A stretch of 64,000 bases of DNA, from contig JAHBBC010000011.1 in the NCBI GenBank assembly GCA_019915015.1, forward strand, positions 1,116,001-1,180,000. Direction: 5' to 3'. The stretch comes from Auriscalpium vulgare (taxonomy: Eukaryota > Basidiomycota > Agaricomycetes > Russulales > Auriscalpiaceae). Every line of letters begins with the position of its first letter. The stretch's first letter is position 1. Below the pieces are notes generated by a model that saw nothing but the letters and a program-made list of their open reading frames with translations, did not search any database and was not told where the DNA came from. Positions 1 through 64,000 of the stretch are shown one piece after another. Made by a program: the position numbers and the translations under genes.

Positions 1-9
1 ATACCGCAA

Positions 10-531
10 ATGAAAGTAAGTTCAATACAAAGAATAAGATGTACCAATGCTAACAGAGGCCGCATACAAGTCAACGCTCCTTGTTTGCAGTGCTCGGCAT
101 CTGGGAGCCTGATTCAGTCCCTGCAAACTGAGATCAGTACACTGAAAAGTGTCGTCGAGACTTTGAAACGCACCCTTCGTGATGCCGAACTGCACCAGAT
201 GGACTCCGTTACCCAAGCAGATTCCTACCGCTCCGACTATGTGCAAGAGTCTCGCTACAACACGGTCCTGGTCGCATTGCTGGAGGATTTGGGCGTGAAG
301 GCCGAGGACTTACCCACGCGGCCGTCATCACAGGTCCCCTGGTGGAAAGCAGCGCCTGACGTTGAAGGCGGCAGTCCAGACGACGAAGGAATCTCGGCTC
401 CCCAAGCACGGGATGGGCGCAGTGATGTTGATGAAGTAGAGACCATCCAACGAGGGCGTCAAGGAGAAGAGAATGTGAAAGGTGCGAAACGTGTCATCGT
501 CGCTTGTCGTGCTGATGTCTCACAGCTGTGA
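10..531 (+). CDS. hypothetical coiled-coil protein
   Basis: A 173-residue open frame starting at an ATG. Residues about 33-70 contain leucine/isoleucine heptads with charged residues between them (IQSLQTEISTLKSVVETLKR), which suggests a short coiled coil, followed by an acidic, Ser/Gly-rich tail. I do not recognise the family. It lies at the window edge, so the true gene could begin further left or use introns, and the first 20 residues look poorly coding. It may also be the remnant of a larger gene. No neighbour helps to assign a role. Confidence 0.35.
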   Translation: MKVSSIQRIRCTNANRGRIQVNAPCLQCSASGSLIQSLQTEISTLKSVVETLKRTLRDAELHQMDSVTQADSYRSDYVQESRYNTVLVALLEDLGVKAEDLPTRPSSQVPWWKAAPDVEGGSPDDEGISAPQARDGRSDVDEVETIQRGRQGEENVKGAKRVIVACRADVSQL

Positions 532-1956
532 CATAGGTGCGGAACACATACACACAGCCATTTCAAAGCGCAAGGCAGAGGACGACAATGTCCTTGCTAG
601 CGGCAGTCAAGCCACGCAAGACATGCCCGGATATTATGGTTCAAGGGAACCCATTGAAGCGCAACTCTGGCGTGCAATCATCGCCGGATACTCGCCTCCC
701 GGGACCAACAAGCGAGTGCGGTTCACAAGTAGTCCCACAGATACTATACACAGGTAGTCTTACTGTGACACCATATTACTACGGTCTGTCCGCCCGGACT
801 TGCAGCTCGGAGATCATGCTAGCACAATAAATACACTATGAAAGTATATACCTACAACTGCCATGGACATAACAGCACATTTGCAAGGCTTGAACAGCAA
901 TATTGATTGAGCCAGAAAGAGTGGGAGATAATTATGGGGACATGCACCTGAAGCTGAATCTCCCGCCTCCGACGCACAAGCTGTATCTCCCGCCCGTGAC
1001 GGCCACCAGATATCACGCAGGCTCCGCCAGACACAGCGAGGATGGACGAGGTAGGGGAAGAGGTCGTGAGGCCGAAAGCGGGTAGCATGCGCAGGGCGGG
1101 CAGGCATAATTCAATGAGTTTTGCGACACGACTAGGGGTGGCCGGCATACCAAGTCATCAAGAGCTAGTCACCGGTCACCACAAGGCAGTGACGCACAGA
1201 AGAATGCGCTGAGCGGTGACGTGTCCACGATTCCGGACAGAATGATGGCAGGCAGCCTGTGGGGCAAGCATACACGGCGTCAGCAAGTGATGCGGTGACA
1301 ATCCAGGACCGCGCGCGCTGGACAATAGACCTTCAACTCCTGGTACACCCGGCTTCCCACTTGTACCTTGTGCAGTGATTGCTGCTTGTTCCCCGTCAGT
1401 GGTTTCAGGCCGACGATTAGAGCAGGGGACAGGCTGAGAGCGGAGGGCAAGGGGACTCGGGGCGCGCACCGGCGGAGTCGGCTCGCCAACGTGACACGTG
1501 CAGACCCGGGGCCGTGGGGATTGTTGGAGAGAGTAGGTCTGTATCTTCGTCAATCGACAATCTCGCCAGGATTTTCGTCAAATGACGGTATTGACCGCAA
1601 ATGATTAGGATCAGACGGATTATAGTATATCTGACAATCCGGATGCTCAGTTTCTCATCATTTTGAGCATGGTCAAATGCAATCACATTGATTAACGCGC
1701 AATCACAATCTTCCGGTTAGGCGTGTAGTACTGCGGGCAGCTAACGACGTGGCATTCTTTGTATACTTATATACGACATCATGAATTTACTACACGATGG
1801 CCCCCCGCCGCAGATTGATCTGTTGCGGCTATAAGCCGCAACAGATTGATCCGGGCAACTGAACATCTTGCATCGCTGCGCTTAATAAGGGCGTGCAGAC
1901 GGGTAAGCACACACGTTACACCCTCTCAACAGCATGGTTGATCGATACCTAGGTAT
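532..1956. other. gene-poor stretch with one strong hairpin
   Basis: Only short overlapping frames on both strands, none with recognisable conserved residues or a convincing exon chain. The one structured element is a perfect inverted repeat at 1818-1846, annotated separately. Stretches at 1600-1800 are AT-richer than the neighbouring genes. I see no RNA gene here. Confidence 0.5.
1818..1846. repeat. perfect 13-bp inverted repeat with 3-nt loop
   Basis: Arms ATCTGTTGCGGCT and AGCCGCAACAGAT flank the loop ATA. The word CAGATTGATC also recurs in direct orientation on both sides (1811-1820, 1843-1852, the second with one end difference). It lies about 110 bp upstream of the BCS1-like remnant. 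It could be a foldback remnant of a transposon end or a hairpin in an RNA; nothing decides between these. Confidence 0.5.
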
Positions 1957-2270
1957 TAATTGTCTGTCACGTTCTCCGGTTTCCTAAATGCGCTCGACGG
2001 CGTCGCCTCTGGGGAGGAACGCATCGTATTCCTGACCACGAACCAACTGGATGAGCTGGACCCCGCTCTCATCCGACCCGGCCGCGTGGATTTGGCCGCA
2101 CTCATCGACGACGCGAGCCATGAGCAGGCCAAGGAGCTCTTCACTGATTTCTACGGGGCGACAATGTCGGTATGGATGAGTTGCGGCGTCTCGGAGAACG
2201 GCTGGAAAAACTCGCGGGCGGTGGGCGGCAAGCGCGTTAGCATGGCAGCATTGCAGGTAAGGTTTAATGT
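1957..2270 (+). pseudogene. BCS1-type AAA ATPase remnant
   Basis: The translation gives the second half of a BCS1-family AAA domain: the [20 protein letters not shown] segment, then [20 protein letters not shown], which carries the sensor-1 and arginine-finger region, and a later RVSMAALQ motif. BCS1 is a mitochondrial inner-membrane translocase that helps insert the Rieske protein into complex III; fungi also have many BCS1-like paralogues of unknown role. Here the N-terminal BCS1 domain and the Walker A and B motifs are missing upstream. After FYG the reading frame shifts: a second frame continues with [21 protein letters not shown], and the first returns at [10 protein letters not shown] read it as a truncated, frame-broken copy. 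A short intron may start at about 2257 (GTAAGG). Confidence 0.7.
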
Positions 2271-2310
2271 TGTTTCTGAACGCGCCATCCCTCATCCTTG
2301 CAGTTCTTGA

Positions 2311-2859
2311 CGCGCTGTGGCGGTGTCCTGAATAACCTCGCTCCCAAGACAGTTGCTTGCGGCTATCGCGTCGCCCGTAGTCGTGCATCCACGCGCCGAC
2401 ATTGCGCACCCTTGGGCTAGTGCGTGCCCTCGACACGTAGCCTCGCCACAACTGCGAAGTCGGGCCCTGCATCGAGTCGCACGAACTCTCGTCGTCGCGT
2501 GCTTGGAGCTGCAGGATGGACACGTCGCGTCCTTGCGAGAGGTACGTCTTGATGAACCTGAGTAGATATTGAAGGCGCGCTTCAATTCAGCACCTTTGGT
2601 TGCCGGGTGACAGCGGCGAGTCGACACAGCGGCATCGGAGCGGTCTTGACTGTGGGCGAATAAATGAAGCCGATTGTGCGAAGTGGACATCGACCTACGC
2701 GATGGAAGCCGTGAGTGCATATACGTCAGGGTGGCAGGCCAGGGAGAAAACGCCATGGAGCCGACACTGGTCTTTGCCCGCCATCATCTGGAGCCTTCAG
2801 TTCGACTCGTCGCTCGGAATACGTAGTAAGTTTGAAGCTTTTGATCGCTGTTTGCCACC
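2311..2859. other. no convincing gene
   Basis: Several overlapping frames on both strands without recognisable motifs. The first part may be the decayed 3' exon of the BCS1-like remnant. Nothing else is supported. Confidence 0.4.
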
Positions 2860-3282
2860 ATGGGCGGAGACAGCGAACAGCTCGTAGCTTCGCCGACCGC
2901 CCCCCGCGCCACAGGCAGACAGCGGTATGCGTATACTACCAGTGCCAAGGCCTACACGCGGCCGTCGCGCCTCGCGCAGCACGTCACTAACGGAAAGTGT
3001 CCGACAAGAGAAAGCCACAGCGAGGGGTACGAATGCCTCGCATGCGGGCGGTACTATTGGCACCGCAAGTCGCTGTATAAGCATCAGCGTCGATTGGGGT
3101 GCGAGGTGTGGATGCCGAAAGACGGAAGGAAGGAGCGAGGAAGCGTGGGTGCGCGGCAGGGGTGTTTCAAGATCGGACAGCCGAGGACCAGGCTGGGGGC
3201 TGACATTGGCCAGCGGGAGGCGGTGGAGGATGGAGGTGGGGAGCAGCGTGCAAAACGGAGCGCGACGCGGAATCGAGAATGA
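2860..3282 (+). CDS. small C2HC-type zinc-finger-like protein
   Basis: A single-exon 140-residue frame starting at an ATG with good context (CCACCATGG). The middle holds two spaced finger-like units. The second, YECLACGRYYWHRKSLYKHQ followed by RRLGC, fits C-x2-C-x12-H-x5-C. The first, which ends RPSRLAQHVTNGKC, has the same spacing but the two leading cysteines are replaced by Tyr and Ser. The tail is basic and Gly/Arg-rich. This suggests a nucleic-acid-binding protein of the basidiomycete C2H2/C2HC type, but the degenerate first finger and short length leave open that it is a decaying copy. No neighbouring gene explains its role. Confidence 0.5.
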   Translation: MGGDSEQLVASPTAPRATGRQRYAYTTSAKAYTRPSRLAQHVTNGKCPTRESHSEGYECLACGRYYWHRKSLYKHQRRLGCEVWMPKDGRKERGSVGARQGCFKIGQPRTRLGADIGQREAVEDGGGEQRAKRSATRNRE

Positions 3283-3983
3283 GCGAGCTGACACTGGCAG
3301 GTAGAGGGTGTCGAGGCGAGCGACGAGGAGGCGGCTGAGCACAGCTACGTGCTGCTACGGTACTGACATGCGCCACCGGCTCTGAGTCGTGATTCCTAGC
3401 ACCGCAGACAATAACAACCTGTGCTTCTGTATCGAGGTGGCTTGTCGGTGGCTTGTTCTGTCTGGTCAGAAGACAATAAGCCGGTGCGTGATGCGAAGGA
3501 CAAGGACCCGGACAAGGATGGAAAACACCGTACAGGAAGCAGGCACACTGCCTGGGCAAAATTCTCCCATCAGCCAGAGGAAGTCCGCAAAAAGCCAACA
3601 CAAATACATCTACTAGTACGTTTTATGGGCTGAAATAGACATGCAGGAGCGGCACTGCTACCGCGAGGCTGCGTGCAGTGGTTCGGAAGCATCGGGAAGG
3701 CCGTCGGAGCACAGCTGTTTCGTGCGAAACAGCGCGCGTACGCCAGGTTTGTGGATTTCAATTGTCGAAGGAGAACATGACACACATACGCCCTCGCCAC
3801 TCAGACAAAGACAAACTGAGAGGGAAGTGCTGTGAATATAACAAGGGCATGAGGCTCGTGGGTGCCACCTACTACACCAATTTGAATATAAGCGCGTCTC
3901 CAACGCAAGGACAACTTGCTCCCATCCACCATCACCACCGTCCCGACATCACCCACAGACGAGTCCTCCGCATATCCAGAAAC
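3283..3983. other. intergenic, nothing recognised
   Basis: The frame of the next gene is open through this stretch, but the text before the ATG at 3984 has no conserved features. It probably contains the promoter of that gene. Confidence 0.4.
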
Positions 3984-4667
3984 ATGCCAAAAGTGAAGAA
4001 TTGTCGCCTAAGTTCAAGTAGCCAAGCTAGTCAAGTCCGGAGCCGTCGAGACCGTAGCGGTGTCCAGCACGCCACACAAGCGCGCAGCTCGCGACTCCCG
4101 ACCACGGGGCGCAACCGCATCTGCCATGGGAGGTCGCGTTCGTACCAGATTCGGCAATGCAGCGATTGCGGTTGGACTTTCACGAAGATGCGAGGGCATT
4201 CGTCATTGAAGCAGGCACGGGAGCTCTGGCTGCGATGCGGGTGCTGGGTGTGCTGTTGCGGGTGCTGGGTGTGCTGTTGCGGGAGGTCCTGCAATGCGCA
4301 GAGTCGTTGTCATGAAGACTGGAACATAGGGTTGCCGGACGGAAGGCAGGATATCGAGCGGCAAGATTATGACGTGCACGAACGGTGGTACTCGGCAGGC
4401 AACTCTGCGGAGGATGTTCGGAGGACGCACGACAAGTTGAAGCCGGTAAAAGCAGAGTTGAACACCGAGCTTGAGGTGAGGAATCAAGACCTATGGTCAA
4501 TGCCTCTGAAGGACCTGGATGAAGAAACATCGGAGATGCAGCAAGCAGCCCTCACATTACTTGCGATGAAGTATAGATGGTCGGCACCTTCAAAGGACGT
4601 CGAAGGAAAGTACAAGGCCGAATGGCTTGCTGCTCTTATGCTGACAGCATTGACTCGTGGTTGGTGA
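3984..4667 (+). CDS. hypothetical protein with Cys-rich repeat
   Basis: From the ATG at 3984 the frame encodes 227 residues: a basic Ser/Arg-rich start (MPKVKNCRLSSSSQASQVRS), one CSDCGWTF motif that may be half of a zinc finger, and then two perfect 21-bp repeats that give the peptide GCWVCCC twice. The C-terminal half is acidic and helical-looking (DKLKPVKAELNTELEVRNQD). The frame extends 5' to 3678, but that part looks non-coding. I do not recognise the family. The Cys-rich insert could be a metal-binding loop or simply a microsatellite-like slippage product. Confidence 0.4.
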   Translation: MPKVKNCRLSSSSQASQVRSRRDRSGVQHATQARSSRLPTTGRNRICHGRSRSYQIRQCSDCGWTFTKMRGHSSLKQARELWLRCGCWVCCCGCWVCCCGRSCNAQSRCHEDWNIGLPDGRQDIERQDYDVHERWYSAGNSAEDVRRTHDKLKPVKAELNTELEVRNQDLWSMPLKDLDEETSEMQQAALTLLAMKYRWSAPSKDVEGKYKAEWLAALMLTALTRGW

Positions 4668-5629
4668 AGATACTGCGGGAGAAGTCGTCTGATACTAGTC
4701 TTATATACTTACACGCAATCTATTATGTTCCTTTCTTGAGACTTCGTGCCATCATCCCGAAGAAGTGTGTAGGGTGACCGCGGGATTCGATTGGTGTGAT
4801 ACAATGTATATGCGCAGAGCTAAGTGTATGACCTATCGCAGATGAGCTCAGTCCCCAGTTTTCATAAAAGCATGAATTCGACACACCTCCAAGCAAACTC
4901 TCCGTGTCTATTCTGCCCTCACGGATCCACTCGTCCTAAACACTGAACGCAACGCCTGCCCCGCCCAGATCTGCTCGTTTCGTTCTTGTACCTCCTACGG
5001 CGAGGAACGTTTGGTTACAATGTGTTGAGCGTTGCCGAAGTAAGACACGCACCTTCTGGGGTACGACGTCCAACGGGAGGCCAGCGGCTTGTCGCTCAGC
5101 TAGAATCTGGAATCACGCTCGAGTCAGCATTGGGATCCTGCTCGCGTATTGATACGATGAGATACCTCTGAAAGGATTAGTGACGGCGACGCGTACATAG
5201 GTTGAGAGTGTGCACTGGATAGGGAATGTGACGTGCTCACCGTGGCCCCTGCGCATGGTGTCGCGATGGACCATGAAGCCAATCCCGATGCCCCAGACGC
5301 ATACGCCCACGAGGCCAGTGACGACCCCGCGGTGAAGGATGTCGGCGACAGAGAGCCTTGCCATGAGAGTTGTGAGTTCGAGAGCGGCCCGGAAGACTCC
5401 TCGTGCAGTGGTCGTCGGGCAGCCGGTCCCCGGGCCGCCCGCAAAAAAGTTTGACTCGATTGTCGAGATCGTTCCTCGCGACTCCGATCCTGCAGCTGGT
5501 ATGTGCGATTCCTTGTGCAGGAATGTAACTGACAAACGAGAAGGCATTTTGCAAGTACTGGCTCCGGACCTTGTCGAGTCGGTGCCAGTGCTAAGATCTA
5601 ACACTGAGCGACTCCCCCTTGGTACAGAC
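4668..5629. other. intergenic region upstream of the SET-domain gene
   Basis: No frame in this stretch shows conserved motifs. It has AT-rich patches at 4680-4750 and 4800-4880 and probably includes the promoter of the SET5-like gene. Confidence 0.4.
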
Positions 5630-7052
5630 ATGACCGCCCCTGCCGACGAGGAACTACGAAGCGCTGTGCTCGCTCTCCGAGAACAGCATCCTGTCCTAGG
5701 GATCTCCAAATTCCACGCATTGCTGTTGGAGGGCCAACGGGATGGACCGTCAGCGAGAAGCGCATGCGCCGCTTCCTGCCTGCTCCTCCTCCAACAACGC
5801 CGCTAGGCAGAAGCGGCGAGATATACCCGTCCTCGCGGCTGATCGACGACCTCGAGATCGAGAAATGGACCGGTGCGGTCGAAGTGAAGCTGTTTGATAA
5901 GAAGAAGGGAAAGGGCTCATCGCAAAGAGGGCGATTGCGGAGGGCGAGACGGTGTGGAAGGAAGATCCGTTCGTCATTGCACCCGAATGTATGTTATCCT
6001 ACACGATCTGTCCACCTTATAACGACATGTATAGATTGCAGGGACATCTACGACCTCGTGTACTCCTCCCGGGCATGCGGCTCCTGCACGACCCCGCTCA
6101 CCGACTCGCCCCTCGTCCTCCCGTGCCCTGCATCTTCGTCATCCGCGTTCTGCCCCATTCGCTTCTGCAACCGCCTCTGCCTCTCGCGCTCCACGCGGAC
6201 GCACCCCTGGTCTGTGCGGCACAGAACCCGTCATGCGTCCCCCTGCTCGCATTCGCACGGCGCACCGAGTGGCTCGCGCTTCACGCCCTGACGCAGTGCG
6301 CGGCGAGGATGATGCTCGCGCCGACAGCTGGCGCGCGCAAGGCGGACTGGACGGTGTTCGAGGCGTTTGCGGTGCTGAGCATGGAGGAGCGCGCGAAAAG
6401 CCGATGGTGCGTGCTCGTACCTTCGTTAGTGCTCGGTATTCACAGTTGTTTACCAGGTATGGAGGTGCAGAGCCCGACCGTGCTGCATGGCAGAATGCGC
6501 ATCAGCTTCACGTGCAGGCATTCAGGCCATCTTCTCCCGCAGCGCAGAAAAAAATCGCTCGTCTCGTCAAGCTGCCCTTGCCGGACGACATCGCAGACGC
6601 GCTCTTCAGCTACGACGGCTTCCTGGCCGGTCTCGGCCGTATGAGCCTGAGTGCGAGCCTTCCATCCATGCCCAATCTCTATGACGCTAACTCTTCATGC
6701 TTGCACAGATCTAGAAGCGCATGGCGGCCTTTACACGCTCCACTCGCACTTGAACCACGACTGCACGCCGAACATCTCCGTGCGGCACCTTGACCAGCGC
6801 ACCGCACTCTCACGCATCACGCTCATCGCGCGATGCGACATCGCGGCAGGCGAAGAGCTCGTGGTGACGTACGTGAACCCGGAGTTGGGGGTCAGGGAGC
6901 GCAGGGGGAACCTGGGCGCGTGGGGTTTCGGCGACTGCCAGTGCGAGCGGTGTAAGAGGGAGGAAAACGATCCGGATGTGGTATCTATTGGGACCCAAGC
7001 GGATATGCACGATCTAGAGAGGGAACTGAAGGCGGGGCTGGGTGTCTTATAA
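5630..7052 (+). CDS. SET5-like SET-domain lysine methyltransferase (frameshifted)
   Basis: Exons in order read: a helix-turn-like start (ELRSAVLALREQHPVLGISK), the first SET strand (IAEGETVWKEDPFVIAPE), a cysteine-rich MYND-like insert (RACGSCTTPL...CPIRFCNRLC), then the core SET block with NHDCTPNISVRHLDQRTA and GEELVVTYVNPEL, and a post-SET CQCERC. This order matches yeast Set5 and SMYD-type enzymes, which methylate lysines on histones (H4 for yeast Set5) and other proteins using S-adenosylmethionine. NHxCxPN and the final Tyr are the cofactor and catalytic residues. Introns are likely at about 5988-6040, 6405-6458 and 6640-6708. The frame is broken by apparent one-base losses near 5742 (expected Asp-Trp), 5917 (expected Gly-Leu-Ile) and 6206 (CCCC run). 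It converges on the bestrophin gene, 170 bp away. Confidence 0.8.
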
Positions 7053-7222
7053 CCTGACCATACAGTTTCAGAAGATAGTATAGAGCGGCTGCATCTATAC
7101 AATAGTTGACTGGCGGCAGACGCGGGTGAAAGAAACAGCGGCGCACTAGAGATGGTTTGCGGTAAATCAGTAAGGACGAGTGACAAGGAAAGAGACAGCT
7201 CGTGCCAGGCTCGTATGCTAGA

Positions 7223-9534
7223 TTATAGCCTGCCTCTAACAGGCGCCACCTCATCTCCTTCATGGTGTGCACCGAGAAACACATTTGCGCCTGGGGTCAG
7301 CTTCAAGCGTTCGATATCCGCGTGTACAATTTCGCGGCAGAACATATCAAGGTCGAGGTCGTTCTGCGCATGCTGTATGACAATCGGACTCTACTTGGAA
7401 TGCAAATATACCACGTACCTCGTCGTACCCTGGTGACACAAAGAGAACGAAGCGATTTCAGTGCGCAAATCATGAAAGACGCAGTACAGACCGAAGGGCT
7501 GTTCGATCTCCTCGCCCGCGGCGAGGAAGCCAAGGTATATGAACGCCGCGATGGCGACGCCGGGTATCGTGTACCATGCGAATTGGTCTACTAGCTGGAA
7601 GGGCAGGAAGAAAAGGTATATCCATACGGTACTGCGTTGCGGTTATCAATTTATGCGGATATAGGACTGGAAACGAGGGCGTACTGTCTGCGGGAAAAAG
7701 CGGAAGTGAAAGCCTCAGAACGTCGCATGTAAATCAGCACTGAGACACGAACCTGATATGCACGGAGAACACACTAAATGTGACAGTCAAATAGAGCCAG
7801 CGAGGATAAGAATAGGACTCACAAAGGAAGCGGAGTTGTCAATATGCGTTCCAAAGCTATCAGCGAAACATATCATCAGCTCACACACATGGGGATCGCA
7901 AACACTCTACTCACTAGAAAGATTATCCTCCAGCGCTGCAATGCAGCCAATCATCGGCCCCAAGCTCGTGCCTGCGAGCTACATTAGCGGACATTCCCAA
8001 AGACTCGGCCTGTCTCACCCGGTGTTGTACGCGGTCCTCCAAGACGCTTAGCCAGTCGCTCAGTGCCCTTAGAATTTCGATAGGTATGTTCTGCCCGTTT
8101 CCTGCAACGCGTGGGCGGTGCTTGCGCGAAAACTTCTTCGAGTCGCCACCACGTGGTGCCCATTTGCGCTGCACGCCTCCATCCTCGCCGTACGCCTGCG
8201 TACCGTCACCGTCACCTTCGCCCTCGCCCTCACCGCCGACATTCACATTGTCTTCATCGAGCATGATAGGACGATAGAAGCTGAACAAGCCTCGAAAGTA
8301 ATTCGCGAACGGGATGAGGTCCGCGGAGACCTGCGACCACACGCCCTGCGCACCCTCTCTGCTCGATGGCAGCAAGGCCCTGTGCTCCGAGATCGACGAG
8401 CTGCGCGAGAGCCCCCGCGCGGCATATAGCGGAGGGCGCGTTCGCATACCGGAGTCGGAAAGCGTGCCGTAGGAGTTGATGGGTGCGATGATTGGATCCG
8501 GTGTAAGGAAGGCGCTGGAACGTGGGGAGAAATTGGAGGCAACGGCGGAGGTTGAGGCATCAGAGGAGTTCCTTCTGTGATGGTGCTATCAGAGGAATGA
8601 GCGCGTAAAGGCGGCGGGGACGAAAGAGACAACGCACAAGGTGGAGTGGTTTTGTGAGCGGGTATAGGTCTTCGTAATAGATCCCGAGCTCGCCTGCATT
8701 AACCATGAGTACTATTCAGAGTCGAGTGTATGTAAGTCTTACCGCGCAGATGGTGCTTGACTGCAACTGCAAACCTATACCCCGGGCGCAATTAATGCTA
8801 ACCTACAGACTTTGAGAACCACGTACGCGTCGATTAAATCCAACGCGGCCTCTTTTCCTTCATAATCTGCTGCACCTCATCCACCGGCCGCGATGCGATA
8901 TTTGCGCTTGCTACTTCCTCGGGAGTCTTCGGCGTCAAGCGCAAGGGAATATGGAACCAAGCGAGCCGCGAGAGCGCACGGGCATTGCGCATGAGGTCGG
9001 TCCACGAGGTGCGCCCCATCCAGTACCTGTCATAACTGCCTTTGAAATTAGTCTGGCTGAAGCGAAGGTAATTCAGGGACCAAGCGTACCCACTGGACGC
9101 GCGGTAGGAGATCACGAAGCCGATGACCACACCTATTGGGTTTAGTGGGCGAATGAGAGCGGTGGGAGAGTGGGTGCCCACCCAGGACGGTCAGCATGAC
9201 GTTGGGAATACCGAGGTAAATATTGGTGCGCATGGATACGATCGTCACAACTGTACATGTCTGAGTGTGCTGTTTTGTCCCCAGAAAGGATAAACCACCT
9301 ACCAGTTGCGAAAGCGTATGCATCAGCACAGCAGGCCAGATTCGCCAGAACTGTGCGGAGCAGCCTGTTAACTGCTGAATGAAGCACATGAGACGAATGC
9401 CCACGCACGACTGTCCCGCTTCCAAAGGTCCATATGAACAGCGTGTGCGCAGACACAATCGAGACGATGACCGCGCCGCGCTCTTCGGCGGCGGGAAGGA
9501 GGTTATGGTGCCCGGTAAAAGAGCGCCCCGTCAT
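7223..9534 (-). CDS. bestrophin-type anion channel (UPF0187/RFP-TM family)
   Basis: Minus-strand exons chain into a bestrophin-family membrane protein. In order they give MTGRSFTGHHNLLP at the N-terminus, FWRIWPAVLMHTL, NIYLGIPNVMLTVLG, VVIGFVISYRASSGYDRYWM after removal of an intron at about 9066-9118, RNARALSRLAWFHIPLRLTP, YYEDLYPLTKPLHLVRCL, an acidic Gly/Glu linker, IPIEILRALSDWLSVLEDR, GTSLGPMIGCIAALEDNLSS, VDQFAWYTIPGVAIAAFIYL and a C-terminal NDLDLDMFCREIVHADIERL. Family members are pentameric chloride/anion channels in fungal membranes. The stop is TAA at 7223-7225. The frame appears broken near 8842 (one base short before ALDLIDAYVV) and possibly near 8450, where two frames share the exon. 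About ten exons; exact boundaries are uncertain. Confidence 0.82.
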
Positions 9535-10344
9535 GGTGGTCTTGAAGAAAGAATGATCAAGGAATGGAGGGGCATACGAATGGTAATTGTATGTAGCCGG
9601 GCGCAAGACGCGTGCTAGCGAATCGCGAGTCTGAGTTGAGTGACGTCAGACTTGCAGCCACGCGACGAACTCACCTTGAACTCGCCTCAACTGCGCGGGC
9701 TGCCTCGATCGCCTGCCAATCCATGATCTTCCGGCGACGAACGCTGAGCCAGCGGTATCTCCAGCTACTTGCATTCACCCAAGCAAACCCGTCTCCAGTA
9801 CTTGAATGCTGCCGTTCTGTCTGCCGACGTCAATAGCTTTTGCCTTCGAGAATCGAAACACAGCGTCTACTCGGCCCGCATCACACTGGACTTCGTGGAC
9901 GAAGGAGTTCCTCTGCCGCTCGGAGTGCGCCACTCTCTTTCCGCATCGCCCAGTGCCACCATGCCATTTGTCAAGCACGGAATCGTAGGTCCGGGTTGCG
10001 CGTGGACATAATGTTCCTTCACCGCGCTGTTACTCTCAAATCGGCACTACGTTCGACAATGTCCGTCGGTGCTCAATTCAACCCAATCAACACGAGCGCC
10101 CTCGCCCTGTACTCAGAACTGTCGTCGAGCCTTCCTAATCCCCTCCAAGTACGCCGCAGTATGATCAAACTGGCGCTCGGGGTTGGCTGTGGGGCTGTCA
10201 CATCCCATCGGACATTCGTCTCGCCGTACACTGGTACGCTCATCAGGCGGATAAACGGCATCGCAAAGTTGTACCCATAAGTACGAGCTTCGTCGAACCG
10301 CTTCTTCCAGATCCCTAGCATCTTGGCGATTGCTTCTACGCCTC
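9535..10344. other. intergenic between divergent bestrophin and oxidase genes
   Basis: This stretch lies between the 5' ends of two divergently transcribed genes and so should hold both promoters. Moderately long frames exist on both strands (for example 10073-10321 minus, with YGYNFAMPFIRLMSVPVYGE), but I cannot link them into a known protein. A small decayed gene is possible. Confidence 0.4.
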
Positions 10345-12481
10345 ATGGCTTCTTTTCTCTCCACCGCCCTCCTCGCCCTCGTCCTCACCACCTCCGCTTT
10401 TGCCTCTCCCACACCACGTACGTGCCGGACCCAACCCTCCGATCCCGCGTTTCCACGTCCTTCTCAATGGGCTGCACTCAATGAGTCCGTCGATGGCCGG
10501 CTACTCAATGTCGTGCCGACCGCGAAGTTCTGCATGGAGCGAGGTGGATGCTCAGATGTTCTGTGGAATAGCAGTGTGTGGAGGGCGAGCGTTCCGGAGC
10601 GATGAATTCGGTGCGTCGAACATAGTCTCTGAGTCGCATCGAGGCTAATTTCATCTCGGGCTTCCGGTGCTTAGAATAATTGGGAGCAGGTTCGTTCACC
10701 TTTGAGAGGTCTCAGCCGTCATGTTGACGCCGCGAAAGGACTATGCAGGCAACGGGTCTCTCTGCATCTTCAATTCCACCACATGCGGTCAAAGCAATGT
10801 CCCGCTCTTCGCCATCAACGCAACTTCGCCCGCTCATCTCCAGGTAATCCAGCTTCATTCGCCATAATACGTGCATCTGACGCGCTACACTAGGCAGGCG
10901 TTCGCTTCGCGACGACGCACAATCTCCGCCTGGCCATCAAAGCTTCCGGACATGACTTCCTTGGGCGCTCAACAGCACGAGACTCACTCCTCCTCTGGAC
11001 CCAATATTTTCGGAATATCACCTTCTCCGACGACGCGGAAACAGTGACTGTCGGCAGCGGCGTCGGTCTGAAGGATCTGTACGCCGCTGCAAAGGCCAGA
11101 GGAAAGATATTTGTGGGCGGGACAGCTTGGACGGTCGCGGCGGCCGGTGGGTATGCGCAGGGCGGCGGGCACTCGGCGTTCTCGCCTGTGCTAGGTCTCG
11201 CTGTGGACAATGCTGTCGGTGAGTTGTGAGCAACCGGCTATACACACGGCGTTGGGCTGACGTGAGAGACAGAGTACAACATCGTACTCGCAAATGGTGC
11301 CTTTGTTGCCGCCAATGCCACCTCGCATCCTGACCGTGAGCACAATCCAAATTGTACTCATATTCGCGAACTGACATACACAGTCTTCTGGGCCCTCCGC
11401 GGCGGCGGCGCGGGCAGCTGGGGCGTCCTCACGTCCGTGACCTACCGCACACACCCCACCTTCCCCGCAACGCTGCACCAAGCAACTTTCGTCGCGCCAT
11501 CCTCCCTCCTCGCTGGACGCCTCCTTGCTGCACACGCGCGCCACATCCCCACGCTCGACGCTCTACGTGCAGGGCAGTACTTCTACCTGCGCGGTGCGCC
11601 CGGCAACGGCAGCAGCACGCTCAGCCTCACGACGATCGCACCGCACGTAACGAGCGGTGCGGTACTCGCGGGCCACATGGAGCCGCTGCTGGATGCGGCC
11701 CGCGCGATGGGCGTGGCCGTGCAAGGCGAGCTGACACTCACCGCGCTCGCGAACGACATCGTGCCGAACGCGGAGTGGGCGATCGAGGCGATCGTCGGGG
11801 GGCTGTCGACGGCGGACGCGCCGCGCCGCGTTGTTCCGTTCCAAGACGACATCGCGGGCCATAATGTGATCATGGGCTCACGCCTCATTCCAGAGAAGGT
11901 GTATACGAATGGCGGCGTGGACGCGTTCGCGGGCACGTTTACGCGGATTCTGGACATGGGCGTGCCTGGGTGAGTTGATGGAGCACTTCCGCTGTCTGTG
12001 GTGGCATGCGCTGAGGGTGACGCGGGGCAGGATCCATGGGCACTTAGTCGCGGGCGGGAAGGTCGCGGAGAACGCGCACATCAACAGCTCCGTGACACCC
12101 AAATGGCGCACTGCAAAGACACACGTCAGTCTCCCGTCTTCCACATCGCCAAGTACTGCACTTACCTCTATGGTATACGAGCAGATTCTCATCAGCCGCT
12201 CGTGGCCTGACACAACTGCGCCTGCCCTGGTCGAGCAGCTCCGGTATAACTTCACGCACACTGCGATGCCGCTCCTCGTCGGTCTCACGGGCGAGCACGA
12301 CAGCGGTGCGTACTCGAGTGAGGCGGATGTGCGCGAGCCGAACTTCCAGACGACGTTCTACGGGCCACACTACACGATACTGTCGGCGGTGAAGGCGCGG
12401 TATGACCCGAGCGATCTGTTCATCGTTGGCGCGGGTGTCGGCAGCGAACGTTGGGACGTATCTGGGATGTGTCGCGTATGA
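10345..12481 (+). CDS. secreted FAD-linked oxidoreductase (BBE/VAO family)
   Basis: The product starts with a clear signal peptide (MASFLSTALLALVLTTSAFA) and continues with a PCMH-type FAD-binding domain: LRLAIKASGHDFLGRST, where the His is the expected covalent FAD ligand, then TVGSGVGLKDLYAAAKARGK and AAAGGYAQGGGHSAFSPVLG. LFWALRGGGAGSWGVLTSVT follows the FAD domain, and the C-terminus ends YDPSDLFIVGAGVGSERWD, the berberine-bridge-enzyme tail. The Cys that gives bicovalent FAD in berberine bridge enzymes is not seen, so a single His link is likely. Such enzymes oxidise alcohols, sugars or secondary metabolites outside the cell and release hydrogen peroxide. At least six short introns. It converges on the repeat-peptide gene (13318-13856), which makes a role in modifying that peptide conceivable but unproven. 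Confidence 0.85.
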
Positions 12482-13317
12482 CCATTGACGACTCATAGTC
12501 TAGACTCTCCTTGACCTATCCAGCGCCCTGAAGCCCAGGTAGTAGGCAGCAAGGCTCTTTGGTTGTCCCCCGAGCGCATCTGCGCATAGTTATACTTATG
12601 CCTACCCTCCGTCGCCATCATCTGCGCACAATCCAGCTATGAACCGGAAGGAACCCTCGATCAGCATCTCTACCCGCGTCGGTCCGTTGCAAATTGAGAC
12701 GTCGTGCGATGCTATCGTCATATTCAGACATGGGTGGTGAGAAGCGGAGGGCTGAAATCATGGCTAGTGGCAAATGTGCGGGCCCCGGGCGCCTCAACGT
12801 TGCGTGTGCGCCGTGCGGAGGCTTCGGTGAAGTTACAGTAAGTTCACGGTGAATCGAGTCGACAGATACAACTCGCAGGCTCTTCTACGTGTACAAATAC
12901 CACTTTGTCCCGTCGATCACTCTCCCCGAACAAGGACAACAACAGCAAAAACAACAACCAAAACAACAGTAAAAACAAAACAAAAACAGCAGCACAAACG
13001 ACAGCAATATATAGAAAGAAACCTGTTAGATAACAAACGCAAGCGGGCCGGGTATACTGGTGGGCTTCTTACCTGGTCATTGTCTGCCGCTGCCCAATCT
13101 TCTGGAGCCAACGATATCAAGTCCACATGTACCGCGCAGAGCTCCATAGGTACAGATCCAAAGTTTTCGCACGGTCACAGATTTTCAAGACTAGAAGCAC
13201 ATTGACACTAACTATTAACTCGGAGGGCAAGAACATAATACGTCGAAGACTATTTCATCACCGCGTGCGATCCATACAACATCCAATCCAACCCCACGAA
13301 CTTGACTTCGCCTACCA
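12482..13317. other. intergenic, CAA-rich low-complexity tract
   Basis: Between two convergent genes. At about 12930-13010 the plus strand is a run of AAC/CAA/AAAAC words, with few other bases. A 33-codon frame from the ATG at 12640 has no support. The stretch probably holds both 3' UTRs. Confidence 0.45.
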
Positions 13318-13856
13318 CTAGCCCTCGAGAGTGTCGCGACGCCAGTTGTCGGGAAGAGCGAGGTCGGGGCTGACCTCGCCGCGACGCCAGTTGTCAGGCA
13401 GAGCGAGGTCGGGGCTGATTTCGCCGCGACGCCAGTTGTCGGGAAGAGCGAGGTCGGGGGTGACCTCACCGCGACGCCAGTTGTCGGGAAGAGCGAGGTC
13501 GGGGGTGACCTCGCCGCGACGCCAGTTGTCGGGAAGAGCGAGGTCGGGGGTGACCTCACCGCGACGCCAGTTGTCGGGAAGAGCAAGGTCGGGGGTGACC
13601 TCGCCGCGACGCCAGTTGTCGGGAAGAGCGAGGTCGGGGCTGACCTCACCGCGACGCCAGTTGTCGGGAAGAGCGAGGTCGGGGCTCTCCTCGCGGAGGC
13701 TACAGCGTGCAGAAGGTGACAAGTTAGCAAAGCGCGTACGGAGGCAACAACCTGAATAACTCACGTCAGACCAGCCGGAGCGGCGACGGGCGCAGCAAAT
13801 GCGGGAGCGAACGCGGCGGCAAGCGCAAGCGTCACGAATGTAACGGTCAAATGCAT
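13318..13856 (-). CDS. secreted Kex2-processed repeat peptide precursor (KEP-like)
   Basis: Two exons, 13765-13856 and 13318-13699, joined across a 65-nt intron (13700-13764, GTGAGT..TAG), give a 157-residue protein. It opens with a hydrophobic signal peptide (MHLTVTFVTLALAAAFAPAF) that probably ends at an Ala-x-Ala site, then a short Ala/Pro pro-segment. The remainder is eight copies of a 15-residue unit, GEVTPDLALPDNWRR in its main form: one ESP start, two GEVSP, four GEVTP and one GEISP. Every unit ends with Trp-Arg-Arg, the dibasic site cut by the Golgi protease Kex2. The protein stops five residues after the last Arg-Arg (DTLEG). The expected products are eight near-identical 11-13-residue acidic peptides ending in Asn-Trp. 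This design is that of fungal KEPs, which include ribosomal peptide precursors and secreted repetitive proteins. No Cys or Tyr is in the core, so Trp, Asn or Asp would be the likely sites of any modification. Confidence 0.8.
13321..13690 (-). repeat. 45-bp coding tandem repeat, 8 copies
   Basis: Eight units of 45 bp encode the repeats of the precursor gene. Units differ at a few bases only, mostly silent or changing Val-Ser, Val-Thr and Ile-Ser before the Pro. The length is an exact multiple of three and all units keep the frame and the Arg-Arg pair, as expected if the array expands or contracts by unequal crossing over while the peptide is kept by selection. Confidence 0.9.
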
Positions 13857-13937
13857 GCTTGGTGAAGAGTATGAAATGGTTATGAGATTCAAAGGACTGC
13901 AAACGAGCTGAGGTGACAGACGGCACAGACGTACTGT

Positions 13938-13944
13938 ATTTATA
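13938..13944 (-). promoter_or_regulatory. TATA box of the repeat-peptide gene
   Basis: TATAAAT on the minus strand, about 82 bp upstream of the ATG at 13856. A clear TATA box is more usual for highly expressed or regulated fungal genes, such as those for small secreted proteins, than for housekeeping genes. Not verified by transcript data. Confidence 0.45.
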
Positions 13945-14390
13945 AGGATGGCGAAGAGCCACGCTCTCCACATGTTGCAGAGGCAGAACGGCGATTTGAC
14001 TCAATAGTCGGTAGAGACATGATGACCGAGTGTAGACTGTATAGATGTCGGAGCGCCGGATAGCAATATCCTGCTTGCAGCATGCTTCTCCGTGGCGCAG
14101 TCTTTCAGAGTCATTCAGTCATCAGGAGATGCAGCAATACTTAGATTTTGCCTTGACTAGGCATCCAGTCGTCCGCCTGAGCCTAGTATAGAGAGACCGC
14201 AAGCTGACAATGTACATTCGGTGGAGCATGGAAGCTGCTGGCTCCAAGTGCAGCCTATTCACCGTTGCATCTTCGGGGGTAGCTAGGGGTAGCTGCAGCT
14301 CGAGGCAGAAGCCTAGTCTCCGTTGCCGACCACGCGCGGAAAACAGTCGTTCCGCAAGCACAGCCAGCCGGATAATACTCCCGGATATTC
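13945..14390. other. spacer between repeat-peptide gene and transposon array
   Basis: No supported gene. It should contain the upstream promoter of the repeat-peptide gene. The transposon array begins at 14394 after the target trinucleotide AAT. Confidence 0.45.
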
Positions 14391-14592
14391 AATAGGGGAG
14401 CTCAGAGTAGACCGTTTTCGTTTCCGTTTCGTTTTCAAACGCCTTTCGTTTTCGATTCGGCCCGCGGCATAAGTGACCCGATGTGTGACAATCGTGTGAC
14501 TTTAGGTGACGCTCGCGTTGTGCGGCGTCTTCGTGTCTCACACACTCATTCCCTCGCGATACCTCCTTAATCTACACTCTCCTACTCTCTTA

Positions 14593-16189
14593 ATGCCCCG
14601 GAAACGCGGCCGCTCGGACTCCGACCAGCCTGAGACAGCTCCGGGCAAGAAATCCCGTGAGGAGAACATCAGCTGGGGCACAAATAAGAAGCCAAATGAG
14701 CTGCTCCTGCAGCTCATCACGGAGCTCGAACAGCCGCAAAATCGCAAGGTTATGTTTGGTAACAAGCGTGGTGAGGTATGCAGGTGGCCCACGCATCATC
14801 TGGGCTTTGTTACTGACATCTTTCCAGAAGAAAAGCGGAGAAAGTAAGGTCGCAGCGGGTCAGCGGCTTGCTCGCATCCTCTGGAAGGATGCTCCGGACT
14901 CGGATTTCGTCAGTCTGGGAGCAAAGGTGCTCGGGAAAATAAATCAGTATGTCCATACCCTTATTGGATGCCTCATACGTGCTCACAGGCTTGTGTAGGC
15001 TACGCATCACCTATCACTCCAAGGTTCGGCGCATTAAGTGCACGGGTGGAGGTGTCCTCACTGGGAATGAGGCCATCGTCGACACAGGTGATGCCGACGA
15101 TGGTCCAGATGAGTATTTGGTCTGCTACATAGGGCCAGATGGCCCATCCGAGGATACCGATGCACGCCACAAGAATATCTGGCGTAAGTTCATTTTGTGA
15201 TCTCCGATGAGCACGCTGGAGGCTAACACATCCTGTGCAGAGGAGATCGAGGCCGAGTTCGCTGTCTTCCCCCGAATTCACGCGATCCTTGCCACCCGCC
15301 CAAATGAAAACCCGATCATCATCACGACTGGGGTTGGTCCGGACGGTCACCGCACAGTGCACTATCAGCCTCCCGACGACGCGCCACCTGTGCGGCAACC
15401 GCGCGAAGAGGACATAGACCCCGTCCTACGCGTTCACGATGGCCCGGCGCCTCTCGCGCAAGACTCTTCTGCGACCGCACCCGGCCCGGGATCGCCACCG
15501 CAGACGCCACACACTCCCAAAGAGAACCGCGTGCCGCCCTCGTCGCAAGCAAGTGCGAAGAAGACTCCCGCACACCTGTCGGAAGAGAAGCTGGAGAGCT
15601 TGAAGGGTCGCTTCAAGCCCACGTCACGCACCGGCATTCAAGACATACTGAAGGAGTCCATCGAGTAAGTAATACTAGTTGTTGGTAATGCACGTGGACT
15701 AATTCATGTGGCAGGCGTAGCTTTGCGGTGTCAAAGGAAGAGAACATCCGCAAAGCTGTCGACAGGCTGCGCGATGACATGAATAGTCTTCGCCAAGACG
15801 CTCGCGATCGCCACGACCGCCTCTTTCGTGAGCTGCAGATTGGCTTGTGGACGAACGATGAGTATCGCCGCAAGTCGGAAGCACTTGACGATGACCTTCA
15901 GCTGCAGCTTCAAGATCTCCGTGAAAATATATCGCGCCTTCAGAATCCTCCTCTGGTTGTCGCCGCCGCTACGCCCGCTCGTTCCATCTCACGCACGGGC
16001 TCTATGTCAACCGCTGCATCGACGCCTTCATCTCTGCCGCGCGCATCGACACCTCCGGATGATGAGCCCGAGAGCGAGATGACAAGCCAGAGAGAAAATA
16101 GTCCTCCCTGGGATGAGAGCCAGTTGGACAGAGATCTTGGACGAGGATCATCTGTGGTTCCAGACGAGTTGGAGCGAGGCTTAGTCTGA
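14593..16189 (+). CDS. Harbinger ORF1, DNA-binding accessory protein (copy 1)
   Basis: Five exons (14593-14775, 14828-14946, 14999-15183, 15241-15664, 15715-16189) splice with GT..AG introns into 461 residues. The start is basic (MPRKRGRSDSDQPETAPGKK). The segment NELLLQLITELEQPQNRKVM looks like the first helices of the Myb/SANT-like or trihelix fold seen in ORF1 proteins of PIF/Harbinger elements in plants and animals; that match is inference. A Pro/Ser-rich middle follows, then a predicted coiled coil around VSKEENIRKAVDRLRDDMNS and an acidic tail. By analogy it would bind the element ends and bring the transposase to the nucleus. Convergent with the transposase. Copies 1 and 2 are identical here as far as I could compare. 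Confidence 0.75.
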
Positions 16190-16304
16190 TCATTTTGCTT
16201 TTGTCCTTTCTAACTGCAGCCTCTCATTTAATGCTACACAGTCCTTTCTTCTTTCTGATTATATCTCTCTTACTCTTTACAATCTCAGATTTAATCTTGT
16301 TCAT

Positions 16305-17628
16305 TTATACAAGTCCTGCTCGTTGAGCGGCTACTATTTCTGCCACAAGGCCACGTCTCCTAGCCTCGCAATCATCATCCTCTGTGATATCATCATCTAT
16401 AGGATCATCTGGCTCCCCCCTATCGTCCTCTTCCTGAGCACGTGAGTGCCAAGTCGCAAAGCTTGTCCCACTCGCCCATCCTTCGATGTCGAGCACTGCG
16501 TTGTGCAAGATGATGCAACATGAAATCCACCGACACGCTCGTATATGGTCCCGATTGTAACGGATATTGAGCCGTAAGCCACGAAGGGATTGCCATCGGC
16601 CCTTGAGTGCACCCATGGTGTGTTCAGAGCGAACGCGTAGGCGAGCTACGTGTTTGTCGAATAAGGCATTTGAGCGGTCTAACGACGCTGGTTTCTTGTG
16701 AACTGGGATGGTCCGCGAGCTGACAGGGTACGCAGAGTCACCCCATGCAAACTCGTCACCTCTGAAGAACCAGTCGGTATGCTTGACAGCTGCAGTATGC
16801 TCAAATGCAGATGCATCATGAGCAGAACCGGTCATGCCAAGCGAATAGTCAACGATTCGTAGATTCGACGGTGTATTGCCAATCTGTGTACAGATATGTC
16901 AGTCAGGAGCTATTAGAAGATATCCAGCATACCTGGACGTTGAACCCATAGTTGCACTTCCTTGTGTAGTACGCGTCACCGTCGAGGCCGGGGCGACTGT
17001 ACAGGACAACAATTGTCCCGTCGTACATCACCCATCCCTCCCTCCAGGTGGATCCCGTGAAACCAAGCTGCTCATCAATCCACCTTTTCTCGACCTCTTT
17101 CTCCTCCTCTGTTAGCGGCCGTACAAACATCCCATGCAAGGACATCAGCGCCTCCTGACATCTCTCCGTGTATAGCTCCACAGCGCCCTCTGAACAGCCC
17201 GCTGCACGGCTGATATCCTCGAGAGATGCGCCATTGCCATAGCGACCCATACGGTACAGGGTCACCGCTAATTGCGTTCGGATATCCTCCTGCGGGGTGT
17301 TCGAGTTGTTCTGGAATACGGGATGACCCTCGATGAGGCCAAGGATAGTGTCGAAGACGTGGGGAGAGACACGGAGCATGTTGATAAAGCGGTGGTGATG
17401 GGCAGGATCCTGTGCATACTCCCATGCAAGCTGGAGATTGCCGGCTTTAACGACGGGAGGACGGGGGTTGATGTAGCGGGAGGATAGGATGGTGTGAAGG
17501 ATTGAGCTATCGCGTTGGAGCTGCTCCATCATAGCTGTGGCTGAAGATGGAGGCATGAGTGCCATCTGGATAGCCATATATGTGATGTATGCGTCGATAA
17601 TCTCATCGTGGTAGGTAGCACGGGCCAT
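16305..17628 (-). CDS. PIF/Harbinger DDE transposase, HARBI1-like (copy 1)
   Basis: Two exons (16933-17628 and 16305-16883) join across a 49-nt intron into 424 residues. The N-terminal half has a helix-turn-helix-like stretch (NGASLEDISRAAGCSEGAVE). The DDE_Tnp_4 catalytic domain shows the three acidic residues: Asp in VMYDGTIVVLYSRPG, Asp in FAWGDSAYPV and Glu in RSEHTMGALKGRW. HARBI1-type nucleases cut the element ends and insert with a 3-bp target duplication. Conserved CIILHNAVLD near the end is typical. Length is normal for the family and nothing is disrupted. Confidence 0.92.
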
Positions 17629-17983
17629 GGCTGGTGGAAGAGCTCGAAAGCAATGGCGGCGGTGTCGCGCAGCGGCGTAGATTGAGTGACATTATGTAAT
17701 ATCACGCCGGGGCGCCGAATCGAAAACGAAAGGCGTTTGAAAACGAAACGGAAACGAAAACGGTCTACTCTGAGCTCCCCTAATAGGGGAGCTCAGAGTA
17801 GACCGTTTTCGTTTCCGTTTCGTTTTCAAACGCCTTTCGTTTTCGATTCGGCCCGCGGCATAAGTGACCCGATGTGTGACAATCGTGTGACTTTAGGTGA
17901 CGCTCGCGTTGTGCGGCGTCTTCGTGTCTCACACACTCATTCCCTCGCGATACCTCCTTAATCTACACTCTCCTACTCTCTTA

Positions 17984-19580
17984 ATGCCCCGGAAACGCGG
18001 CCGCTCGGACTCCGACCAGCCTGAGACAGCTCCGGGCAAGAAATCCCGTGAGGAGAACATCAGCTGGGGCACAAATAAGAAGCCAAATGAGCTGCTCCTG
18101 CAGCTCATCACGGAGCTCGAACAGCCGCAAAATCGCAAGGTTATGTTTGGTAACAAGCGTGGTGAGGTATGCAGGTGGCCCACGCATCATCTGGGCTTTG
18201 TTACTGACATCTTTCCAGAAGAAAAGCGGAGAAAGTAAGGTCGCAGCGGGTCAGCGGCTTGCTCGCATCCTCTGGAAGGATGCTCCGGACTCGGATTTCG
18301 TCAGTCTGGGAGCAAAGGTGCTCGGGAAAATAAATCAGTATGTCCATACCCTTATTGGATGCCTCATACGTGCTCACAGGCTTGTGTAGGCTACGCATCA
18401 CCTATCACTCCAAGGTTCGGCGCATTAAGTGCACGGGTGGAGGTGTCCTCACTGGGAATGAGGCCATCGTCGACACAGGTGATGCCGACGATGGTCCAGA
18501 TGAGTATTTGGTCTGCTACATAGGGCCAGATGGCCCATCCGAGGATACCGATGCACGCCACAAGAATATCTGGCGTAAGTTCATTTTGTGATCTCCGATG
18601 AGCACGCTGGAGGCTAACACATCCTGTGCAGAGGAGATCGAGGCCGAGTTCGCTGTCTTCCCCCGAATTCACGCGATCCTTGCCACCCGCCCAAATGAAA
18701 ACCCGATCATCATCACGACTGGGGTTGGTCCGGACGGTCACCGCACAGTGCACTATCAGCCTCCCGACGACGCGCCACCTGTGCGGCAACCGCGCGAAGA
18801 GGACATAGACCCCGTCCTACGCGTTCACGATGGCCCGGCGCCTCTCGCGCAAGACTCTTCTGCGACCGCACCCGGCCCGGGATCGCCACCGCAGACGCCA
18901 CACACTCCCAAAGAGAACCGCGTGCCGCCCTCGTCGCAAGCAAGTGCGAAGAAGACTCCCGCACACCTGTCGGAAGAGAAGCTGGAGAGCTTGAAGGGTC
19001 GCTTCAAGCCCACGTCACGCACCGGCATTCAAGACATACTGAAGGAGTCCATCGAGTAAGTAATACTAGTTGTTGGTAATGCACGTGGACTAATTCATGT
19101 GGCAGGCGTAGCTTTGCGGTGTCAAAGGAAGAGAACATCCGCAAAGCTGTCGACAGGCTGCGCGATGACATGAATAGTCTTCGCCAAGACGCTCGCGATC
19201 GCCACGACCGCCTCTTTCGTGAGCTGCAGATTGGCTTGTGGACGAACGATGAGTATCGCCGCAAGTCGGAAGCACTTGACGATGACCTTCAGCTGCAGCT
19301 TCAAGATCTCCGTGAAAATATATCGCGCCTTCAGAATCCTCCTCTGGTTGTCGCCGCCGCTACGCCCGCTCGTTCCATCTCACGCACGGGCTCTATGTCA
19401 ACCGCTGCATCGACGCCTTCATCTCTGCCGCGCGCATCGACACCTCCGGATGATGAGCCCGAGAGCGAGATGACAAGCCAGAGAGAAAATAGTCCTCCCT
19501 GGGATGAGAGCCAGTTGGACAGAGATCTTGGACGAGGATCATCTGTGGTTCCAGACGAGTTGGAGCGAGGCTTAGTCTGA
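17984..19580 (+). CDS. Harbinger ORF1 (copy 2)
   Basis: Same five-exon structure as copy 1, shifted by 3391 bp, with the same 461-residue product and no break. Confidence 0.75.
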
Positions 19581-19695
19581 TCATTTTGCTTTTGTCCTTT
19601 CTAACTGCAGCCTCTCATTTAATGCTACACAGTCCTTTCTTCTTTCTGATTATATCTCTCTTACTCTTTACAATCTCAGATTTAATCTTGTTCAT

Positions 19696-21019
19696 TTATA
19701 CAAGTCCTGCTCGTTGAGCGGCTACTATTTCTGCCACAAGGCCACGTCTCCTAGCCTCGCAATCATCATCCTCTGTGATATCATCATCTATAGGATCATC
19801 TGGCTCCCCCCTATCGTCCTCTTCCTGAGCACGTGAGTGCCAAGTCGCAAAGCTTGTCCCACTCGCCCATCCTTCGATGTCGAGCACTGCGTTGTGCAAG
19901 ATGATGCAACATGAAATCCACCGACACGCTCGTATATGGTCCCGATTGTAACGGATATTGAGCCGTAAGCCACGAAGGGATTGCCATCGGCCCTTGAGTG
20001 CACCCATGGTGTGTTCAGAGCGAACGCGTAGGCGAGCTACGTGTTTGTCGAATAAGGCATTTGAGCGGTCTAACGACGCTGGTTTCTTGTGAACTGGGAT
20101 GGTCCGCGAGCTGACAGGGTACGCAGAGTCACCCCATGCAAACTCGTCACCTCTGAAGAACCAGTCGGTATGCTTGACAGCTGCAGTATGCTCAAATGCA
20201 GATGCATCATGAGCAGAACCGGTCATGCCAAGCGAATAGTCAACGATTCGTAGATTCGACGGTGTATTGCCAATCTGTGTACAGATATGTCAGTCAGGAG
20301 CTATTAGAAGATATCCAGCATACCTGGACGTTGAACCCATAGTTGCACTTCCTTGTGTAGTACGCGTCACCGTCGAGGCCGGGGCGACTGTACAGGACAA
20401 CAATTGTCCCGTCGTACATCACCCATCCCTCCCTCCAGGTGGATCCCGTGAAACCAAGCTGCTCATCAATCCACCTTTTCTCGACCTCTTTCTCCTCCTC
20501 TGTTAGCGGCCGTACAAACATCCCATGCAAGGACATCAGCGCCTCCTGACATCTCTCCGTGTATAGCTCCACAGCGCCCTCTGAACAGCCCGCTGCACGG
20601 CTGATATCCTCGAGAGATGCGCCATTGCCATAGCGACCCATACGGTACAGGGTCACCGCTAATTGCGTTCGGATATCCTCCTGCGGGGTGTTCGAGTTGT
20701 TCTGGAATACGGGATGACCCTCGATGAGGCCAAGGATAGTGTCGAAGACGTGGGGAGAGACACGGAGCATGTTGATAAAGCGGTGGTGATGGGCAGGATC
20801 CTGTGCATACTCCCATGCAAGCTGGAGATTGCCGGCTTTAACGACGGGAGGACGGGGGTTGATGTAGCGGGAGGATAGGATGGTGTGAAGGATTGAGCTA
20901 TCGCGTTGGAGCTGCTCCATCATAGCTGTGGCTGAAGATGGAGGCATGAGTGCCATCTGGATAGCCATATATGTGATGTATGCGTCGATAATCTCATCGT
21001 GGTAGGTAGCACGGGCCAT
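19696..21019 (-). CDS. PIF/Harbinger transposase (copy 2)
   Basis: Same two-exon gene as in copy 1, shifted by 3391 bp. All three catalytic acidic residues are kept and the frame is open. Confidence 0.92.
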
Positions 21020-21374
21020 GGCTGGTGGAAGAGCTCGAAAGCAATGGCGGCGGTGTCGCGCAGCGGCGTAGATTGAGTGACATTATGTAATATCACGCCG
21101 GGGCGCCGAATCGAAAACGAAAGGCGTTTGAAAACGAAACGGAAACGAAAACGGTCTACTCTGAGCTCCCCTAATAGGGGAGCTCAGAGTAGACCGTTTT
21201 CGTTTCCGTTTCGTTTTCAAACGCCTTTCGTTTTCGATTCGGCCCGCGGCATAAGTGACCCGATGTGTGACAATCGTGTGACTTTAGGTGACGCTCGCGT
21301 TGTGCGGCGTCTTCGTGTCTCACACACTCATTCCCTCGCGATACCTCCTTAATCTACACTCTCCTACTCTCTTA

Positions 21375-22970
21375 ATGCCCCGAAACGCGGCCGCTCGGAC
21401 TCCGACCAGCCTGAGACAGCTCCGGGCAAGAAATCCCGTGAGGAGAACATCAGCTGGGGCACAAATAAGAAGCCAAATGAGCTGCTCCTGCAGCTCATCA
21501 CGGAGCTCGAACAGCCGCAAAATCGCAAGGTTATGTTTGGTAACAAGCGTGGTGAGGTATGCAGGTGGCCCACGCATCATCTGGGCTTTGTTACTGACAT
21601 CTTTCCAGAAGAAAAGCGGAGAAAGTAAGGTCGCAGCGGGTCAGCGGCTTGCTCGCATCCTCTGGAAGGATGCTCCGGACTCGGATTTCGTCAGTCTGGG
21701 AGCAAAGGTGCTCGGGAAAATAAATCAGTATGTCCATACCCTTATTGGATGCCTCATACGTGCTCACAGGCTTGTGTAGGCTACGCATCACCTATCACTC
21801 CAAGGTTCGGCGCATTAAGTGCACGGGTGGAGGTGTCCTCACTGGGAATGAGGCCATCGTCGACACAGGTGATGCCGACGATGGTCCAGATGAGTATTTG
21901 GTCTGCTACATAGGGCCAGATGGCCCATCCGAGGATACCGATGCACGCCACAAGAATATCTGGCGTAAGTTCATTTTGTGATCTCCGATGAGCACGCTGG
22001 AGGCTAACACATCCTGTGCAGAGGAGATCGAGGCCGAGTTCGCTGTCTTCCCCCGAATTCACGCGATCCTTGCCACCCGCCCAAATGAAAACCCGATCAT
22101 CATCACGACTGGGGTTGGTCCGGACGGTCACCGCACAGTGCACTATCAGCCTCCCGACGACGCGCCACCTGTGCGGCAACCGCGCGAAGAGGACATAGAC
22201 CCCGTCCTACGCGTTCACGATGGCCCGGCGCCTCTCGCGCAAGACTCTTCTGCGACCGCACCCGGCCCGGGATCGCCACCGCAGACGCCACACACTCCCA
22301 AAGAGAACCGCGTGCCGCCCTCGTCGCAAGCAAGTGCGAAGAAGACTCCCGCACACCTGTCGGAAGAGAAGCTGGAGAGCTTGAAGGGTCGCTTCAAGCC
22401 CACGTCACGCACCGGCATTCAAGACATACTGAAGGAGTCCATCGAGTAAGTAATACTAGTTGTTGGTAATGCACGTGGACTAATTCATGTGGCAGGCGTA
22501 GCTTTGCGGTGTCAAAGGAAGAGAACATCCGCAAAGCTGTCGACAGGCTGCGCGATGACATGAATAGTCTTCGCCAAGACGCTCGCGATCGCCACGACCG
22601 CCTCTTTCGTGAGCTGCAGATTGGCTTGTGGACGAACGATGAGTATCGCCGCAAGTCGGAAGCACTTGACGATGACCTTCAGCTGCAGCTTCAAGATCTC
22701 CGTGAAAATATATCGCGCCTTCAGAATCCTCCTCTGGTTGTCGCCGCCGCTACGCCCGCTCGTTCCATCTCACGCACGGGCTCTATGTCAACCGCTGCAT
22801 CGACGCCTTCATCTCTGCCGCGCGCATCGACACCTCCGGATGATGAGCCCGAGAGCGAGATGACAAGCCAGAGAGAAAATAGTCCTCCCTGGGATGAGAG
22901 CCAGTTGGACAGAGATCTTGGACGAGGATCATCTGTGGTTCCAGACGAGTTGGAGCGAGGCTTAGTCTGA
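21375..22970 (+). pseudogene. Harbinger ORF1 with 1-bp deletion (copy 3)
   Basis: Identical to the ORF1 of copies 1 and 2 except for loss of one G at about 21382, which turns MPRKRG into MPRNAA and puts exon 1 out of frame. The shifted frame runs on through the first intron, so no full product is expected unless this base is a sequencing error. Confidence 0.8.
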
Positions 22971-23085
22971 TCATTTTGCTTTTGTCCTTTCTAACTGCAG
23001 CCTCTCATTTAATGCTACACAGTCCTTTCTTCTTTCTGATTATATCTCTCTTACTCTTTACAATCTCAGATTTAATCTTGTTCAT

Positions 23086-24409
23086 TTATACAAGTCCTGC
23101 TCGTTGAGCGGCTACTATTTCTGCCACAAGGCCACGTCTCCTAGCCTCGCAATCATCATCCTCTGTGATATCATCATCTATAGGATCATCTGGCTCCCCC
23201 CTATCGTCCTCTTCCTGAGCACGTGAGTGCCAAGTCGCAAAGCTTGTCCCACTCGCCCATCCTTCGATGTCGAGCACTGCGTTGTGCAAGATGATGCAAC
23301 ATGAAATCCACCGACACGCTCGTATATGGTCCCGATTGTAACGGATATTGAGCCGTAAGCCACGAAGGGATTGCCATCGGCCCTTGAGTGCACCCATGGT
23401 GTGTTCAGAGCGAACGCGTAGGCGAGCTACGTGTTTGTCGAATAAGGCATTTGAGCGGTCTAACGACGCTGGTTTCTTGTGAACTGGGATGGTCCGCGAG
23501 CTGACAGGGTACGCAGAGTCACCCCATGCAAACTCGTCACCTCTGAAGAACCAGTCGGTATGCTTGACAGCTGCAGTATGCTCAAATGCAGATGCATCAT
23601 GAGCAGAACCGGTCATGCCAAGCGAATAGTCAACGATTCGTAGATTCGACGGTGTATTGCCAATCTGTGTACAGATATGTCAGTCAGGAGCTATTAGAAG
23701 ATATCCAGCATACCTGGACGTTGAACCCATAGTTGCACTTCCTTGTGTAGTACGCGTCACCGTCGAGGCCGGGGCGACTGTACAGGACAACAATTGTCCC
23801 GTCGTACATCACCCATCCCTCCCTCCAGGTGGATCCCGTGAAACCAAGCTGCTCATCAATCCACCTTTTCTCGACCTCTTTCTCCTCCTCTGTTAGCGGC
23901 CGTACAAACATCCCATGCAAGGACATCAGCGCCTCCTGACATCTCTCCGTGTATAGCTCCACAGCGCCCTCTGAACAGCCCGCTGCACGGCTGATATCCT
24001 CGAGAGATGCGCCATTGCCATAGCGACCCATACGGTACAGGGTCACCGCTAATTGCGTTCGGATATCCTCCTGCGGGGTGTTCGAGTTGTTCTGGAATAC
24101 GGGATGACCCTCGATGAGGCCAAGGATAGTGTCGAAGACGTGGGGAGAGACACGGAGCATGTTGATAAAGCGGTGGTGATGGGCAGGATCCTGTGCATAC
24201 TCCCATGCAAGCTGGAGATTGCCGGCTTTAACGACGGGAGGACGGGGGTTGATGTAGCGGGAGGATAGGATGGTGTGAAGGATTGAGCTATCGCGTTGGA
24301 GCTGCTCCATCATAGCTGTGGCTGAAGATGGAGGCATGAGTGCCATCTGGATAGCCATATATGTGATGTATGCGTCGATAATCTCATCGTGGTAGGTAGC
24401 ACGGGCCAT
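23086..24409 (-). CDS. PIF/Harbinger transposase (copy 3)
   Basis: Same two-exon 424-residue gene as in copies 1 and 2, intact, with the three catalytic acidic residues. It could act in trans on all three elements. Confidence 0.92.
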
Positions 24410-24565
24410 GGCTGGTGGAAGAGCTCGAAAGCAATGGCGGCGGTGTCGCGCAGCGGCGTAGATTGAGTGACATTATGTAATATCACGCCGGGGCGCCGAA
24501 TCGAAAACGAAAGGCGTTTGAAAACGAAACGGAAACGAAAACGGTCTACTCTGAGCTCCCCTAAT

Positions 24566-24887
24566 GAGAACAAGGCTCGTGGCCTCGTGATTCCAGAAAA
24601 TTCGAAATTTTGACCCTCCGACGATGTTCCGGCACATATGTGGAGCGCTCCATACGTGCGGGCAGCTGCATATGATTGTCATTGAGCAGGACGGCAGCGA
24701 GAAGCATTGAGGATGTAGAGACGAATTGAAGACACGTTCTGCCGAACAGGTAACGCGGTCATTGCATGGCCATGGACTCATAGAGTCTACAGACCATGCG
24801 TCGACTACCGTCAGCAAGCGGAGATACTAAGTTCGTAGTAAGTATCTTCGACGGGGGCTGTTGTTGTTTATGCTGAGGAAAAAGGAT
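24566..24887. other. spacer between transposon array and foldback element
   Basis: No supported gene or repeat seen. Probably the original chromosomal sequence flanking both insertions. Confidence 0.4.
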
Positions 24888-25172
24888 CCAGTACCAGACT
24901 CCTTCCCACGCCGGCTCGTTCTCGCCCAAGCGGCCCGAGACAACCGACTAAGACAACCGCAAGGGCTCGAAGAGCGACTGGCAGAAATCGTCAGGACCCC
25001 GGCTGACCCCTCGCCGCCTCCTGCCTAATTCAGTCACAGCCCCGTCGGGTAAAGTGCTCGGGCACGCGTTACAGTACTAGTAGTCGTGTTTAGCAGTGTA
25101 GCTTATATGTAGTAAAGGGCATTGTAATTGCTTTGAATCATCATGTTCTTGATTGTTGAACAAGGATTGCAT
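24888..25172. repeat. left inverted arm of the foldback element
   Basis: 285 bp that is the near-perfect reverse complement of 26650-27018 once the duplicated 73 bp and the tip insertion there are removed. The inner boundary is at GGATTGCAT. Confidence 0.85.
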
Positions 25173-25488
25173 TTCTTCCAGCACTCGGAGCTGTCTATCC
25201 AATCTCATCGTCACCATTCTACTGTCCCCCCCTCACTGGCCACCATGTCATCAGAGACCTGCACCAGAATTGCGAGACCGTGTTGAATGCATATCGCGCA
25301 CTCGCTGCATCTATTCAGACGGAGACAGAATAGGCCACAGCCGCAGTCATAGAAACACTACGTACGGAGGTGAAGGCACTGTCTCACGAGGGCGCGCCGT
25401 ACTGCACTTCAACGTCCAGAAGGCCGCCGCACCCAAATCAAGCGAAGGAGACGTCGAGATCAATGATGAGGATCAATACTGGGCGGAG

Positions 25489-25807
25489 CTGGGGGTTCTC
25501 GATGAGCTGGGAGACACGGTCAACGGCACAGAGTAAAAGTAAGGGTCGTCCTCGGCGATGATCGCGTCTGTCGCGGCATAAGCAACACCGTAAACGTGTG
25601 GCTCTGTGCATTTGCTCACCGAACGCGACACATGTCGTAAGTGGCGGCCTCGCGCGCCCATCATCTACACAATGTGAGCAGCCTGTCAAGACCGTACGGT
25701 ACCGCTTGAATTCTTCGCAACTGCTCTGCAGAATCGAGCATCTACGCACTGATTGCCCCGAGATAGATCCCACTCCGACAGCACCTTACGCAGGCTCTTC
25801 GCACGCA
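25489..25807. repeat. 319-bp direct repeat, first copy
   Basis: This segment, which contains the AEGMRAKSLRKVLSEWD and DAIIAEDDPYFY aminotransferase parts (minus strand), is repeated without visible change at 26331-26649, right up to the inner edge of the right arm. Confidence 0.9.
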
Positions 25808-26330
25808 TGCCCTCTGCTTCGATCACGTCGATTGGGGACGCGGCAGCTACAGCCGATGGGTACGTCCACGATGAGCTTCTCGCCGGGGTTGCAAAGCATC
25901 TTCGCGAGACGGCTCCACCTGCTCAACTCAACGCTTAAGATCCGATGTCAATGCCAGGATAGGCAACGCACCCGTCCGTGTTCCCCGTGTGGATGAGCGT
26001 CATCCAGTCGCGTCGCTGTACGCAGGCTCCTACACGCGCTCGCTGAACATGCGGATGAGCTTCTGCACCTTCACGATGCCCGTCTACTGCGGCGCCTTGG
26101 GCACGACCACTCGCGTCGAGTGAGCTGTGTCCGAGCCGAAGACGCGCCAGAGCCATAAGAGCGCGCACGTCGTGGGGGCGGCGCGTCGATTGAGAAGCGG
26201 TCTGCGTCGGGGATGTCGGCGTAGATGGTGTCGAAGGGGAAGTACATCGGGCTCGGGAGGCCTGAAAGGGATGGGCAAGGGCGATAGGTTAGACAAGTCA
26301 ACGACGTACCGTCCGCGAGCGGGAGCACTC
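25489..26330 (-). pseudogene. captured aromatic aminotransferase fragment
   Basis: Read on the minus strand from 26330 to 25489, the three frames give pieces of an ARO8/kynurenine-type fold-type-I aminotransferase in correct order: GLPSPMYFPFDTIYADIPDADRF, shown here by LPSPMYFPFDTI, then RDWMTLIHTGNTDG, then KMLCNPGEKLIVD, then AEGMRAKSLRKVLSEWD, then DAIIAEDDPYFY. In the family the last motif holds the Asp and Tyr that contact the PLP ring; the PLP-binding Lys region is missing. Frames change between pieces and introns are partly decayed, so no working enzyme is expected. The piece sits wholly between the inverted arms. Confidence 0.65.
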
Positions 26331-26649
26331 CTGGGGGTTCTCGATGAGCTGGGAGACACGGTCAACGGCACAGAGTAAAAGTAAGGGTCGTCCTCGGCGA
26401 TGATCGCGTCTGTCGCGGCATAAGCAACACCGTAAACGTGTGGCTCTGTGCATTTGCTCACCGAACGCGACACATGTCGTAAGTGGCGGCCTCGCGCGCC
26501 CATCATCTACACAATGTGAGCAGCCTGTCAAGACCGTACGGTACCGCTTGAATTCTTCGCAACTGCTCTGCAGAATCGAGCATCTACGCACTGATTGCCC
26601 CGAGATAGATCCCACTCCGACAGCACCTTACGCAGGCTCTTCGCACGCA
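26331..26649. repeat. 319-bp direct repeat, second copy
   Basis: Repeat of 25489-25807 in the same orientation. It abuts the right inverted arm exactly, so the duplication joined the captured gene piece to the arm. Confidence 0.9.
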
Positions 26650-27018
26650 ATGCAATCCTTGTTCAACAATCAAGAACATGATGATTCAAAGCAATTACAA
26701 TGCCCTTTACTACATATAAGCTACACTGCTAAACACGACTACTAGTACTGTAACGCGTGCCCGAGCACTTTACCCGACGGGGCTGTGACTGAATTAGGCA
26801 GGAGGCGGCGAGGGGTCAGCCGGGGTCCTGACGATTTCTGCCAGTCGCTCTTCGAGCCCTTGCGGTTGTCTTAGTCGGTTGTCTCGGGCCGCTTGGGCGA
26901 GAACGAGCCGGCGTGGGAAGCTCTTCGAGCCCTTGCGGTTGTCTTAGTCGGTTGTCTCGGGCCGCTTGGGCGAGAACGAGCCGGCGTGGGAAGGAGTCTG
27001 ATCCAGTACTGGTACTGG
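26650..27018. repeat. right inverted arm with 73-bp tandem duplication
   Basis: Reverse complement of the left arm. A 73-bp unit (26847-26919, GCTCTTCGAGCCCTTGCGGT at its start) is repeated directly at 26920-26992, and the tip carries 11 extra bases relative to the left arm. Confidence 0.85.
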
Positions 27019-28030
27019 TATGAATAAGATTAGCGATCTATAGCTAAAACTTACTTACTAGATAATAACGCCGAGGAACGTATACCTCGTCGACGCGCGG
27101 GGCCTGTGCACGACATCCCAGCCCGGGAGCAGTATGCCGCGTGCTGATATGGAGCAGTCGGTGTTGGGTAGCCGCGGGGGCGTTGCCGGGGTGGAGTTGC
27201 TAGCACAAGGTGTTCTGGACATCTGCGAGACCATTTAGTGGCGGAACGACTGTCTTCCGCGCAAGGTCGGCAACGGAGACTACGAGACCATATGATTTTT
27301 GCGAGGATGATGCGAAAGAAGAAAAAGCTGCAGGTTGAGTATTCTAACAATATAAAAGAAATATGAACAATATGATCTGCGCTTCGCCGGCCGCGGAAGA
27401 TGCATAATCATCGTCACGACAATTGTGTGGACCGCTGCTGAATGCCGACCCGGGCGATGGACGTGGCCAATCAGGGCGAGTCGCTACAGTGAATGGCAAC
27501 CTGGTGTGAAATGAATAACACATTTTACATGAAAGGAGGCAGTAGTGGATTTGGTGTTTCCGGCGTACAATATGCTCCGCCGGCGTTGAGACATAATAGG
27601 GCCAGCTCAATTGCGACCGATATGTTACGAGTGAAGGTGGCCGGACTCGCAAGCTTTGGGAGCGACTGTCGGACTGATGGTCAGACAGCTGATCCTGAGC
27701 TCGCGAAGGTTGAAGCTGTCTACTCTGCCTCGGGGAGACTAGACTGATGGCGATTCTGAGTAAGTAACGAGTTCGGGGCGACCCGCTCCGACTCCGTGCT
27801 GGCAGTGGCAGGCTTACACAACACGTACCCACCCACCCAGCCTCCAGGAGCTTCGTGCTTGTCAACGTTCAACGCCCGATATCAAGAAACGAGCTCTACG
27901 AAAGCAGCGTCTGAGCTGGTCTGAGCAGACGTGAGTGGGCGCGGGCAGAAAATAAAGTAGCGGCACCGGCCGGAGCGCTCGACGACTGACGCCGACGTCG
28001 TCCGATGACTCGAGCAAACACCAACCCACA
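27019..28030. other. intergenic, with a diverged copy of the JmjC gene 5' region
   Basis: No complete gene supported. At about 27690-27750 the plus strand closely matches the minus strand of 63000-63060, in both DNA and peptide (ELAKVEAVYSASGRL here, ELAKVDSVCSASGRL there). The rest looks non-coding and includes the promoter of the MFS gene. Confidence 0.5.
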
Positions 28031-29951
28031 ATGTCCAGCGGCGAGATCGAGCTCACCCCAATCTCGGGGGGCGCTCTGGAGAGTGGACTTCCACAGCAAA
28101 ATGTCCCAACGTCTCTGACAGAAGACGTGTACACCAACAATTCTGGCGACGAACGCCTGCGCGAGGAGGAGGCCGTCGCCCTTGCTCCAGTAGATGGCGG
28201 CATCCAGGCATGGACCTTCGTTTTCTGCTCCTTCGTCCTGGAGAGTCTCGTATGGGGATTCCCATTCAGGTGCGTCTGCCACGCAGTGAGGCAGGTGGGG
28301 TCGTGGCACTGGAATATCCGCACAGTTTCGGTGTGTTCCAAGAGTGGTATCTCAGCCATCCGCCGTTTGATAGCGCAACGGAGGCATCGATCAATGCGAT
28401 CGGTACAGTCACCCTCGCGATCCAGTACATGGAGGGCATTGTGTTTGCGTTCATCGCGCAGCGTTTCCCCCACTGGCTCAGACCTATGATGGTCGGGGGC
28501 CTCGTTGTATGCGTGACCTCGATGCTCATCTCGAGCTTTGCGACCAAGGTGCGTTTCGTCTTGTAAACGATGTTACCAAGTGTTCTAATCCTCGCTGCTT
28601 AGGTTTGGCATCTCATCCTTCTTCAAGGGGTAGTGTACGGGATCGCCGGAGGTTGTCTCTACATGCCAGTTGTCTTCTGGGTATGCCCTTGAATCTTCTT
28701 GTTAACCATATCTCAATCAATTAATATCCCATGGCGACCCTCCTAGCTCTCAGAATGGTTGTCGAGGTCTGTCTCAGTCTTCTCGTCATCTGAATATCTG
28801 CTTATGGATTCTACAGCGCCGTTCCTTCGCAGGTTCCTTCATCTTCGGCGGGTCCGGCCTCGGAGGTGCCGCCTTCCCGATCGTAGCCAATTACCTCCTT
28901 CAACGCGTCGGCTTCCGCTGGACCATCCGCGCCATTGCGCTCGCAGTAGGCGCGCTTGGTGGTCTCGCCATCCTTGGTGTTAAACCGCGCTTGCCGATCC
29001 CGCCCGCGAGCAGGCGCACGAGGGCCCCTCCGCTCGACTTCTCGTTCATAAAGTCGCCGGTGTTCATATCAGTCGTAAGCGGGCCTGCTGAGGTTGAGAG
29101 TCTGCTGCTGAGCGTTAGCGGCACAGGGCATCACGGTATTCCTGCAGGCACTGGCCTACTTCCCCGTGTCGCTTTATATTCCGACCTACGCCGTCTCACT
29201 TGGTTATTCGCGGCTCCACGGGACGCTTGCATTGACCGTCTTCAACTTGGCCACCGTGATAGGTACGCAGCATTCCACGCCGTATGTCAGACTGGGTTAT
29301 CAATGTGATTACAGGGCAAATCGTCTCCGGTTACTACTGCGACGTGGGCCCGTACACCCGCGTCATGTTCTCGTCTGCCATTCTTTCTTCAATTCTGGCG
29401 TATGCACTATGGGGCTTCGCGCATAGTCTCGCGCTGGTGTATGTCTTTGTCGTCATCTTTGGGACGATCGTAAGTGATTTGAACCCCACACTCCGTTGAG
29501 CGGCATCTGAACACTTACATCCAGAGCGGCGGCTTCAGCTCAGTCTGGCCGCCTGCTGCCGCTGAGGTGCACAGTGCGTTCCAGGCTCATCTGTTCCCCA
29601 TGGCTGGTGTAGCTTACAAGATACTCAGGGTCCCAGCCTTTCTCTCCTTTTGCTTTCTTCGCCATTGCGAAAGGACTCGCGGCCGTCTTCGGGCCGTTCA
29701 TCGCGGCGGCTCTTCACCCTGTCCGCATCGACAACATTTCCGCGTCGAAGTTAGGTCCTAGCAAGCACGGCTGGGCTGGCTATGGATTCACATGTACGCA
29801 ATTTCAACTGATTATGTTTGCTTGGTGCCAGTCGACTGACTGCTGGTTGTCTACAGCGATTACGATTTTTGTGGGCAGCATGATGGCGGCCACGACGGTG
29901 GGGTCGGCCGTCTCAGCGTTCTTGCGGATGCGCATGAAGCGATCAACTTGA
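28031..29951 (+). CDS. MFS transporter, monocarboxylate-permease type
   Basis: Exons chain into a protein with an acidic cytoplasmic N-terminus and about 12 hydrophobic segments. Signature pieces are WGFPFSFGVFQEWYLSHPPF across the first intron, MVGGLVVCVTSMLISSFATK, VWHLILLQGVVYGIAGGCLY, GSFIFGGSGLGGAAFPIVAN and a C-terminal FVGSMMAATTVGSAVSAFLR. The order fits fungal MCT-like (TC 2.A.1.13) plasma-membrane carriers, which move monocarboxylates, riboflavin or metabolites; the substrate cannot be told. At least eight short introns. Near 28755 one T seems to be missing: EWFVERRS is expected but the text gives EWLS with a shift. The stop is TGA at 29949. Neighbours give no pathway. Confidence 0.82.
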
Positions 29952-30388
29952 ACCGCATGAGAGCAGAAATCCAAGGAGAACTCAAAGCTTGTTCGCCCGG
30001 AGACGGGGTTAGGCTATACTTAACTTTGTGACTTCGTCTCATCATGCCCAGCCGAGCAATCCGTACCTCCACGACCTTCAGCTGCGAGGGGTTTTGAAAC
30101 TGCTTTGCAAGTGACGATGCCTAAGGACGGTAAAGTGCCGACAGGACTTCATTGAGATCAGCGGCCGAGCGCTGCCTGTCTACACACTCGGTATGTAGGA
30201 GGCTCTCCGAGGCTGCGAGGAACCCTCGCATCTCCTGTCGCATAACTGGCGTAATCCGCTTCAACGTCGCTTTGAAGTCGGGCTTCAGACAGGGGCGCGT
30301 AGGATATAAATGAGCTCATACCAACGGACGCTTCGACCGCCGAAAGATCCATATCATACGGTTGATCTTTGAGCAGCTGCATGGGCCG
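29952..30388. other. intergenic, nothing recognised
   Basis: Downstream of the MFS gene. A short minus-strand frame (30158-30382) may be a tail exon of the next hypothetical gene, but no motif supports it. Confidence 0.35.
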
Positions 30389-31084
30389 TCATACAAAGGT
30401 TTTTTTTCGCGAGAGGGACGGGGTGCGCACCCTGTTTGTCAACCAGCGCTCGTACAGGTCGTAGATAACCGGGGCGATGTCGCCTTGCAGAATCTGACCT
30501 TCTTCCCACCACACGTTGCCCACGCGTTTCTCCGTGTAGTCCAGGGTACGTTGCTCAGGTCCCAGCGGTAGCAGGTTGTGGATTTTCTCGAGATTGACTT
30601 CCGCCGTAGCTGCCGATCGTCCCAACCACCTGATCTCCTCGACGGACGGCGCTACGGCAAACTGCTGGTGCTGCTCGATGGCGTGCCTCCCTAGCAGTGC
30701 TGGTATGAATTGCTGCAAATAGGGTAAACAAGTAAGCGGCGATACTGCCAGGGCTGTACGCACGATCTCCCTGGCGATGCCTTGAGAAAACCAGCGGAGT
30801 TGCTTCGAATAGAGTGGCCGCGAACGGTATGCGAGACGGAGGCGGCTTGTGACCGCGTACAGCTGCGCAGCTTGTGCAGACTTAGTTCCAGTGGATGGTG
30901 GGTATTGCTGTGCGACTGCACTGTTTGTGTGGGCGGTGTTCATGTCAATGGCCCTACAGTGGCGAGTGGGTGCAGCACTATCAAAAGACCGTGGGAGTCG
31001 CGGACCAGCCTGGTGAAAGCGACGCCACGGCGGAGTATCGTCTTGACCGAGCCTCAGCCCATCATGCTGCCCAAACACGCACAT
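30389..31084 (-). CDS. hypothetical protein, possibly partial
   Basis: A 231-residue minus-strand frame with an ATG at 31084. The middle (FSQGIAREIVRTALAVSPLT, then PYLQQFIPALLGRHAIEQHQ) and end (NVWWEEGQILQGDIAPVIYD) look protein-like in composition, with helical segments. The first 60 residues look less so. I do not recognise the family. A run of eight T bases at about 30402-30409, just before the stop, is a likely place for an artefactual frameshift, after which a further frame to 30158 could belong to the same protein. Confidence 0.35.
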   Translation of the reverse strand: MCVFGQHDGLRLGQDDTPPWRRFHQAGPRLPRSFDSAAPTRHCRAIDMNTAHTNSAVAQQYPPSTGTKSAQAAQLYAVTSRLRLAYRSRPLYSKQLRWFSQGIAREIVRTALAVSPLTCLPYLQQFIPALLGRHAIEQHQQFAVAPSVEEIRWLGRSAATAEVNLEKIHNLLPLGPEQRTLDYTEKRVGNVWWEEGQILQGDIAPVIYDLYERWLTNRVRTPSLSRKKTFV

Positions 31085-32179
31085 TCTGAACTCCAGCAGT
31101 TCGTCAACGTTGTGACCTTACGGCTTTATGAGGCCGCAATCTATTTCAACCACGGCGTCGTGGCAGGCGTACATGCTGTACGGTTGCAGGAGGAAATCGT
31201 GAGTTCTCGCAGCGTTTGAGAACGGCGGGCACCGACATCGTGCATCAGGATCTGGCTGCCTACGCCATCGGGGTAGCGGCGCTTCACCATATGCCCCTTG
31301 TTGTACCCCAGGTCATCCGCCTTTGTGTGCCGGAACTGGAGGCTGGGACACTTCGCTGGGAGATGATCAGAGTCGTCCCTTACCCAACTGGCATTGACCT
31401 GCCAGAGGACGATATGGGGCTCACCGCGTGGTGGAGTGACGGCATTCGGTCAAAGGCGGCCGCTGAGGCCGCCGCGCATCTCGAGCATGATCTCCAGTTG
31501 GTGCGCCGCCCTCTCTCGACTCGACTCTTCATGTTGTTCCGCCCTCTAAATATGACCATAGAGTCCTGCTGGGCCTGCAGCCTCTAAGTGGGATGTGTTA
31601 GCAAAGTTGAGGCAGGAATCGAAGGCGAGTGACGGCCTTTTTGCGGACGGCGCAGGGTTTGCACGGCGCATTGCTCTGGAGAAAAAGAGTACGGCTGCCG
31701 CCTTGTCTGAGCTGTTGGATAAAATATATACAGCCTAAGATATCATCCCACGGCATGCGATATCGGCTACCACTTCGTGCCTGTCTTTCAGCTTGCTCGT
31801 GAGTGAGGCTTTATTCCCGGTCGCGGTGTTCATCAAGAGAAGAGTAGCCCAGCCAGTCAGGCTTGGGGCGCGACAAGCGGGGATCGTTTAAGGGCGGTGG
31901 ACATGGAGGGCTCAGATATTGATTCATGACGAGTTATGCCTTTGGCCTTTGTCGGTCATCGGACGTCGCTCTCGCGGAGATGTTCGTATTGCGACGTCAA
32001 GATAGGCTACATAGCGCGGTCATCCGTTCGGCGTCGATCTTAATACTTCCTTGATTGAGTGGAATGGAGCTCGAGAACCGGTGGGCAGGCAAGCACTCAT
32101 TTGCCTACAATAGCACCCCAGTTCAACAACTATATTGTCATGCACAATAAACATCCACCCTACCCCGCGAAAATTCCCA
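31085..32179. other. weakly coding stretch
   Basis: A plus-strand frame at about 31216-31587 (containing PQVIRLCVPELEAGTLRWEM and DLPEDDMGLTAWWSDG) reads like protein but has no ATG start, no partner exons and no recognised family. From 31600 to 32179 I see nothing coding. Confidence 0.35.
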
Positions 32180-33475
32180 TCAAGCTGAGCACGAAGGTTT
32201 CTCCCGCCAGCGGAGCCTCAGCGCCTGCACCACCTTCACGTCCTTCCCAAGCGGCTCGACCAGCACCAGCGGCACGACGCCCAGCGCGCCGCCCGCGCCC
32301 TCGCCCTCGAGCTCGCGCGCGCGCCCCTGCAGCCACATCGCCTCCCTCCACGCGCCGACCGCGCGCACGTACGCCGCGAGCGCGTCCGCGCCAAACTCCG
32401 CGCGCCGCAGCACGTCCCACAGCCCGCCGGCGTGCGGCACCGCGCGCACGCGGCACAGCCCGACGTACTGCACGAACGCGTCGCGCGGCGCGAACACGTT
32501 CATCGTGCGCGACGCGCTCGCGCCGGGCGCCGTCACCAGCGCGGCGAAAACGTCGGCGTGCACGGGGTACAGCGCGTGAAACGGCGCGCGCACCGTGGGC
32601 CCCCGCACGCAGCCAGGCGCGCCGGGCGCGATCGTTCGGGAGAGCCTGAGGATCGGCGGATCAGACGCGTGCAGGCCCGCCTGTGCATGAGCAACAATTA
32701 GGAAGCGCGTCTAGCTTGTCGGATTGCACCAGCACTGAGAGGCAGACGCACCTCGTAGTACGCGAGATCCTCAGGCGTCGCACATAGCGCGCTCGGGCGC
32801 TTCGGAGGGAGCGGGACGTCCGCGACCTCGCAGCGCGCCGCGAACGCGTCCTCGCGCGCGCGCTCCGCCGCCCACGCCGCGGCGTCCGCCTCCTCGACCC
32901 AGCTCGCGGGGCGCGGCTCCCGGGCCGGCGGGTCCGGCGGCGCACTGGCTCGCCACACCCACGACTCGCCGTCCGGCGCGCGCATGGGCTCGTACGCGTC
33001 CGCGGCGCGGTCCCACTGGCGCGCGGCGTGGCGCGGTCGCGTGTGCGGCGCGGGCCTGCGCGGCGGCGTGTGCGCGGTGCTCGTGCAGGGCGGCGTCGGC
33101 GAGCGCGCCGAGGCGCACGTCGCCGGAGGCGGGGGCGGGGACGAGGTGTGGGTATTGTGTGTAGAGGGCGGACTGGAGGAGCTCGACGGCGTGCACTTGT
33201 TCGGCGATGGAGGGCTTGTCGAGGTTGGCGATGCCGAGCGGGGAGAGGGCGCGGGTGGGTTTAGGCTGTGGGCGATGCGTTAGAGATGGAGGGGGGAAGG
33301 GAAGAGGGGGACGCACGGGTGGGTCTGCGGTGCGCATGAGCTTGCTTGGAGATAGTTTGCTTGAGGAGGGCGCTGCGAGTGATCTGGAGGGCTGCGTGAG
33401 GAGGGAGGTGTCGATGGACAGGCCAAGCACATTGCCTCCGCAGTCGGAGCCATCCAGTATGCTTCCCATGGTCAT
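32180..33475 (-). CDS. conserved-looking basidiomycete protein of unknown function
   Basis: The start ATG at 33475 opens MTMGSILDGSDCGGNVLGLS, a Ser/Pro-rich N-terminus. A helical block follows (LDKPSIAEQVHAVELLQSAL), then Ala/Arg-rich segments (WVEEADAAAWAAERAREDAF), then a second exon from about 32640 with APFHALYPVHADVFAALVTA and VGLCRVRAVPHAGGLWDVLR, ending at TGA 32180. Codon use and Ala/Arg richness suit this genome's coding GC bias. The frame changes near 33015 (ATAPRR against ARQWDRAADAYEPM), which implies one missing or extra base in a GC-rich run. I do not recognise a domain. Confidence 0.55.
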
Positions 33476-34829
33476 AGCGTAGTTGCAGAATTAGCCAACG
33501 GGTGTGTCAAGATTCGAGTGGCGGCCGTCGAGCGGGTGTGTGCGGAGAGGCGCGTCGAGCATGGTCTTTTGAGCAACTGTCCGCATCACAACCACAGCAA
33601 CCAAGCCACAATCGTGAGCGGTCGCACGCGTGCCAGCGTCGTGGTCGTGGTCGTGCTCTCGCGAAGCGAAGGCACAGCCCGCATTGTCCTGCGCAAAGCT
33701 GGCCCAAGCGCAACTTGAAGAACAAAGCGGCGTGATGGCACCGCTTATCAGGGCGATGGGTGTACGTTTCCTCTGGACCGCGAGCAAAGTTTCTTGCTGG
33801 GATACGTTCTGCAGATCTTGAGGAAGAAGAACGGAGGGAAGTGTCTTCGGCGAGAGAGAGATACAGCGACGCTCGATGTGGGAGCAAAAAATGAGCGCGG
33901 TACCTCCGGGCCGCCGCTCCGCTGCGGTTGTCGACTGTTGTCGTGGTAGCAGTGCTAGCGCGAGTACCTTCAAACTTTCACGAAATGATCGGTATACAAC
34001 CTAATTGTCTTGAAGCAGAACATCAAGGAAAGTTGTTGCCAAGTAAGTTTAGTAACGGGTACTAGTATTCTGGATAATTAATCGCGGTTCCTCCGGGCCG
34101 CCCGTGGGCCGTCGTCCTCATCGAGCACAAAGCCATCATCGCGATACAGTACCTAGCTCGCTGGCCACGAGTACTTACTTACCAACCTGCAGTCCGTCCC
34201 GCTGCACGCATGCGACGTCGCCAACACCAGCATCCGCACGATCCCGCCGTCGATCCGCCCACACACCGCCTTGAGTCAGAGATCCCGCACGCCTCAACGT
34301 GCGTGTGTCCAGGTCCTCCGCTCACACGCCCGTGCCTCTTATCGCGCGGCCGAACACCCCCCGCGACACCGCAGCCGAGCGACCCCAAAGCCGCACACAG
34401 CTCTGATCCTAGGATAGGAGGAAGCCGCGGCGGGATCAGAGGCCCATGCGCTGCTGGCCTTCGCGCAGCGACAGCGGGGTGCCGTCGGGCTGCCTGGCGC
34501 GAGTTCCCATGGGCCGCCCACCGTGACCGACCCGTGGATGGGGCCTCGAGCTCGAAGCCGCGATGACACGGTCGGCAGATTGGCGCGGGCGGATGCATGT
34601 GTCACGCAACGTCGTCCGCGGCCGCCACGTGCGATGACGAGCTCCTCTGCAGACCGGGGCGGCGCGCACAGCGAGCAGTAGCAAGACTAGGGTATTAGCA
34701 TGCAGCAGTGAATGCGAGTCGAGGCACAATGACATAGAATCTTCAATGTAGCAGATGGCAGCTCGACAGTACTCTTACAATGTCGCCGACTTCACCTCTC
34801 CATCCACCCGTTCCCCGCGGCCGCGCGCC
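33476..34829. other. intergenic, no supported gene
   Basis: Overlapping GC-rich frames on both strands, none with recognisable motifs. A transcription start for the minus gene at 33475 is expected in the left part. No tRNA with a proper B box was found. Confidence 0.4.
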
Positions 34830-35683
34830 CTACGGCGCTGGGGGCCCGTCGTCTATGCCGCCCTTGTCCGCGTACCAGTCGCGGAGCCAGCGCTCCGCGT
34901 CGGCGTACTCGACGCGCACGCGGGCGAGCGTGGCGGCGATGTAGGCGAGCGCCTGCGCGCGCGAGAGGTCGACGAGCCGCTCCTCGTCGCGCAGAAGGCC
35001 GTAGTGCTGGATGCGCTCGCACGACTCCTGCACGCGCGCGACGCCGAGCGCGGCGGACGAGCCCTTGAGGAAGTGCCCGAGCTCGCTCAGCTCCTTCAGC
35101 TTCTCCTCCGTGCTGCGCGCGGGGCGGGTCAGTGCTGCGCTCAGCGCGAAGGGGAGCGGGCGACGCACAGGGCGTCCTGCATCTTGACGAAGGTGGCCAC
35201 GGCCTGGGTGAAGTACTCCTGCACGGTGCTGCGCGAGAAGTCGTGTGTCTCGTCCTCGTCGAGGTCGAGGATCTGGGTGAGTGTCTCCATGTTGATCACG
35301 TCCGCGGTCGAGGGCTGCGTAGCGCGGGCGGGCGTGAGCGGGGCGGCGGCGGCGGCGGGCGGGACGCGGGCGTACCTGTGCGGGGTCCAAGGCGGGCTCT
35401 GGGGCTGCGGCGGGCGGCGATGCGGCGGATGCGGGGGCGGGGGCGGGGCTGGTGGGTGCGAGGGCGGCGACGGTTGCTGGATGGCGGGCGGCGGGGGGTT
35501 AGGGGACGGCAAAGGCTTCGCGGCGAGGGCGGGGGCGGCGGCGGCTGTTACGGGGACGGCATGGCGGGCGGCGGGGGGTGCTGCGGGGGGTGCGGGGTGG
35601 ACGGGGACTGGGCCATGTGCAGCTGGCTTTGTCGCGAGGGCGGGGGACGGTGTGGGCGACGTTCGTTGGGGGCTGAGCGGCAT
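34830..35683 (-). CDS. YPD1: histidine-containing phosphotransfer protein YPD1
   Basis: Two exons. The first (35683 to about 35178) has an unusually long Pro/Ala-rich N-terminus (more than 100 residues), then VINMETLTQILDLDEDETHD and a helix up to KMQDAL. A ~57-nt intron follows, then TEEKLKELSELGHFLKGSSA with the phospho-accepting His in HFLKGSSAALGV, and two more helices to PPAP and TAG at 34830. HPt proteins such as Ypd1 carry phosphate from a hybrid histidine kinase to response regulators Ssk1 and Skn7, and so control the HOG osmotic-stress pathway. The four-helix core is complete. The long Pro-rich extension is absent in yeast Ypd1; the true start could be a later Met in VINMET. Confidence 0.88.
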
Positions 35684-37364
35684 GGAGAACGCGAGAGAGC
35701 AGAGCAGGCCGTGCGAGAGACATGATGATTATCACTCCTCGGCCTATCCCGCGGTGACGTCGCTGTCCCCGTGCCTGGCCCAGAGCAGCGTCCCCGGCCA
35801 CCCCGACTCCCGCGATTTAGCCTTTCCGCCTCCGCCGTCTTCTCCCCGCCTCGTGCGCCCAGGCGCAGCCAGGCCAGCCGTAAGCGACTGCACCCCAGAG
35901 ACCAGGCCAGCCGCTGTGCACCCGTCCCGCACACACTCCCCGATCCGGCGCCCTCGTGGCTCGCGTCCATGCTGCCCTTGGCTCTCATCAGAACACCAGG
36001 GCACCCCGCGCGCTCCGCTCAAATGCAAACCCTACTCGATGAAATTCTCCGTCAGCATAGCGGAATCCGGAACAAGGGCGATAACCCACCGCGGTGCAGA
36101 GAATGCCCGTGTCTCGCGAGATGGGCGCGCGCAACGGCAAGCGAACAATGCAGATGCGCTGCTGACCTTCATCTTCCCGGAACACAGTCGTTCCGCCAGC
36201 ACGTCGCAAGAGGCCGTCGGTCGCATTCGGATGCGCAGATCATGACCGCCCTGCCTCGAGGCCAGTGGATGAGAGTGTCGCGCAATCCGATGGCATGAAT
36301 CTAGATAGATGTACAGGTTGGCGATCGGCCGCAGTACGTCGGCAAGACGGGAGACCAGGCTGCTCGGCGCCGGACGCTCGATCCACAGTGCAATATTGCT
36401 CCCGGTACAAGCTGATTGGCTCATATCGCGTCGGGCAATATTGTAGATGGACGGCAAATGGACGGTGCTATTTTGGCATCTTTTCAGGTGGTCGATCCAG
36501 GCCCAGGCGCACACAATATCCTTCATTTCAGCGACAGAATGAAGGCGAGTCTGGACACATACCTATGTTCTCGACGCGTTGGACCGCGCATGTTGCGCCG
36601 AATTTCCTGCAAATTAATTGGTCCTGCAAGCTGATTGGCTGCGCACCTCGGGAACGCGTAGTGCGGTTCTAGATGTATGCTCTCTGGCGCTCCTCCGATC
36701 GAGACTGCAGGCTCCCGATGCCATGCAGTGCAGGACGGGGCGCGCACATATCGACCATACGCCGGGCCCATATGCAACCCTTCGAGGGAAGCAGTCTCAG
36801 CGAGAGATATCAATCGGAGTCTGCACACACGTACCGTGATCGAGAAAGCTGGCTTATATGCGCGGCGGATCCACGCGCTTCAGATTTCGAGTCCAGGTTT
36901 CGAGTCCAGGTTTCTGTTGGGTGGGATGGATTATTGGACCGCTGCGCGAGGTCGGGGCGCGCCCAACGTATGGTCTGACGCGCTGCCAGCGCTGGTGCAC
37001 ATGCACGGCTCATGGCGCACTGTGGGCAGTCGGAAAGACACTCTTGCCGCAGTTGTGATGATCTGAGAGACTAGTTGCAGGAAACTTCACGAATGACCAT
37101 GTCAGAAAGTGGGAACTGAAGCTGAAGAGACACTGAAGTTCAATTGCAAGAGCGACGCGCGCGTCTGTCACAGCGTCACGTGCCCGGCGTCGCTCAATCG
37201 ACGTGTGTGACTCCAGTGTGACTTCGCGTCTCGACTCTCTCCTCTCATCATGAAGACCGGTACCTCCCCCGTCCTTCTAACTGCGTGAGACGCAAACAGG
37301 CTGTACGATGTGGACCGGGAACGGGTGTTTTTTATGTAGCGGTAGTAACACTACCTCTCAGTTG
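35684..37364. other. intergenic, no supported gene
   Basis: Many frames but no motif or exon chain. At 36888-36914 a 13-bp unit (TTTCGAGTCCAGG) is duplicated in tandem. The large plus frame that covers the left part is antisense to YPD1 and looks like a GC artefact. Confidence 0.4.
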
Positions 37365-37642
37365 TGTTTGCTAAACGCCGCTCTACAGGGCATGTACTCC
37401 ACCCTCATCATCGTATGCTGCAAGCTTCAGGCGTCAACGATCATGGATATGCGAGACGACAGCCCCCCGCTTTCAGCACTCGTGGCGCTGTATTCGGGCC
37501 ATCTTCCGACAACCGCGAGTGCAATTTGCCGCACCACATGGAGATGATTGGCAGTTGAAGTTCCTTGCAAGAGACAGTTCGGACGCGCGGCTCGGCTCTG
37601 TGTTCTCAGCAGACATCCGGGCGGACAAGGAACAGTTCGTGC
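37365..37642 (+). pseudogene. truncated copy of the neighbouring membrane-protein gene
   Basis: Starting with an intron end (CTCTACAG) and the motif of GMYSTLIIVCCKLQAS, this stretch repeats the last exon of the gene at 38190-39575 (GMYPTVLVVLCKLQAS). Both then give MDMRDDSPPL. Upstream membrane-spanning exons are absent and the C-terminal frame is altered, so it is a fragment from duplication of the 3' end. Similarity fades after GCGGACAAGGA at about 37630. Confidence 0.7.
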
Positions 37643-38189
37643 AGCCGACGCCTCACGTATGGCTCACCTCTCGTTTACTCGCTCAATTACTTATCTGTCT
37701 ACTGATCGGGCATAGACCGGGTTTCGCATCGTGTTGTATACACCCATTTCCCATTCTCGCCCTCGCCCTCGCCCTTCCTCCGCCTCCTCCATCACAAACA
37801 GCCGCGTCTTCAAAATTCTCCTGTGCCTCAGCCTCAAGTCCGCCCATCAACCCTGTCCTTTCATCACGCTGCTCTTAGCATCCTCGTTGTCGGCAGCTGG
37901 TATCGGCTGAACTCGTCCTGGTATATGCGTCCCTGGCTGTCGTCAGCAGCCCCCGCACATCTTGGGAGACACAGATGCCGTGACATCCCATGCAGCGGAG
38001 TTCACGAAGACAGTGAATGCGAGATGCTGTGCGATGGCTGTCACTTCCGAAACATACTGCAGGCGCGTATTGGCCCCCTGGGCCGTTCGGAGCGCGTCTC
38101 AGGCTACGCGCTCCTCGCTTAATTGGGTTTGGGACCAAGATGGATGCTGTCAGTCGCGCCACACATCTGCAAACGTCAGCAGCTGATTT
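37643..38189. other. spacer, likely promoter of the membrane-protein gene
   Basis: Includes a pyrimidine-rich tract with repeated CGCCCTCGCC words at 37750-37795. No gene supported. Confidence 0.4.
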
Positions 38190-39575
38190 ATGAGGTGTAT
38201 AAGAGGCCTCTTTGCGACGCAAGAGCCTGAGGGATTGCCGATCCCCAATGCAACACAGGCCCCGTATCTATGGACTACTGGAGATTTACCTATATGGTGA
38301 GCGGCAAAGGTCTTGGGCTTCGAGTATTGGTTGATACTTAATGCGGCCCAGGCATCTACACCTGTCTCTTTGGTTTTGCTCTGCATGTTCTCATGTGCGC
38401 CTCTATACTACCCACTCAGTGTTGCGTCAATTCATCGCTTCTTTTCTTGAAGCCGAAGACTCAAGGGAAGCACCACGAACAAATGCCTAACACTTACAAT
38501 AACTGCCATGTATCTGGTAGCGACTGCACATGTCGTCGGGAGTGCCTGGCCATTCAATTCCGCCAGTGATGATTGGGCGCGGTCATTGGCGATTGACGAA
38601 CTTTTAACAGCCATAGCCACTCTCAACGTGCGTCGGGACCAGCCACTATGTCATCAAGGCTAACTTCTGTTCGCAGTTCGTCCTTGGTGATGGGATAGTG
38701 ATGTGGCGTGCGTATGTGATCTGGGAGCGCAGCAGGCACATCCTCGGCATCTCTTTGCTACTGCTCCTCTTGATGGTGGGCGCATCGATCTGGCAGATCA
38801 CATACACCGCCATTCGAGTGCAGTCGCACATCGACCACGTGTACCAAGTGGCGTCTTTATGACGTTGCTCTCGCCAACGTCGTGGCGACTGGACTCATAG
38901 GGTACCGTGCTTGGTATGTTACAAGTCTCTTCCCCTCGCTCCCCCTCACCCATAACGTCTGACGATGATAGAGACACTACCGTCCTCCTCTGTTGTCAAA
39001 ATCAGGATTCAACGGGACCGCGCGCTGGCAGTCCTCCTGCTCCTCGTCGAGTCTGGCGCGTTATATTGTGCTATTTGGGTATGTCTGGAATTCTTTCATC
39101 CTGAATACATGACCAATTCGACGTCGTAGATTGCAGTAATATCACTATGTGTCAGGCCTGCCTCGACTGTGTCCGTCTCAAGCATCGGTTCTGAGATTGT
39201 TGCGGCGGCGCTCCCGCAGATCGGGGCAAGTGACTATATGCACCGTCTCCAGTACGTTTGCTAACTGGCGCTCTACAGGGCATGTACCCCACCGTCCTCG
39301 TCGTGCTTTGCAAGCTGCAGGCGTCATACTCGAACACCATCATGGATATGCGCGACGACAGCCCCCCGCTCCCAGCACTCGCGCCAGATGCCAGCGTCCC
39401 GTTTTCTCCAAGTTCGAACAACCACGACTCCGTGCGAGTGCAATTTTCCCCACTGCCAGGAGATGGAGGGCAGGGATTGAACACCTCGGACACGTCGCTC
39501 GGCTCTGCGTCCTCGCTCGGCTCTGCGTCCTCGCGGGCGGCATACATCAAGGCGGACAAGGAGAACATTGTGTAG
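38190..39575 (+). CDS. multi-pass integral membrane protein of agaricomycete type
   Basis: The start ATG at 38190 gives MRCIRGLFATQEPEGLPIPN, and short exons follow: GIYTCLFGFALHVLMCASIL, TITAMYLVATAHVVGSAWPF, FVLGDGIVMWRAYVIWERSR with ILGISLLLLLLMVGASIWQI, a loop with NVVATGLIGYRAW, VLLLLVESGALYCAIW, IAVISLCVRPAS and GMYPTVLVVLCKLQAS, then a hydrophilic tail ending KADKENIV. Seven or so hydrophobic segments in this order match a very large agaricomycete family of unknown function with a receptor-like topology (related to DUF6533 proteins). The W-R-A-W/Y motif after LGD is typical. Some exon joins shift frame, so it may be sequence-damaged. Confidence 0.65.
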
Positions 39576-39667
39576 AGGATGCCTGACGTATGCCTCTTTC
39601 TTCGTGCTTCTTCTGCAGTGTATCAACTCTATTATTTATCCGCTATTATAATGTAGACCGCCCCGCG

Positions 39668-40498
39668 TCATATGCATTGTTTCCAAATTATACTCATCTC
39701 GCAATTCCCCCGTCCTTCACCTTCTTGAGCCATCACCGATAAAAGGTTCCACAGAACCAACCTCACTTTAAGCACGCCGAGCCGCACAGCCCAACCGTCC
39801 TTCGCAACAATGCACTCATCGTAACTCCACTCGAAGCGCACCAGCGTGTCGCGGATACGCGCAACGGCGTCCGTGGATGCGGAGAACGGGCAGTGCTCCG
39901 AGAGGACAAAACGGCGCACGGCCCTGGTGGTGATGTGCCCGCGCCTGCGCGGCGCGTCGAGCATCGGCCACGGGAAGTGCTTGAAAGTGAGCGGGGCGCT
40001 GTTGGCGCTGCGAACTGCATCCGACTCTGAGTCGGACGCCGTCCCTGCTTCCGCGAGCCGCGCCCACCCCGCGTCGTACCTGCTCCATGCATCAGGCATG
40101 CGCGCGCGCACACGCTTCTTCGCGTCCCACTTGGCCTGCTCCGCCATGCATGTCTTCCGTGGGTCCTTCTGTTGCGCCGCGGCTGTCGGTGCGTCAGCGC
40201 GGTGCATGTTAGCTGTACACTGCGACGTGCGCACCGGCCTGTCTCGTGCGGCGCCGCTCCTCTGAGTCCTTGCGGCGGAGGCGGTTGAGGAGGACGGAGA
40301 GTGCGTCGGTGAATATGATGGGGATTTTCGGAGACAGCACGTGCGCGCAGGCGACGAGGCTGTCGAGCTTTGATGCGAGTCGTTTGCCAGCATTGGTATC
40401 TCTGTGTTCTGAGAATTAAATATGCTGGGGTTGCGTACTACGGGCACCGGGCACCGGGGGAAGGTAGATTTGGATCGAGAGGAGGTATTGTGCCACAT
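39668..40498 (-). CDS. hypothetical protein, possibly related to J-domain-like fungal family
   Basis: A single open frame of 276 residues from the ATG at 40498. The first part is Ser/Thr-rich and low in structure. The second half reads WDAKKRVRARMPDAWSRYDA, then LTFKHFPWPMLDAPRRRGHI, TTRAVRRFVLS and RIRDTLVRFEWSYDE. The arrangement 'FPWP... then RIRDxLxRFxxD' is like a fungal family whose end resembles a degenerate DnaJ helix (usually RFHPDKF); here the HPD triplet is missing. That comparison is from memory and uncertain. The gene may have introns in its N-terminal part. Confidence 0.5.
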   Translation of the reverse strand: MWHNTSSRSKSTFPRCPVPVVRNPSIFNSQNTEIPMLANDSHQSSTASSPARTCCLRKSPSYSPTHSPSSSTASAARTQRSGAARDRPVRTSQCTANMHRADAPTAAAQQKDPRKTCMAEQAKWDAKKRVRARMPDAWSRYDAGWARLAEAGTASDSESDAVRSANSAPLTFKHFPWPMLDAPRRRGHITTRAVRRFVLSEHCPFSASTDAVARIRDTLVRFEWSYDECIVAKDGWAVRLGVLKVRLVLWNLLSVMAQEGEGRGNCEMSIIWKQCI

Positions 40499-40894
40499 GC
40501 ACACAGACTGCCGCTGTGATACTTATACCAGCGACCGTGCCATTGTGTCAGAGAACAACAGCACATTTTGACAGCCCATCATCGCCAGCGCTGCCCGCTC
40601 GTACTACTGCTCACTATAACAAACGCCCATACGCCTCGACCACCGTTGATCTCCAAATTCCCGGAGTCTCGATGTCCCCTGACAAACCTGCTGTCCAGCT
40701 CTATAAGCTCAATCCAATAAGACTTCCAGTTGGACCGCGATCTGGTCACCTGTGCTTCGAATCATAACAGAATGCGTGGTGCGAGGGGTATGTGTGCAGT
40801 GATTGTTATGTATTTATGGTTGTCTGGGGAAATAATATGTATCTGGGGGTCAGTAGTGTGGATGAAGCAATATGAGATGGGCGGGAACGGAACG

Positions 40895-42174
40895 CTAGTC
40901 GCGCAGGGCGGCCCAGTCGATGCCCTCGCCGGGTCCGTACTTCTCTTCCAGCCACGCGTTCGCCTTCTTGAAGTGTTCGTTGCCGAGAAACCCGCGGTGC
41001 GCGGACAGCGGCGACGGGTGCGCCGATCGCAGCACCAAGTGCTTCGTCTGCCACCCACCCAGACACTATTAGCCCCCATTGTCGTCTCGTGTATATTCCA
41101 CACGGAGCACCGCACCTCGTCGATGCCGACGGCCGCGCACGTCTTCTGCGCGGGCAGGCCCCACGCGAGGAACACGACGCCGCGCGCGCCCGCGCGCTGC
41201 GCGACGGCGCACAGGGCGGCGGCGGTGAGGCGCTCCCAGCCGTGCTTCTTGTGCGCGTGCGGGGTGTGCGCGCGCACGGTGAGGCACGTGTTGAGAAAAA
41301 GCACGCCGCGCGCGGCGAGCGGCGTCAGGTCCCTGTGCGCACGTCAGTCAGTCTCTGGGCAGTTAGACGAAGTCGGGGGAGGTACCCGGTTGTGGGGATG
41401 TGGAAGGCGGGGATGTCGGATTTGAGCTGTTTGTAGATGTTCTTGAGCGAGGGGGGCGGTTTGGTGGGGGCAAGGACGGAGAAGGCGAGTCCTGCGCGGC
41501 AAGTCAGTGGGAGGGCGCAGGGTATCGAGGGCGGTGGTACCGTGTGCTTGGTTCACGTCGTGGTATGGGTCCTGGCGCGCAGAGTTGGTCAGTCAGCGTT
41601 GGTAAGGTTAGGGAGGGGGATACGGTGCGCGCACCTGGCCAAGCACGACGACCTTGACAGAGTCGAGCGGGGTGAGCCGAGACCACGAGTACACGTCGGC
41701 CACTATACCGTAGTGGGCTCAGCGGTCTCCATCGCGACATATGCGAGGATGAAGAAAACGCATACATGCAGGATACACGGTGTGTGCCTTGTGCTCAGCG
41801 ACGAGGAACTTCTTTAGCTACATACATCCGCGTCCATCGTCAGCATCCTCTGCCGACCGTCGCAGAGAACGCACCTTGGCGAAGTACGGCTGCGCCGTCT
41901 CGTTCTTCAACGCGTCGTACCAGCCCGCGCCCATCGTCTCGCGCTCCAGATTCGCAATCACGCGAGCTACATCTGAGTCTGATGTCGCGTTCGCAGTGTC
42001 GGTGTCGACGTGAGGGTCTGAGGTAGAGGTTGAGGTTGAGATGGAGGCTGAGGCGGCCGCGGTGACCTTGCGCCGCTTTTTTGGTGGGGGCGCGGCGTCT
42101 GTAGATGCGGTGGTGAAGAAGCTCTGGATGGAGAGCGTGGTACCGGTGGCTTTGCGCTTCATGGTGTTTAGCAT
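40895..42174 (-). CDS. UNG1: uracil-DNA glycosylase
   Basis: Exons read in order: [20 protein letters not shown] (the QSFF start resembles the PCNA-binding peptide of UNG proteins), a KKRRK nuclear signal, [38 protein letters not shown] with [20 protein letters not shown], where Asp in GQDPYH is the catalytic base, [60 protein letters not shown], then [13 protein letters not shown], the DNA-intercalation loop, and [13 protein letters not shown] before TAG. The enzyme removes uracil from DNA to start base-excision repair, in nucleus and mitochondria. All family 1 UDG motifs are present. Four or five short introns. A copy of its 3' end stands inverted just upstream (42337-42550). Confidence 0.93.
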
Positions 42175-42336
42175 GAGAGGAGAGACGCGAGGTCACATGG
42201 TCACACTCGTCGTTTGAGCGACGCGGGGCACGTGATGCTGTGACACACGCGCTCAGTCACCGCTCGCCAAATTTCTCTCAGCTTCAGATTCAACCAGTCC
42301 GTCATGTCACTAACGAGTTGGATCCCGCCTGGAACA

Positions 42337-42550
42337 TCTGGTGCTGCGCTCGGCGCACCCGTCGCCGCTGTCCGCACAGCGCGGGTTCTCCGACAACGAG
42401 CACTTCAAGAAGGCGAGCACGGGCCCGGCGAGGGCATCGACTGGGCGGCCCTGCGCGACTAGCGTTCCTTTCCCGCCCATCTCATATTCCTTCATCTACA
42501 CTACTTACCCGCAGATACACACTCCCCAGAAAACACATAAATACAGACAT
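42337..42550 (+). pseudogene. inverted duplicate of the UNG 3' end
   Basis: The plus strand repeats the last UNG exon and its 3' UTR (minus strand 41042-40802): [13 protein letters not shown], a copy of NEHFKKA, and then the ACTGGGCGGCCCTGCGCGAC stop region and the following ~90 bases of UTR. About 22 bases that encode the WLEEKY part are missing, and a few bases differ. Because UTR is included, this is a DNA duplication and not a retrocopy. It lies between the UNG start and the PAN2 stop. Confidence 0.85.
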
Positions 42551-42612
42551 GCTCAGCTACCGCTACATACAAAGCACCCGTTCCCTGGTCCACATGGTAC
42601 AACCTGTTCGTT

Positions 42613-45600
42613 TCACCGCCGCCACTGCGGGGTGGCGGCCATGGTGGGGCCCGGGCCACCCCACGGCACCGGATGCGCCTGGTTGACGAAGCCCGGCGTC
42701 TGGGCAAACTCGCCCGGCAGGAACACGGCCCCGTCGGGCAGCGTCCCGTACGCGCCCACGCTGGGCGGTGGCGGTGGCGGGGCAGACGCAGGTGGCGGGG
42801 GCGGAGGCGACGCAGCGGGCGACGAGCTCTGCGGGGGCTTCCAATTCTACCGTGCACCCCACGCACAATCAGCCAGGTGTATGGGAGGAGGGGAGGGGAG
42901 GGACGTACGTGCTTGCGGCCCTCGCGATAGAGCTCCTCGAGCTTCGCGTCGAACACGCGCTCCTCCTCGAAGCCGTGGTACGCCTTGTAGAGCAGCAGCG
43001 CGGAGCGCGCGTCCTCGATCGAGTCGTGCGTGTCCTGCTGGATGTGCTCGCCGAGCACCGCCCACGCGAGGAAGCGCAGCGAGAGCCGCCGGTGGCGCTC
43101 ACGCATGAAGTACAGGTCTACCGTATCGATCACCTGCTCCGGCGGGACGAAGATGTCTGGTGCGCAGCGCGGGTGAGAGGCATGGAGCGCGGGGAGAGGG
43201 AGGTAGGCGTACTGATGATGCGGAAATCTTTCGAGAGCCCGTGCCCGATGAAGATGCACCCGCGGTCGACGAGCAGGCGCAGCTTCTTGTACACGAGCTT
43301 GAGCGGCGTCAGCGTGTAGCGCGTCATGTGCGGGTCGAGGTCGCCGACTGCACACAGCCCGGCCAGGTCAGGAAAGGCGCGTCGGTATGGACCACGCGGA
43401 CGCACATTTGATGCCGGAGAACTCGGTCAGGTAGTCTACGATGACCTCGCTCGTGTGGATGTGGTCGTCGATGAACGGCACGCCCTCCTTAGTGCCGTCC
43501 CCGCGCAAAACGGACACGCGCGCCAGGCTCAGCCGTGCCGGGCGCAGGACCTTCTTCGTCCCGTCCGACCGGTACTCCGTCTCCTCCTGCACACAGACGG
43601 CGCGTTCAGGGCAATGTGTAGAGTGCACGGGATGCACTGACCTGCTGCATGGACACGAACTCGGCGTCGATCGCAACGAGCGTGCCCGGGCGCGGAAGCT
43701 CTTGGGTGCCCAACGGCTCGTGTTTGATGAGGTTGGCATCACGGTTCCTGCCGGATATCGTTAGGCCTACACAACATCAAGGTTTTCTGGACACTTACAA
43801 GGAGATCGATGTGTCGTGGCTCAGAATGGACGAGTCCATCTCAGCAGGGAGCGTGGAGAAGTCGAGTTTGTCGCGGAGGTCGATGCGCTCCATGTACACA
43901 ACGGCGGGCACCTAAAGACATGTCGCAGATGAGCAAGGGAGACAGACATGGTGGGGCGCGTGTACCTTCCACTTCCCAGGGAAGCTCAGAGCCTCCTGCT
44001 CGGAAATACTCTGCACTAAGAAGTCGTTAAATAGGTACCATGGGCTGTTTCCAGTATGGCCTTCGGCTTCAGGCACTTCACCAGCCTCGTCAGGGCCAAA
44101 ACGGGGACGCAAGTACCAAGGACCAACCTTTGACTATGGCCACCAAATGGGATCGCCTGTCTTTAGCCACTACCTTGACTACCATCGACTGGAAATTGCA
44201 ATGAATATCGATCCTGGATGAGTGAGGCAACCCCGTACCCGAATCTCATAGACAACGGCCTCTTCGCTATCTGCCCCCTCCGCCGTTCCACGAAGTTCGA
44301 CAGTCGGACTGAGAAAAGTCTGTTTCCGAAGGTCCAGCCAGTGCGCATGGCTTTCGTCGTTGTAGACGTTCGCATTCACAGTCAGTATGGGCGGAAGCTC
44401 GCGCGTCGGGATCGACCGCGACGAATCGAAGTTGGCGAACTGCTTGCACGTCGGGCACGTCGCCTTGTGGCTCGTCTGCCGGAGGAGCGACTCTCGCAGG
44501 ATGCTTGAGAACTCGCCTATCCGCGTAGAGCCGCCGGACTGTGCCTGACGCGGCCGTTGAGCAGGATGAGAGGGCTATGGGGTGGCGCTTACCTTGCGCG
44601 GGTAAATCAGATCCACCATGTGCGTCATAGACACCTTCTCCCGAACGGATTTGCAGTGACTGCAGACGATGATGTTCATGCCGTCCAGGCCAACAAGTTG
44701 GGCCATAGGCGCCGCTGCAGGCGCGACTCCCGGAGGAGCAGCCAAGAGATGAGGGTTATGCGGGAAGGTGTTACCTGAGAGGCTGAGGTGGTCCATGAGG
44801 AACCGGTGGAATGTCTGGATCATATGTGCGTAGTCGGTGTCGATGGAGTCGCGACCATAGTCGATGAGTTCGATGGCATTGATGGCTGGCATACATGTCA
44901 GGTCATGGTGCATGCGACAAGAATCGCCTTACTTTGGGCGAGAACGCCGACGGTCTTGCAAAAGTTGCTGGACTGGCAGTTGGTGCCGCGCGCGTCTTCG
45001 AGCATGCGGCTGACGAAACCAAGCTCGCAGAGCAAACAATGCTCGCGCGGGCAGTTGGTGGTGATGTGTGACTTGGCCAAGCGTCTTATGGGGGTGGAGT
45101 AGTGGATGACTTGAACGAGCGAATTTGTGTACGAGTTCAAGATATGCGTTTCCAGTCCACTAAATTCGGTCTTGTTGTAGAACCTGTATGGGATGGGCTC
45201 AGATGAAGAACACAGAGAGACGAGGCTGCTCACCCGAAATCGAAGTCCTCGACGCCGAACTTGGAATACTCTATCTCAACTTTACGATAACGCGATGGCA
45301 CCTCATCCGGATCACTCAGGTTGTCTGTCTCCGCTCCAACCTACAAGAAACATTGTCAGAACATACACGCCGATTTCCCGTCCTCTGCTCACGTCTGCCT
45401 TGCGGGGCTTTCCACTCCTGAAGCGACCTTGGTCCTTCGGAGGCGCCAATGTAACCATGTTGCGTCGGCCTTTCAGCTCCCGCGGCAGAGGAGCATATCC
45501 GATGTTATCGTTAAACTTGAGGGAGTTCAAAACCTGCAATGGGATCTTCGCGGGAGCGGACGAGGTCGCTTTTGCTGAGTCGAACTGTGGGGTCCACGAA

Positions 45601-46877
45601 GACAACAAGAGCGTGTTATAGTGAGGCAATCCGATGCTGTTGAGCGGTCTGGAAAGGCAAGTCAGTCGGTCCCAGACAGAACGGAGTGAAACCCACGTGG
45701 TGTCTGTCCACTCTATCTCAGGCAAACCTTCCGGTGTGTCTGCCCACTCTATAGGTTGATCGTCAAATCCATTGAAGGGGACCAATTCATCCGAGGCTGT
45801 CATGATGTGTATGGCACCGTCAGCATCACCAAACGCCATGTAAGCACCGGTGGGTGATACAGCAGCAGAGCTGATAAACGCAGGCGTGTCGAGCTATATA
45901 ATACAATCAGTTCGTACACGCGCTACACACAAGACGAACTGACCTGGTAGAATTCGCTAGCGTTTGTCGGATTTGAGGTGTCGACAATGTTGACTAGACC
46001 TTCATTTGAGGTGACCACGAGACTGGAGGAGCGTCTGGGGAGCATGTTGATGAATGCGGGGCCGGCAGGAAAGGGTACGGGGGGTAGGGGTCGCATAACG
46101 CGGAGGTCGTAGAGTTTGACCAGAGGGTCGGGGATTGGTCGAGACTGTCTTTTAGTTGCATTAGCTTGGGAGCATAAGCACCACCAATTCTGCGCACCTT
46201 AAGCCCCATCCGATAGTGTACAGATAGTTCCCGCTAGATTGCAAGCCCAGTACTTCACTGGGATGCGCTTTGACCAATGTCTCAGCACCTCCTTCGCGCC
46301 GAAGACCTGTCCGCGGATCATGACAGCGCACGAAGCCGTCTGACGCGCCAGAGAGCAGATAGTTGTGGGAGAAGTGAAGCTGTGTGATTATGGATGGCAC
46401 CGATGCCTGTCGGACCAGTGTGCCCGTCAAGGAGTTCAGCAGGACGATCTCCGGCGCCGAGGTTGCCGCAGCAAGGATTTTTGACGAGCTCAACGTATTG
46501 GAGAAGGAAGTGAGGGTGGCGGACGTTCTTCCGAGTCCCTGAGCATTAGGACTTAGATAGAAAGCACACACTTCTCACCGACAATACCACTTGTTCACGC
46601 CTCCCTTGCTCCAAGCACCGACACCTTCGCCTGCTGCCCCAGCTGCGCGGACATGGTTCTCGTCCGCGACGACCTTCTTGACCGGAAGAGTCCCACCGAC
46701 AGGGAAGGACACTCCCCGCATGCCGTGCGGCGTGTAGTAGGCCGTGACATTGCCCGCGTTGGTCCCGGACCAGAGTGTGTCGGAGACGGGATCGAAGGAA
46801 AGAGCGGTGATGGGCTGGGGAAATATGTCCCTTTGAGATGTTATGGGAGGGATGGGGCGATATGCATTCGCCGCCAT
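42613..46877 (-). CDS. PAN2: PAN2, catalytic subunit of the PAN2-PAN3 deadenylase
   Basis: The minus-strand exon chain starts MAANAYRPIPPITSQRDIFP and forms a WD40 propeller (PQPITALSFDPVSDTLWSGT; NYLLSGASDGFVRCHDPRTG), an inactive ubiquitin-hydrolase-like domain (PLNSIGLPHYNTLLLSSW; LEDARGTNCQSSNFCKTVGV; VGLDGMNIIVCSHCKSVREK) and a DEDD exonuclease: GTLVAIDAEFVSMQQ (first Asp and Glu), DRGCIFIGHGLSKDFRII (second Asp), and HDSIEDARSALLLYKAYHGF (His and last Asp). The C-terminus is Pro-rich, ending AATPQWRR, TGA 42613. PAN2-PAN3 shortens poly(A) tails in the cytoplasm at the first stage of mRNA decay. About a dozen introns; no frame break seen. Confidence 0.95.
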
Positions 46878-47183
46878 TGGTCTTACGCGACCTCGACGGT
46901 TCTGACAGAGGCCCAGTCTGCGAGAGATCAAGTCGAGCGGTCACGTGGGGGGCATCGGCTGCTAACTTGAAGTCCCGTCAGGAAAGCCGGGCTAAAGTAG
47001 TCTCCGTAGCTGACTTTGACAGATGATAGACGATCTGTCTTATGGCTAAAGTTCTACTAACTGTTGCTTCGATAAAGCTCTGAGTCCATGGCCAAGCGGT
47101 GCCCATAACGTGGATCTAAGTATGTTATGCAAACGATACTACTGCAGTGTCCAGACGTCCAATGTCCATGCTAGTATAGAGGA
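46878..47183. other. intergenic between PAN2 and the monooxygenase
   Basis: Contains the PAN2 promoter and the 3' end of the next minus-strand gene. No element recognised. Confidence 0.45.
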
Positions 47184-49642
47184 TTACATGTCCATACTTC
47201 GACGGCGCGCACGGGGTCGCGACACCATCCATAACTTCTCCAAAACAAGCGCGGTCGCATTGAGCATACCGTAGAATAGCATCGGAATCAAACCCATGAT
47301 CAAATTGCCCAGCACGCCACGACGTGTGATGGTGTCCCATAGCTCGGTCTTGATTACGGGAACCACCTTCTCTGTCTTGAACGGCCCTACCAGGCGGTAA
47401 AATCCTGTGAATGCTGCACCAAAGCTACCGCAGAGACAAGTCAGCTATGAGCCATGATGAGCTCAAGCGAAATATTGATTCACCAGTAACAAAGCAGGAC
47501 ATGCGTCCCATACTCGCGCCATAGCTCCCATAGGCCAGGTGCGGCACCTATGTCCTTCGCCAAGGTGCTCATGTAGGTCGAATGGTCGACGCCATACTTG
47601 ATTCTCGCTTGCTCTTTGACGAGTAGGTGGTAGTGTGGGGGCGGTAGCGGCTGCTCCACTTCTCCTTTGATCAACGATATCCAGAAGAACGCCTGCATCT
47701 CCGCGATGGGAGGGATTGCACCTTGCATGGCCGTCAGTCAGCTATCACGCTGAACATATTTTGCGCCCACTCACCTACTCCGGGCCGCACAAACCCAATG
47801 AAGGCCACACTTTCATCACCGCTCTTCACAACATTCCGTACATCCGCCTCCGACGGCTGCGCATATTGGCTTGCCTCGTCGAAGAAGTCGAATCTCTGGG
47901 TGTATCCTGTCGCATACACCACTGTGTCCGGGCACACATCCCGCCCCATCATCCGCCGCGCGTCCTTGCGCTTTGACATGGGAAACACAGCGCGCCCAGT
48001 AGGGAGGAAGTGGCTCGGAAACGGTGCAAGGTCGACGGCGAAGTTTGTGGCCGGCGGCATGTCCTCGGGTGGGTCGTTGTACCGCGAGATATAGTCCATG
48101 AAGGCAGGGCGTTTGCGATATGGGCGATTAATGTAGGGCATGGCTTTATGCGACTGCCAGTGCAGATTTAATGAAGATTGCAAAACGATCACGATGGACT
48201 GACCTTATTCAAGAAGACGTAGGCACGCCCTAGCCGCTCAGGCTCAAGCTCGCCGACCTATATACGCACGCACTCTGAGAAACACCATCAGAGACCAGTC
48301 AACGATGCACCAACCCATTGATTACAGCCCGCCTGAGTCCCTGGAGCGGATTAGATTCAAAATTACCGCGCAAAGATATAGCCGTACCGGTCAGGATCCA
48401 CAGGATACGTTTGATCACAAAATCGGAGATGCTTGAGCGCTGGGTCATCGATTGCACATGAGAGAGACGCGTAATACCACGCACAACCATCGTATATGCG
48501 AGGCATGGACCCAAGGATGCTGCAAGGTAGCCCCAACCTAACTTAGCGTCGGCCGTACTTCCACGGGTGAGAGTGCTCACCACATATGCAGTCTCAGCAA
48601 GATTGGTGATCAAAGAATCGATTGGAACGGGATGCTTCGATTCAAACTTGAACCCGAAAACCTCGAAATCATTCTAGACGGCCAAACGGTCAGCAGAATT
48701 CGATAGCATAGAAGATGAGGTGTTACCAATGCTTTCGGGAAAGATAAGAAGCTGGCAGACTGCCGGTCAGCGTCAAGCTTGCTTGTGACAAGATCACACC
48801 CAAGACTCACCCAGACCTAGAGCACAGAACGACTTCCTTGGCACCCGCTTTGGCGGCCTCATACGCGACGTCCATACCTGTCTCGCCCGTCCCGAGAACC
48901 ATGACGCGTCTCCCGGTGAGCTGCGAGCGCAACTTGTACTGTGCAGAATGGAAAACAGCCGGGGAGATCCCATCGTCGCTCTTGCGCTCAAGAACGTGCT
49001 CAATGCCGGGGATTTCTGGTATAGCCGGGACTACATGCAGGCCAGTGCAAATCACAAGGTATGGTGCTTCGAGAGTCTCCTGGGCTCCAATGACAGTCAG
49101 GTCGCTGACGGGAACCAGACAACGCTCATAACTCACCATTGGTCCATTCACTCGGAATATCCGCACTGCGCCTGACGACCGACACGACGTGCCCAGACCC
49201 GTCGCCCTTCCGTGTGATGTTCACGACCTTGCAATTGAGTTGGATCCTCTCAGACACGCCAAACTGTCTTGAGTAAGCGCGCAGATAGTCTACATACTCC
49301 TGAGGACCCGTGAGCAGGCCTACGAAAGCCGTGAGTCGTGGGCGACTGACCTCGAGTGTGAGATGGTCCGGGTGCTCGAGCGGCAGGCGGAAGTCGGAGA
49401 AGGATGTGAGCTGCTTTGACGAGACCAACGACGCATTCTGCCCAGTGCCGTCAGGCAAAATGGTTCAAATATATTGAGCGAGGTTAGCGCACCTCGTACC
49501 CGCGATAGCGAAATGTGCCGCCGATGTCGTCCTCCTGCTCCAACACGACTGGGTCGAACGGAAATTCCGGCGTTGCAGCCTCCAGAAGAGTCTTACATGT
49601 CACCAACCCAGCAGGGCCTGCGCCAACGATAATAACCTTCAT
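47184..49642 (-). CDS. flavin-containing monooxygenase (FMO-like)
   Basis: The start ATG at 49642 opens MKVIIVGAGPAGLVTCKTLL, an FAD-binding Rossmann GxGxxG, followed by VLEQEDDIGGTFRYRGYE. Then come LVSSKQLTSFSDFRLPLEHP, the linker APYLVICTGLHVVPAIPEIP, the NADPH-binding GRRVMVLGTGETGMDVAYEA, and DVCPDTVVYATGYTQRFDFF (the ATGY motif of the family). The C-terminus carries a hydrophobic stretch (GNLIMGLIPMLFYGMLNATA), a likely membrane anchor, and ends MDM, TAA 47184. FMOs add oxygen to N or S atoms of small molecules, and N-hydroxylating or Baeyer-Villiger relatives share the motifs. Residues and order are complete. It is divergent from the F-box gene with 243 bp between the ATGs. Confidence 0.9.
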
Positions 49643-49885
49643 CGGCTCTGCGAACGCTGCGTGTCGCCAGTGCAAATGTGCAGGCTACAGTTCCTGTTGA
49701 GTAGACTGGTGACCGGCCGGTGACCAGCTATATCTACTTGAGGTCATGAACGTGGGAGCGATGTTTGGCCGCCACCGCCTGGCGGTGGCGTCTCATCATG
49801 CTCGTCCGTACTTCATACCACTCCCAGGCCACAACACCCTCTGCCACTTCACTAGCTAGCACTGGCTGCGCACGAGGTTATCCAC
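49643..49885. promoter_or_regulatory. shared promoter of divergent FMO and F-box genes
   Basis: A 243-bp region between two start codons facing away from each other. It contains the hairpin GCCACCGCC-TGG-CGGTGGC at about 49772-49790, which could be a binding site or a structural element. No TATA box is evident on either side. Confidence 0.45.
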
Positions 49886-51711
49886 ATGTCCCTTGAGCAC
49901 CTGCCCAACGAATTGCTGGTCCTCATCCTCGGCCGTTTGGACTACCGTGCTCTGCTTGCATGCAAACTGGTACATAACTTTGGCACTCATTCTTGGACTT
50001 TCCGTTTCATATCACGCCGCCCTTTGCATAGGTCTGTCAGCGTATCCGCGCGGTCATACAAGACCACCCCGCTCTCCAATACACAATCGAGCTAGCGGCA
50101 AGCGGAATGCGCGACGGACCTTCGACCTCCCTCCCAGTATCAAAGCGACTGGCCATGCTCAAGGACCATCAAGCGGCGTGGGCAAACTCTGCATGGGTCC
50201 CACTGGAACCCCCTCTGTTTTCACAGCCGTATCTACTTGGCAATATCCTCGTGCACGCTGCATCCGCCGGGATTATTGTCTTCCACAAGTACAAGACGCT
50301 CGACCTCCCTTTACCCCAGACAAAGACAATGCATCTAACCCAATTGCCATCGGTGCTACGCGGAGTAGAGCAGAGAATCTGGAAATTGACCTTCGAAGAA
50401 GATATATACAATCTCGCGGTCGATGGTTCTCAGGACTTGCTTCTGCTGCTTGTAAAACCGCCTGTCGGTGATATGTCAGTACTTGCGAGCTTTTTTCTTG
50501 GTTGACAGACGGCCTCACCTTACTCAAGGAGGGCCAAGCGGACCATACGCGCGGTGTCCCTTTCCTCAGGACGTCCACACCCGTCTGTTCATGATGCCAC
50601 TGAAAGCACGCAAGTGGCCGAGGAATTCAATCACCTCATGGTATCGGGGGACGTCGTTCTGTTGACTGGATCGCGCAGCATCGATGAGAAACTTGGATTG
50701 TGGCACTGGAAGACTGGTGAATTCCGCATGGTAAGAGGCTTCTGGCTTCTCGTTCTCTCTGCTCATCTGCGCCGCAGGCTACACTGCAGACCCCTCCACA
50801 CGCGCGCCGGTACGACTTCCACCCAGTGCCAGTGTATTTCCTGGACGAAATCCACTTCGCGCTCTTGGCCCTCTGTCCGGGGTGGGCGAGCATGGACGTC
50901 TACGACATTCGCGACTGCTTCCGCCATCCACTCGCCTCCGATGACGATGCGGTTGACCTGCATGTGAAACTCCGCTTCATGCTACCCACCCCAGCACCTG
51001 GCAACACAATCATTGATATCTGCTTTGTTCCAAACCGGGGGCCATCGGCTTGTGGCATTTCATGCGAGCAGGGTGCTTTCATCACCGACAGCGCAGCCGG
51101 GAGCATATGTGCCCTTAGATTCGCCTTGACCACCCCTCGTCCCTCAAATCCCGCTTTCATCCAGGTTGTGAGCCGTTGGGAACTCTATGTGCCCACCCAC
51201 AAGCTACTGTCCTTAGCTGAAACGCACGGAAGAGACACAAAAACAGAGGTCGTCCTGTGGGAGCACTGGGGCCCACAGCTATCGTATTTCGTACCTGCTC
51301 CTCCATCCACTGATTTGCACACGTACGGGATGACGATCGTACGCTTCGACAAGGATCGCTCTTCGATCGCCGTGCTGGACTTCCACGAACGCAATTCTCG
51401 TGGCTGCCGGACGCCATCGACTGCCGACCTATCTACGCTAGGTGCATTCCCCAATGCAATCAATTCTCGTCCCCCATTCCTCGTCACTACAATCGGCATG
51501 TCAGACTATGAGATGCTTTTGAGTGTTCTGTTGTACGAAGATACGTTATTTGTTCATCAACTTGTGAGTCTTTCCACTTGTCGATGGCGTAAAGTTATAT
51601 TCTGACTGCCTTGTTACTCAGGCGAGGAGGGACCCCACGTGGCGGGAGGAAGCGCGGCTTTACAGCCTCCAACCGCCCTCAAGTACGCCAGACGAGCTTG
51701 TGCCTGCATAG
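49886..51711 (+). CDS. F-box protein
   Basis: The first exon encodes MSLEHLPNELLVLILGRLDY and RALLACKL, a standard F-box start that would bind Skp1 in an SCF ubiquitin ligase. It splices to VCQRIRAVIQDHPALQYTIE, the usual continuation in basidiomycete F-box proteins, then to a beta-rich part (KLTFEEDIYNLAVDGSQDLL; SGDVVLLTGSRSIDEKLGLW with HWKTGEFRM; YFLDEIHFALLALCPGWASM) that resembles an imperfect propeller for substrate binding. A last exon (ARRDPTWREEARLYSLQPPS) ends at TAG 51711. The target is unknown; agaricomycetes have many such paralogues. The join near 50470-50515 is uncertain and may hide a frameshift. Confidence 0.82.
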
Positions 51712-52901
51712 TCAGACCGGATCCAACATCACAAGGGGCTCAAAGGACGAGATGTCGCAAATTATCGTGCGCAGGGACGGAGCGATGTCATTCTCTTGTC
51801 TTCGTTCAAACGTCGTGCTTTATTATAACCGACCAAATACGGTCCTAGCCAACCATGATCTCAATTTTTTTAGTCCCCCGAATTGTGCTTTACTAGTGCT
51901 GCTGGTCGCGGACGGCAGCGGCACAGTTGAAGACCCCCAGCTCGGCCTTGCTGACATGGCTCGGACTGGCACTGCTCGGACTCAGTGTTGTACCACATCT
52001 CTCTCAGCTTCAACAATTGCAACATCCCATCGAGAAGGGCCAGTGTTATCTCGATCTCAAGGCAGGGGACAATATCGCACGTGGTTTATTCCCTTCAGGC
52101 TTGCTGCAGCTGAGCTCGTGTTCCCGATGTCGAAGTCATGCCGGGTACAGTACTGAGTATGATCTCCGCTGTTTTTCACATCTTTTGTCAACTATGAGGC
52201 TATCTATGTCAGGTTCTCGTCGTTGAATGCCTCAGCCGCTTGCTCCGCTTCCTCGAAGTTATCTCACGCGAGGACAATTGGTCCCGTCGCAGCCTCGATG
52301 CTTGCCACTACAGCGGTGCCCCCGCAATCGTGGACTCTCCTTTATTGCTTTATGTGCGCATTTCCCATGGATCGGCTACGTATCGCGTCTGACCTCATGC
52401 TGCTTACAGGCGTCGTAAATCTCAATGATGTTCACTAGCTTGGGTGGCTGCTTCTCTTTGAACAGGCCCTGCTGCTGGAGACTTACGTCTTGCTTCGCAT
52501 CTGGAACTGATAAACTCGGCGAGGCAATGCTTCTACCGGTAGTACCGGACTTCGATTATCTCGTCTGACCTCGCGCAGGAGCGTGTCCGTCGATCCATAT
52601 CGAAGTTCATAGCGCCAAGCTCCTGAGAGCCATGCTCGTACCCTCTGCGTCTATTGGCTCTAAGCAGCCATTGCTCCAGTCTGAAGTTTTACTTCTTTTT
52701 GGCTCATGTCAATTTTAAGACCGGAATTTTCCCAAGGACGCGCCGCGTGAGAGCACTATGTTCACACAGCACCCGTACCCCCTACATAACTTGTGAGGAC
52801 CTGAGACGCCGCGCCAAGCATCTTCCGTGCTACATCAGTTAGTAAGTGTAGCCTTTGCTCTTGGTCATCGGGGCACCACTGACTTGGCAGGGAAAGACTA
52901 G
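51712..52901. other. intergenic, no supported gene
   Basis: Short frames only. Nothing with motifs or exon structure; AT-rich patches at 51820-51880 and 52680-52730. Confidence 0.45.
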
Positions 52902-53651
52902 ATGTTTCCCTACTGGATCCTGCTCACGCTATGCTCCGCCGCCTTTGTCCAGGCGAGGGATGGTGGGGTCGAAACCCCCTCAACGACCTCTCCCCCGCCG
53001 ACGTCCGAGAGCGAGAGCTACGCATCGACCTCCACGTACTATACCCCAACGCCATCCTCGTCAGCCATCGCGCCGCGCATTCAGTTCGACCAACCGCAGA
53101 ATACGTCCACTTGCGCTAGCACGAGGCTATCCTGGACGTTCGACGGCGGCGTTTCCATGCCGCTCACGATACAGGTGACGAATGCGTTCCAGTCGCAGGT
53201 CATGCTCAAGCCGGGGTTCACGCGCATGATGGTCACGTATCGCACTCTCACAACGAACGTCCCATCAACTGCGAGCCGACTGGATTGGAGTACCGTCGAC
53301 GTCCCCACGGGATTTTACACCGCCGTTGCATTCGACCCCGCGCATCCGTCGGGCGTGTTCGCCCAGTCTCCCACCTTCTTCGTCGCATCCGGAGAGGCGT
53401 CGTGTTTACCGAACTCGACGTCCTCATCTGCATCCGCATCCACACCGACGTCCCCGGCTGGGGATTCATCGTCAAATTCTCCCTCAGGCCCAAAACATCT
53501 GAGCACCGGGGCTCTAGCAGGCGCAATCGCTGGATCGGTTGCCGGCGTGCTCATCATCGTCGCTGCCTGTACCGTTCCTCGACTCATCCGCCATCATCTT
53601 CCCTCTCGCCGAAATCGGAACCCGCACGAAGGACCATACTACCTTTTCTGA
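52902..53651 (+). CDS. secreted or surface protein with C-terminal membrane anchor
   Basis: A single exon of 249 residues. It has a signal peptide (MFPYWILLTLCSAAFVQARD), a Ser/Thr/Pro-rich stretch, a beta-type ectodomain (IQFDQPQNTSTCASTRLSWT; GFYTAVAFDPAHPSGVFAQS) with few cysteines, a second Ser/Pro-rich stalk, and a membrane segment (GALAGAIAGSVAGVLIIVAA) followed by a short basic tail. The layout is common in agaricomycete cell-surface proteins of unknown function that stick out into the cell wall. N-glycosylation sites (NTS, NST) fit a secreted domain. It converges on MOT1, with 252 bp between the stops. Confidence 0.78.
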   Translation: MFPYWILLTLCSAAFVQARDGGVETPSTTSPPPTSESESYASTSTYYTPTPSSSAIAPRIQFDQPQNTSTCASTRLSWTFDGGVSMPLTIQVTNAFQSQVMLKPGFTRMMVTYRTLTTNVPSTASRLDWSTVDVPTGFYTAVAFDPAHPSGVFAQSPTFFVASGEASCLPNSTSSSASASTPTSPAGDSSSNSPSGPKHLSTGALAGAIAGSVAGVLIIVAACTVPRLIRHHLPSRRNRNPHEGPYYLF

Positions 53652-53902
53652 GATAGTCGTGTATACCATGGGGCATTGTTGCGGACCATACAGGCTGACG
53701 GACTTTGGATTTGTTATACCATATCCTACAGACAGGCCATGATACGTCATTTGTAGTGTGTTCCGGTACATCTTCATTTCGGGCTTATTACTATGCGGGA
53801 TTAGGGATGCGAGTATTCGTACAGTGGCATCTAATCATCAGAAAACAACAGTTGCGGCGCGGAGAAGGCAAGTGAATAAACATATCGAAAGGCAATAGTA
53901 AA

Positions 53903-56900
53903 TTAGCGGCCGATGGATGTCATGAAGGTAGAAAGGTCCAGGTCCTGGTACTCCTCTTCTGCGGGCAGGTCATCTAATCCTGAGAGAATGTTCTTGTTCG
54001 TGGGGTCGCCGGCATGCGACTTTTCCTTCTTTGCGGCGGCCGTGTCTTCCTCGGCCGTCGTGTGCCGGAACAGATCCAGCACGAGGTCGGTGTCCATAGA
54101 CGCAAGCCCCGAGTTCTGCTGCGTGACGACGGAGTTGGCGATGTTGAGCTTGAAACGCTGAAGACTGAGACGAAGGTCAGTGTAAGGACTTCACTCGTAT
54201 GATGGAAGATGGACTAACCCCATGATCTTTTCCTCCAGCGTGCCCTTCGTGATCAGCCGGTACACATTGACCACCTTCTTCTGACCGATACGGTGCGCGC
54301 GGTCCATGGCCTGGAGATCCTTCATCGGATTCCAATCATGTTCGACAAATATCACCGTATCGGCGCCGGTCAGCGTCAAGCCTAAGCCGCCGACGTGCGT
54401 TGTGAGGAGCAGGCAATCGATACTCGGGTCAGCATTGAAGGTCTGCACGATGGCGTGGCGCTTATTCGTATCCGTCCCGCCATCCAGTCGCATGTACGTC
54501 ACGGAGGGCATATGTTTCTTGAAAAGGTCCGTCTCGATGATGTCCAGCATCTGCTTCATTTGACAGAAGATCAAGACGCGGTGCTGTGAGAATGCCCCCG
54601 TCGACGTGGGCTCCGCGTCAACGAGCTCGCTCTTCCCGACGTCGCCGGCGCTCACGGGCGTGGGACTGCCACCGATGCCGCAGTCGACGAGAATTTGCCT
54701 GCGGTGCTGGATATCAGCGACGGTCTCCCGCACGCCGATAGGTTTACTTACCGAAGAGCAAGAAGTTTGGGTGCATTGTTGATGTCCGCCAGGTTTGCAC
54801 GGTCAGGCTTTTGCCCGGACTTCTCCAGCGCAGCCTTGATCGCCTCCTCGTTTTTCATCACGAGCGCCGGATGGTTGCATAGCTTCCGAAGATATTGCAA
54901 CGACTGGAATACGTGCTGTTGCTCCCCTTTCTCCGAGCCTGAGCTCTTGATCACGCCCTCGACGTTGAGCCGCGCCTGGGACTTTGAGAATTCGTCGTAG
55001 AGCTGCTTTTGCATCTCGGAGAGTTCGCAGAAGTAGTCTTGGATGATCTTTGGTGGCAGGTCGCCCAGCACATCCTCTTTCAGCCGTCGAAGCAAGAATG
55101 GCAGGACCTGCTTATGCAAAGCCTCCAAAGCCAATGCGGCTGCAAGGCTGTCAGTAAAATCGACAACGGAGATTCGATTGTACGCACCGGCTTCGTTGTT
55201 CTTCGACTTCCCGTCTCGGTTCGACAAGATCGGTTTGCCGAAGCGCTCGTTGAAAGAAGACTCCGAGCCCAAGAATCCCGGCATGAGGAAGTCGAACAAA
55301 CTCCACAGCTCCAGGACATTGTTCTGTATCGGGGTGCCCGAAAGGATCAGCCGATGATTCGCCCGGATGCACTTGACCGCCTTCGTCAACTTGGTCTTCG
55401 CATTCTTGATGACGTGGCCTTCATCCAGGATGCAGTAGTGCCAGTTCATGCCCTCGAGCGTCGTAACATCGTTGCGCACGACCTCGTACGAGGTGATGAC
55501 GACGTCGTGGTGCTTCAACTTTGATACCAGTCGTGTCCGTTCACGCGTGTTCCCGACGTACATGATGGGCTTTAAGTTGTCGACGTACTTGAGGATCTCG
55601 TAGTACCAGTGGCCGGTCAAGGTCGGCGGGCAGACGATGAGAGACGGAAGGTGGACAGCGTCGGGGGACTTTGTCTCCTTGAAGCGCTCGGCACGCTCGA
55701 ACTGCTTGCTCGCAAGAATGCATATTGATTGCAGCGTCTTCCCCAAGCCCATGTCTGACAGGGAGTGTCAAAATTGCATTCATCGACAAAAACTGTAGCC
55801 AACATACCATCACAAAGGATACCGTGCAGCTGATACTTTGCCAGGAAAGCCAGCCAGTTGACACCATCTTGCTGGTATTTTCGCAACTCGGCTTTGATCG
55901 GCACTGGCAGCTGGTACGTCTCGACCTTGCTCCCATCAAGCAATTGCGTGAGGAACTTCCGCTCTTCGTCGCGGCGCTTCAGCAGTTCCTCCGGGAACCC
56001 TGGCGGATCCGGGAGGCCAGCCTGCGCAACAGTTGAGCAAAAATTGCACAATCCCACGCCATGACGCATACCTCGAGTGGCACCATCTTGACCAGAGAAG
56101 CGAAGGTGTTCGTTGCCGTGGCCCGGATGTCGTCGTCAATATCGCTCATCCGTCCGAGGATCGGAACAACAAGGAAGATCACGTAGGGCAGCGCTTTGTA
56201 ATCAAGCTTTTGAACGACATCTATAGACAATGTCGCGGTCAAAGGACGTTGGTGGGGCGAACCAAACTTAGAACTCACTGTATACAAGCTCTGTAGCACC
56301 CTGCCTATTGGCACTGGACAGCGTGTCGCCAAGGAAAGTAATGACGGTCTCGATAGCAAAGCGCATGGCGTCGACGGTCATGATGTCAGAGATCGCGGCA
56401 AAGGACCGAGCTATTGACTGCCGGATGATCGCAAACCGACTGCGCAGAGCGATGGCCATGGTAGGGAACAGCTCGCGCAGTCGAGGCCAGAGATCCTCGT
56501 GCAGAGTGGGCACAACAGCCTCCAAAACGCTCAGCGAGTCGATGACGTCCTGGCCGTACTGCGTCTCGATGAGCTTGTCGGCATCTTCAGGAGATTCTGA
56601 AACAAAGCGAGATACGTCAGAGAACGCTCGAACATGCGATGCAAACCTACCTGTTGAACAAGCGCTGATCAATCCCCCTGCCATCGACTGCCACATCTTT
56701 GGAATGACATCAAGCAACCTGGCGCCAAACTTGGCTGACAGTTGTACGAACGCCAGCCCGGCACCGCGTCGCGAGAGGCGTGCCTTCTCCGCGGACTCGA
56801 CTGCCTTGTTGTCCTTGCCGTTGTCCGCGGTCTTTGCCACCGTGTGGAACGACAGGATGCCAGAGAGGTATTTCTGTGCGTACGAGAAGGTCGGTGTCTT

Positions 56901-59900
56901 CTCAACGTCTTGACACAGGAAGGTACAGAGGTTCTTGACGATCTTGTCAGGTGGCTGGGTGAGATTGTGGCGCGCGCAGAACTCAATGAAAGAAGCAACC
57001 GCGACCGCCGAGCGTGTTTGCAGGTCGACGTTTTCCTCGTTCTTTACAATTTGAGATCAGTCGAAGCTGTAAAATCCCAACGACAAGACGAACCTTGATC
57101 CCATTCATGATACCCTTGACGATAGGTGACACTTTGTCCGGTGTGCTCTTGAGCGCAACAAACGCAGCCGCAAACGCGGCAGACACCCTCGTATCATGCT
57201 GCGTTTTCATATCCTTATACCGCTCAATGCTCATCAGCACAGTCTTCCTCTTCTCCACCACCGTAACAACGTCCTTCTTGGCATCCTTCTTGCGCGACTT
57301 ATTCAGGGTGTCCTTCAGCTTGCCGAACATCTCCCCGACGGCCCGCTCAGCCGTGGCCTGCGAGAACCCGTTCGGGTTGTCGCCGAAGATGTCGATCTCC
57401 GTCGGGAGGGTTGGGACCACGTGCCAGGGCAGGCCGTGCTCCGTCACGAACGAGTGTAGCAGTGCGTTGCACTCGGTGTTGATGCGCCCGAGCGCAAACG
57501 CCATCTCGTGGTATGCGACCGGCGGCTCCGCCTGCAGCCACGCGAGCGTCTTGTCGCTCATATCGCGCGCGAGCGGCGCGAAGTCGAGCAGCGGCGGCGC
57601 CGACTCCGAGCGTGCATCGTACTGGCGCGCCCACTCCTCCGTGACCATCGCGACGAGGACCTTCTGCAGCATGCTGGGCGATTCGATGTAGTGCGTGAGC
57701 ATGGGCCGGAACATCTCGTCCACGGCTTCCGCCTGCGGAACTCATCAGCAAATGCGAACGCAAGACAACTGGCGGGAAGGCGACGTACCGTACAATGCGC
57801 CGCGATCTGTGCGATCGCGCCGGCAGCAGCCACCCGCGCGCGCCACACCGTGTCCTGCGAGATCAGCGCGAAATCTAGCGCGAGCATGTTCTTGTCGACA
57901 TTGTGCCGCTCCGCCAACACATGCGCGCCGTTCTCCGTCGACAGAGGGTCGTAAAATACCGAAGCGTCGAGCGGCAAGGTCATAGGCGTCATCATGATTT
58001 GGAACCACTCTAACAATTGGCCCGGTGAGATCACTTCCTCCATCCAGCCGGGTCGGCTGTTCAGGAGCGTCAACGCGGTCGTCCATGCAGCCTTGGTGGC
58101 GGTACGGATATCGTCGCGCTCTTCGACGATGAGGTTCTGGTAGAGTAGCCGGAGGAGCGGGGTGGAGACCCAGTTTTTCGGCAGAGTGGGCACGTTCATG
58201 AAAGAATGGAGCGTTTCTACGACGGATAACCGAACGCTTGGGATAGTGTGTTGGAAGAAGGGGTACAACGTGGGTGCGAGTTCGGTGAGAGGTCGTCTGC
58301 GGGGCTCGTGAGCAAATCAGTCTTCGCGAGGCGGAATGGGCTGACACTTACGAAGATGTTTCGCTACCGAGCAATTCGATGACTTCATCGTACGATACGA
58401 GCTTACCTGGATGGACAAGTCGTCGTTAGCTGTATACCCTACAGATGTCTCCAGAATTAACGCACCAAGTAAGTCCATAACGGCACCAACGCTCGAGCCA
58501 AGGTCGTCCTTCATATCGCCCAAACAATTCCAGAGGACCGCTAATACGAGGCTCAAACATGACGATAGTTGTCGGACGAGGTGCGTTGCAACGGGCAGCA
58601 GGCAGGATGCGGCTACTGACCGCACATCGTCGTCGCGATCTCCAAGTCTGTTCCAGGCACCGAATGAGCACTGCTTCTGCGCAGACAGATTTGACATACT
58701 GACCCGAGAACCGCTGCATCAACTACGTCTTGCAGAATCTGATGGCTCCCGGGCCCTGAGCCAGGCACCTCAGACTTCTTCTTGACCTCGGCATCGTTGT
58801 CTTCCATCTTCACATCCGGCTCCTCGTCTACCTCCATCTTCACGTCCGGCCGCGCCTTCTCAACCCCGTTCGCGCCCTCGGGCTCCGGTTTGACGACATC
58901 CTCCTGGATGACATCGCCGCGAACCGCCACCTCGTACTTGATACCGAGCAGCCCGGCATGCCGCACCTCCCATATATGATGGCCGCCCTTGGTATGGTCT
59001 GGAGGCCGAGACTTGCTGTTACCAACTATAGGCTTGGGCGGGAGCACAAAATCCTGCCGGATCATCTGCAGGAGCACGGAATGGACGTGCAGCACGGAAC
59101 GTCGCGGCATGTGGAGAAGCAGCGCGCCGAGGGTCTGCGAGACGGTTTCTCGGACGGGTGCGACCACCTGAAAGCCTATCAGCATCTGTGTCACGTACAT
59201 GCGGGTACGCGCGCACCTGGTCCGAAACAAAGTCGCCGAAACGGTCGAGAATGAATACGCAGAGCAGCTTCGCAGCGAGATCGTTGCACCATCGCTCGTG
59301 GTTATGATCCAACTCCGGGCGCGTGGATCCAACTGACCGAACAAAGGCTCTGTCAGGCAACCCAGCGCATGCATGGGGCGACCACGCACCTTTCGTACCG
59401 CCGTACTTCCCCTGCGCCTTCAGCAGCTCGCGCAGAGCCATCGCCGCGCCATGCCTAACTTCCCACGCCGCGCTGAACAAATCGATCTCTAGCATGCGCA
59501 CGAGGCCGTCCCACACCCAGTATCCGGGCTGCACCTCCAGCGCTTGCGACTGCTGCGCCGTCTTCGGCATGACCGCGCCGCCCTTTGTCGGGTCCACAAT
59601 GACCTTGTCCGCGGACACGCCATTTGGTGCAGTAGGGCTGTCGAGCCGTGACGGTGTGGACGGGTGTTCCTCTGTGGCAATTAAACGGGCTCTGCGGACA
59701 CGGCAAGTCAGCTAGCAGTGCTGTGTAGAGGACGCGAGAGGCTCACTTATTCGCGGGGCCGGATGCGGCGGTTTGGTACTTAGAGGAGGCGTGCTGGGGA
59801 GGAGGCGCGACGAACGCAGACGTGCCCTGTTTCCGCTTGCGCTTCAGCCGGTTGCGCTCGCGTGCGGACAGCGCAGAGAGATCCTCGTCAGGCAGCGCGG

Positions 59901-60753
59901 CGGGGTTCGACGGCGAGGCGGCGGCTGGGGTCGTGGATTTCGAGCGCGCCGGCGGGGAGGAGCTTTTCTTTGGCGCAGAATCGCTCATGACGGGTAGCGG
60001 TGACAGTGGGGAGCTGTCGCCGTCGTGATGCCGTGCATTCTCGGCCGCCGCCGCTTCCGCATCTGCCTCTGCCTCTGCAGCGAGCTCTTTGTCCAGGTCG
60101 ATGTCGTCTGCGGCGCCGACGCTGTCCAGAAAGTCCAGACCCAGGCGGCCCATGGCCTCCTTGCGCGCTTTCTTAACCTCCGTGGACGACGACAGGATGC
60201 CGGCGGGCTTAACGAATTCCTTGCCAGATGAGGCGAGCAGGAGCTTGCCGTTGTTCACGAGCTCCTCGACGGAGAGCATGGGGAAGTCTGGTGGCGGTAA
60301 TGAGAGCACGGGCTTCTCGGTATCGGACGCCGTGTCGCCGTCCTGGAATGGGTGCCATAGCGGCACGAGCGTGAAGATGTGGGAGAGCGCGACGGAAGCA
60401 GAGGTGCGCGTCTCGTGTGATCGTGAATGGAGGTAGGGGAGGACCTGTGGGGGCGCGTCAGAAAGAACACGAGGATCACATAGACACCACGCACCCGTGC
60501 TATGACGGCCATAAGCTCATTCCAGGCGGACGGGTCTCCGAGCGGGAGGTGCTGCCTGTGTGTTTTGACATCCTCCTCGAGTGCAACGTCGCTGATGACG
60601 CTCTTTGCTGCAAGCTGTGCGAGCTGCTTAGCTGCGGTGTTCCTCACGGAGGTGGACGAGCCGGTGTCAAGTAAAAGGAGGAGCCGGTCCAACCTGGCGG
60701 GGTGGTGAGTGTATGCGCAGAGGAAGGGCGGCTGGGACGCACCTTGAGGACAT
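53903..60753 (-). CDS. MOT1: MOT1/BTAF1, Snf2-family remover of TBP
   Basis: The start MSSR (ATG 60753) splices to LDRLLLLLDTGSSTSVRNTA, the first of many HEAT repeats that grip TBP. The N-terminal half continues through a charged Ala/Ser linker with LSARERNRLKRKRKQG and further HEAT and DUF3535 segments (HFMN, TRPWM etc. in pieces). The Snf2 ATPase follows: YQQDGVNWLAFLAKYQLHGI, DMGLGKTLQSICILASKQFE (Walker A), DEGHVIKNAKTKLTKAVKCI (motif II, DEGH as in Mot1), ILSGTPIQNNVLELWSLFDF, LTTHVGGLGLTLTGADTVIF and DRAHRIGQKKVVNVYRLITK (motif VI). The end LSTFMTSIGR stops at TAA 53903. MOT1 uses ATP to strip TATA-binding protein from DNA. The gene has many short introns and seems intact. Confidence 0.95.
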
Positions 60754-61537
60754 AACGTAAAAGGAAAGGGGACGGGCCGGAGAAGCCGGGATGCGCAGAA
60801 ATGGATCGCGGGAGTTCTCACGCGCCGGCGTGGCTCGTCGACCTTTTATCAGTTGCGCGTGCTGCTGCTGTGACACGAAAAACTCTATCGCGTGACACAT
60901 CCATTACCTCATCCGTGTTAGCCGTCTTGCTTCTTCCGCTCAATGGGGCCCTTTCATCAACGGCTCTTTCTCCTTAACCTCCACCATCTCTCGGTCGACA
61001 TATCTTGGTCTGCCTTGCGTCGACAGGAGGAACACCTTCCCTCAGCGTACACCAATTCGCGCCCACTCCTCCCCAGGATCGAAGCGCGGACTGGTCCCAT
61101 GTCGGCGTGGCTGTGCACAGGCTTCGTGTCGTCCGCGCAGTTGTTGCGCTTTGGAGAGTGGACGGCCCCAGGGGAGTTGCGTTGGTGATTGCCGCAGGTC
61201 AGCCTATCCTCTGAATAGCTTCCGCGCCCGTCTCGGGCCTCAGTGGGCGTCCTCTTGTCGTTCCTGGAGTCCAATATCAGTACCAGGCCCGCAGTCCTCA
61301 AGGCCTCCCTGACAAGCGCCTTCCCCCTAGGAAGCTATTGTCCGAACTTCGAGGGTTCGGTACACGCATATTTTGGCGGAAGACGAGCAGGAGAAGGCTC
61401 CGTGACGCGCTTCTGTGTGACTCTCGCGCTGGGCCCCGTGACTCACGGGCGATCTGCCGACCGTTGCCGAGCCCTTTTTGCCATGTTTGCTCGCAATAAC
61501 ATCTTCATAGCGATGGTCTGACTATCTAGATCTATGC
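60754..61537. other. intergenic with weak plus-strand frames
   Basis: Contains the MOT1 promoter. Plus-strand frames (60943-61188; 61243-61521, with YCPNFEGSVHAYFGGRRAGE) are open but match nothing I know, and no splice signals join them convincingly. Confidence 0.4.
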
Positions 61538-62992
61538 TCAAAACCACATCGACACCGAAAAGCTCGTGTCTTCGCTGCGCATACCATGCCACCACCCCGG
61601 CGGGAAGAATAGGACGTCTCCGGGCTGCAGGGTCACGCTCATCGCACCAGGAACGACGTTCGCCCAGAACTCCGGAAACCGACCGACGATGTCACTGCGG
61701 TCATCTGCGAAAACATCGACCCGGGTAGTGTTGCTCATCGAGGGCTCCTGGTGGTTCGTGGCTGGATTGTGTGTAGACGACGACGGAGGGTACGCGTACA
61801 TGTGCGCAGATGCGCTTGGCGGGGCCAGCCAAACGGTCTTGCGGCCAACAACTTGGGCTTCAGGACGCTGGTCAAGTCAGGAGCGGGTCAAATGGTCTTA
61901 AGACTTACCGTACAAGTTGAAGTACGGATCCTATGACGTTGTCAATGCAGAGTTTAAGCTTTCTAACTATATCTACGCACCGTGTGAGCAGGCGACACCG
62001 TCCCTCGCGGGCCCAACCACCCGTTTATTACCAGCTGCTCCTCGTTTCCTGGCGGACGATACTCAGGATACCCCTCCGGCGGCTCCGGCGCGCAATACAC
62101 GTAGTCCGGCACCTCCACATCTTCCATGAGCCTGGGAAACTGCCCAAGCACATCATGCTGCGCCATATACAGCACGGCGTCCTCCTCGCCACCCTGCAAC
62201 GCGTCGAGGAAGTCGCCCCACGGCATCACGCGCTGCGTCCAGTCGTCCGCGCGGTAGTCCCGCCCGACCTCGACGGGCACGACGCGCCCGCGCCCTGCGG
62301 CGGCGCGCAGGTACGCGAGCGAGCGCCAGGGGCGCGTGGTGAGCGCAGGCCAGTCACGCGCGAAGCCCGGGAGGATGAAGGGCGCGTGGAGGCGGCGCTG
62401 GAAGGCGACGATCGACGGAGGGTCGGGCAAACGAGGCACCGGAAGCGTCGCTGCTGAAACGCGTGGAGGCGGCCTCGAGGAGATCTCGAGCAACGTACTC
62501 GAATCCGCGTCTTCCAGAGAAAACGGCGCACAAGGCAGGAAGTCTCGCTGTATCAGCGCTATGAGCGCCTGCACGAGGTCGCGCCGGCCCTCCCCTGGCC
62601 CGCCCGCGACGATCAGGATGCGATCCAGACGTTCGATGCATTCTGTTGCGGGGCCTTCTTCGAGATGCGCGTGTGCGGATGCGTCCGCGAGGCAGCGCAC
62701 GAGCAGCGCGTCGGTGTACAGGCGCCGCCACGCGAAAGGGTCGCCCTCGCGCGCGGTACGCATGTGCGCGTACGCAGTGTCGGCGAGGCGGTCGAGGTCC
62801 TGCGCATGAGAGGGGCACAGGCGGGAGGAGGCTTGCAGGGTGCGGATGAGGTCCTCCCCGCACGGCGCTAGATCTGTTCAATGGTGAGCTTGAGGTGAAC
62901 ATTTGAGCCCAGGTGGACGCACCTGCGAGCAGCGGGCTCTGAGCATCGTGCAAGTCGTTTGCGAGGTCCCCTAGCAGCTGTGAATATGCCAT
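61538..62992 (-). CDS. JmjC-domain hydroxylase, KDM8/JMJD5-like
   Basis: Exon 1 (ATG 62992, MAYSQLLGDLANDLHDAQSP) splices to DLAPCGEDLIRTLQASSRLC, a helical N-terminal part with DPFAWRRLYTDALLVRCLAD. The cupin domain follows: PFILPGFARDWPALTTRPWR, VPVEVGRDYRADDWTQRVMP, VLYMAQHDVLGQFPRL, LVINGWLGPRGTVSPAHT, then a tiny exon DPYFNLY that supplies the Asp of the HxD iron site, then QVVGRKTVWLAPPSASAHMY and finally LQPGDVLFFPPGWWHGMRSE with the distal iron His. Stop TGA 61538. Such enzymes use Fe(II), oxygen and 2-oxoglutarate to hydroxylate arginine or lysine side chains. All three iron ligands are present. An in-frame Met further upstream is possible. Confidence 0.88.
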
Positions 62993-63435
62993 GGAGTGCT
63001 CATCTGCTAGTCTACCCGAGGCAGAGCAGACAGAATCGACCTTTGCGAGCTCAGGATCATGCTCGTGCTGGAGAGAAGAGAGTCGAGACTCAGTGGTTGC
63101 CGAGTTGCCGGCCACATCCGGTCCGGCTGGCCCACACTGCAGACTCATTTCATCCAGCCTCACCGTACTTACTGGCACTCCAGTCTGTGAGCTCACGGGC
63201 ATCCCATCACCTGCGTCAAGCGCTGCAGTGGCGCCGGTGCGACAGGCGCTTCGCTCTGCCAGCGACCTGCTGATACGGTGTGCTAGTACTTAGCGCCGCT
63301 TTAGCCCTCGCCAGCCTGAGATCTCGAACACCGCTGTCTACTCAATGTCCTTTCGCCGTCGCCTCACAGCAACCTGTTAACGTCGAACCGCCGTTGTCAC
63401 CGTGTATTCTAAGTGGCTTTAGCTGAGCTCGGATC
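62993..63435. other. 5' region of the JmjC gene
   Basis: The minus-strand frame stays open upstream of the chosen ATG (ELAKVDSVCSASGRLADEHS), so translation could start earlier. Part of this segment has a diverged copy at 27690-27750. Confidence 0.45.
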
Positions 63436-64000
63436 ATGCCTTCCTCTTCTGCCCACTTTTCAAGGCGCTCGTCATCACCCATCATCGCTCAGAGTCACGA
63501 CCGAAGCGCCTGCGCCACCATGATCCCAGGTACAAATACACGCAATGCGCCCCAGAGCATCTCTCAGCGTCTCGGAACCTCATAGCTCCCGCAGTCGATC
63601 CAGCGACAGACGATTTGAAAGAGCGCGATGGCAGAGCCCCCAGCCAAGTGAGTACACCCTTGATGTGAGTGTGGCGCGTCTGACCCCTCGGAGGTGTTCG
63701 AAGCAGAGGCCGACGCGATCAGGCACGTCATCGCCAAAGCCAAAGGGCGGAGGAATGCCCACAGCGTGGGGCTTACGCGGCCCGTGAACGATGTAGACCA
63801 GTCGTGTGTTCGAATGCCTTGTCGTCGGTTCTGTACATACTGACGTTCTGTGTAGTCACTACTGGACGTCCGCCTATGACCGCCTACTATATGACGCCAG
63901 ATCCGAGATGCTTGATCCCTTGTTCGAGGACCTGAACCCTGACCACCGTGGCTGTGTTTCCAATAACGATGAAGAAGAGATCGACGCCATCGTGCATGTC
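63436..64000 (+). CDS. possible partial gene running off the right edge
   Basis: Plus-strand exons may begin with MPSSSAHFSRRSSSPIIAQS (ATG 63436). Later open pieces are SEVFEAEADAIRHVIAKAKG and, after an intron end GTGTAG at about 63857, YWTSAYDRLLYDARSEMLDP, LFEDLNPDHRG and an acidic stretch open to the window end. The pieces look protein-like, but their joining is a guess and I do not recognise the family. Confidence 0.3.

Follow-up and report, generated by a model that had tools for sequence, protein, structure and literature searches.

A probable KEX2-type repeat-protein gene of Auriscalpium vulgare and a leader exon common to at least 15 loci of its genome

Main finding

A small repeat gene in a 64-kb stretch of Auriscalpium vulgare DNA (hereafter the window; C11:1116001-1180000 of the 51.6-Mb genome) is very probably a KEX2-processed repeat protein (KEP) gene, and its leader exon recurs elsewhere in the same genome. 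What is new here is that at least 15 loci share this exon, each with a donor in phase 2 at an equivalent position, and that different peptides are encoded behind it; we do not claim that such a set is absent from print. The leader-exon set around the window gene, more than the single gene, is the main interest. Fungi commonly make KEP peptides, for most of which no role is known, and the combination of a common leader, cores changed by replacements and a constant cleavage frame offers a testable hint at recognition or defence, while the set also supplies exact masses to look for.

The first-pass annotation of the window had proposed a candidate new system. The gene instead fits the published KEP class, since these proteins and Trp-ended mushroom peptides released from them are already described (PMC6339444, PMC7329392, PMC9769878).

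The repeat gene and its reading frame

At 13856-13318 the minus strand carries the features that the first-pass annotation had described: a putative signal-peptide exon, a 65-nt frame-restoring intron and eight Arg-Arg-ended 15-residue units. Removal of the intron gives a precursor of 157 aa, and the unspliced reading meets an immediate in-frame stop. Its features are as follows.

13939..13944, minus strand: TATA-like element, its start 88 nt ahead of the ATG (position -85 in three sister genes)
13765..13856, minus strand: exon 1, 92 nt, ending in phase 2; putative signal peptide MHLTVTFVTLALAAAFAPAFA followed by APVAAPAGL; a similar exon at 15 genome loci
13700..13764, minus strand: intron, 65 nt, phase 2, GTGAGT...TGTAG, with a branch-like GCTAAC at 13723-13728
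13318..13699, minus strand: exon 2, with pro-segment LTLR, eight WRR-ended units, tail DTLEG and stop
13335..13694, minus strand: tandem array of eight 45-nt units, the commonest being GEVTPDLALPDNWRR

The signal peptide, called by eye, has a hydrophobic core and a cleavage site between AFA and AP. Tandem Repeats Finder reported the array at 13335-13694 with a period of 45 nt, 8.0 copies, 93% matches and a score of 622. Arg-Arg occurs eight times in the precursor, always as WRR and at a spacing of 15 residues, and Trp stands directly before the Kex2 site in all eight units. Units 2-8 read GEV(S/T) or GEIS, then PDLALPDNWRR, and have RR at both edges, whereas unit 1 (REESPDLALPDNWRR) has a single Arg upstream. 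Seven 15-aa units therefore lie between RR sites, where the KEP criterion asks for three or more tandem repeats, each 8 to 100 aa long, between KR, KK, RK or RR (PMC7329392). In a simple scan of unspliced frames across the 64-kb window, no ORF other than the array and its antisense had at least three similar units separated by dibasic sites. The array itself matched four Pfam families, among them Glyco_hydro_95_C and 1-cysPrx_C; these matches were set aside as repeat artefacts, because no stretch passes alone.

The splice model was chosen for its canonical donor and the sole (C/T)AG acceptor 42-110 nt behind that donor; when models were ranked purely by open length, the first was a 189-aa model in another frame with the donor GTCTGA. 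The opposite strand also carries an open repeat frame (13322-13759, plus), with RR in each unit and no Met in the open frame. When differences among 18 units of three sister genes were pooled, 20 of 38 were silent in the sense frame (53%, against 23.5% expected under random changes) and 23 of 38 in the antisense frame, while the other four frames gave 5-8 of 38, including 8 and 7 for the other two forward frames. The antisense frame scores this highly because its wobble positions coincide with those of the sense frame, and the silent-change test alone therefore does not separate the two strands. What decides for the sense frame is that the sister genes have the leader, the splice sites, the TATA box and the 3' flank in common, and that the antisense frame is Met-less, a point that covers the open frame itself and leaves room for an upstream exon on that strand.

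Predicted processing and product

The leader exon would direct the precursor into the secretory pathway, where a Golgi Kex2-type protease is expected to cut after each Arg-Arg and a Kex1-type carboxypeptidase to trim both Arg residues. The likely products, judged from the encoded protein, are linear acidic 13-mers such as GEVTPDLALPDNW. Seven are predicted, namely four copies of GEVTPDLALPDNW, two of GEVSPDLALPDNW and one of GEISPDLALPDNW, together with one N-terminally extended copy from unit 1 and the tail DTLEG. Of the eight copies of about 13 residues first annotated, seven are thus predicted as RR-bounded 13-mers, while unit 1, which is preceded by a single Arg, would be N-terminally extended. 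The broader proposal of a Kex2-type repeat precursor that would give an acidic Trp-ended peptide is well supported, by the eight WRR units and by the retention of WRR in the intact sister genes. The peptide may act outside the cell, as a signal or in contacts with other organisms, and basic growth is the less likely setting for it.

The genome contains a P-domain exon like that of Kex2 (C4:1861105, E 1.7e-15, with one TGA inside the match). The same search also matched one of 14 control genomes (Methanosarcina), and the exon is therefore no proof of Kex2. Relatives in other genomes were sought and not found: when the window protein was compared with a protein collection that may include few fungi, none of 456 candidates reached E <= 0.001, and for the sister protein encoded at C33 none of the best 7993 word-sharing candidates that were scored reached E <= 1.

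Trp-Arg-Arg sister genes

A full-length search of the genome, repeated with the leader DNA alone, found three paralogues of the window gene.

C15:1309906: C15 sister, 8 units, PDIIPAGNWRR
C8:621958: C8 sister, 7 units, TDIDVAGPWRR
C14:1115759: C14a sister, two units, broken reading frame

All three have a 61-nt intron at the same place. With gap columns excluded, DNA identity among the Trp-Arg-Arg sisters was 81-88% in exon 1, 75-90% in the intron (75-85% against the window copy), 76-81% in the 100-nt 5' flank and 57-81% in the first 120 nt of the 3' flank. A unit query of the genome gave 12 matches, all at these four loci, and no further array. With a DNA pattern for the WRR-G/S-E junction we obtained 85 matches (49 + 36), against 21 + 16 for a backward control, and by eye those spaced about 45 nt apart were confined to C8, C11 and C15, with a single match at C14a.

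The C14a copy is a probable pseudogene of this branch, and its broken frame and two remaining units lend something to the idea that the window gene is itself non-working, either because its repeat expanded in a copy already decaying or because the open frame yields no product. We consider this highly improbable, because the window gene has an intact frame, splice sites and a TATA box, and because its branch shows the excess of silent differences given above, an excess that one antisense frame equals.

Splitting the intact arrays of the window, C15 and C8 genes at WRR gave 8, 8 and 7 pieces. A lost cleavage site would show as a double-length piece and none is present, which means that every unit keeps WRR in the three intact arrays. 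The cores between these sites differ (PDLALPDNW, PDIIPAGNW and TDIDVAGPW) while WRR is constant. The first-pass annotation had named homologues that lose the dibasic sites and keep the rest of the repeat as evidence against processing; the opposite is seen within this genome, which favors the processing model. It had also taken the uniformity of LALPDNW between units as a sign of selection, a view that does not hold, since this stretch varies between sister genes while WRR stays; identity between units is a poor argument for selection, because homogenisation within an array is expected.

The same pattern bears on a rival reading, a secreted protein of the surface or wall that works uncut or in long pieces and in which Arg-Arg is incidental or only partly cut. 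Pieces of a repeat protein of this kind, Rep1 of Ustilago maydis, attach to hyphae, and a putative signal peptide, a highly regular repeat and the long units (about 40 residues and more) at some other leader loci would suit such a role. It nevertheless seems unlikely, given that no unit of the three intact arrays has lost WRR although the cores differ from gene to gene, and we retain processing at Arg-Arg as the preferred reading.

Substitution in cores and leaders

To compare units between sister genes we used 18 of the 23 units in gapless form, omitting each array's opening unit and two units of 14 residues. Changes within arrays comprised 15 silent and 11 replacement. Fixed differences gave silent to replacement ratios of 0:9 between the window and C8 genes (Fisher p 0.004), 0:7 between C15 and C8 (p 0.009) and 1:5 between window and C15 (p 0.17). 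Two of the three gene pairs thus depart from the within-array pattern at p < 0.01, although the pairs share branches and are not independent, and the units of an array are not a population sample.

The gapless unit dN/dS was 0.282/0.097 for window-C15 (0.175/0.107 when two codon gaps were included), 0.467/0.102 for window-C8 and 0.362/0.228 for C15-C8. Leader dN was below core dN in all three pairs (0.203 vs 0.282, 0.098 vs 0.467 and 0.174 vs 0.362). Strict constraint is not seen in the leader either: for exon 1, the three pairs with C15 gave 0.203/0.210, 0.174/0.166 and 0.158/0.152, which is near 1, and the remaining three gave 0.098/0.236, 0.101/0.170 and 0.140/0.218. The mostly replacement character of the fixed core changes is a hint, drawn from a small sample of sequences and short of proof, that the Trp-Arg-Arg cores may be diversifying.

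A leader exon at fifteen loci

Searches with exon-1 queries of about 30 residues and with a composite query placed the leader exon at a minimum of 15 genome loci, a lower bound as only first-look candidates were scored. Two exon-1 queries gave 14 matches each (E up to 10), and all 28 fell within the 15 loci. Besides the Trp-Arg-Arg branch these are as follows.

C11:996883, C11:900718, C14:1206893, C14:321348, C33:325438, C4:1629953, C5:1461356: other leader loci
C20: four leader loci within 41 kb

Weak matches of the composite query (E up to 1) at C1:2783632, C26:254775 (query 9-63) and C8:100559 (query 41-77) were rejected, as neither a leader start nor dibasic repeats were seen there. A GT donor (GTGAG, GTAAG or GTCAG) in phase 2 was found at the same place, after 80-104 nt, in all 15 loci, where donors were chosen by mutual agreement; ranking by length alone gives a phase-2 donor in 11 of 15.

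Behind the leader, the number of KR/RR sites per locus was 8, 8, 7, 3 (the frame-broken C14a), 7, 2, 2, 8, 5, 5, 5, 4, 6, 10 and 1, so that 11 of the 15 loci have at least four and the remaining four have fewer, as counted in models with the single leader intron. By eye, the cargo consists of Gln-led long units at C33, C14c, C4, C14b and partly C11b, and of units of the type FEDFLDKFFKEHPN at C5, C20c and C20d, while the C11c locus is short, with one dibasic site. Some of the loci without WRR have units of about 40 residues and more. C20a and C20b each carry one unit resembling each cargo type (Gln-led long and FEDFLDKFFKEHPN-like); these two loci (C20:501290 and C20:506141), 4.85 kb apart, differ at one residue over 138 modelled residues.

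Leader protein identity between the Trp-Arg-Arg branch and the other loci was 61% over 23 ungapped residues (40 pairs), in a comparison of 14 of the 15 loci from which the duplicate C20b was omitted. At identical leader residues, codons were shared between this branch and the rest at 0.389, against 0.381 expected from usage. Because codon sharing is close to expectation, codons cannot tell ancient descent from convergence of the leader; common descent is favored because intron place and phase are shared.

Within the Trp-Arg-Arg branch, the cargo core has changed, whereas the place of the intron and the cleavage sites are kept. A wider reading, which we put forward tentatively and regard as rather unlikely, is a cassette system in which a shared secretion-leader exon and an intron of fixed place and phase are joined to unlike Kex2-cut cargoes, the Trp-Arg-Arg cores being under diversifying selection. 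Two observations weaken it: leader replacement rates are about equal to silent rates in three of the six sister pairs, and at four of the 15 loci the dibasic sites number three or fewer. If true, it would point to an arms race or a recognition role for KEP peptides.

Gene surroundings

Neighbors in the window were assigned from Pfam searches of 20 chosen ORFs, and the list is partial.

10894-12481, plus strand: exons of a BBE-type FAD-dependent oxidase gene (Pfam), tail to tail with the repeat gene and downstream of it
16305-16898, 19696-20289 and 23086-23679, minus strand: equal-length transposase-element ORFs (Pfam run on the first copy)

The FAD_binding_4 and BBE exons converge on the repeat gene, and Trp and Asn are residues open to modification, so that the released core might be imagined as a modified RiPP, cyclised or oxidised before secretion, for example by this neighboring oxidase. 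We judge this quite improbable. The mature part of the precursor is free of Tyr (and of Cys); no BBE match (E <= 0.01) was found in the flanks of about 3 kb of the three sister genes; and C11, C8 and C14 have no match to UstYa (DUF3328, PF11807), a fungal family, the nearest match on C15 lying about 1.14 Mb from the sister gene. A cyclised RiPP cluster in particular was rejected, as the contig gave no UstYa match and the mature part is Tyr-free. Unmodified linear peptides thus remain the preferred product.

Elsewhere in the genome there were 14 UstYa matches (15 candidates scored), on C1, C4, C9, C15, C18 and C25, and none in the 14 control genomes. Those that are grouped (C1:714-783 kb, C15:168-170 kb, C25:347-348 kb and C4:1882-1883 kb) are candidate dikaritin-type loci. 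Eight 10-kb regions around these groups and on C9 gave no repeat precursor in a simple scan, which reads unspliced frames, asks for similar unit ends and can miss some.

On the other side of the repeat gene, 14391-24500 holds three tandem copies, with a period of about 3391 nt, of a DDE_Tnp_4 transposase element, which we take to be Harbinger-like. The three copies are 100% identical over one 300-nt block, and for another block the identities are 100% and 78%. Farther along the window, a stretch of 300 nt or more recurs as a direct repeat after 842 nt (25489 and 26331), and 26847-26993 is a perfect 73-nt tandem duplication.

Comparison with known systems

The first-pass annotation had set the gene apart from dikaritins and mating pheromones, and the comparison sustains this. 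Dikaritins (ustiloxin, phomopsin) have a similar precursor architecture and use a core Tyr for cyclisation, whereas the window gene has no Tyr in its mature part and no UstYa match on its contig. Ascomycete alpha-pheromone precursors are likewise repeat precursors with Kex2 sites, but in place of their STE13 signature (X-Ala or X-Pro after the Kex2 site) the window gene has Gly-Glu after all seven RR sites that precede a unit. The basidiomycete a-type mating pheromone ends in a CaaX motif, and the window protein, ending in DTLEG, does not. Conotoxin and MSDIN-type families combine a shared leader with a variable released peptide in unrelated organisms or by unrelated processing, and the leader-exon set resembles them in design only; the tentative cassette reading is likened to venom-peptide families for its diversifying cores.

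The closest likeness is to KEPs, a class whose definition comes from Le Marquer 2019 (PMC6339444); the survey of Umemura 2020 detected 7878 of them in 1345 of 1461 strains (PMC7329392). They have a signal peptide, putative in the window gene, and like it have tandem units parted by dibasic Kex2 sites; lineage-specific expansions are seen in both, and one Peniophora strain has 20 of a single type (PMC7329392). A shared leader exon with unlike cargo was not found in the main-text parts of PMC6339444 and PMC7329392; the words "intron" and "paralog" are absent from the main text of both, and "exon" from that of PMC7329392.

Among Basidiomycota a conserved XSDW repeat has been described (PMC6339444), and Vogt 2022 reports, by mass spectrometry, the Trp-ended KEP peptides SGTGEASAADW of shiitake (L. 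edodes), SGVAADW of oyster mushrooms (Pleurotus) and GPPAPSW of Coprinopsis cinerea, with QYKAPSW found upon expression in Pichia (PMC9769878). The window gene lacks the STE13 dipeptides that the precursors of Pleurotus and the KEP 490115 of C. cinerea contain, and six KEP knockouts in one mushroom had no phenotype in pure culture (PMC9769878). No core similarity to these peptides is obvious by eye. The published Trp-ended agaricomycete peptides are linear (PMC9769878) and, like those predicted for the window gene, have a short core whose last residue before the Kex2 site is Trp; acidity is a further likeness to the cores of L. edodes and Pleurotus.
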